From: a virus
Strand: one strand, 5' to 3'
Virus record (IMG/VR): IMGVR_UViG_3300044941_000516
Location: 1 to 34,111 of that record
Length of the DNA stretch: 34,111 nt
A program made the position numbers and the translations under genes. Shown piece by piece: positions 1-34,111 of this stretch. Each line of letters starts with the position of its first letter. Within the stretch, counting starts at the first letter, position 1. The notes beneath the pieces were generated by a model. That model was not told the DNA's origin, searched no databases, and saw only the letters and a list, made by a program, of their open reading frames with translations.

Positions 1-44
1 TCATAACCTGAAGGTCGTCGGTTCAAATCCGGCCCCCGCAACCA
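1..44 (+). tRNA. tRNA-Met(CAT), 3' part; phage integration target
   Basis: The window opens at U33 of the anticodon loop. The anticodon CAT is at 2-4, the 3' strand of the anticodon stem at 7-11, the variable loop at 12-16, and the T arm at 17-33 (GTCGG, TTCAAAT, CCGGC; one G-T pair). The acceptor strand is 34-40, the discriminator A is 41 and an encoded CCA is at 42-44. The 5' half lies outside the window. The stem sequence suggests elongator Met rather than initiator; tRNA-Ile2 with a modified CAT anticodon cannot be excluded from half a gene. The phage supplies the last ten bases again, so the tRNA stays complete after integration. Confidence 0.93.
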
Positions 45-1668
45 CCAGTGTCGAACTGCCGCCGATAAGGGCGGTGTAGTCTCCCGCCATCTCTGCCCAC
101 AGCCTGTCATCCTCTGCCATTAAGCGCACTTCGCCGCCGGTAAGGATTTTGAGGTGTTCCCGCGCCTCGGTTATCAGATCGGCATTGATGCGGCCAAGGC
201 TGCCTACATATTCTCTGTAGCGCTCCAGTGCCCTCGGCACCATGTGCATGACCTCGGCAGAGGATGGCTGGGCATTATCCAACAAAAGTTGTAACCGGCG
301 CTTTTCGTCCTCGGCTTTTTTGATTTCTTCAACAATAGAGGGCAGCGCTGTGCCTGCCTTGATGAAGCTCATGAGATTATCCAGCTCAGCATTGACCTGT
401 TTCATGCGGCCTTCAAGCTGTTTTCGCTCGGCAGCATAAACCGTTTCCATCTGGCCGATGAGCGAATTGCACTCTTTGAGGAATTCCCGCATTGCCTCCG
501 GCGATAGCAATTGCTCCTGAATGCCTTGCAAAAGTCTGGACTCAACCACGCTTCTGCGGATTGTCAGCTTATTGCTGCACGCATGTGGCCCGCGATCACG
601 ATGGCGGGCGCAACCGTAATAGTCCACCCCCGTAAGGATGAAATTCCCGCCGCACTCGCCGCATTTCAGCAGGCCAGAGAACAGGTATTTCTCAGTGCCC
701 TTGCGACGCGGCCCGTGTGGGTTCAAGGCTGCTTTTTGTCGCTCAACCTTTGCCTGCCACAACTGGTCTGAAATGATACGCAGATCTTGGCGCTCTACCG
801 CCACATGCTCGCTCATATCGCGCTCAATGGGGCGGCGCTTGCCATCGGGTGTTTTAACCCATTCGCGTCGGTTCCACACCACCTTGCCAATGTAGATTTG
901 ATTATTCAGCAGGCCGGTATTGCGCTTCATATCACCGTATATGGCACTGCGGCACCATGTGCTACCTCGTGGGGATGGAACCCCCTTCTCATTCAGCTTT
1001 GACGCAATCCATGCGACAGGATGTCCGGCAACGTACCATTCAAATATTTGCACCACCCACTTTGCTTGCTCAGGGTCAACCTCTCGGTCAACCTCCACCA
1101 CCAAGGGACGACCAAATTCATCCATACGCGCCGCGTCATAAACAGGCTTGCGCCGGTAGCCGTAGGTGCTACCGCCAGTGCATTTGCCATCCCTCGCCTT
1201 TCCGGCCATACCGCGCCGGGTTTTCTCGCGCAGGTCGTCAATGTAGATATCGTTGACGATGCCGCGCACCCCGGCTTGCAGCTTGTAGGACTTGTCGTTG
1301 CTGTCAAAGCCGTCAGATATGGCAACCACGCGCTGCCGCCGGTACTTAAACTCACGGATAATCTGCTGGGTTTCGATATTGTCCCGGCTGAGACGGGACA
1401 GATCATCCACAATCAGCGCATCAAAATCGCCCCGCTGGGCTGCATCCAGCATGAGCTGGTAGCCCGGACGCATTCGGTGCGTGCCGGTAATGGCTTTATC
1501 CTCAAACCGCGCCACCACCATAAAGCCAAGCCGCTCCGCCATGCGCTCACAGTTATAAAACTGGTCGGCAATGGAGCTGTCGCGCTGCTTATCGCTGCTG
1601 AATCTGGCGTAAATTGCGGCTTTCACTTGGGTTCGCCTTAGATTGGTTAATTTCTTTACGGTACTCAT
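1..1668 (-). CDS. int: Large serine recombinase (phage integrase)
   Basis: This 555-aa site-specific recombinase integrates and excises the phage. The N-terminal resolvase domain has the catalytic motif ARFSSDKQ, with Ser24 as the likely nucleophile. It is followed by a recombinase domain (around residues 160-265), a zinc ribbon (CGEC, later C and C, around 335-370) and a long charged coiled coil, the usual order for large serine integrases. I chose ATG at 1668; a TTG at 1686 directly follows an in-frame stop and is less likely. The last nine codons and the TGA stop are host tRNA-Met sequence read backwards, so the C-terminus GFEPTTFRL exists only in the lysogen. In the excised phage the frame would run on through 32547-32458 and add a different 29-residue tail (about 575 aa). 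Confidence 0.95.
   Translation of the reverse strand: MSTVKKLTNLRRTQVKAAIYARFSSDKQRDSSIADQFYNCERMAERLGFMVVARFEDKAITGTHRMRPGYQLMLDAAQRGDFDALIVDDLSRLSRDNIETQQIIREFKYRRQRVVAISDGFDSNDKSYKLQAGVRGIVNDIYIDDLREKTRRGMAGKARDGKCTGGSTYGYRRKPVYDAARMDEFGRPLVVEVDREVDPEQAKWVVQIFEWYVAGHPVAWIASKLNEKGVPSPRGSTWCRSAIYGDMKRNTGLLNNQIYIGKVVWNRREWVKTPDGKRRPIERDMSEHVAVERQDLRIISDQLWQAKVERQKAALNPHGPRRKGTEKYLFSGLLKCGECGGNFILTGVDYYGCARHRDRGPHACSNKLTIRRSVVESRLLQGIQEQLLSPEAMREFLKECNSLIGQMETVYAAERKQLEGRMKQVNAELDNLMSFIKAGTALPSIVEEIKKAEDEKRRLQLLLDNAQPSSAEVMHMVPRALERYREYVGSLGRINADLITEAREHLKILTGGEVRLMAEDDRLWAEMAGDYTALIGGSSTLVVAGAGFEPTTFRL
31..44 (+). other. attL core (14-bp direct repeat with attR)
   Basis: The sequence ggcccccgcaacca here is identical to 32548-32561, and identity stops on both sides. 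The phage-derived arm is 35-55. The host-derived arm is the tRNA T arm to the left. The predicted crossover dinucleotide is CC at 33-34, the centre of the inverted repeat seen when attP is rebuilt from both ends. Confidence 0.9.
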
Positions 1669-1732
1669 CGGCGACCGCTTTGGCAATCACCTGAATTAAG
1701 CCCTTGATTGGTGGTGATATATACCCGCTCAT
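1589..1732 (-). CDS. Small protein overlapping the integrase start
   Basis: This 47-aa ORF begins with an ATG that overlaps the TGA of the upstream gene (ATGA at 1732-1729), behind a GAAGGTG ribosome-binding site. It overlaps the first 80 bp of the integrase in another frame. The product starts MSGYISPPIKGLIQVIAKAV and has a short amphipathic helix followed by a charged tail. No function is recognised. The stop-start coupling and the purine-rich leader support it as real, and its position suggests it helps couple integrase translation to the early operon. Confidence 0.5.
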   Translation of the reverse strand: MSGYISPPIKGLIQVIAKAVADEYRKEINQSKANPSESRNLRQIQQR

Positions 1733-2079
1733 TGCCTTGTCACCTTCGGCACAGGTAATCCGGTTTCATGCAGGCGCTCAATGAGCTTGTCGGCTAGCCG
1801 CCATGCATTCACCGGAACACCGTTCAATAAGTAGCAGCCGCGCTTAGGGGTGTATTCCAGCTCGTCTGCCAGCGCCTGACAAGCCAAGTCGATAATCCCC
1901 TGTGATTCCACCCACGAACGCGCCAGCATTTTGTAACGGGCGCATTGCTGCATCTGAGCAATGGAATGCGCCTCTCGGTGAAATTCATCCCCGATTTCAG
2001 CGGGCGACCAGCCCTTAGCCTGCATGATGATGGCTTGCAACATGGCGTCAGTACCTAATGGGCCTTTATTCTTGGTCAT
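1729..2079 (-). CDS. Hypothetical protein of the early operon
   Basis: The product is 116 aa from the ATG at 2079, which overlaps the end of the upstream ORF by 14 bp, typical of this operon. The region TDAMLQAIIMQAKGWSPAEI near the N-terminus looks like a helix-turn-helix, with a following HSIAQM segment, so a small DNA-binding role is possible. The rest is helical and charged. The ORF can be extended upstream to 2145, but that would overlap the neighbour much further. No family is recognised with confidence. Confidence 0.6.
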   Translation of the reverse strand: MTKNKGPLGTDAMLQAIIMQAKGWSPAEIGDEFHREAHSIAQMQQCARYKMLARSWVESQGIIDLACQALADELEYTPKRGCYLLNGVPVNAWRLADKLIERLHETGLPVPKVTRQ

Positions 2080-2233
2080 CCTTGGGCTGCGAGAGAATTG
2101 GCGAGGCAGAGGCAACGCCGGTTTGAGCGGAATGCTGGGAATCATTGGTGCGCGGTTGTTGATGGTTTAAACGGAGAGGAAGCTTGGCAACGGCGCCATG
2201 GAGTTTCACGGGCTTGAGCTTTTTCCTAGGCAT
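2066..2233 (-). CDS. Small basic hypothetical protein
   Basis: This 55-aa ORF starts at the ATG at 2233, which overlaps the TAG of the preceding frameshifted gene (ATGCCTAG). It ends 14 bp inside the next gene. The N-terminus is lysine-rich (MPRKKLKPVKLHG) and the C-terminus acidic. It may be a small nucleic-acid-binding protein, but nothing identifies it. The chained overlaps on both sides are the main evidence that it is translated. Confidence 0.45.
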   Translation of the reverse strand: MPRKKLKPVKLHGAVAKLPLRLNHQQPRTNDSQHSAQTGVASASPILSQPKDDQE

Positions 2234-2499
2234 GGGCGGCCTCCGCCAGCTCGTAGGATTGGGTAAAGCCAAACATGCCGTCATTGCACGCCCGGAACAT
2301 CCCGCGCTTTATAAGCGCTTCAATGGAGTCATCACCGGGAAGCTTTATGCTGCTCTGCTGCATGAAATACCGCTTGTTTCCGGTGTCGATAATCTCATAA
2401 CAGAGACGATCCCCCCCCCCTCATGGCTTCGACGAGGCGTTTCTGGGCCTTCCCCAGTCGTGGGGTTTTGGGTTTCTCTGGTTCCTGATTGTCTTGCAT
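2226..2499 (-). pseudogene. Small early gene broken (or switched) at a G10 tract
   Basis: An ATG at 2499 with a good ribosome-binding site (GGAG, 7 nt away) opens a frame beginning MQDNQEPEKPKTPRLGKAQK. At the run of ten C (2411-2420; G on the coding strand) the frame shifts and hits TGA at 2397-2395, leaving 34 aa. With one G fewer, the same start would read a clean 90-aa protein to the TAG at 2226. The second half contains YEIIDTGNKRYFMQQS and GMFGFTQSYELAEAAHA, which look like genuine coding sequence. The stop overlaps the next start (2233). Either the tract is a slippage switch or the length was miscalled; the sequence alone cannot tell. Confidence 0.6.
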
Positions 2500-2656
2500 G
2501 GGCTCTCTCCACGTCGATTGCGATTAATGAAAGTCTGACGCGCTCCTTGATTTCGTTGAATCGCGTGCGGTCATTGTGAAAAAGGCGGCTATCTTCGGCA
2601 TCCAGTAGCTCGCGCACGGCATCCTCCAACCGTTCATGCGGGGTTTTTCTTGCCAT
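2345..2656 (-). CDS. Hypothetical early protein; C-terminus depends on the G10 tract
   Basis: The N-terminus MARKTPHERLEDAVRELLDA and the following helical segment with RFNEIKERVRLSLIAI look like a real small helical protein. The ATG at 2656 lies 22 bp inside the preceding ORF. As written it has 103 aa, but the last part overlaps the neighbouring gene (start 2499) in a different frame and crosses the G10 tract. With nine G it would stop at 2395 instead. The true C-terminus is therefore uncertain. Function unknown. Confidence 0.5.
   Translation of the reverse strand: MARKTPHERLEDAVRELLDAEDSRLFHNDRTRFNEIKERVRLSLIAIDVERAHARQSGTRETQNPTTGEGPETPRRSHEGGGIVSVMRLSTPETSGISCSRAA
2411..2420. repeat. Homopolymer C10/G10 inside coding DNA
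   Basis: Ten C in a row lie between T2410 and T2421. It is by far the longest G/C homopolymer I noticed in the window. It sits exactly where the reading frame of 2226-2499 breaks. Confidence 0.9.
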
Positions 2657-2828
2657 ATCGCACCCCCTCTTCCGTTGTGACGGTGAACCCAAGGCTTTGG
2701 AGCAGCGCAATGCAGAAAAGCTTGGGCATGAGTGACAGGGTGATGGGCGCATTAAGCTCGCGCTCCTGAGCCTTGATGATAAGGCGTTGCTGGTTGACGC
2801 GATGGCGAAGGCTTTGGTTTGTTTCCAT
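2634..2828 (-). CDS. Small hypothetical protein
   Basis: The product is 64 aa, starting METNQSLRHR. The ATG at 2828 overlaps the stop of the repeat-protein gene and has a strong GGAGG site 7 nt upstream. The first 30 residues are a likely short coiled coil; the middle is hydrophobic (LMPKLFCIALLQSLGF) but short for a membrane segment; the end is charged. No family recognised. Translational coupling to both neighbours is clear. Confidence 0.6.
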   Translation of the reverse strand: METNQSLRHRVNQQRLIIKAQERELNAPITLSLMPKLFCIALLQSLGFTVTTEEGVRYGKKNPA

Positions 2829-3904
2829 CACGCAGCCTCCTTAACCGGGATGAGCTTGCCTGCCGCATCGGCCTGATACCAGACGTTCGGTTCTATGCCG
2901 TTTTCGCCCACATGGCCGACCGTGACGCGCTTACGATCAGCCTTGCCATCCCACCACGCGACGATAAGGATGCCCTTATCCCCGGCCATAGCTTTTGATT
3001 CGAGGCCAAAGGCGGCGGCAACCCCGTTTTGGCCCGTGTTGCTGGCCGCGCTCCGGTTGCCCGTGTTGCTGGCCGCGCTGTAGTCGCCCGTGTTGCTGGC
3101 CGCGCTCCGGTTGCCCGTGTTGCTGGCCGCGCTGTAGTCGCCCGTGTTGCTGGCCGCGCTCCGGAAGCCCGTGTTGCTGGCCGCGCTCCGGAAGCCCGTG
3201 TTGCTGGCCGCGCTGTAGTCGCCCGTGTTGCTGGCCGCGCTCCGGAAGCCCGTGTTGCTGGCCGCGCTCTGGAAGCCCGTGTTGCTGGCCGCGCTGTAGT
3301 CGCCCGTGTTGCTGGCCGCGCTCCGGAAGCCCGTGTTGCTGGCCGCGCTGTAGTCGCCCGTGTTGCTGGCCGCGCTGTAGTCGCCCGTGTTGCTGGCCGC
3401 GCTCCGGTTGCCCGTGTTGCTGGCCGCGCTGTAGTCGCCCGTGTTGCTGGCCGCGCTCCGGTTGCCCGTGTTGCTGGCCGCGCTCCGGTTGCCCGTGTTG
3501 CTGGCCGCGCTGTAGTCGCCCGTGTTGTGCGCCAGAGGATTGTCGTCTTTCACGAGGTTTTTCCTGATGAATTCTATCGAGGCATCCACCAACCCCTTGA
3601 TGGAGACCTCTCCCTTGACGGCGATGATGGAGGAAACTGACTTATCGGCTTCCTTTTTGATTTTGCCGGAAAGCTCAACCTCAGCAAAAACAGAGCCTGC
3701 CGGAGGATAATACTCAAAGACACTCAGCGGATATTCGCAGGCGTGAAAACCGTTGCTGCAAGGCTTGATCTCACCCTCATGATGATGGGTTTTGCCGATT
3801 TCGTAACGATAATCCCGGCAGATAAATCCCGGCATGAAGCCTTTGTATGCCACCACCGTGGCGGGTTTGGCTGCCTCTTTCTTTGTCCTTGGTTTCGCCT
3901 TCAT
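2828..3904 (-). CDS. DUF7666-like protein with 18 nonapeptide repeats
   Basis: The product is 358 aa from the ATG at 3904 (GGAGG site; TAA of the gapR homologue just upstream). Residues 1-110 form a globular domain with features such as YKGF, FICRDYRYEIG, GFHACEYPL and VFAEVELSGKI, which I associate with phage and bacterial DUF7666-type proteins. Next come 18 tandem copies of NTGxxSAAS, in which only the two x residues change (DY, NR, FR or FQ), and a degenerate 19th copy. A C-terminal domain (AAAFGLESKAMAGDKGILIVA) follows. A repeat of this regularity suggests a beta-solenoid rod. The longer ORF to 4003 has no good start. Function is unknown; its place in the early recombination operon suggests an intracellular role. 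Confidence 0.85.
   Translation of the reverse strand: MKAKPRTKKEAAKPATVVAYKGFMPGFICRDYRYEIGKTHHHEGEIKPCSNGFHACEYPLSVFEYYPPAGSVFAEVELSGKIKKEADKSVSSIIAVKGEVSIKGLVDASIEFIRKNLVKDDNPLAHNTGDYSAASNTGNRSAASNTGNRSAASNTGDYSAASNTGNRSAASNTGDYSAASNTGDYSAASNTGFRSAASNTGDYSAASNTGFQSAASNTGFRSAASNTGDYSAASNTGFRSAASNTGFRSAASNTGDYSAASNTGNRSAASNTGDYSAASNTGNRSAASNTGQNGVAAAFGLESKAMAGDKGILIVAWWDGKADRKRVTVGHVGENGIEPNVWYQADAAGKLIPVKEAA
3041..3526 (-). repeat. 18 tandem 27-bp coding repeats
   Basis: Each 27-bp unit encodes NTGxxSAAS. Outside the two variable codons (GACTAC, AACCGG, TTCCGG or TTCCAG) the units appear identical at the DNA level, which points to recent expansion or continual homogenisation. The order from the N-terminal side is DY NR NR DY NR DY DY FR DY FQ FR DY FR FR DY NR DY NR. 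A nineteenth, diverged unit occupies 3014-3040. Confidence 0.95.
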
Positions 3905-3905
3905 G

Positions 3906-4196
3906 TTAAGCCGCCTCCAGCTGGTCGTTGCCCTCAGCGCGTTCAAATGCCGGGATAAGGCCCAAGGCTGCCTTGTAGGTATCGAGCAAATGCTCCCATT
4001 CATCCCGGTCGTTTTTGTCCTTTGCGCGAATCTTCACAATCTCGCGCATGATTTTAGGGTCATAGCCGTTGGCCTTTGCCTCGGCGTACACATCGCGGAT
4101 GTCTCCGGCGATGGCGTCTTTTTCTTCCGTGAGCTTTTCAATGCGCTCAATGAACTGCTTGAGCTGTTCGGCTTGAATGCCGCCATGAAACGCCAT
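3906..4196 (-). CDS. gapR: GapR-like (DUF2312) DNA-binding protein
   Basis: This 96-aa protein matches the GapR/DUF2312 family: QLKQFIERIEKLTEEKDAIA, DVYAEAKANGYDPKIM and a charged helix leading to LLDTYKAALGL. GapR is an alphaproteobacterial chromosome-associated protein that binds AT-rich, overtwisted DNA and supports replication and transcription. The second ATG (4196) is preferred because its GGGAG site is 7 nt away; the first (4202) is too close. The C-terminal 20 residues extend past the usual end of the family. It sits downstream of the recombinase genes, so it may help phage replication or compete with host GapR; that is inference. Confidence 0.9.
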   Translation of the reverse strand: MAFHGGIQAEQLKQFIERIEKLTEEKDAIAGDIRDVYAEAKANGYDPKIMREIVKIRAKDKNDRDEWEHLLDTYKAALGLIPAFERAEGNDQLEAA

Positions 4197-4202
4197 GATC
4201 AT

Positions 4203-4521
4203 TCTCCCTTGGTGTGTTACCGATGCGCCCGGTGGCGCATGGGAAACACAGGTGCCACACTCTCGCAGTGGCCAGCGGAGGCTTCATCGGTAGGAGTCCA
4301 CTCCGCAGAATGGCGAAAACCCGAATGCCACTGCGGGTGTTGTAGGCTATGCAAACCACCCCACCTCCCGCTGGGGATGCGGTCTCTCCCGCCGTCAAGC
4401 CTCGGTGCCGCATGGGTGGGCTGCACAAAAAGGGCAGCAGGGTGCGGCGGGGGGCTTTCCCCAACTCCGTGTTGTTTGCGTCCCCACGGATAGGCTGACG
4501 ATTCCCACCACAGGAACGTCG
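4203..4521 (-). other. 320-bp gene-free stretch rich in nested inverted repeats
   Basis: No convincing ORF fills this gap between the recT-like and gapR-like genes, although all other genes of the operon touch or overlap. Several perfect inverted repeats are visible. TGTGTT/AACACA (4213-4218, 4245-4250) encloses ATGCGCC-CGGT-GGCGCAT (4223-4240). CGCAGTGGC/GCCACTGCG (4264-4272, 4327-4335) encloses GCGGAG/CTCCGC (4275-4280, 4301-4306). There are also ATGCGG/CCGCAT (about 4377 and 4408) and TCCGTG/CACGGA (about 4466 and 4485). The nesting favours a structured RNA on the early leftward transcript, or a protein-binding DNA element. I recognise no known RNA family. Confidence 0.55.
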
Positions 4522-5568
4522 TTAGGCGGCCAGCATCTTTTCAACGAGGCTGCCCTTGCCAAAGCTGTTGAGGCGGTATTGGGCGCTAGACCAGTTAATC
4601 GCCTCATAGACGACGGCTTTATCTTCGCCGCCCTCCACCAGTTTAATTGCCGCCTTCACCTGCTTTTCAATTTCGGCAATGGTTTTGGTCGGCATTTTGG
4701 AAATGGATTCGAGCGTCACTTCCTCGGCTTGGCTGACTTGCTCTTCCGGCTCCGGCAGCTCAGCAAGGTTTGCCTCATTGGCTCCAGCAGCGGCGACGGA
4801 TTCAATAACCTCGCCCGTGCCTTCATGGATGGCCTCGGTAGGCTGGGAGCTTTCGCCGCCAATGGAGGCGTTAATGTTGTCGATGATGCTATCTTTGGGC
4901 GGGGTAATGTCTTTCGCATAATCTGGCCCTGAGTGTGTCTCAACGTCTCCATCGAACGGCACACCCATGAAGATTCCCGGCATAGCGAGGTTGCCCAAAC
5001 CGCGAGCGGCACGGTAGCAAAGCTGCATGTAGGGATTGGTTGCCCACAGGGTAGAGTTGCGGGGGTGAGCTTCCCTCAGGTCAATTTTGAACTCACGCGG
5101 TTTTTTCTCACCGCGCACATGGGCGCGGGCAATCACACCAAGGCCGCGCTCGTCTTGGTCGGTGTAAGTTGCAACTGCGTATTTTTTGCCCTTTTCGTTC
5201 GATTTGATGTCGAACTTGCCTTGCACCTTTGACCAGTCGCCATAGGCTTCATACTCAACGCCGCCTTCAACGACGCCGCTGTTTTCAATGATCGCCTGAC
5301 ACAGCTTACCCTCAAAGCCAACTTTGCCCGGTGCAGGTGAATAGGTGCTTTGTGCCACGGCAAATGGGTCAAGCTTCCATGTAAGGCTGCGCGTGATTAC
5401 GGCAAAGCAAGCTTCGGTTTTGCCAATCAGGTGGCCGGGGGTGAAACCCTCGGCACTCGCCATGTATTTGGCAACCAGTTTGACGCGCTCGAAAAGCTTA
5501 TCATCAAGCATGACCTCGATTGCGGGTGAGCGGCTATTGCTGACAAGTGCTGGTAAGTTGTTCGACAT
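4522..5568 (-). CDS. recT: RecT-family single-strand annealing protein
   Basis: The 348-aa product looks like a RecT-type recombinase, which coats single-stranded DNA and anneals it to a homologous strand during phage recombination. Typical elements are the helical N-terminus up to about residue 50, the stretch EACFAVITRSLTWKLDPFAV, then APGKVGFEGKLCQAII, and a central beta-rich part ending PYMQLCYRAARGLGNLAMPG. The C-terminal 100 residues are acidic and look disordered, possibly an interaction tail. An AGAGGA site precedes the ATG. The neighbouring upstream gene is a RecE-like exonuclease, forming the expected pair. Confidence 0.85.
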   Translation of the reverse strand: MSNNLPALVSNSRSPAIEVMLDDKLFERVKLVAKYMASAEGFTPGHLIGKTEACFAVITRSLTWKLDPFAVAQSTYSPAPGKVGFEGKLCQAIIENSGVVEGGVEYEAYGDWSKVQGKFDIKSNEKGKKYAVATYTDQDERGLGVIARAHVRGEKKPREFKIDLREAHPRNSTLWATNPYMQLCYRAARGLGNLAMPGIFMGVPFDGDVETHSGPDYAKDITPPKDSIIDNINASIGGESSQPTEAIHEGTGEVIESVAAAGANEANLAELPEPEEQVSQAEEVTLESISKMPTKTIAEIEKQVKAAIKLVEGGEDKAVVYEAINWSSAQYRLNSFGKGSLVEKMLAA

Positions 5569-5582
5569 TGGTTCCTCTAAGG

Positions 5583-6371
5583 TTATGCCCAGCGGGGCGG
5601 TGAAAGGGTTTCAATTTTGGGAGAGTATGCCGGCCACCGGTCGTCATCCTTGCAGTGGGCATAAAGGCTGAGATTGTTCCGCCAAGTCACGTCACCGGCG
5701 GCGCGGGCTGCATCATCCATCGTGTAAACCGCAACCGCGTAAGGCGGCTTTTTCTCCACCACCAGAAACACAAACCCAGCGGCAGGCTTGCCGGTGACGC
5801 GCTCATGGGCCTCACGGTAAAAGGCATCCTGCACATGGTAGCGGTGCTTCCATGCATGGCCTTGGAAAGTTTCCGGGCTGGCATCGGTTGCGCTTTTCAG
5901 GTCAACGATAAGCCCGTCAAAGCGCAGCCAGTCAAAGCGGGCGCGGCATTCAACCCCAGTGGTTTCATCCGTCCAGAATAGGGATGGCTCAATCATTCCC
6001 TTGCCACTAAGCACGGCCCGCGCCGCGGGATGGTCAAGAATGCTGGCGCACATAGCCTGCAATTCTCTGTGTTCATCCCCCTTGAGCAGCAGCTTGCCGT
6101 CATTTTCATGGGCAAAAGCTTTCCATTCCTTCGTGGCGCGGCTGACATCCGGGCCAACGGCGCACTCTTTGTCGAAAAGCTTTGGCTCCAGCAGCATGGT
6201 ATGGAAGGCGCGGCCAATCCGTAGGGCGTCGGTTTCTGGCATTTCCTCCCGGTGGTCGGCATACCATCGGTAATGCGCGGGGGTTTCGGCGAGCCTGTCC
6301 AGCCCGCTTTTGCTGATTGCTGGGTGGCTATGGTATTCCTCTGCGGGCATATTGCGGATGAGCTGGCTCAT
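5583..6371 (-). CDS. RecE-like PD-(D/E)XK exonuclease
   Basis: The 262-aa product resembles the nuclease part of exodeoxyribonuclease VIII (DUF3799/YqaJ-like PD-(D/E)XK fold). It resects double-stranded ends to give the substrate for RecT. The N-terminus EEYHSHPAISKSGLDRLAET, then RIGRAFHTML, is typical. The likely metal site is E141 (GVECRARFDW) with D157 and K159 (LIVDLKS), followed by H174 and the helix carrying YHVQDAFYREA. It lies 14 bp upstream of the recT-like gene. At 262 aa it lacks the large N-terminal extension of E. coli RecE. Confidence 0.88.
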   Translation of the reverse strand: MSQLIRNMPAEEYHSHPAISKSGLDRLAETPAHYRWYADHREEMPETDALRIGRAFHTMLLEPKLFDKECAVGPDVSRATKEWKAFAHENDGKLLLKGDEHRELQAMCASILDHPAARAVLSGKGMIEPSLFWTDETTGVECRARFDWLRFDGLIVDLKSATDASPETFQGHAWKHRYHVQDAFYREAHERVTGKPAAGFVFLVVEKKPPYAVAVYTMDDAARAAGDVTWRNNLSLYAHCKDDDRWPAYSPKIETLSPPRWA

Positions 6372-6640
6372 GCTTGCCCCCGCGCTTTGGCAATGGCGGA
6401 TTTAAGCGCTTCCATCCCTTCACAATCAGGCGCTAGGCCGCATTGGTTTAGCAAAACGTCATAGGCCCATTCTGCTTCGGCCAAAAGCTCAGCCCGAGCC
6501 TTATCAATCCCCGCCTGCGCTGCGTTAAATATTGCCTGCCTCGTGTGCTGCATGGAATAGTGCTTAAGGGCACTGCCCGAAGCTTTCAGAACTGCATCAG
6601 CCAAAGCCTCTGCTTCCTGCTTGTGCTGCGCCTTATTCAT
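6368..6640 (-). CDS. Small helical hypothetical protein
   Basis: The 90-aa product is almost entirely alpha-helical by composition, alanine- and lysine-rich, starting MNKAQHKQEAEALADAVLKA. It overlaps the exonuclease gene by 4 bp (ATGA) and the upstream gene by 8 bp. Function unknown. Its tight coupling to the exonuclease makes an accessory role in recombination conceivable but unproven. Confidence 0.65.
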   Translation of the reverse strand: MNKAQHKQEAEALADAVLKASGSALKHYSMQHTRQAIFNAAQAGIDKARAELLAEAEWAYDVLLNQCGLAPDCEGMEALKSAIAKARGQA

Positions 6641-6917
6641 GGTCGGCCCTCACGATCATGCCAATGGAGCCATCAGACAGCGGCGTGGACATAACGTCCC
6701 CTCGCCCCTGTAATTCCTGAGCCAGCACATAGGACGGCACTTCACCGAGCCGGGCGGAGTTTTCCTGAGACATAAAGAAGCCCAGCGCCCCAAAGCTGAG
6801 GATTACCCCAAGGCTCACAACAATGCCGAACAGGCCGGGGCGAAAGCGCTTTTCAAATGGCACTGACTTGCGCTCCCAGTATCCGCCAAGATGGCGGTTG
6901 TGCGATTTATGCTGCAT
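6633..6917 (-). CDS. Small single-pass membrane protein
   Basis: The 94-aa product (from MQHKSHNRHLGG) has a basic N-terminal segment of about 30 residues, then a membrane segment GLFGIVVSLGVILSFGALGF, then an exterior-type tail of about 40 residues. The topology by charge is N-terminus inside. A longer ORF to 7079 has no good start and would run through the upstream gene. It overlaps genes on both sides. Function unknown; early phage membrane proteins of this size are often host-takeover or exclusion factors. Confidence 0.6.
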   Translation of the reverse strand: MQHKSHNRHLGGYWERKSVPFEKRFRPGLFGIVVSLGVILSFGALGFFMSQENSARLGEVPSYVLAQELQGRGDVMSTPLSDGSIGMIVRADHE

Positions 6918-7137
6918 GGCCAACCCCCACTTTTTCCAGAACCGGGAAATAAAAGCTGACGCAATGCGCCATGCTCGCCGCACAGGTAAAATGCCCCTGC
7001 AGGAAATAGCTTCGCGCCAAGCGCAGGTCGTTCGCCATGATGCGGAGTGTTTCGGCGAGCACATAGATGGGCTGGCCAATGATACCGACCTTGCCGTGCA
7101 AGGCTGGCGGAGGATTGATGTTGGTGGATACAGGCAT
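6907..7137 (-). CDS. Small hypothetical protein
   Basis: The 76-aa product starts MPVSTNINPPPALHGKVGII at 7137 behind a GGAG site. A central helix (AETLRIMANDLRLARSYFLQ) is followed by a cysteine-containing hydrophobic stretch. No family is recognised. It overlaps the next gene by 11 bp. The upstream extension to 7251 overlaps the neighbouring gene and has no ribosome-binding site. Confidence 0.55.
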   Translation of the reverse strand: MPVSTNINPPPALHGKVGIIGQPIYVLAETLRIMANDLRLARSYFLQGHFTCAASMAHCVSFYFPVLEKVGVGHAA

Positions 7138-7156
7138 GTTGGCTCCGTGGTGGGGT

Positions 7157-7444
7157 TTAATAATTGTGGTTGTGCTGTGACCAGTGGCAGTCGTTCTCAA
7201 CGAGCCGCCCTTCATCAATGAAGTCGCTGTAATTGATGTGGCCATTGTCAATCAGGGCATCCAGCATGTCGGATGCAGCGCACTCGATAGCTTGCGAATT
7301 TTCCAGCCCTTCAAAGGCAAAATCTGCATTCCATTCCTTAGCGAGAAATGCCTCCAGCTTCTTTTGCAAAGACGCTTTGGCATCCCGTGCGCCTTCGGCA
7401 TTGGCGTGGATTTCGTCTTGAATTTCTTCTGCTGATTTCCGCAT
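7157..7444 (-). CDS. First gene of the leftward early operon, acidic hypothetical protein
   Basis: The 95-aa product begins MRKSAEEIQDEIHANAEGAR, is helical and acidic, and ends in a histidine- and asparagine-rich tail. A GGAGATAAGC leader gives a good ribosome-binding site. It is the promoter-proximal gene, about 20 nt after the predicted transcription start, so it should be the first protein made on derepression. The function is not recognised. Confidence 0.65.
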   Translation of the reverse strand: MRKSAEEIQDEIHANAEGARDAKASLQKKLEAFLAKEWNADFAFEGLENSQAIECAASDMLDALIDNGHINYSDFIDEGRLVENDCHWSQHNHNY

Positions 7445-7470
7445 TGCTTATCTCCGTGGTGGATAAGCAA

Positions 7471-7499
7471 TGTATGCCATATCGGCATATTCAATGCAA
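7471..7499 (-). promoter_or_regulatory. Predicted leftward early promoter (pL-like)
   Basis: On the minus strand there is a -35 TTGCAT (7499-7494), a 17-nt spacer and a -10 CATACA (7476-7471). The spacer contains operator 7473-7489. The -10 is weak by consensus, but the arrangement copies that of the stronger rightward promoter at 8887-8916 (TTGACG, 18 nt, CATACT, operator in the spacer), which raises confidence. Confidence 0.55.
7473..7489. promoter_or_regulatory. Repressor operator OL1
   Basis: The palindrome TATGCC-ATATC-GGCATA has two perfect 6-bp arms. It lies between the -35 and -10 of the leftward promoter, so a bound repressor would exclude RNA polymerase. Confidence 0.8.
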
Positions 7500-7506
7500 C
7501 AATAAA

Positions 7507-7525
7507 ATATGCCATATCGGCATAT
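7507..7525. promoter_or_regulatory. Repressor operator OL2
   Basis: The palindrome ATATGCC-ATATC-GGCATAT is centred 35 bp upstream of OL1, the same spacing as between the two operators at the rightward promoter. It probably supports cooperative repressor binding. Confidence 0.8.
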
Positions 7526-7552
7526 TCATATTTTGTGCCTTAACCAAGCCAT

Positions 7553-7584
7553 AAAAAAAGGGCCTTGCTATTGCAAAGGCCCTT
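7553..7584 (-). terminator. Intrinsic terminator of the repressor operon
   Basis: On the minus strand a GC-rich hairpin (GGGCCTT arm pairing with AAGGCCC, continued by TGC/GCA inside) is followed at once by seven T. It lies after the second lipoprotein gene and before the leftward promoter, so it separates lysogenic from early transcription. Confidence 0.85.
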
Positions 7585-7616
7585 CAGTCAGTAAATCCAG
7601 CGCTGTAAAGACGAAG

Positions 7617-7949
7617 CTACCTTACTTTACCCTTTCCGCGCACGCCTGCTTTGCAGTTATGCACACCCGTCATTTCGTCACGATCAACGATAAAGGCGGA
7701 GCCTTCCTTATCGATGCCAGCATAGCCTAGCTGCTTAGCCACTATTTTGGCCTTGGCTTCGCAGTTATCGCGAGCCGTCTGCCCCTCAGGCACGAAGGAA
7801 TACATGTTGTATTCCATCTTGAACCCGTCATCCGTTTCCACATAGCTGGTTTCTTTTCCCATGAGTCGGGCCTGCTGGCCGTCAATCTTGGTTGCGGCGT
7901 CCGTGCAACCGGCCACCAGAATTAAAGCGCAAACCGAAACAATCCTCAT
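7617..7949 (-). CDS. Small lipoprotein, repressor operon
   Basis: The 110-aa product has a short signal peptide and lipobox (MRIVSVCALILVAGC; lipidated Cys15). The mature part is charged with two further cysteines that could form a disulfide. It begins 7 nt after the preceding lipoprotein gene and ends just before the terminator, so it is transcribed with the repressor and should be made in the lysogen. The longer ORF to 8024 overlaps the neighbour. Function is unknown; superinfection exclusion or lysogenic conversion is a reasonable inference. Confidence 0.75.
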   Translation of the reverse strand: MRIVSVCALILVAGCTDAATKIDGQQARLMGKETSYVETDDGFKMEYNMYSFVPEGQTARDNCEAKAKIVAKQLGYAGIDKEGSAFIVDRDEMTGVHNCKAGVRGKGKVR

Positions 7950-7956
7950 GGTTTTG

Positions 7957-8235
7957 CTATTCTGAGGATTTACGACATTCAAAAACTTGTGTTGGCGGGC
8001 CTGAATAGCCAAGCACCCCCTCATTTACGGGCAAAGGAAACGCTATTTTCTTGTATTGAGCACAATGCTTTTCAGCTATTGGAGCAAAATCCTCCATATC
8101 CGACATAATGCGATCATATTTAATGCTTATGCTCCTTTCATTTTTGTAGGTCACCTCATAGGGCTTACCCCAGCCAACGGCACTGGAACAGCCGACAACG
8201 GCAATAAGTGGCAATAATTTAATGATCTTTATCAT
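7957..8235 (-). CDS. Small lipoprotein, repressor operon
   Basis: The 92-aa product has a signal peptide with lipobox (LPLIAVVGC, Cys16). The mature part contains ISIKYDRIM, AEKHCAQYKKIA and a terminal FECRK. I associate this spacing of two cysteines with a widespread group of small proteobacterial lipoproteins of unknown role. A GGGAG site precedes the ATG, which lies 9 nt after the repressor stop. It is co-transcribed with the repressor, so it is a candidate cell-envelope factor of the lysogen. Confidence 0.78.
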   Translation of the reverse strand: MIKIIKLLPLIAVVGCSSAVGWGKPYEVTYKNERSISIKYDRIMSDMEDFAPIAEKHCAQYKKIAFPLPVNEGVLGYSGPPTQVFECRKSSE

Positions 8236-8244
8236 AAGCTCCCT

Positions 8245-8829
8245 CTAGTACGCTTTTTTTACCCATTCAATCCGACATGCCCACTCTATTTCAACGCCCT
8301 CAATCTCCGGTGCGTTGTAGCTAGTAAGGCGGAACAATCCGTCTCGCATACCGCGCTTCAGCTCTTTCACGAACAGGCGGCCATCGCGCAGCTTAACGAT
8401 GCACTCTTTGCCAAGCAAGGCCGGGTCAAAGTCACAGTCGCGCGCATAGTAAATCAGGTCGCCATCTTTATAGGCGGGGTACATGCTATCGCCGCGCACC
8501 CGCAGGGCAACAGTGTTTTCTGGTAATCCAGCATGTCCCTCAACTTCTTCAAGCCCAGCGCCTTTTGCGTGGTCGTCAATGGCATAAACTTCAGCGCCTG
8601 CGCCTACATAACCAACGAGAGGAACGGTTTTTTTGGTATCCATCAGGTCTGTCGCACTACACTGAAGGGCTTTCGCAAAGCCCTGAATGTAATCAGCGGT
8701 CATCTTCATCCGACCGGATTCCAATTTGTACACTGTCATTTTGTCGATACCCATTGCATCCGCAACCTGCTGCTGAGTAATTCCAAGACGTTCGCGTACA
8801 CGCTTTACTGATTGTCCGGTGTTTTTCAT
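8245..8829 (-). CDS. LexA/CI-type phage repressor (S24 peptidase)
   Basis: The 194-aa repressor keeps the prophage silent. Residues 5-60 form an HTH_3 domain (RERLGITQQQVADAMGI, MTVYKLESG). The C-terminal S24 domain has the catalytic serine (RGDSM, Ser115) and lysine (FVKEL, Lys155). A possible self-cleavage bond is A77-G78 in VGAGAE, so RecA/SOS induction is likely. The start at MKNTGQ (8829) is chosen because the HTH begins there and an operator lies 9 bp upstream. There is no clear Shine-Dalgarno, so the message may be leaderless or weakly translated. Two lipoprotein genes follow in the same operon. Confidence 0.95.
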   Translation of the reverse strand: MKNTGQSVKRVRERLGITQQQVADAMGIDKMTVYKLESGRMKMTADYIQGFAKALQCSATDLMDTKKTVPLVGYVGAGAEVYAIDDHAKGAGLEEVEGHAGLPENTVALRVRGDSMYPAYKDGDLIYYARDCDFDPALLGKECIVKLRDGRLFVKELKRGMRDGLFRLTSYNAPEIEGVEIEWACRIEWVKKAY

Positions 8830-8837
8830 GCCAGCAC

Positions 8838-8854
8838 CATACCAATACGGCATA
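8838..8854. promoter_or_regulatory. Operator next to the repressor start (OR3-like)
   Basis: The site reads CATACC-AATAC-GGCATA: one perfect and one weaker arm. It ends 9 bp before the repressor ATG, so it is placed for autoregulation. Confidence 0.6.
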
Positions 8855-8862
8855 TCAATGAA

Positions 8863-8879
8863 ACTACCAGAGTGGCATA
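8863..8879. promoter_or_regulatory. Degenerate operator OR2
   Basis: One perfect arm, GGCATA (8874-8879), pairs with a poor arm, ACTACC. Its centre is 35 bp from OR1 and 25 bp from the OR3-like site. The 35-bp spacing matches the leftward pair. Confidence 0.5.
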
Positions 8880-8886
8880 TCTGGGC

Positions 8887-8916
8887 TTGACGATTAGTAT
8901 GCCATAATGGCATACT
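8887..8916 (+). promoter_or_regulatory. Predicted rightward early promoter (pR-like)
   Basis: There is a -35 TTGACG (8887-8892), an 18-nt spacer and a -10 CATACT (8911-8916). It drives the Cro-like gene at 8947 and probably the long rightward block behind it. Confidence 0.7.
8896..8916. promoter_or_regulatory. Repressor operator OR1
   Basis: AGTATGCC-ATAAT-GGCATACT has perfect 8-bp arms and is the best match of the operator set. It covers the spacer and the -10 of the rightward promoter. Confidence 0.85.
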
Positions 8917-8946
8917 TAATGTATCGCAATTAGGGGCAGTAATTAT

Positions 8947-9183
8947 ATGCACGCGTTAGAATCCTATCGAAAAGAGCGGAGAATGAGCCGCAAAAATTTG
9001 GCTGATGAGGCAGGGACTACAGCTTCGTCAATTTACCGATACGAACGCCTCGGCAGAATTCCTGACGCAGAAGCCATGCAAGGGCTTGTTAAGGCCACCA
9101 ACGGTCAAGTAACTCCAAATGATTTTTACCACATCACACTTCCCAGTATGGGCAGTAAAGGGATAGTTACGCACAAAAATTAA
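8947..9183 (+). CDS. Cro-like HTH regulator
   Basis: This 78-aa protein is divergent from the repressor gene. It has an HTH of the XRE type (MSRKNLADEAGTTASSIYRY, then ERLGRIPDAEAMQGL). The position and size fit a Cro-like antagonist that binds the same operators and shuts off repressor synthesis when the lytic programme starts. The C-terminus after residue 60 is short and polar. An AGGGGC stretch lies about 11 nt before the ATG. Confidence 0.85.
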   Translation: MHALESYRKERRMSRKNLADEAGTTASSIYRYERLGRIPDAEAMQGLVKATNGQVTPNDFYHITLPSMGSKGIVTHKN

Positions 9184-9229
9184 AAACAAAAAGTTAATTT
9201 TTTATTACACACAGGAAGGTGTAAGGGGC

Positions 9230-9352
9230 ATGAGTAGGCTGGGCATTCAACTGCTGCTGCTTTTTTTAGCGGCGATGGCCTTGATTGGGTTGGCGCAATG
9301 CACGTTTGCAGATGGCGCTTCCCGCGGTGATGTAACGCGGTGGTGGTGCTGA
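9230..9352 (+). CDS. Tiny membrane-anchored protein
   Basis: A 40-aa ORF preceded by a purine-rich leader (AAGGGGC) encodes one hydrophobic helix (IQLLLLFLAAMALIGLA) and a short polar tail rich in tryptophan and arginine at the end. It is followed 1 nt later by the next ORF. No family recognised. It is below the size of most gene callers; coupling and leader support it moderately. Confidence 0.5.
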   Translation: MSRLGIQLLLLFLAAMALIGLAQCTFADGASRGDVTRWWC

Positions 9353-9353
9353 T

Positions 9354-9524
9354 ATGAACGATGCCATTAATCGCCCAAAGACCATGCAAAGCCGACCAAT
9401 AAGGCTGGTGGAAGTCGATGAGTACCGACGCAACGGTTGGCAGGTGGAGCAGGCCGGGCCAGAAAAAGCGCTGGCCGTGCGCGATCTGCTTGCTGACGAT
9501 GTGATTTACGGGGTGCCGATATGA
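9354..9524 (+). CDS. Small hypothetical protein
   Basis: The 56-aa product starts MNDAINRPKTMQSRPIRLVE. It contains VDEYRRNGWQVEQAG, a pattern resembling short single-domain phage proteins of unknown role. The start lies 1 nt after the previous stop and the stop overlaps the next start (ATGA). Confidence 0.55.
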   Translation: MNDAINRPKTMQSRPIRLVEVDEYRRNGWQVEQAGPEKALAVRDLLADDVIYGVPI

Positions 9525-9673
9525 GCATTCATTTCCGTGCCCTAGAAATTCTCCGCTCTCTCGTGCAGTTGCGCCGGTTCAAAAAACAGTTCGGGCACAA
9601 TCAGGAATACATGAGGCGTGCCCGCAAGACGTGGGCAGATGTCGAGGCGCTGGTTGACGAGGCAGGGGCATAG
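9521..9673 (+). CDS. Small basic hypothetical protein
   Basis: The 50-aa, arginine-rich helical product starts MSIHFRALEILRSLVQLRRF. ATGA overlap with the preceding ORF and a 1-nt gap to the replication gene place it firmly in the rightward early operon. No function recognised. Confidence 0.5.
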   Translation: MSIHFRALEILRSLVQLRRFKKQFGHNQEYMRRARKTWADVEALVDEAGA

Positions 9674-9674
9674 C

Positions 9675-10517
9675 ATGACAACCAAGGGCGGCTATATCCT
9701 GCTTCACCGCCGCTTACGAAGCCATTATCTTTTCAAGCGCGAGCCTGAGACGGAGCGCGGCGCTTGGATTGATTTGCTTTTGCAGGCCAGCTACACGCCT
9801 CACCGGCTTCGCTGGAATAGCGAAATCATCACGGTCGGACGTGGCGAGGTTCCCACCAGCTACCGCAAGCTTGCTGAGCAATGGATGTGGGGCGTCAACT
9901 CTGTGCGGCGGTTTCTCTCCATTCTTGAGCAAGAGGGCATGGTTTCAACAAAAACTGATACAGGCTTCCTAATTGTAACCATCTGTAACTATGACACTTA
10001 TCAGGGTGAGTTAATAAACGCGGATACACCCTCGGACACAGTGCCGGACACACAGGCGGATACAAACATAAATAAAAGAAAAGAAAAGAAAGAAAATAAA
10101 TCTCCCCCTTCCCCCCTCTCTGCAAAGCAGGAGAAGGCGGAAAGGATAAGCAACCTGAGTAGCCTGCCCTTCGATTCACTGCCCGCTGAGTGGAGCGAAT
10201 GGGCGCACGGCGCAATGGGTTGGGATGCGGAAACGATAGCCGATGTGTGGGCTAATTTCCGAGACTACTGGCGGCGCAAAAACGGCAAATCCGGGTTAAA
10301 ATCCGATTGGCCAGCGGCATGGCGCGTTTGGTGCAGGAAGGAAGGCATACGGCCAGCAAAGCCCAGTGCCTCTCAGGGCAATGTGCAAAGGCCCATGTCC
10401 GATAGCGACAGGGCGCGAAGCTATGCGTTCCAGCTCCGCAAGGCCAACGTCATGGATGCCAGCAAAGAGCGCTGGCTCAAGGCGTATGAGGAAAAACATG
10501 GAGTGGTAGTGGCGTGA
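9675..10517 (+). CDS. Phage replication initiator (O-like)
   Basis: The 280-aa protein has an N-terminal winged-helix-like domain (GGYILLHRRLRSHYLFKRE, later LAEQWMWGVNSVRRFLSILE), a lysine-rich low-complexity linker (residues about 115-155) and a C-terminal domain with WANFRDYWRRKNG and DWPAAWRVWCRK, as found in lambda-O-like and DnaT/helicase-loader-type phage proteins. It would bind the origin and recruit host helicase. No phage helicase, loader or polymerase gene follows, so host replication enzymes must be used. ATG 9675 is chosen over 9618 because the earlier start overlaps the neighbour. An apparent origin lies inside the linker-coding part. Confidence 0.8.
   Translation: MTTKGGYILLHRRLRSHYLFKREPETERGAWIDLLLQASYTPHRLRWNSEIITVGRGEVPTSYRKLAEQWMWGVNSVRRFLSILEQEGMVSTKTDTGFLIVTICNYDTYQGELINADTPSDTVPDTQADTNINKRKEKKENKSPPSPLSAKQEKAERISNLSSLPFDSLPAEWSEWAHGAMGWDAETIADVWANFRDYWRRKNGKSGLKSDWPAAWRVWCRKEGIRPAKPSASQGNVQRPMSDSDRARSYAFQLRKANVMDASKERWLKAYEEKHGVVVA
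10021..10121 (+). other. Putative replication origin: four 12-bp iterons and an A-rich tract
   Basis: CGGAYACA repeats start at 10021, 10033, 10045 and 10057, exactly 12 bp apart. They are followed by an almost purely A/G stretch with a few T (about 10062-10100) and then a pure pyrimidine stretch (10101-10121). Iterons next to an easily melted region inside the initiator gene is the arrangement of the lambda origin. The same DNA codes for a D-T repeat and a K/E-rich linker in the protein. Confidence 0.6.
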
Positions 10518-10627
10518 TTCATTTTGTGAAAGCTTGGTTATTCATCGTTGCGGTGTGCCTTCTGTGGCTTTGGCTCGCCCCAGAGCTGCTCAGCGGGAGC
10601 AATGGGGGTGACGATGCTGACTGCTAA
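10514..10627 (+). CDS. Tiny membrane protein with GTG start
   Basis: A 37-aa ORF starts with GTG overlapping the stop of the initiator gene (GTGA) and ends 14 bp inside the terminase small subunit gene. It encodes one strong hydrophobic helix (AWLFIVAVCLLWLWLAPELL) and an acidic tail GGDDADC. No family recognised. The coupling argues for translation. Confidence 0.45.
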   Translation: MIHFVKAWLFIVAVCLLWLWLAPELLSGSNGGDDADC

Positions 10628-11222
10628 GCAGCGCATGTTCGTGGTGGAGTACCTGAAAGACCTGAATGGCACTCAGGCAGCAATCAGGGCGGGGTACAGT
10701 GTGGATAGCGCCCAGCAGATCGGTTCGGAGAACCTGTCAAAACCTTTGATTGCCGAAGCGATTGAAAGGGCCATGAAGCGACGTGAGGAAAGGACTCAGG
10801 TAACGGTCAACAAGGTCGTGGAGGAGCTGGCGAAAATGGCCTTCTCTAATTTGGGTGATTACTTCACGGTATTGGAATCAGGGGAAGCTGTGGTTGACCT
10901 TACCGGCGCTGATGATCACCAGCTTGCCGCGTTGTCCGAAATTACCGTGGACGAATACGTTGAGGGGCGTGGCGATGATGCACGGGCGGTAAAGCGCGTG
11001 AAAATCAAAATGGCCGACAAACAGGCCGCGCTTGTCCAATTGGGGCGGCATTTGGGCATGTTCAACGACAAGCTGAGATTAGAGGATTTGAGAGAGCGTA
11101 GCGACGATGACATTGCCAAGGAACTTCGAGAGCTTGTTGGGGTTGCCAGTAAAATCGCAGCAAAGGGCGATAGAGCTGATACGGGAAATGGAGCGACGGG
11201 AGCGGACGAGGCGGATGAATGA
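10614..11222 (+). CDS. terS: Terminase small subunit
   Basis: The 202-aa product resembles Terminase_2 small subunits, which recognise phage DNA for packaging. The N-terminal DNA-binding part is LTAKQRMFVVEYLKDLNGTQ, then AIRAGYS and IGSENLSKP; the centre has the typical VNKVVEELAKMAFSNLGDY. The ATG at 10614 follows GGGGG at 5 nt; a start at 10602 is possible. The final 39 codons overlap the large subunit ORF in another frame if the long start of that gene is used. Confidence 0.92.
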   Translation: MLTAKQRMFVVEYLKDLNGTQAAIRAGYSVDSAQQIGSENLSKPLIAEAIERAMKRREERTQVTVNKVVEELAKMAFSNLGDYFTVLESGEAVVDLTGADDHQLAALSEITVDEYVEGRGDDARAVKRVKIKMADKQAALVQLGRHLGMFNDKLRLEDLRERSDDDIAKELRELVGVASKIAAKGDRADTGNGATGADEADE

Positions 11223-12528
11223 TTACCGCCCCTATGCCAAGCAAGCTGAATTCCATGCGGCGGGAAAAGCCAAGCGCGAGCGCCTGTTCATGGCGGGCAA
11301 CCAGCTTGGCAAGACATGGGCGGGCGGCTTCGAGGCGGCCATGCACACCACGGGCTTATATCCCCATTGGTGGCTTGGCAAGCGCTTCACTGCCCCCACG
11401 GCTGGATGGGCTGCAGGCATAACCTCAGAATCCACCCGCGATACAGTGCAGCGCATCTTGCTTGGCAGGCCGGGGGATTTTGGCACTGGCGCTATCCCAA
11501 AGGATTGCATCGATGATATCGTCACTGCGCGGGGTACGCCGGATGCTATTGCATCGGTCAGAGTGAAGCACGCGGCTGGCGGGTTTTCCACCATCAACTT
11601 CAAATCCTACAATCAGGGGCGCGAAAAGTGGCAGGGCGAGACGCTCGATTGGGTGTGGTTCGATGAGGAGCCACCTGCGGAGATATACAGCGAGGGACTT
11701 ACCCGCACGAATGCCACAGGCGGCATAGTCTGGATGACCTTTACACCGCTGCTGGGCATGAGCGAGGTGGTTATGCGCTTCCTCAAGGAAGAATCCCCCG
11801 GCACGCATGTGACGAAGATGACGATTGACGACGCAGAGCATTACACGCCGGAGCAGCGAGAAGCCATTGTTGCCAGCTACCCCGCACATGAGCGCGAGGC
11901 GCGGGCAAAGGGCATACCACAGCTTGGCAGTGGCCGGGTGTTTCCTGTGACGGAAGAGTCAATCACGGCGCAGCCCTTCAAGATTCCGCATCACTGGCCA
12001 GTAATCGGCGGCATGGATTTTGGCTGGGATCACCCTTTCGCCGCTATCCGTCTCGCATGGGACAGGGACAGCGATGTTTACTATGTCACTCACGCATATC
12101 GCCAGCGCGAGGCCACGCCTATTTTGCACGTTGCGGCGATAAAGTCTTGGGGGGCAACCTTGCCGTGGGCATGGCCGCATGATGGCTTGCAGCATAGCAA
12201 GGATAGCGGTGAACCGCTTGCAGCCCAATACCGCCGCAACGGGCTGAACATGCTGCACGAGCGGGCGCGTTTCGATGACGGCACTGACGGCGTGGAGGCG
12301 GGAGTGCTGGAAATGCTGGAGCGGATGCAAACCGGCAGGCTCAAGGTGTTCGCGCACCTGTCAGACTGGTTTGAGGAATTCCGCATGTATCACCGCAAGG
12401 ACGGCAAGCTTGTGAAAGAGCGCGACGACCTTATTTGCGCGACACGCTATGCGATCATGATGCGGCGCTACGCAAGGGTGGCAACGGCTCAGCAGCCAAA
12501 CCAACTGAGGGTAGATTTGGGGATATGA
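11107..12528 (+). CDS. terL: Terminase large subunit
   Basis: The 473-aa packaging motor has a Walker A GNQLGKT (64-70), a Walker B WVWFDEE (182-188) and an RNase-H-like nuclease domain with D304 (GGMDFGW) and a late acidic motif ERDDLICATRYA. Two starts compete. ATG 11215 overlaps the small-subunit stop and has the standard operon look, but the preceding residues (IELIREMERRERTRR) match the charged helix that precedes YRPYAKQAEFHAAG in related terminases as I recall them. I therefore give ATG 11107. That start makes a 116-bp out-of-frame overlap with terS. Confidence 0.93.
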   Translation: MTLPRNFESLLGLPVKSQQRAIELIREMERRERTRRMNDYRPYAKQAEFHAAGKAKRERLFMAGNQLGKTWAGGFEAAMHTTGLYPHWWLGKRFTAPTAGWAAGITSESTRDTVQRILLGRPGDFGTGAIPKDCIDDIVTARGTPDAIASVRVKHAAGGFSTINFKSYNQGREKWQGETLDWVWFDEEPPAEIYSEGLTRTNATGGIVWMTFTPLLGMSEVVMRFLKEESPGTHVTKMTIDDAEHYTPEQREAIVASYPAHEREARAKGIPQLGSGRVFPVTEESITAQPFKIPHHWPVIGGMDFGWDHPFAAIRLAWDRDSDVYYVTHAYRQREATPILHVAAIKSWGATLPWAWPHDGLQHSKDSGEPLAAQYRRNGLNMLHERARFDDGTDGVEAGVLEMLERMQTGRLKVFAHLSDWFEEFRMYHRKDGKLVKERDDLICATRYAIMMRRYARVATAQQPNQLRVDLGI

Positions 12529-12950
12529 CGGAAGAGGTTAAATACATCCGGCCTGCGGGTGAGGCAGAATGGTTCGTGGTTTTCGATAAGCGCCGGACGA
12601 AGCGCTGCCGCTGGTGGCATTGGGTGGCTGATTACCCGTGGAGCCATGTTTATCTGCTGAAAAGCATCAATGACGGGCTGGGTACGCTTATCGTCAATCC
12701 TCTCCCCGGCGGCATTATCGTGCTGGAGCAACCGCTTCCCGTCTGGCGCTTCATAGACGCGCTGGATGAGGTCACTGCCGTGCTGTGGCACCGTACTGAA
12801 CTGTCAGAATTCGCGCAGCCTCGGAAGCAATTTCTCTACTCCTGCATCGGGGTGGCTAAAGCTGTGTTACATGTTGAAGGGCTAGGTGTTCAAACTCCCT
12901 ACCGGCTTTATGAGCGCCTTTTGGGTATGGGAGCCAAAAAGATTAGGTGA
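12525..12950 (+). CDS. Possible permuted NlpC/P60-like protein
   Basis: The 141-aa product starts at ATG 12525, overlapping the terminase stop (ATGA). A conserved-looking WSHV (His41), a central beta-strand region, and a cysteine at the start of a helix (YSCIGVAKAVL, Cys107), followed by TPYRLYERLL, give the order His then Cys. That order is characteristic of circularly permuted papain-like (LRAT/YiiX-type) folds rather than canonical NlpC/P60. Proteins like this occur beside podophage terminases, but I know no proven role. It may cut peptidoglycan peptides or be structural. Confidence 0.6.
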   Translation: MTEEVKYIRPAGEAEWFVVFDKRRTKRCRWWHWVADYPWSHVYLLKSINDGLGTLIVNPLPGGIIVLEQPLPVWRFIDALDEVTAVLWHRTELSEFAQPRKQFLYSCIGVAKAVLHVEGLGVQTPYRLYERLLGMGAKKIR

Positions 12951-12956
12951 GGTTTT

Positions 12957-13289
12957 ATGGAGGCGGCACTTCCGGTTATCAGTCAAGTGGTAGGCATTGC
13001 TAGTGGTGTTGCGGGCGTTGCAAGCGGTATAGGAGCCCTAACCTCTTCCCAAAAGCAGGCCAAACAGGCAAAATCCGACCGCGAAGCGTATGACGCTCAA
13101 GTGGCCGACCAGAAAAAGCAGGTTGCGACTCAGCAAAAGAAGGTGGCAACGGAGCAACGAGCCTCCGAATTGCAATACGTCCAGCGCCTGAAAGCAGGCC
13201 GCACGGGTGGCCGACGCAGCCTTTTCACCGGACTCGAAACTGGCGTTAATGATGCCGCTGCTTCAGGCCTGAGGTCAACGCTTGGATGA
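12957..13289 (+). CDS. Small virion-associated membrane-active protein
   Basis: The 110-aa product has a glycine/alanine-rich N-terminal hydrophobic segment (VVGIASGVAGVASGIGAL), a lysine/glutamine-rich coiled coil (about 30-70) and a C-terminal KAGRTGGRRSLFTGLETGV motif. I have seen this pattern in small podophage proteins near ejection or head genes. It might be a minor virion or DNA-ejection component. ATGA coupling to the following glycosyltransferase is present. Confidence 0.55.
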   Translation: MEAALPVISQVVGIASGVAGVASGIGALTSSQKQAKQAKSDREAYDAQVADQKKQVATQQKKVATEQRASELQYVQRLKAGRTGGRRSLFTGLETGVNDAAASGLRSTLG

Positions 13290-13939
13290 TTCTTTTTCCA
13301 ACCAGACAGCGCCCGCACCTGCTGCGACGCTTTGTTGAAGCGTATCATGCAACCAAGGCTTCCGAGCCTATTTGCCTCATCATTGACCATGATGACGATA
13401 GCTATAACTCTATCATGGATATCATCCCGGCGCATTGGCATGTGCATCGCGGCGAGCGTGAAAAATACCTTGTGCCGCGTATCAATGCCCTGCTGGCCCG
13501 CTTTCCCGATGCTGAATATTACGCGGTGCTGACCGACGACCTTATCCCGCGCACAGTGGGATGGGACATTGCGCTGGCAACTGCCGCTATGGCCGGCAAG
13601 ATTGCCAGCTTTGATGATGGCTACAACAAGCCTGACACTCTAAGCCATGTATTCCTGCCCGGACGAATGGTGCGGGCGCTGGGTTGGTTCTTTCCGCCAT
13701 GCTTCAAGCATTTTTATGGTGATAACGTTTTCAAGCATCTGGCCGACGACCTTGGGGCGGGATACCGTGCCCCTGTGGTGATTGAGCATATGCATTTCAG
13801 CTTGGGCAAGGCTGCCTATGACTCCGTTTATGCTGAGCGCCCCGCGCCGGAGCAAGACCGGGCGCAGTATGAACGATACATGTGCGAAGGCTATCAGGCT
13901 GACCTGAGCATTGCGCGGGAGGCGCTTGGGCTATGCTGA
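13286..13939 (+). CDS. GT-A-type glycosyltransferase-like protein
   Basis: The 217-aa protein begins with PTRQRPHLLRRFVEAY and has IIDHDDDSY, LLARFPDAEYYAVLTDDL and a later FYGDNVFKHLADDLG. This is the pattern of a small family-2-like GT-A fold with acidic metal-binding residues. The sugar and acceptor cannot be predicted. It overlaps the next gene, another glycosyltransferase, by 7 bp. Both lie between terminase and portal genes, where structural genes are expected, so modification of a virion protein or of the host envelope late in infection is plausible. Confidence 0.7.
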   Translation: MILFPTRQRPHLLRRFVEAYHATKASEPICLIIDHDDDSYNSIMDIIPAHWHVHRGEREKYLVPRINALLARFPDAEYYAVLTDDLIPRTVGWDIALATAAMAGKIASFDDGYNKPDTLSHVFLPGRMVRALGWFFPPCFKHFYGDNVFKHLADDLGAGYRAPVVIEHMHFSLGKAAYDSVYAERPAPEQDRAQYERYMCEGYQADLSIAREALGLC

Positions 13940-14565
13940 GCGTGGTATGCGTCAAGGCCGGTCAGAAATACGGCCCCGAATATGTGAATCGCCTGCACCA
14001 GATGGTTAAGCGTCACCTGCGCGTGCCGCATGAGTTCGTTTGCTTCACTGATGACCAGCGCGGGCTTGACCATGAAATAACACGTCGCCCATTACCCGGC
14101 GGTTTGGCCGGATGGTGGAACAAGCTTTACCTGTTCAAGCAAGGTGTGCTGCATGGCCGTGTGCTTTTTCTCGATTTGGATACTATCATTTGCGAGAACA
14201 TCAATGAGCTGGCTGGCTATGAGGGTTCCTTTGCCATACTGAGGGATTTTTACCGCAAGCATGGCTATGGCAGCGGTGTGATGATTTGGAATGGCGACCA
14301 TTCCTACATTTGGGAGCGATGGCTGGTGCAGGGCAAACCGCTGGACGACGGCGGTGATCAATGGTGGATTGAGCAGGTCGTTGACAATGCAGACCGCCTG
14401 CAGGACGCATTCCCCGGCAAATTTGTTTCATGGAAGGCTGACGAGTGCCATGCTGGTGTGCCAGATGCGGCCTCCGTGGTGTGCTTTCATGGTGTGCCCA
14501 AGCCGATTGACCTGACGCACGTTCCTTTCGTTGCACAACACTGGGTGGGGGAAGCTCATGGCTAG
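13933..14565 (+). CDS. GT8-like glycosyltransferase
   Basis: The 210-aa protein has the DxD motif in VLFLDLDTIICENI (D81 and D83), a GGLAGWWNKLYLF region and the stretch YGSGVMIWNGD, as seen in GT8/GT-A enzymes that use nucleotide sugars. A conserved-type late histidine segment (CFHGVPKP) would close the metal site. It overlaps the upstream glycosyltransferase and the portal start. No membrane segment, so it should act in the cytoplasm. The acceptor is unknown. Confidence 0.78.
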   Translation: MLSVVCVKAGQKYGPEYVNRLHQMVKRHLRVPHEFVCFTDDQRGLDHEITRRPLPGGLAGWWNKLYLFKQGVLHGRVLFLDLDTIICENINELAGYEGSFAILRDFYRKHGYGSGVMIWNGDHSYIWERWLVQGKPLDDGGDQWWIEQVVDNADRLQDAFPGKFVSWKADECHAGVPDAASVVCFHGVPKPIDLTHVPFVAQHWVGEAHG

Positions 14566-16129
14566 GCTGGATGTGAAAGACATTAAACGCCGCCACGGGG
14601 TAGCTGAGGGACGGATGCAGCAATATCGCTCCATCTATCAGTCTGCCTATGAGATGTTCCTGCCGGAGCGAAACACCTACACCGAAAGCTCCGAGGGCGC
14701 ACGCAAGGCATTAAAGGTTTACGACTCTGCGCCGCTTTCCGCTGCCGATGGCTTTGTTCGTAATATGATTGCGGCTTTGACGCCGCCATTCCAGCGATGG
14801 GCGCAGCTCAAAAGTGGCCCATTCCTAAAGCTTGAAGGCAATATAAGGGGCCAAGTAGATAAGGCTCTTGAATCTGTTACAGACGTTGTTTTCAAGGCGC
14901 TTGATGCCAGCAATTTCCATACTGCTGTCGGTGAGTTTTACTATGACCTGATGGTTGGCACAGCCGCCATGATCGTGCGCGAGGGCGATTTTGCCAACCC
15001 ACTCATTTTTGAGGTGGCGCCCGTTTCCTCCATTGCGCTGGAAGAGGGTGCCAATGGTCTGGTGGATACCATTTTCCGCAAATTCTGCTTGAAGGCGGGC
15101 GCGATTAAAGAGCAATGGAAGGATGCCAAAATACCTGAGGCGCTTGCCGAGATTGTGAAAGAGAAGCCAGAAACCAACGTGGATTTGGTTGAATGCACCT
15201 ATCGCATGAATGGCAGAGTTTACTATGACCTGATTTGGTCAGGCAATGCGAGCAATGACGAGGCTCAACGGATTGTAGAGCGTGAATATAAAACCATGCC
15301 TTGGCTGGTTGTACGGTGGAGTAAAATAGCCGGTGAATTGCTTGGCCGCGGCCCCGCTATCAAGGCACTGCCCGATGCCCAGACTCTCAACAAGTTCAAA
15401 GAATTTGCCCTGACTTCTGCCGCATGGCAGGTGATGCCTGTATGGTTGGCAACTTCTGACGCTGAGCTAAACCCGTCCACACTTCAAATCAAGCCGCCCA
15501 TGATCATTCCGGTGGGGCGCACAGGTGGCCCAGCAGGCCCAAGCATTCAGCGCCTTGATGTGGGCGGCAACTATACCATGCAAACCGACATCACTGACCG
15601 GCTGACTATGCAAATCAAGGAACTGCTCATTGACCGCCGCCTGCCGCCCGATGCTGGGCCGGTTCGCAGCGCCACGGAAATCATGCAGCGCATCAAGGAG
15701 CTGCAATTCGATATCGGGGCCGCATTCGGACGCTTGATGTATGAATTCATCAATCCCCTCTTCGAGCGCGTATTGGATATCCTGTCCCGCCTTGGCCACA
15801 TTAAGCTTCCCAAGCAGCTCTCCCGTATCGACAACTTCAATGTCGCCATTCAGGTTCTTTCTCCCATCGCCCGCGAGCAGCAGCTTCAAGATGTGGATGC
15901 ACTGGTTAAGGCGTTTGAGGTGACACGAGCAATAGACCAGCAGGCCGCAGCCCGAGAATACAAGCTGGAAGAGGTTGCCAGCTATGTTGCTGATAATATG
16001 GGCGTCTTGCAACGTCTCCGACGCGATCAGGCTGAAAAGGAAGATTACGACAAGAAAATGGCGCAAATGGCCGCTATGGCCGCCATGATGCAGCAGGGAG
16101 GCGCAGGTGCCGCACAGCAACCCGTTTGA
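14558..16129 (+). CDS. T7-type portal (head-to-tail connector)
   Basis: The 523-aa protein fits the T7 connector family (PF12236-like): RRHGVAEGRMQQYRSIYQSA near the N-terminus, the region SAADGFVRNMIAALTPPFQR, a long beta-rich clip/wing part, then PVRSATEIMQRIKELQFDIG. It forms the dodecameric ring through which DNA is packaged and ejected. The C-terminal end is methionine- and alanine-rich. ATG 14558 is chosen; the ORF extends nine codons upstream into the glycosyltransferase. Confidence 0.93.
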   Translation: MARLDVKDIKRRHGVAEGRMQQYRSIYQSAYEMFLPERNTYTESSEGARKALKVYDSAPLSAADGFVRNMIAALTPPFQRWAQLKSGPFLKLEGNIRGQVDKALESVTDVVFKALDASNFHTAVGEFYYDLMVGTAAMIVREGDFANPLIFEVAPVSSIALEEGANGLVDTIFRKFCLKAGAIKEQWKDAKIPEALAEIVKEKPETNVDLVECTYRMNGRVYYDLIWSGNASNDEAQRIVEREYKTMPWLVVRWSKIAGELLGRGPAIKALPDAQTLNKFKEFALTSAAWQVMPVWLATSDAELNPSTLQIKPPMIIPVGRTGGPAGPSIQRLDVGGNYTMQTDITDRLTMQIKELLIDRRLPPDAGPVRSATEIMQRIKELQFDIGAAFGRLMYEFINPLFERVLDILSRLGHIKLPKQLSRIDNFNVAIQVLSPIAREQQLQDVDALVKAFEVTRAIDQQAAAREYKLEEVASYVADNMGVLQRLRRDQAEKEDYDKKMAQMAAMAAMMQQGGAGAAQQPV

Positions 16130-16376
16130 GTGGAATATTGAGGGTGACGCTCAGTCTGAAATCGATCAGCAGATGAAAGATTTGGCGCGGCTTTATGCAC
16201 GCACCTTCAGCACCCCTGAGGGGCAAAAGGTTCTGGAGAATCTTGAGCGGCTTTTGGAGAGGCCATGCACTCAGCCTGAGGCTGGCCTGAATGGAATCCC
16301 CATCGCTTATTTTCGGGATGGTCAGCAAGAGACCGTCCGCATGATTAAACGACTCGTAAAACTTGGAAAGGAATAG
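16107..16376 (+). CDS. Bbp19-like small virion-region protein
   Basis: The 89-aa protein starts with GTG, behind a GGAGG site 5 nt away and 23 bp inside the portal gene. It contains MKDLARLYARTFSTPEGQKV and IAYFRDGQQETVRMIKRLV, the pattern of Bbp19-family proteins from temperate podophages such as BPP-1. The exact role in head assembly is not settled. Confidence 0.75.
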   Translation: MPHSNPFEWNIEGDAQSEIDQQMKDLARLYARTFSTPEGQKVLENLERLLERPCTQPEAGLNGIPIAYFRDGQQETVRMIKRLVKLGKE

Positions 16377-16379
16377 ACC

Positions 16380-17183
16380 ATGACGGAAGTCGATACGCTG
16401 CTTGATACCAACGTTGAAGAGGGTGCTGATGACAACAAGGGGGGTGAAGGCTCTTCCTCCAGTGGGAAGCCTAATTTTCTACCTGATGATTATTGGGATG
16501 CTGACGCTGGCGCAGCCAAGGTTGAGGACATCTGGAACGCCTTTCAGAAAGAATCTGAGCGCTCCAAGGGTTTGCGCCAAAAGCTCAGCCAAGGCTCCCC
16601 CGGCAAGGGTGAGGTGCCAGATAGCCCCGATGGTTATGAATTCACGCCATCCGAGGCGCTGGCGGAATTGAAGATTGCCCCCGGCGACGATGGCATGAAG
16701 CTGGCCCGTACGGCAGCGCACAAGCACGGCATCTCCAAAGAGGCCTTCAACGGCTTCGTCAACGAGTTCCTGCAAGGCGTAGTTTCCTCCGGCGCGCTGC
16801 CGAAAGAAATGACCGAAGAGGAGCAGAAAGAGCAATTCCGCCAGACCTATGAGGAAGAGGTTGGCAAGCTGGGGCGCGATGGTGAAAAAATCATCTCTGG
16901 CATTTCCGAATGGGGCAAAAAGCAAATTGGTGACGGGGTGTTTTCTAAAGAGGACTTTGAGTCCTTTTCTCGCCTTGTATACGATGCTGGCAGCGCACGC
17001 ATTGTGCAAAAGCTTATCTCTCTGACCGGCACAGCCCAGCTGCCGCACGCTCCGGCCCTGAACAGTTCTGGCATGAGCAAAGAGGAGCTTGATGCTCGTA
17101 TAGCTGACCCGCGCTATGAATCTGACAAGGCTTTCCGCAACGAAACGGATAGGATGTTCCGCAAGTTTTACGACGGCCAATAA
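16380..17183 (+). CDS. Capsid scaffolding protein
   Basis: The 267-aa protein is acidic and helical, with a disordered N-terminus (first 35 residues rich in D, E, G, S), a central part GYEFTPSEALAELKIAPGDD and a glutamate-rich helix EMTEEEQKEQFRQTYEEEVG. The C-terminus is basic-acidic (AFRNETDRMFRKFYDGQ), the part that usually binds the capsid shell. The place between portal and major capsid genes fits the T7-type scaffold. Confidence 0.85.
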   Translation: MTEVDTLLDTNVEEGADDNKGGEGSSSSGKPNFLPDDYWDADAGAAKVEDIWNAFQKESERSKGLRQKLSQGSPGKGEVPDSPDGYEFTPSEALAELKIAPGDDGMKLARTAAHKHGISKEAFNGFVNEFLQGVVSSGALPKEMTEEEQKEQFRQTYEEEVGKLGRDGEKIISGISEWGKKQIGDGVFSKEDFESFSRLVYDAGSARIVQKLISLTGTAQLPHAPALNSSGMSKEELDARIADPRYESDKAFRNETDRMFRKFYDGQ

Positions 17184-17213
17184 TTTTTCTACTGGTATTG
17201 TATTTCGCTCCCG

Positions 17214-17238
17214 GCTGCATACCATGAGTGTATGCAGC
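17214..17238 (+). other. Hairpin upstream of the major capsid gene
   Basis: GCTGCATAC (17214-17222) and GTATGCAGC (17230-17238) form a perfect 9-bp stem with a 7-nt loop, and no T run follows. It sits in the largest gap (161 bp) of the virion block. An RNA processing or stability element for the abundant capsid message is possible. I see no clear promoter in the gap. Confidence 0.6.
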
Positions 17239-17344
17239 TAGGCTGACCCGGCAACATGGCCCACCCGCTCACGCGGCCCATCGCAACGCTGGCCCTCTCA
17301 GACGACGCAAGTGTTTGTTTGGTTCAACTCGATGGGGAATATCC

Positions 17345-18184
17345 ATGTCTCAGACTCTTCCAACCTCTGCTGTAAAGCAGTTTGAATCCTTGGTGAAGCA
17401 AGCCTACCAAGGCCAAGCCGCTCTTAATGGCACGACCCGCAGCAAAAAGGGCGTTGTCGGCAACAGCGTACAATTTCCGAAAATCGGTAAAGGCTCCGCT
17501 CAGCCGCGCATTCCGCAAACCGACGTAACGCCCATGAATGTGCAGCACACACCTGTGACCTGCACCCTAACTGACTGGGTGGCCCCGGAATATACCGACA
17601 TCTTCAATCAGCAAGAGGTCAATTTCGATGAGCGCAAAGAGCTTTCTATGGTAATTGCCGGTGGCCTTGGCCGCCGCCTTGACCAGCTCAAAATCGATGC
17701 CATGAACGCCGAGGCGTTTGCTACGACGGTTTCCCAAAACATTGGCGGAACCAACACCGGTGCGAATATGGCCAAGCTTCGTCGCGCCAAGCGCCTGATG
17801 GATGCCAATGGCGTACCGAAGAGCGACCGCTTCTTTGTCCATAGCGCATACTTTTTGGAGCAATTGCTCGGCCTGACCGAGGTGACGAGCTCTGATTACA
17901 ACAACGTTAAGGCTCTGGTTAACGGCGACGTTGATACCTTCCTCGGCTTCAAATTCATTATGATTGAAGATCGCGTTGAGGGTGGCCTGCCGCTCAGCTC
18001 CAGCATCCGCACCAACTTCGCCTACCATAAGGATGCAGTTGGTGAGGCCATCGGTATCGATATGCGAACCGAAATTAACTATGTGCCGGAAAAAACGAGC
18101 TGGCTGACCAACGGCCTAATGAAGGCTGGCGGTAAGTCCATCGACACCGACGGTATCATCAAGGTTTTCACCAACGAGTCCTAA
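17345..18184 (+). CDS. Major capsid protein
   Basis: The 279-aa product starts MSQTLPTSAVKQFESLVKQA behind a GGGGAA site. It resembles T7-like/HK97-fold shell proteins of podophages: TLTDWVAPEYTDIFNQQEVN, a helix with LDQLKIDAMN, AKRLMDANGVPKSDRFFVHS and FLGFKFIMIEDR near the C-terminus. Four hundred or so copies build the head. The ORF reading back to 17228 runs through the hairpin and is not used. Confidence 0.9.
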   Translation: MSQTLPTSAVKQFESLVKQAYQGQAALNGTTRSKKGVVGNSVQFPKIGKGSAQPRIPQTDVTPMNVQHTPVTCTLTDWVAPEYTDIFNQQEVNFDERKELSMVIAGGLGRRLDQLKIDAMNAEAFATTVSQNIGGTNTGANMAKLRRAKRLMDANGVPKSDRFFVHSAYFLEQLLGLTEVTSSDYNNVKALVNGDVDTFLGFKFIMIEDRVEGGLPLSSSIRTNFAYHKDAVGEAIGIDMRTEINYVPEKTSWLTNGLMKAGGKSIDTDGIIKVFTNES

Positions 18185-18197
18185 CCAGCTTGTCTTT

Positions 18198-18213
18198 GGA
18201 GGTTAGCCCCTCC
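18198..18213 (+). other. Short stem-loop after the capsid gene
   Basis: GGAGG (18198-18202) pairs with CCTCC (18209-18213) across a 6-nt loop. Without a T run it is at most a weak or partial terminator. It may tune expression between the capsid and the following gene. Confidence 0.35.
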
Positions 18214-18246
18214 TGAGATCGGTCAACCCTAAGGGGGATTTTAACA

Positions 18247-18537
18247 ATGCCATTTGCTCAAGCCAACTTTCAGCCTGTCGGCGGCCAATCCAAGCGAGGC
18301 AATGCCCCGCAGGTGTTTAGCTACCAAACGGCTGATGCCTTCACCGATATCGACACGGCAGGCTACTTTAACAGCATCCGCGCCATGTTGTCGCCATGCG
18401 ACTTGATTCATGTGGTGCGAACATCTTCGGGTGTGCCGGTGGGTTACGGACTTTATGTAGTGCGCTCTGTAAGCGCTACGTCTGTTGACGTGTTCAACAC
18501 CATCAACAGCGTCGCTTCGCTCGCCAACACTGACTAG
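18247..18537 (+). CDS. Probable head decoration or fibre protein
   Basis: The 96-aa protein follows the capsid gene, behind a GGGGG-rich leader. It is beta-rich by composition, with AGYFNSIRAMLSPCDLIHVV and GYGLYVVRSVSATSVDVF. Small proteins in this place in podophages often coat or cement the capsid; that is inferred from position and composition only. Confidence 0.6.
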   Translation: MPFAQANFQPVGGQSKRGNAPQVFSYQTADAFTDIDTAGYFNSIRAMLSPCDLIHVVRTSSGVPVGYGLYVVRSVSATSVDVFNTINSVASLANTD

Positions 18538-18548
18538 GGGCAACGGGT

Positions 18549-19166
18549 ATGGCCTATAAGGGTGCATACCCCCTCTGTCATGAGGGGCAGGCTGCCATTG
18601 TGTGCGGCTCTGCCCCTTGTGTTTTGGAGGAGTTCAATCTGGCGCGTCAGCACATGCCTGACGCACTGGTTTTTGCCATTAATGAAGCATGTTCCGTTAT
18701 AGATGCCGATTTTGTGGCGAGCTATCACAGCGAGAAAATGCCGCTTTTCTGGACAATGAACCGGCGAAAAGAGGCCAAGTTTATCACTTGCGGCCCGATG
18801 GGCGAAGGGTTGCACCCGTTCGTCGATTACCACATGGACATTTCTGATAGTCCGGCCTTGGGGGCCACAAGCGCAGGGTGCGCGGTGGAGATGTGCCGTC
18901 GCATGGGCATAGAATCCATTGTCATGGTGGGGTGTCCGATTAATGGCGGCGGTGGATATTTCAACGACGGCAAAACAGATCGCTTCGACCGAGGTCATGC
19001 CCGGCTTGGCTACATGGGGCCGGGTGGCGCGGCGGGGCACATAACGGCCCTGAATGACTACCATGATTGCCTGCCCGAAGGGCATGGCGTGCGAAGTATG
19101 TGCGGCTACACCGCAAAGATATTTGGAAAACCTGAGTGGGCAGAGGGCTATGAGTACGGACATTGA
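18549..19166 (+). CDS. Rossmann-fold, DUF115/glycosyltransferase-like protein
   Basis: The 205-aa protein has a glycine motif AAIVCGSAPCVLEEF near the N-terminus, then ALVFAINEACSVIDADFVAS, and a second Rossmann-like half with SAGCAVEMCRRMGIESIVMV followed by GCPINGGGGYF. This is the layout of MptE/DUF115-like and some sialyl- or pseudaminic-type transferases. It is the third enzyme of this sort in the virion block, placed between head decoration and tail genes. Its substrate is unknown. The end overlaps the tail tubular A gene by 17 bp. Confidence 0.65.
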   Translation: MAYKGAYPLCHEGQAAIVCGSAPCVLEEFNLARQHMPDALVFAINEACSVIDADFVASYHSEKMPLFWTMNRRKEAKFITCGPMGEGLHPFVDYHMDISDSPALGATSAGCAVEMCRRMGIESIVMVGCPINGGGGYFNDGKTDRFDRGHARLGYMGPGGAAGHITALNDYHDCLPEGHGVRSMCGYTAKIFGKPEWAEGYEYGH

Positions 19167-19755
19167 GATTTGCGCCCAAGCGCTCATCCGCCTTGGTGAA
19201 ACACCTATCACGAGCTTTGACGATGGAACGGACGCAGCAGAGATTTGTGCGACCATTTACCCGCAATATGCAAGGTTCCTTATATCAAAGCATCCGTGGA
19301 AATTTGCCCGAAAGAAAGTGCAGCTTGCCCGTCTGAGCGAAGCGCCGGTGAATGAATACCAATATCAATTCCAGCTACCCTCAAGCCTGTTGCAGGTTCG
19401 CGCTGTTTATAACAGCGGCAGTGTTGGGGCGAGGCCGGTGCAGGATTACCGCCGCCTTGGGAACCAGATTCACTCAAACCACCCTGAGCTGTGGCTAGAG
19501 TTTCAGTTTTTCCCGGCTGAGGAAGATTGGCCTTTCTGGTTCCGTGAATTCGCCATTACGGCGCTGGCCGGTGTTTTGGCTATGCCAGTCACCGAAAAGG
19601 AGGCTAAGGCGCAGCTATGGCAGCAAGTGGCCTTTGGCTTGCCCAGTGACAATCAGCAGGGCGGCATGTTCGCTGACTGCAAGCGAACGGACGCGCAGGA
19701 ATCGCCGCAAGAGGTGGTGGTTGATAACCCCGTTTTGGCGGCGAGGTTTAGCTAA
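19150..19755 (+). CDS. Tail tubular protein A (T7 gp11-like)
   Basis: The 201-aa adaptor joins portal and tail nozzle. The N-terminus DIEICAQALIRLGETPITSF and the following ICATIYPQYARFLISKHPWK are typical of the family. The middle has YQYQFQLPSSLLQVRAVY. The start at 19150 is chosen because the family begins there. A TAATG junction couples it to tail tubular B. Confidence 0.9.
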   Translation: MSTDIEICAQALIRLGETPITSFDDGTDAAEICATIYPQYARFLISKHPWKFARKKVQLARLSEAPVNEYQYQFQLPSSLLQVRAVYNSGSVGARPVQDYRRLGNQIHSNHPELWLEFQFFPAEEDWPFWFREFAITALAGVLAMPVTEKEAKAQLWQQVAFGLPSDNQQGGMFADCKRTDAQESPQEVVVDNPVLAARFS

Positions 19756-22124
19756 TGGGCCGTCTAAACGTTATCCAGCATCGGTTCACCTCAGGGGAGT
19801 TCGACCCTAAGCTTTTGGGGCGGAGCGACACGGAGTTTTATTACTCAGCTTCTGAGCGTGCCCTTAATGTTTTCATCACGCCACAGGGTGGATTCAGGCG
19901 CAGGCCCGGTCTGGAATATATCGACAGGCTGCACCGCCGGGTGAGCCGCCTCACGGCTGGAGTGACCATCTCAGTGCCCAATGGCGGCACGGGGGCCAAC
20001 GCTAATGACAATGACACGACAACGAATGTCACAACCACGTCGAATATCAGCACCACCAACCCCTATGTGGTTGTGCAATATGATCTGGGCTCCAGCAAAG
20101 CGCTGGCTTTCGCCGATGTGGTGGGGGCAAAGCTGTCGGCTGCTGGCAGTAGCTCTGAATTTTTCATTCAGGTGAGCAACGATAACGCAACATGGACAAG
20201 CCTTGGGCAGGCGGTTGGCATGAGCGATGTGGACAATACCCAGCGGCGCCGCATTCGTGGAAGCTGGCGTTATGTGCGCTTCGCCAGAATCGGAGCGACA
20301 GACCTTAGCACCCTTAAGGCAGTGGTGCAGGAATTCAGCGTGTGGGAGGAGCTGAGCGCCCAAAGCAACACCCGCATTCTGGATTTCGTTTTCAACCTGA
20401 CTGAGGCTTACTGCCTCGCCATCACTGAGGGCAATATTGCCGTTTATCGCAACGGTGAATTCAAAACGGATGTTAGGGCAACCGCCATCGCGCTTTCGAT
20501 GATTCCTGCACTGAATTGGACGCAAAGCGCGGATACCATGATTCTGGTGCAAGAGGACATGCGCCCGCAGCTACTGAAGCGGCAGGCGAGCGACACAAAC
20601 TGGTCTTTTGACCCGGCATCCTTTACTTACATCCCGCGCTACGACTTTGTGCCGGCCACAGCTTTTCCAGCCACCACCTTAACGCCAAGCGCCATTTCGG
20701 GAACCGTCACGCTTACTTCCGGCGTCACCTCCTTCGCCGCACAGCACATTGGGCAATATGTTGAGGGTAATGGTGGCAGGGCCCGCATTGTTCAGGTCAA
20801 CACATCCACAACGGCAGTGGCTGTGGTTGAGGTGCCATTTTATAACACCAATGCGATAGCCAGCGGCAACTGGGCTATGCTCACCGGCTTCGAGAATGTC
20901 TGGAGCATTGCACGCGGTTGGCCACGCAGCGTGACCTTCCATGAGGGCCGCCTATGGTTCGGCGGGAGCAAAACAAGGCCGCAAACCCTCTGGGGAAGCC
21001 GTGTGGGGCTTTTCTTCGATTTCGACCCCGGCACCGTGCTGGATGACGATGGTATCGACGTTACGCTTGATACAGATCAGGCCAACGCTATCACGAACAT
21101 GGTCAGCAACCGCACCCTCCAAATTCTGACCATCGGTGGCGAATTTATTGCCCGCCAAGCAACAGATGAGCCTATCACCCCACTCAACATCAACATCCAG
21201 CGCCAGAGCCTCAGTGGCTCAGAAGAGAACCTGCGTTGCGTGATTATCGAAGGTTCAACCATCTTCGTCCAGCGCAAAGGCCGGAGCATATTGCAATTCA
21301 ACTACAACGTGGATGATGGCTATTTCACCACCAATAACCTGAGCCTTATCTCCTCCCACTTGGTTAGGGAGCCTTCGGATTTGGCCTTGCGGAGCAGCGC
21401 CAGCACCGACGAGGCAAGCGTGTTGATGGTGGTGAATAGCGACGGTAGCATGACCGTGGCCTGCCTCCTGCTTCAACAAAAGGTGGTAGCCTTTACCGAT
21501 ATTCAAACCGCAGGTGATTTCAGAAACTGCGCGGCGGTAGTGGATGAAATGTACTTTGTGGTACGGCGCACCATAAACGGCGAAACCGTTCAGTATCTGG
21601 AGCGCTTCAACGATAATTGCTTCACCGATGCAGCCAAGCTCGTTGTTTCCGGGCTTCCAGCCTCTACCTTTGGCTCGCTATCGCACCTTGAGGGGCAGGA
21701 ATGCCGGGTGCGTGCCGACGGCAGTGTTATGGCAAACCGGACTCCCGCCAGCGGGAGCGTAACGATTGAGCGCGATGCAGAGACAAGCTTTGAGATTGGC
21801 CTGAATTTCAACTCCCTCCTGCGAACCATCTACCCCGAAGATGAGCGTATGGGGCCGGGGCTTGGGCAAAGGCGACGAATTGCAGAGGCAGCCATGCGTC
21901 TTTACCAGACAAAAGGGTTCAAGGTTAACGGGCGTGCAGTGGTGTTCAGGGGGTTTGGCCCGGCTGGCGCTGGCTCGCCTCTCGACCAATCCCCGCCTTT
22001 ATTCAGCGGCGATAAAGTCATTCGCGGCCTACTGGGCTGGAAAAGAAGGCCGCAGGTTGAGATTATGCAAGATGATCCGGTTGAGATGAATGTGCTGGCA
22101 ATGACGGTTACAGTGGGGTTTTAG
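19755..22124 (+). CDS. Tail tubular protein B (T7 gp12-like nozzle)
   Basis: The 789-aa protein is the usual size and begins IQHRFTSGEFDPKLLGRSDT, then SERALNVFITPQGGFRRRPG, which is characteristic of the podovirus nozzle. The body is beta-rich with repeated domains (VTFHEGRLWFGGSKTRPQTL; GNGGRARIVQV). An inserted domain at about residues 70-190 with NDNATWTSLGQ and RGSWRYVRFARIGA looks like an F5/8-type (discoidin-like) carbohydrate-binding module, which is not part of T7 gp12. The C-terminus contains PEDERMGPGLGQ. Confidence 0.92.
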   Translation: MGRLNVIQHRFTSGEFDPKLLGRSDTEFYYSASERALNVFITPQGGFRRRPGLEYIDRLHRRVSRLTAGVTISVPNGGTGANANDNDTTTNVTTTSNISTTNPYVVVQYDLGSSKALAFADVVGAKLSAAGSSSEFFIQVSNDNATWTSLGQAVGMSDVDNTQRRRIRGSWRYVRFARIGATDLSTLKAVVQEFSVWEELSAQSNTRILDFVFNLTEAYCLAITEGNIAVYRNGEFKTDVRATAIALSMIPALNWTQSADTMILVQEDMRPQLLKRQASDTNWSFDPASFTYIPRYDFVPATAFPATTLTPSAISGTVTLTSGVTSFAAQHIGQYVEGNGGRARIVQVNTSTTAVAVVEVPFYNTNAIASGNWAMLTGFENVWSIARGWPRSVTFHEGRLWFGGSKTRPQTLWGSRVGLFFDFDPGTVLDDDGIDVTLDTDQANAITNMVSNRTLQILTIGGEFIARQATDEPITPLNINIQRQSLSGSEENLRCVIIEGSTIFVQRKGRSILQFNYNVDDGYFTTNNLSLISSHLVREPSDLALRSSASTDEASVLMVVNSDGSMTVACLLLQQKVVAFTDIQTAGDFRNCAAVVDEMYFVVRRTINGETVQYLERFNDNCFTDAAKLVVSGLPASTFGSLSHLEGQECRVRADGSVMANRTPASGSVTIERDAETSFEIGLNFNSLLRTIYPEDERMGPGLGQRRRIAEAAMRLYQTKGFKVNGRAVVFRGFGPAGAGSPLDQSPPLFSGDKVIRGLLGWKRRPQVEIMQDDPVEMNVLAMTVTVGF

Positions 22125-22688
22125 ATGGAAACGCTAGTTCCGGTGTTAACGGGAGGCGAGGCTCAAGGGCCCGTGCGACCGGGCGAAACGCTACCGCCGG
22201 TGGCTGGCCCGTTTGGCGTAGGCGGCGAGTTTTCTTGGGAGCAAACCGGCAAAACGCTGCTGGATAATGCCGATGTAGTGGGTGGAGCACTGAATCAGTT
22301 TGCGCAGTATTATGCGGGAAAGTCGGTTGCCGAAGGACTTTCAATTGAGTCCAGCCAGCTTGATTTACAGGCGCGTGCTGAAAAACTGAAAGCCCAGCAA
22401 AAGGCGCTGCAAATTGCGAAGGAGCGCAACAGCACGGTTGCCGCTGCCAACGCCCTTTTTGCAAAGCGCGGCATCGCTCTTTCAAGTGGCACCGCCGACA
22501 AGGCACGGCAGGTCAGCCAGAGCAATGCACAGGAGGCCATGCAGCAGGCTATGCTTGAGGGGGATATCGATTCCACGGCTTACAGCGCCAATGCAGCGGA
22601 GCGCCGTATTTCAGCACGCGCCGCCCGCTCGCGCAGCCTGATTACCGGGCTCGGCATGTTCGGCGAAAACAGCGTGCGGAGAATCTGA
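22125..22688 (+). CDS. Internal virion protein (T7 gp14-like)
   Basis: The 187-aa product follows the nozzle gene directly. A proline/glycine-rich N-terminus is followed by a long alanine/glutamine-rich helix (LQARAEKLKAQQKALQIAKE) and GIALSSGTADKARQVSQ. Position and size match T7 gp14, the ejection protein that forms a pore in the outer membrane. Sequence resemblance is of type rather than exact, so the call rests mainly on order. Confidence 0.75.
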   Translation: METLVPVLTGGEAQGPVRPGETLPPVAGPFGVGGEFSWEQTGKTLLDNADVVGGALNQFAQYYAGKSVAEGLSIESSQLDLQARAEKLKAQQKALQIAKERNSTVAAANALFAKRGIALSSGTADKARQVSQSNAQEAMQQAMLEGDIDSTAYSANAAERRISARAARSRSLITGLGMFGENSVRRI

Positions 22689-22690
22689 GC

Positions 22691-24766
22691 ATGAAGGATA
22701 TTCCGGTTTACAGGAACGATGAGCTCTTTAGCCCCAGTGCGCCGCTGGTTCGCACATCGCAAGCCGTCGCACAAAACCTCTCTGATATTGGCGAGGTGGC
22801 TTACCGCACGGGCGTGGCGGCCAAGGAAGCCTATGCACAAAAAGAGGCCCGCGACCAAATCCGCGCCGAGCAGATGCAAAAGGCGGCTGACGATCAATAC
22901 GCTACGCAGTTTCAGCTTGAGCTTGAGAAGTCGGCCTTTGAATCCTATCAGCGCAATCAAGCCAACCCGGCGGCTCTCAAAAAGGAGCTGGATGAGGTCT
23001 ATAAAGGCTTCATGGAAAAGAACACCAACCCGGCCTTGGCCGACAAGTTGGAGCTTCGCTATTTGGACATCACGCGCCCTTATCTGACCCGAGCTATGGG
23101 GCAAGCTGAAAACAACCAGAACCAGCGATATCAGCGCACAGTGCTGGAGTATTTCGACAACAAAGAGCGCGAGCTACGTTCCATTGCGCCAATGCTTTAC
23201 AGTGGCGACCACACCGTCAACATGGAGGCCGCAACCGCCATGCAGGGCATCATGGCCGACGCCATTGCAAAAAGTCAGGCATCCGGCACCGACGGCGGCT
23301 ATTTGCTAACCCCCGCCCAGCAATCTGCCATGCTGGACAGACTGGTGACAGTTGTCACCCGTGATGGTCTTTTGCAGGCGTTTCAGGACAACCCCCGCAA
23401 ACAAGAGCTTTATGACTCCTTCATGCAGGGAGAGCTTACCGTCAAGATTCCGGGACTAGATGGTGCAATCACGGAAATGCCCGCTCGGCAGTTTATGGAC
23501 AGCGGCAATTTCAATGCCGTTGCCAATGTAATGGAGGGGGAGCTTAAGCGCATACAGGTGGCCGAGGAAAAGCAGGCTAAAATTGATAACGCGCTAATCC
23601 GCTATAGCGACAAACTCAATCTTGGGCAGGGCATTGTTGACCCGCGCAATGAAGGCGACCGCGATATGGTTGCCCTTGGTTATGAAAATGCCGGTCAAGC
23701 CGAGCAATTTCGCTCCATGCAAGCCGGTGCCATAGACGATCTTGCTCGTGTATCACAGCGCACCGGCATTGTGCCAGAGCCAGCTCAACAAACCATCCGC
23801 AGCTTCCTTGTCAGCGGCTCACCTGAGCAAAAGGTATATGCGGCGGAGGCTATCGATAAATTGCAGCAGGACGCGCCTCAGACGCTCAATCAATTCAGTG
23901 AAAAGGACATTGCGCTTGGCACTACAATGGCCGCGCTGAAACGCAGCGGAATTGAGCCCAAACGGGCAATGGCGGTGGCAGAGGCCAGCCTAAGCCCCCT
24001 GACGGATGAGCAATATCAAGCAGCCAAAGCCGAACTTGCAAAGGCAAAGCCCAACTATTCTGACATGCTAGTAAAGAGCTTCAACCCACCCGGCTGGGCT
24101 GGAAACCCTGAGCTTCCTGCCGCAACCGATGTTTCCAGCGCAATGGTGACGGACTTCAAGCGCATCTACGACAATTATTACATTCAGATGGGCGGCAATG
24201 CTGACCTTGCACTGAAAACCGCGCAGGCTGTATTCAAGCGCGACTACGGCGTGAGCAAAATCAACGGCAATGACGTGCTGATGAAATACCCGCCAGAGAA
24301 ATATTTTGCCGTGCAGGATGTGCCAAATGATTGGATGCAAAGCCAGCTCAACGAGCAGGCAAAGAAGGCGTTTGGCGATAAGGTGGACATGGGCAAGGTG
24401 TCGCTGTTTGCTGACCCACAGACAGAAAGGGAGGCGAATCAAGGCAAGCCGTCATATGTCATGCTGTATCAAGATAACGATACGGGGCTGTATGAGGCTT
24501 CCCGCACCCGCGCAACTTTTGATATCAACGCCCATTTCAATCAACAGGCCAGTGAAGCGAGCGCTTCTGCAGGCAAAACCGTTGATCGTGCCCGCCGCGA
24601 GCGTGAGCGCAAACTGGACGATGAGAAAAAGGGCATTGAGCGCGGCGTGATGGGCAGACCGAAGCGGCGGCTTCTCACACGAAAAGCAAAGGTGGAATTG
24701 CCGGACGACCTACCGTCAGAACTTCCAAAAACGCTTGAGCCTCTTAATTTTGGTGGGGGTGAATAA
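22691..24766 (+). CDS. Internal virion protein (T7 gp15-like)
   Basis: The 691-aa, mostly helical protein contains YRTGVAAKEAYAQKEARDQI, ALADKLELRYLDITRPYLTR and a C-terminal basic region (DRARRERERKLDDEKKG). In T7 the equivalent (gp15, 747 aa) forms the periplasmic tube for DNA ejection. I see no enzymatic motif. It lies in the expected order between the gp14- and gp16-like genes, with a TAATG junction to the latter. Confidence 0.78.
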   Translation: MKDIPVYRNDELFSPSAPLVRTSQAVAQNLSDIGEVAYRTGVAAKEAYAQKEARDQIRAEQMQKAADDQYATQFQLELEKSAFESYQRNQANPAALKKELDEVYKGFMEKNTNPALADKLELRYLDITRPYLTRAMGQAENNQNQRYQRTVLEYFDNKERELRSIAPMLYSGDHTVNMEAATAMQGIMADAIAKSQASGTDGGYLLTPAQQSAMLDRLVTVVTRDGLLQAFQDNPRKQELYDSFMQGELTVKIPGLDGAITEMPARQFMDSGNFNAVANVMEGELKRIQVAEEKQAKIDNALIRYSDKLNLGQGIVDPRNEGDRDMVALGYENAGQAEQFRSMQAGAIDDLARVSQRTGIVPEPAQQTIRSFLVSGSPEQKVYAAEAIDKLQQDAPQTLNQFSEKDIALGTTMAALKRSGIEPKRAMAVAEASLSPLTDEQYQAAKAELAKAKPNYSDMLVKSFNPPGWAGNPELPAATDVSSAMVTDFKRIYDNYYIQMGGNADLALKTAQAVFKRDYGVSKINGNDVLMKYPPEKYFAVQDVPNDWMQSQLNEQAKKAFGDKVDMGKVSLFADPQTEREANQGKPSYVMLYQDNDTGLYEASRTRATFDINAHFNQQASEASASAGKTVDRARRERERKLDDEKKGIERGVMGRPKRRLLTRKAKVELPDDLPSELPKTLEPLNFGGGE

Positions 24767-27700
24767 TGGCTGACCTTGACCCGCGCCTTGGCCCCCTGAT
24801 CGATTCCGGTGAAGGGGCGCTTAGCGCCATCCCCCAAGACCCCGGCCTATATGTGGCCGAGGACATTGAATCGCCAAAGCCTGCCTTTTTCTCCAAGACC
24901 GTCCCCGCCGCCTTCAAGCTGGACAACACCATTGGTAGCCTGACTGAATATGAGGGCGCACCGGGCGGCGAGCTTGACCGAAACTTTGACCCGCTGACCG
25001 ACATTGAGGGCACGCGATATGCACCTTTTGCGAATGACTTTATTTTGGTGAGAAACCGGGCGCAATCTGATTATGTGAAGGGAAAAATTGACCGCGAGCT
25101 TGAGTGGCGAGGCATTACCGATAGTGCCGGTTGGCAGGGAACCGTAGCCAGTATCGGTGCGGGCGTTTTTGACCCCATCAACCTGCTGCCATTCGGTAAG
25201 GCATTTGGTGAGGCAAGGGCAATTACCCGCGTTGGAGCAACAACTGGTGAGCGCATGCTGAGGGTTGGCGCATCAACAGCACTGTCAGGCGGCGCATCCG
25301 TGGCGGCTCAGGAGCTGGTTCTGCAAGGTATGCAGGCAACTCGGACACCAGAGGAAAGCTTTATCAACGTTGGGGCTGGTACGTTTTTGGCGGGGCTTCT
25401 TGGCAGCGCCGGGGCGGGCATAGAGTCTGCCTTTCTCGACAATCTGGCGAAGCGTGTGGATGACGAGTTGCGAACCGGCGGGCCCGACCCGGTGGGCGCA
25501 ACGCTTGACCTCAATGAAGGGCTGCGCCAGCGGTTTGAGGATGACCCGGCAGATAGCGCGGGTGCCATGCGCTATCTCGAAACCACAGCCAAGCAAGAGC
25601 GCCTTATAAGTGGCGGCCCCGTCACCACAAAAGGACTTACCCCGCAGCTCAGGCTATCCACCAGCGATTTCAAAGAAGCTCGGATTTTCAGCCAAAAAGC
25701 GCTTCGTAATCCGCTCTATTTTGAAAAATATCTGGACGGTATCCCCGCGCCTGAAAGCGTGGAGGCCAACACGGCGCTATGGATGGGTCGGCACGCCTAT
25801 TCGCTGGATAAAGGCTACCAGCTTTTTAAGCAGTACCATGCTCGCGTGAAAAAAGAGGGCGGCACGCCACTGGATGAGCAAAGCTTCTTCGATCAGGTTG
25901 GCTTGGCATCCAGAAACATGGATTCCCATGAGGTGCCGGAGGTTGCCGACGTTGCCAAGCTGTACCGCAAAAACGTGCTGGATTACGGGAAGGATGAGGC
26001 CATTAGCGTGGGTGAGTTGCCGGAGGATATAACGGTTGATACCGCGCCAAGTTACCTGCACCGAATGTATGACCGGGACACCATCGTTAAGCATTCTGAC
26101 GAATTCCTGAAAATCGTTGAGGATGATTTCATGGAAAAGCTTGGGGAGCAGCGCAAAAGCGTTGAGCAAGGCTACCGCAGGCAAATTAACAACACCCTGA
26201 AAAGTGCTGATGAGGAGGAAATAAACCTGCTTCGTAGTGAGGCGGCGCACCTGTTTGACACCGTGCCAGCCGATATGACGCCTGAGCAGGTTTTTGATAT
26301 CGTTGTGACCTCCATGAAGCGGATTGAGGAACCCCTGACATTAACGCAATTTCTCAAGCGGCGTGGCGGCATTAAGGAATACAAAAACGAGCTTTTCACG
26401 CTCGGCATTACCAACAAGAGCCATCCCGGCCTTATCAGTAAAAAAGGCAAGGATTTAGATGAAGCCGGTGAGGCGTTGTGGGAGGCTGGATATTTTGGGC
26501 CTATGGCAGCTACCGAGCGGCCAACCGTGGCTCAAGTGCTGGAGGCAATTGACGATGATGTGAGAAGCGGCGGGCGACGCTGGACACCGGAAGATGCTTC
26601 CCGCTATGAGGCGGAGGCCGATGCGCTCGACCACGCCCTTAATTTTGTGGAAAAGCATAACATAGACCCGCGCCGCATTATCGGTAGGGCCAATGAATTG
26701 CGGAAGCAAAACAAGGCCATCACCATTCTCAAAGAAAAGGCCGCTGAAATTGAGGGCGAGCTGCAAGAGGTGCTACGTCGTGATTATGACGAAGCGGGCG
26801 GCACCATGCGTGAGTATGCCCGTGAATTGGCTATGGATGTTTACCGCACTGTGGCGGGTGTGGATGCAAGCCGCCAGCCTATCGGCCTCCGGCTGGATGC
26901 AAAAGGGCGCGGCCCCCTCAAGCAGCGTGTCTGGAACATTGCAGATGCCAAGCTTGACGGAAGCCGTGGTAATCGCAACTTCCTGATTAACGACATCCGC
27001 GCCATTTCTGGCCGCTATTCTCGCGTGATGGGGGCGGATGTAGAGTTAAAGCGGGTGTTCGGCACTACCGATTTTGAAACGGCATTCAGGCCCGTGCTTG
27101 ATGAATATCAGGCCAAGCTTGCCAAAGCCAAAACACCGGCAGAGCGGGGAGCGCTCACAAAGAAATATCAAAAATCCAAAAGGGATGCAGAGGCAATCTG
27201 GGACTTGATACGCGGTCAGTACCATTCACGCTTTACCCCAGACCCTGACAGCAATTGGCTGCGGGCGGCACGACTGGCAAGCGTGTGGAACTACATGCGC
27301 CTACTGGGCAGTCAGACCGTCAGCAGCGTTGGTGATGCATTTGGCATTGTAGCCAAGCATGGCCTCCGCCGCACCATTGGTGGGGTGGTTCGGACGATGG
27401 GCCGAAAGTTGGCCCCCGGTCAATCGTTGGCCAAAGAAGCCCGCGACGATATGCTATTTATGGGCGCGGTAATTGAGCGGGTGCTTAATAACCGGGTGAT
27501 GAGCGTAGCCGACATTGTTGACCCCTATTCAATGGGAACCCGCTTTGACCGGATGCTTGGCAGCGCCAACCGCCAATTCAGCCGCGTCACGCTTATGACA
27601 TGGTGGAATGACACCATGAAGGAAATCGCCAGCGACGTAGCGCAAAAGCGGCTTGTCCAGCTCTCTCAGCAGATTGCCGCCGGTCAGAAAATCACGAATC

Positions 27701-28482
27701 GCGCTGACAAGCTTTTCTTTCGCAGCCTGTCCATTGGCGATGATATGGCCGAGCGCATTGCGGCGCAGTTTGCAAAGCACGGCAAGGTGATGCGTGACGG
27801 GTTTCATTTCGCAGGTGTGCGCGAATGGGATGACGATGGCGCACGCCGCCTTTTTGGGCAGGCCGTGGCCAAGGCAGCCAACACCACGATCATCACTCCC
27901 GGCATCGGCGAAACGCCGCTGGCGATGAATAGCCCCGTCGGCAAGCTGGTGATGCAATTCAAAACCTTCATGTTTGCGGCGCATCAAAACATCTACCTTC
28001 CATCAATGCAACAACGTAATCGGTACGTTGTGGAGGCGCTGGTTGGGGCAACCGCAATGGGCATGATGGCCGGGGCATTCAAGGAATGGAACCGTGGGGG
28101 CGACCCAAGCCAATGGGACGTAGAAAAATGGGTTGCCGAGGGGCTTGATCAGAGTGGGTTTGCCAGTCTTTTCATGGAAGCCAATAACATGGCCGCAAAG
28201 GTGAATTTTCCAAATATCTGGATGGGCATTGGTGAGGCACCGGCCAGCCGGTACGAGTCGCGGGGCATTCTGGAAAGCTTTGTTGGGCCGACCGCCGGGG
28301 CAATTCAGGGCATGAGCAACACGGCCTATGCGGCGATGACGCCCGGGACAGAGTTTTCCTACTCGGATTTACACAACATCCGCAAGCTTTTACCCTATCA
28401 AAATCACTTCATTTTCCGTCAGGCCATTGATGAGGCCGAGCAATCAGCGGCGGATTACCTGAGTCTTCCGAGGAGGCGCTAA
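24766..28482 (+). CDS. Large internal virion protein (T7 gp16-like)
   Basis: The 1238-aa protein is the last and largest of the ejection set. T7 gp16 has 1318 aa, begins with a lytic transglycosylase domain and threads DNA through the inner membrane. Here the first 100 residues (RLGPLIDSGEGALSAIPQDP) show no transglycosylase motif. A hydrophobic glycine-rich part (about 125-225) and a C-terminal domain with FKTFMFAAHQNIYLPSMQQ and LVGATAMGMMAGAFKEWNRG are typical of the family. The last residues (LLPYQNHFIFRQAI) match its usual end. Confidence 0.85.
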   Translation: MADLDPRLGPLIDSGEGALSAIPQDPGLYVAEDIESPKPAFFSKTVPAAFKLDNTIGSLTEYEGAPGGELDRNFDPLTDIEGTRYAPFANDFILVRNRAQSDYVKGKIDRELEWRGITDSAGWQGTVASIGAGVFDPINLLPFGKAFGEARAITRVGATTGERMLRVGASTALSGGASVAAQELVLQGMQATRTPEESFINVGAGTFLAGLLGSAGAGIESAFLDNLAKRVDDELRTGGPDPVGATLDLNEGLRQRFEDDPADSAGAMRYLETTAKQERLISGGPVTTKGLTPQLRLSTSDFKEARIFSQKALRNPLYFEKYLDGIPAPESVEANTALWMGRHAYSLDKGYQLFKQYHARVKKEGGTPLDEQSFFDQVGLASRNMDSHEVPEVADVAKLYRKNVLDYGKDEAISVGELPEDITVDTAPSYLHRMYDRDTIVKHSDEFLKIVEDDFMEKLGEQRKSVEQGYRRQINNTLKSADEEEINLLRSEAAHLFDTVPADMTPEQVFDIVVTSMKRIEEPLTLTQFLKRRGGIKEYKNELFTLGITNKSHPGLISKKGKDLDEAGEALWEAGYFGPMAATERPTVAQVLEAIDDDVRSGGRRWTPEDASRYEAEADALDHALNFVEKHNIDPRRIIGRANELRKQNKAITILKEKAAEIEGELQEVLRRDYDEAGGTMREYARELAMDVYRTVAGVDASRQPIGLRLDAKGRGPLKQRVWNIADAKLDGSRGNRNFLINDIRAISGRYSRVMGADVELKRVFGTTDFETAFRPVLDEYQAKLAKAKTPAERGALTKKYQKSKRDAEAIWDLIRGQYHSRFTPDPDSNWLRAARLASVWNYMRLLGSQTVSSVGDAFGIVAKHGLRRTIGGVVRTMGRKLAPGQSLAKEARDDMLFMGAVIERVLNNRVMSVADIVDPYSMGTRFDRMLGSANRQFSRVTLMTWWNDTMKEIASDVAQKRLVQLSQQIAAGQKITNRADKLFFRSLSIGDDMAERIAAQFAKHGKVMRDGFHFAGVREWDDDGARRLFGQAVAKAANTTIITPGIGETPLAMNSPVGKLVMQFKTFMFAAHQNIYLPSMQQRNRYVVEALVGATAMGMMAGAFKEWNRGGDPSQWDVEKWVAEGLDQSGFASLFMEANNMAAKVNFPNIWMGIGEAPASRYESRGILESFVGPTAGAIQGMSNTAYAAMTPGTEFSYSDLHNIRKLLPYQNHFIFRQAIDEAEQSAADYLSLPRRR

Positions 28483-30087
28483 ATGCCAGATATCGTTGTT
28501 CCAGGGAACGACAGGAGCGTTTCTTACAGTGCCACCAATGGGCAAACCGTCTTTCCGTATGACTTCCCAATTGCGAACGCAAGCCACCTCGCCGTTTTCA
28601 AAAACGGGTTACGATTAACTATTACCACTCATTACAACGTTGATGGGGTTGGTGGTGAGGGTGGGGGCGACGTAACACTCACATCTGGCGCGGCGCTTGA
28701 TGACCTTATCGTCATTGATGGCGATACACCGGCGGCCAGACTATCCAATTTCAACAATGCGGGCGACTTCAGGGCGCCAACCGTTAATGCTGAATTCAAC
28801 CGGCAGGTTGAGGTTGACCAGCAAATTATACGCAACAGCAAACGTGCTATTCGCCTGTCTGATGGTGACGACACAAGCCCTGATGCTTTAACGGTTCCAG
28901 CAAAAGCCACCCGCGCCCGAAAGGCGCTAATTTTTGGCGATGATGGCGAGGTCATTGTCTCCGATGATGATTACAACGATCAGGCAGCCAACGCCGCCGC
29001 CAGCGCACAAGCCGCCGCAAATTCCGCAGATTCCGCATCTGATGATGCAGCGGCAGCGGCAGGCAGCGCCAGCGCCGCCTCTGGCAGCGCGGATGCGGCA
29101 GCGGCCAGTGCTGCAAACGCGGCCTTGTATTCTTCCGATCTGGGGCAGTTCTATATCACCGGTGCCAATGTGGGTGGATCGGCCAATAATGTCACGCTGA
29201 ATATACCCATTATCGCGGGAGCATTGACTGCGGGCATGGAGCTCACTTTCGCCATGCCGTTTGCACCAACAGGCAGCACCACAGTGACGGTAACTACGGC
29301 TGCAGGGGCACAATCGCCCTTTACCCTAAACTGGTCGAATGGTGGAACTGTTGCATCGGGTGACCTGAATAGCGGCGAGGAATTGACCGTGCGCTATAAT
29401 GGCATGGTTGGCCGGATTATGAGCAAGCCTAAGTTCCTTCCCACCAATAGCGTATCCACTACCGCCATGCAGGCTCAAGCGGCGTCGTATGCCAAGATTC
29501 AAAACGTGTCTGCAACCGACCGGGTACTTGGCCGCTCATCTGCTGGCGCAGGTGTGATTGAGGAGATTGCCTTTACCTCGCAGGCTCGCCAGCTTTGTGA
29601 CGATACCAGCTTCAGCGCTATGCGTGCCACGCTAGGCCTCGGTTCCGCAGCCGTCATTAATTCAAACCCATTCCGCGCTGTGCTTGGCTCCAACCAAACG
29701 GGCATCGTGACGGCGACATGGACCAAAATAGCATTTGGCGCTGAAAGCTTTGATGTCGGCAACTTCTTTAACACAACTAACAACCGCTTTCAGCCGACCG
29801 AGGCAGGATATTATGAGCTGACAGGCAATCTGGAATTTAACACCACAAATATTGCAGACGGATCGGCTTGCCGCAGCGCCATTTATTTTAATGGCGGAGC
29901 TGACATTGAATATGGGCCCTACAATAACGCAGCCACCGCCACTGTGAATATTGGCTCGATGGTAACGGCCATGCGTTATTTCAACGGCTCTACCGACTAT
30001 GCAGAGATGTATGTGCTCGGCGGGGGTGCCGGAAATAAAACGGCGAATTCAGGAAATACATACTTACATGGAAAGAGGGTGGGATGA
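28483..30087 (+). CDS. Tail fibre with C1q-like tip
   Basis: The 534-aa fibre starts with a T7 gp17-like attachment domain (GQTVFPYDFPIANASHLAVF, then IDGDTPAARLSNFNNAGDF). A long alanine/serine-rich coiled coil follows (about 165-215). Beta-rich shaft sequence comes next, and a tip resembling C1q/TNF jelly rolls (FNTTNNRFQPTEAGYYELTG, then a repeated hydrophobic strand pattern). The tip should recognise the host surface. No chaperone gene or variable-repeat cassette is seen. Confidence 0.85.
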   Translation: MPDIVVPGNDRSVSYSATNGQTVFPYDFPIANASHLAVFKNGLRLTITTHYNVDGVGGEGGGDVTLTSGAALDDLIVIDGDTPAARLSNFNNAGDFRAPTVNAEFNRQVEVDQQIIRNSKRAIRLSDGDDTSPDALTVPAKATRARKALIFGDDGEVIVSDDDYNDQAANAAASAQAAANSADSASDDAAAAAGSASAASGSADAAAASAANAALYSSDLGQFYITGANVGGSANNVTLNIPIIAGALTAGMELTFAMPFAPTGSTTVTVTTAAGAQSPFTLNWSNGGTVASGDLNSGEELTVRYNGMVGRIMSKPKFLPTNSVSTTAMQAQAASYAKIQNVSATDRVLGRSSAGAGVIEEIAFTSQARQLCDDTSFSAMRATLGLGSAAVINSNPFRAVLGSNQTGIVTATWTKIAFGAESFDVGNFFNTTNNRFQPTEAGYYELTGNLEFNTTNIADGSACRSAIYFNGGADIEYGPYNNAATATVNIGSMVTAMRYFNGSTDYAEMYVLGGGAGNKTANSGNTYLHGKRVG

Positions 30088-30539
30088 CCGATATCGTCAA
30101 TTATGCTTTTTGCGTTTATTGCGGCGGTGATGTTGAGCCAATCGAGCTGGCTGGCGAGAATACAATCAATGTCCGGTGCGTGAAGTGCGGTGCAGCCAAT
30201 ATGGTTGAGGTTGCCAAGCCGCCGGTTGTACAAGCGAAAGCTGAAATCGCGCCGGATGATAATACGCTGGTAGAGACTGCGCCGCCAGCGCTGCCTGAAA
30301 AAGAGCCCGACCGGGGAGCAGGCTTTAGGCATGAGCGGCTCGGGGAGGCCATTGTCGCAAATTTGCCAGACGGGGAATTACACTCTGTGCGCGGCAATAT
30401 CATCGTGCGGCAGGACGACTCTGAATATTTGCCATGGTTGTTCTTTTGGAACGACGCCGAATGCGGGCCGCGGCCAAGCGATGAAACGCTGGCGGCATGG
30501 GTTGCTGCGTTGGATGCCGATGAAAACCTACCAGCTTAA
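30084..30539 (+). CDS. Zinc-ribbon protein with acidic linker
   Basis: The 151-aa product has an N-terminal four-cysteine ribbon (CVYCGG and CVKCG), a proline/glutamate-rich linker (about 50-80) and a small C-terminal domain with EYLPWLFFWNDAECGPRPSD. It overlaps the fibre stop (ATGA) and the next gene. It may be a fibre-assembly or regulatory protein, but nothing identifies it. Confidence 0.6.
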   Translation: MTDIVNYAFCVYCGGDVEPIELAGENTINVRCVKCGAANMVEVAKPPVVQAKAEIAPDDNTLVETAPPALPEKEPDRGAGFRHERLGEAIVANLPDGELHSVRGNIIVRQDDSEYLPWLFFWNDAECGPRPSDETLAAWVAALDADENLPA

Positions 30540-30933
30540 GCGCCAGCAATACACGCCTGAGGGGGTTTCCGGCTTCCTGATGGATGGCGATAAAAAGCTG
30601 TGCTGCACATGGGAGCTGCCTTGGCTTGATAACGCAAATGGAAAAAGCTGCATACCGGCTGGAGCTTATAAGGTTGTGCGCCACAGGTTCGAGACACCCG
30701 GCCATACAAAAAGCGGCTGGCGGTTGCTCAATGTTCCCGGTCGGGAGGGAATACTTATCCACCGGGGCAATACCGTGGAGGATATAGAGGGCTGCATACT
30801 GGTGGGTGCAAACTTTGGCATGTTGCCGGGTAGCAAAACAAAAAAGATTCGTCCGGGCGTGCTGTCGTCAAAGGTAACGGTCGATAGGCTCCGCAAGGTG
30901 CTGCCAGTCGAATTTATGTTGGAGGTCATGTGA
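30520..30933 (+). CDS. DUF5675 protein, candidate cell-wall enzyme
   Basis: The 137-aa protein matches DUF5675: MKTYQLKRQQYTPEGVSGFL, then CTWELPW, CIPAGAY and the motif ILIHRGN (His81) followed by EGCILVG (Cys92). The His...Gly-Cys pattern resembles the active site of YkuD-type L,D-transpeptidases. It opens the lysis block, and no lysozyme, amidase or endopeptidase gene is present, so it is the best candidate for the endolysin; that is inference. Start 30520 is chosen; 30514 is equally possible. Confidence 0.75.
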   Translation: MKTYQLKRQQYTPEGVSGFLMDGDKKLCCTWELPWLDNANGKSCIPAGAYKVVRHRFETPGHTKSGWRLLNVPGREGILIHRGNTVEDIEGCILVGANFGMLPGSKTKKIRPGVLSSKVTVDRLRKVLPVEFMLEVM

Positions 30934-31193
30934 TCAGCGTAAAGGGCTATAACGTGTGCTTCCTTGACCTCGTTACAGATTCAAAGACCGGCAAGTTGTC
31001 GGCCACAAAAATATGGCACCACGTCGGGTGCAGCATCCTCAGCTACAAGGCCGTTACCGAAACTTGGTGGGGTGCCGAAGAGCTGCTGATTTATGGTGTG
31101 TTGGTGATTTTCCAATATGCCCTGCCCCTATACCTGAAATGGAGATACCGCGATGCTATTCCTGTCGACGCTTCTGGCGACACTGAAAAATAA
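30930..31193 (+). CDS. Holin-like small membrane protein
   Basis: The 87-aa product has TGKLSATKIWHHVGCSILSY in its first half, which recalls a family of small phage membrane proteins, and one clear membrane segment (LLIYGVLVIFQYALPLYL) with a basic cytoplasmic-type end. It overlaps DUF5675 (4 bp) and the spanin gene (41 bp). A holin or holin-regulating role fits position and topology but is unproven. Confidence 0.6.
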   Translation: MISVKGYNVCFLDLVTDSKTGKLSATKIWHHVGCSILSYKAVTETWWGAEELLIYGVLVIFQYALPLYLKWRYRDAIPVDASGDTEK

Positions 31194-31545
31194 CGCATGG
31201 CTGATTCTGGCCTTTATCGCCTACAGCGTTGCCATTTACGGATGGGGCAACTGGGAAGGGCGAGAGGTCATCAAGGGTGAGTGGCGGCAGGAAAAGCAGG
31301 ATGCGCTCATTGCTGCCCATGTCGGCGCAGCGGAGCGGCAGGCGCTTGCCGACGAGCTGGCGAAACGCTGGGAGGCCAGCCAAGCCGAATATGTGAAAGT
31401 GCTGAATACCGCGAAGAAAGGGTTACAAAATGAAATTGCCAAAAACGCCGCTTTTCGTGATTGCCATGCTGGCGCTGGCGTCGTGCAGCTCTATCGGGAT
31501 GTTGCCGCCGGTAAGGCAAACACAGCCACCAGCAAACCTCATTAG
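31153..31545 (+). CDS. Inner-membrane spanin (Rz-like)
   Basis: The 130-aa protein has an N-terminal membrane anchor (NNAWLILAFIAYSVAIYGWG) followed by a long charged helix (QALADELAKRWEASQAEYVK) and a tail, the topology of an i-spanin. With its outer-membrane partner it fuses the two membranes in the last step of lysis. The partner gene begins inside it in another frame. Confidence 0.85.
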   Translation: MLFLSTLLATLKNNAWLILAFIAYSVAIYGWGNWEGREVIKGEWRQEKQDALIAAHVGAAERQALADELAKRWEASQAEYVKVLNTAKKGLQNEIAKNAAFRDCHAGAGVVQLYRDVAAGKANTATSKPH

Positions 31546-31684
31546 TGAGTGCCGCGAGCCGGTCACCTTGGGCAATGACAGTTTTGGCACGATCACCGAG
31601 GCGCTGTTTGATAACACAGCCTCTCTGCGCGAGTGCCGCGCCAAACATTCCGAGTTGGTGAAGTGGACGATAGGCGCTAATTAA
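31430..31684 (+). CDS. Outer-membrane spanin lipoprotein (Rz1-like)
   Basis: The 84-aa lipoprotein has a signal peptide and lipobox (IAMLALASC, Cys19), then a proline-containing stretch (LPPVRQTQPPANL). Its start lies 116 bp inside the Rz-like gene in a different frame, the classic overlapped spanin arrangement. It is the last gene of the rightward block. Confidence 0.88.
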   Translation: MKLPKTPLFVIAMLALASCSSIGMLPPVRQTQPPANLISECREPVTLGNDSFGTITEALFDNTASLRECRAKHSELVKWTIGAN

Positions 31685-31690
31685 GGGCGG

Positions 31691-31912
31691 TCATTTCGCA
31701 GCAAAGTCTAGCGTTCTGGCCTTAACCAAATCAATGCCGCCCAAAAGCGGAAAGAGATAGTCGCCGGGTGTTGTCGCCGTCGCAATATTCTGGCCGTCCA
31801 TCACGGCGGCAAACGCCAAAGCTGAGATGCGCCCTTCCTGTGCCGCCTCAATAAGGCGCTGGAGGTTGCCCATAATGGTGTTGTCGGCAGGAAAGTTAAC
31901 GATATTGGTCAT
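31691..31912 (-). CDS. Small hypothetical protein, right-end leftward pair
   Basis: The 73-aa product starts MTNIVNFPADNTIMGNLQRL behind AGGAG at 8 nt. It contains a helical amphipathic part (QRLIEAAQEGRISALAFAAV) and ends with LLGGIDLVKARTLDF. No family recognised. It converges with the spanin gene with only 6 bp between stops. In the excised phage it would lie downstream of int in the leftward early operon. Confidence 0.65.
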   Translation of the reverse strand: MTNIVNFPADNTIMGNLQRLIEAAQEGRISALAFAAVMDGQNIATATTPGDYLFPLLGGIDLVKARTLDFAAK

Positions 31913-31966
31913 GGGCAAGACTCCTTTTGTTCCAGACGGTGCACCTCAGCAGCTTCGACACATGCG

Positions 31967-32461
31967 TTATCCTCCTAAAGCCAGCGCCCCAAAAAGCGCA
32001 CCTATCAGCAGCTCAGCGGGTCGGGTGTTTTCTTCTTTTCCGGGGATGAATGCGTAAATCGGGCCTGCCAGTGCCATGCTCATCCCGCCGACCGGATTGA
32101 ACCATGCCAGTGGCGCGGACCAGATGAGGTAGCGCAGGCTCATGCCTACGGTGCCGTAAAGGCGGTTTGGCAGGGCGTGGACGCGCTCAATTATGGCAAG
32201 GGCGGCATCGGTAGCCGGACATTCCCTTTCCGCTCTCAGGTCGCGCCCATGGAAGGCCATGAAGTATTTGCCGTGCCCCATGACAAGGGCGAATAGAATC
32301 AGGGGCGTTTTAAGCCACCAGAGCGGCACGGCGGCCATATACAGCACGGCTCCCATACCGGCTACAGCCCAAAGTCGGTTTCCACCCGGCAGATCATCAA
32401 AGGCCCCGGCCCCGCGGCTTGCGTTCAGCAGGGCAATGAGGTAGATAGCAGCGGGAATCAT
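31967..32461 (-). CDS. Polytopic membrane protein next to attR
   Basis: The 164-aa protein has about four hydrophobic segments (IPAAIYLIALLNA, LWAVAGMGAVLYMAAVPLWW, TPLILFALVM, then LLIGALFGALALGG) and a soluble loop with GKYFMAFHGRDLRAERECPA. No family is recognised with confidence; a superinfection-exclusion or holin-like role is possible. Its start (32461) overlaps the stop codon that the integrase would use in the excised phage (TGA 32460-32458), giving an ATGA junction, so it looks like the next gene of the int operon. Confidence 0.72.
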   Translation of the reverse strand: MIPAAIYLIALLNASRGAGAFDDLPGGNRLWAVAGMGAVLYMAAVPLWWLKTPLILFALVMGHGKYFMAFHGRDLRAERECPATDAALAIIERVHALPNRLYGTVGMSLRYLIWSAPLAWFNPVGGMSMALAGPIYAFIPGKEENTRPAELLIGALFGALALGG

Positions 32462-32541
32462 AAACTTCCCGCCTTTTTGTGGGGTAAAACCCTCGGATTT
32501 CCCTTGCCTTCACTAAGTGGTATGGATATTCGATACTTGCC

Positions 32542-32561
32542 GTTGCGGGCCCCCGCAACCA
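32542..32561 (+). other. attR core with inverted repeat
   Basis: The 14-bp core 32548-32561 equals 31-44. Around it, GTTGCGGG (32542-32549) and CCCGCAAC (32552-32559) form a perfect 8-bp inverted repeat with CC (32550-32551) at the centre, the predicted crossover. The phage-derived arm is 32529-32549. Confidence 0.88.
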
Positions 32562-32719
32562 TCTTGTCTGACGATAGTTTTTCATTCGCTGCAAAAAGCA
32601 CTGTCAGACTTACATTGATGAAACAGTACACCTGCGTCATATAACCATCATCAAGCTGTCACATCGGCTTCAAATACCACCATTACAGCTTTCAGAATCA
32701 TGTATTCTGGGGAGTTAAC
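32562..32719. other. Host intergenic region before the SHMT-like gene
   Basis: No gene is seen. GTCTGAC (32566-32572) and GTCAGAC (32603-32609) form a 7-bp inverted repeat with a wide loop. A second hairpin, CAGAAT-CATGT-ATTCTG (32693-32709), ends at the Shine-Dalgarno GGGGAG of the next gene and could affect its translation. No convincing promoter could be assigned. Confidence 0.5.
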
Positions 32720-34111
32720 GTGGCAAGTTTGCAATCGATTGATCCATTTCTTGCGTCTGTACTGAATGAAGAACAGCGCGCGCGGTCTGCATCCATCAGT
32801 CTTATTGCGTCCGAAAACATTCCTCTGCCGGAAGTTTCAGCCCTTGCCAGTTCTGAATTTTTAAGCCGCAATTATTTTGGCAACCCAATCGGGCAGGATG
32901 CGCGAAGGCCTCCATTCTACCCCGGTCATGAGGCAGCCTCCAATCTCCAGACACTTGCTATTGAGCGCGTCAAAGGATTGTTTCATTGCAATCATGCCAA
33001 TGTCCAACCGCTCTCGGGCACATTGGCTAACAGCGCTGTATTCAAGGCTCTGGATGAGAAACTGTGCCGAAAAGCGGTCACCCTGTCGCTCGACTTTGTC
33101 AATGGCGGTCATTTTTCACATGGCGGTGACCGTGACAACTGCAATGCCGATGCACGCCATGCGCATGGTTATGGGGTATGTGACGACGGCAGCATAAATT
33201 ATGACGACTTGGAAAACCGAGCTTTAAACGCAAATCCCAAACCGGATGTTATCATCGTCGGCGGCTCTTCCTATACACATGATATCGACTTTGTACGTGT
33301 ACGCGAGATTGCCGATAAAATCGGTGCACTGGTCTGGTATGACATGGCTCAGGTTTCCGGACTGATTGCAGGCGGTGCCATGCGCCAGCCATTTGAGCAT
33401 GGCGTGGATATCGCAACATCCTCCACCCATAAAACCATTCGCGGTGTCAAAGGGGGCTTTATCGCCTGGAACGATCCAAACCTCTCGCGCTTTATCAATG
33501 ATGCCGTAGCTCCGGGCATTCAAGGCGAAACCAACATCGCTAACATTGCGGCAAATGCCTTGGCATTTCTTCATGCCAGCAGTGAAGATTACGGTCTTTA
33601 CGCGCACCAAACCATCAAGAATGCCAATCTGATGGCTGAAAAACTCATGGAGAATAATATCCGGGTGCTGGGGAACGGCACAGAAACCCATTTTATCATG
33701 GTAGATCTGCGTCCATTAGGCCTTAAGGGAGAACATATCGCCAGCGCACTGGCCAATATTGGGCTGCTGTGCAACAAACAGGCCGTCCCCGGGGATACGG
33801 ATCGCATATTGAATTCAGGCATACGCATTGGTACCCCGGCTGCAACATCACAGGGTTTTTCTCCAAGTGATTTTACGCAAATCGCTAATATCATTTCCAA
33901 TATGATTCATGTCCATGCACAAACCCTGCAAAACATCGGGCTTGATTACAGCCAATTTCACAATAGCCCCGAATACCTTGCCTACGAGTCAACACAGCGA
34001 GAGCAGGTGCAAGAAATTATTGCTAACGCCCCCTTCCAGCCATTCCCATATGCTTATGCCGACTTTGCCCTGACCGGCCTGCCCATTCGCGGCCAAATCC
34101 ACATCCAGTAA
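32720..34111 (+). CDS. Divergent serine hydroxymethyltransferase-like PLP enzyme (host)
   Basis: The 463-aa protein begins with GTG behind GGGGAG at 5 nt. It has the SHMT fold: SISLIASENIPLPEV, HANVQPLSGTLANSAVF, a PLP lysine in SSTHKTIRGVKGG (Lys238) and SGIRIGTPAATSQGF. Yet two active-site positions differ from E. coli GlyA: Glu57 aligns with Gly54 (NYFGNPIG against NKYAEGYPG), and His203 is Gln211 (YDMAQVSG). It also carries a C-terminal extension of roughly 40 residues. It is probably a paralogue with changed chemistry rather than the housekeeping glyA. It lies outside attR and was downstream of the tRNA before integration. Confidence 0.85.
   Translation: MASLQSIDPFLASVLNEEQRARSASISLIASENIPLPEVSALASSEFLSRNYFGNPIGQDARRPPFYPGHEAASNLQTLAIERVKGLFHCNHANVQPLSGTLANSAVFKALDEKLCRKAVTLSLDFVNGGHFSHGGDRDNCNADARHAHGYGVCDDGSINYDDLENRALNANPKPDVIIVGGSSYTHDIDFVRVREIADKIGALVWYDMAQVSGLIAGGAMRQPFEHGVDIATSSTHKTIRGVKGGFIAWNDPNLSRFINDAVAPGIQGETNIANIAANALAFLHASSEDYGLYAHQTIKNANLMAEKLMENNIRVLGNGTETHFIMVDLRPLGLKGEHIASALANIGLLCNKQAVPGDTDRILNSGIRIGTPAATSQGFSPSDFTQIANIISNMIHVHAQTLQNIGLDYSQFHNSPEYLAYESTQREQVQEIIANAPFQPFPYAYADFALTGLPIRGQIHIQ

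Follow-up and report, generated by a model that had tools for sequence, protein, structure and literature searches.

In phage lambda, the int transcript includes the sib sequence past attP only while the DNA is free, and integration cuts the two apart. The mycobacteriophages BPs and Brujita display integration-dependent immunity, in which an ssrA-like tag is lost on integration (PMC9262239, PMC9934374). In archaea, the suicidal integrases (SSV1, pTN3 and pT26-2) carry the attachment site inside their own gene, and, according to a review, self-disruption of an integrase gene is found in archaea only (PMC8371274). For serine integrases, the attB sites reported are more often protein-coding (PMC6109161). 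Lambda sib retroregulation, integration-dependent immunity and the archaeal suicidal integrases are the closest known kinds of system to the locus described here, in which attP lies inside the gene of a large serine integrase. A literature search for serine integrases that use tRNA-fMet and carry attP within the integrase gene found none among open-licence papers, which is weak evidence of novelty.

The locus occupies the two ends of an IMG/VR record of 34,111 bases (hereafter the window, meaning the whole stretch of DNA that was analysed). The window holds a temperate prophage, flanked by the 3′ end of a tRNA-Met(CAT) gene and by a host SHMT-like gene (32720-34111; other features in Table 1), and the host is probably alphaproteobacterial. 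The 5′ part of the tRNA is cut off by the window end, and attL lies inside the 3′ portion. The integrase body matches PHROG 95 (integrase, E 3e-87) and carries Resolvase, Recombinase and zinc-ribbon domains together on a single chain longer than 500 aa, which identifies it as a large serine recombinase. Another trait of large serine integrases, a short attP with dyad symmetry about the crossover, is also present (TGGTTGC/CGCAAC). The attR core together with 32542-32547 restores the attP dyad TGGTTGC-GGGGGCC-CGCAAC, known from relatives, and the rejoined site, TGGTTGCGGGGGCCCGCAAC, is a partial match to the dyad at their free-type sites (TGGTTGC-GGGGG-nnn-GCAACCA).

We reconstructed the phage circle by joining 45..1686 to 31691..32561 at the 14-bp repeat. 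An earlier note on this DNA had proposed that int runs in frame through attP and that its TGA overlaps the ATG of a membrane-protein gene as ATGA. The reconstruction confirms this, coordinates included: the frame stays open across the rejoined attP for 581 aa, and its TGA (32460-32458) overlaps the membrane-gene ATG (32461-32459). The lysogen form of the integrase has 561 aa; its frame stops at position 1 of the window, in tRNA-antisense codons (VVAGA-GFEPTTFRL). In this reconstruction, integration thus replaces 29 C-terminal residues of the integrase with 9 that are encoded by tRNA antisense. The free-form tail, which ends in AGSL, has a non-coding-like codon use (score -0.16), so the position of the int stop could be accidental. 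A transcript that passes through int in the lysogen enters the host tRNA-Met(CAT) in antisense, and our scan found no leftward terminator-like site on the stretch from the int body to the tRNA, the nearest (358-341) lying inside int.

Table 1. Features of the prophage and its attachment sites in the window.
Feature	Position	Strand	Basis
tRNA-Met(CAT), 3′ portion, host, probably initiator tRNA	1..44	+	CAT anticodon, T-arm and CCA end in the sequence
attL core GGCCCCCGCAACCA, 14 bp	31..44		Longest exact repeat shared by the two ends
Large serine integrase body (Resolvase, Recombinase, Zn_ribbon_recom)	45..1686	-	Pfam E 3e-28, 3e-18, 2e-10
Pair of operator-like palindromes ATGCCATATCGGCATAT opening the leftward exo-recT-int operon	7472..7531		Four copies in all, two beside the repressor gene
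Leftward terminator-like site (stem 7578-7563 plus T run) dividing the repressor operon from the int operon	7553..7578	-	Scan
S24-type CI repressor gene	8245..8952	-	HTH_3 and Peptidase_S24
Last genes of the rightward late operon: DUF5675 protein, small membrane protein, Rz-like and Rz1-like spanins	30331..31684	+	Domain/PHROG matches
73-aa protein gene, ATG 31912, preceded by AAAAGGAG	31691..31912	-	ORF; codon score 0.21
Multi-helix membrane-protein gene, 164 aa	31967..32461	-	ORF; codon score best in own frame
Hairpin, membrane-gene ATG in the loop, putative ribosome-binding site in the 5′ arm	32450..32473	-	Fold
Same hairpin followed by CTTTTT, on the inner side of attR; likely terminator of the rightward late/lysis operon	32451..32477	+	Pattern scan; fold -11.5 kcal/mol
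Severed int 3′ end for circular phage DNA: tail VVAGARNGKYRISIPLSEGKGNPRVLPHKKAGSL plus TGA 32460-32458	32458..32561	-	Reconstruction; similar free-type tails in relatives
attR core GGCCCCCGCAACCA, 14 bp	32548..32561		Longest exact repeat shared by the two ends

The locus resembles lambda sib in that a part beyond attP is linked to the int transcript in free DNA alone and is cut off by integration, but the severed part is a regulatory RNA site in lambda, whereas here it comprises the integrase C-terminus and two protein genes. With BPs and Brujita it shares an attP in a coding frame, an attB at a tRNA 3′ end and a swapped C-terminus (PMC9262239, PMC9934374). In those phages, however, attP lies in the repressor gene and the integrase is a tyrosine recombinase, whereas in the window attP lies in the serine-integrase gene and the repressor gene is about 7 kb away. 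Nor does the free form carry an ssrA-like C-terminal tag, since it ends in AGSL and -AA ends occur only in relatives. The likeness to the archaeal suicidal integrases is the position of the attachment site; those are tyrosine recombinases whose catalytic part is split into inactive halves, whereas this is a serine recombinase in which all Pfam domains precede attP, only a short stretch at the C-terminus changes and the catalytic domains stay intact. We conclude that the window system belongs neither to integration-dependent immunity nor to the archaeal suicidal integrases.

The two genes beyond attP are downstream of int in the circle, and lie 30 kb away from it in the lysogen; integration does part them from int, as had been claimed. 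Scored with the codon usage of the phage, both ORFs are best in their own frame (0.09 for the 164-aa and 0.21 for the 73-aa ORF). They are convergent with the end of the late operon, the gene ends lying 6 nt apart (31684/31691). A mechanical ORF list had started the second gene at TTG 31918, which we corrected to ATG 31912. The last codons of the 164-aa gene (TTA GGA GGA TAA; window 31930-31970) form a strong ribosome-binding site, which serves a 5-codon frame, ATG TGT CGA AGC TGC TGA, ahead of the 73-aa gene.

The kind of overlap seen at the junction of int and the membrane gene recurs elsewhere in the leftward operon, as the earlier note had stated, with four-base ATGA overlaps at 2831/2828 and 6371/6368; an 8-base overlap is also found at 6640/6633. 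At random positions in the phage, frames running open to a stop that overlaps a start codon occurred at a rate of 5.4% when any start codon and an ORF of at least 100 aa were accepted, 1.4% with ATG and at least 100 aa, and 0.7% with ATG and at least 160 aa. An overlap of int and the membrane gene by chance is unlikely, but not overwhelmingly so.

The start of the membrane gene is covered by a hairpin (GCGGGAA, 8-nt loop, TTCCCGC) that spans 32451-32472. On the minus strand its predicted energy is -13.3 kcal/mol (z -4.6 against shuffles, 31-nt fold), and it is weaker in a 66-nt context (z -1.75). Ribosomes reading the free-form int would have to cross this hairpin, as in classical translational coupling, and the same hairpin is equally explained as the late terminator. 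Since late transcription would end only there, past the two genes, its RNA probably covers both of them in antisense. The leftward and rightward transcripts had been expected to meet at 31685-31690, which the scan does not support: no terminator-like site is found at that place, and the rightward one is at 32451-32472. In the leftward direction, the pattern scan found no terminator-like site between int and the two genes.

The leftward operon contains exonuclease VIII and RecT, and its last gene is int. Four palindromes of the ATGCCATATCGGCATAT type were found in all, two at 7474 and 7509 and two diverged copies at 8839 and 8899 beside the repressor gene. It is natural to infer from this layout that the int operon is under CI control and repressed in the lysogen. 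Two small lipoprotein-like genes follow the repressor in the same operon (7617-8024 and 7957-8235, with lipobox-like VVGC and LVAGC); they stand upstream of the leftward terminator-like site and are candidates for surface proteins expressed in the lysogen. A further observation is a long run of short repeats (3000-3530) in the gene of a DUF7666 protein (2828-4003), encoding SAASNTG-containing units.

To place the integrase among its relatives, we used a nine-sequence integrase profile, which yielded 80 loci in bacterial genomes and 80 in IMG/VR; the tRNA-Met(CAT) clade with attP inside int is found among them (L011-L090 and L098-L177). The int frame ends in tRNA antisense in 96 examined loci, and in 57 of these the same antisense stretch is recognised by ARAGORN as a complete opposite-strand tRNA-Met(cat). 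The tail GFEPxTF(R/G)L, antisense to the tRNA when integrated, is a trait of the clade found in these 96 relatives and in the window (GFEPTTFRL). Clean free-type tails occur in 43 further loci. Where a free-type integrase (L112) was compared with tRNA-type ones (L104, L111 and L128), the bodies were 95–98% identical and diverged only just after the core. Because both types of tail are this numerous and near-identical bodies part after the core, an attP inside the 3′ end of int and a tail swap on integration are a property of the clade. The integrases of L041, L053, L062, L123, L148 and L037 have two successive VAG cores, about 20–50 codons apart, before the tRNA-antisense end, as though these genes had taken up an att junction from before.

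Records L106, L107 and L138 have exact terminal repeats of 127 bp, which fits complete circular genomes. The last of these, IMG/VR phage G456, is a complete free genome of 41,864 bp with no tRNA and a single core. It runs from int through attP and an ATGA to a gene for a 267-aa protein and a P22-type anti-repressor (PHROG 524, E 5e-58), followed by convergent tail genes. The order is that of the window, with a serine integrase, attP, an ATGA overlap, two genes and then convergent late genes; yet int reads the core in another frame, and the 267-aa protein and the anti-repressor are unrelated to the window pair. This gene order makes the arrangement in the window more credible, though the overlap by itself is within chance, being the one ATGA case beyond attP in 37 free-type loci (about the chance rate). 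Among these 37 loci, which have enough sequence beyond int, the dominant ORF after it shares the strand of int in 14 and lies on the opposite one in 23. In the elements of Herbaspirillum and Glaciimonas, int ends about 38 nt after the core and no coupled gene follows. We therefore rejected a gene coupled to int beyond attP as a rule of the clade, given the 23 opposite-strand loci and these elements, and the coupling would be specific to this phage and not a rule of the integrase family.

The analysis confirmed the anatomy of int, the att cores, the ATGA overlap, the hairpin and the tail swap in relatives. The best explanation of this arrangement, which we hold with moderate confidence, is that the two genes are the severed end of the integrase operon. 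In the circle, the leftward early operon (exonuclease VIII, RecT, small genes and int) would continue through attP as one transcript. Ribosomes would finish the 581-aa integrase at TGA 32460 and pass by way of the ATGA to the membrane gene, opening the hairpin that hides its start, and the 73-aa gene would come next. Integration into the 3′ end of tRNA-Met would then carry the two genes off to the far end of the prophage and part them from their promoter, so that they would be expressed between infection and integration, and once more after excision, and would be silent in the lysogen. The leftward transcript from int across attP into the two genes, proposed in the earlier note, thus finds support in the anatomy (the open frame, the ATGA, the operator-like palindromes and the gene order of G456), while the transcript itself is something we infer.

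The main rival, possible though in our view rather unlikely, makes the two genes a lysogenic-conversion (moron) pair, perhaps coding for membrane exclusion proteins; a promoter of their own or of the host would drive them in the lysogen, and their position after int in the circle would be incidental, as would the ATGA. Their location in the prophage, between the lysis genes and attR and opposed to the late operon, is a usual one for morons. No recognisable homologue of the 164-aa protein was found in Pfam, PHROGs, phage and plasmid tblastn or IMG/VR patterns, nor in 385 genomes of an alphaproteobacterial class sample or 50 related phage and integrase-bearing viral records, as expected of a recent acquisition. 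The protein is hydrophobic; a low-confidence model, folded without an alignment (mean pLDDT 55), shows about seven helices, and a fold search with a model of that confidence was discarded as meaningless. For the 73-aa protein, Pfam, PHROGs, tblastn, IMG/VR patterns and 32 related phage records gave no homologue beyond a weak match to PHROG 796 (unknown function, E 0.008). Many IMG/VR records have a terminase 56–68% identical to that of this phage; in 32 such records, neither gene was found and the integrase not convincingly (one weak match). The integration module and the two genes are therefore a local assembly.

Promoter signals bear on the same alternative. The earlier note had counted on there being no dedicated promoter upstream of 32461, and no promoter-like match is present between 32461 and attR: the scan found no sigma70-like site on the minus strand of 32462-32561, which is weak evidence in a host that is probably alphaproteobacterial. 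The nearest sigma70-like match, a weak one (9 of 12), lies in host DNA at 32726-32697, where it could serve a moron pair. The phage part thus offers such a pair no promoter-like match, and the start codon of its first gene would be buried in the hairpin. The rate of chance overlaps can be read either way, being as high as 5% by the loosest definition and just 0.7% by the stricter one. A host-side frame at attR (FAANEKLSSDKMVAG) was also considered as a relic of a second integrase and rejected, since its profile score (2.1 bits) was no better than that of shuffled sequence.

We consider it very improbable that integration acts mainly on int itself, in the manner of lambda sib, with the sequence past attP controlling the int mRNA or protein in the free phage only and the two genes as passengers. 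Integration does take away a hairpin that lies 3′ of int in the circular DNA, but at the place where a sib-type RNase III site would destabilise the int mRNA there is just this hairpin of 8 bp. The tail of the integrase protein is exchanged, and the free-type tails of the clade are enriched in -AA ends (9 of 43, against a null mean of 0.8 and a maximum of 6) and in -A ends (17 of 43, against a null mean of 5.4 and a maximum of 13), in 2000 draws from a null that ignores relatedness. This enrichment recalls ssrA-like tags and is not claimed for the window phage, whose free tail ends in AGSL and not in AA; moreover, two codon-supported genes come after int. That the ORFs are not genes at all, just the antisense of the 3′ untranslated region of the late operon, would fit the late terminator-like site beyond both and the want of homologues found for either, but is the least credible reading, since both ORFs score best in their own frames with phage codon usage, have plausible ribosome-binding sites and, in the 164-aa case, encode several hydrophobic helices.

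If the anatomy of the severed operon works as we read it, integration alone, without a dedicated regulator, would tell the phage whether it is a circle or a prophage. The two genes would then be tied to the early promoter in the circle only, and the C-terminus of the integrase would differ between the two states. For the family, we offer a doubtful generalisation: that in a widespread bacterial clade of serine integrases, integration switches the 3′ end of the integrase's own operon. The free form would have a tail that is often ssrA-like (-AA) and in some phages would be co-expressed with genes past attP (the membrane and 73-aa genes here, an anti-repressor in another phage), and the integrated form would have a tRNA-antisense tail and be disconnected from those genes. 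Many such recombinases end in GFEPTTFRL-like peptides because these are antisense tRNA. The directionality of serine integrases is usually credited to a separate factor, and a clade whose integrase tail differs between the integrated and the free form would be a direct test case for it.
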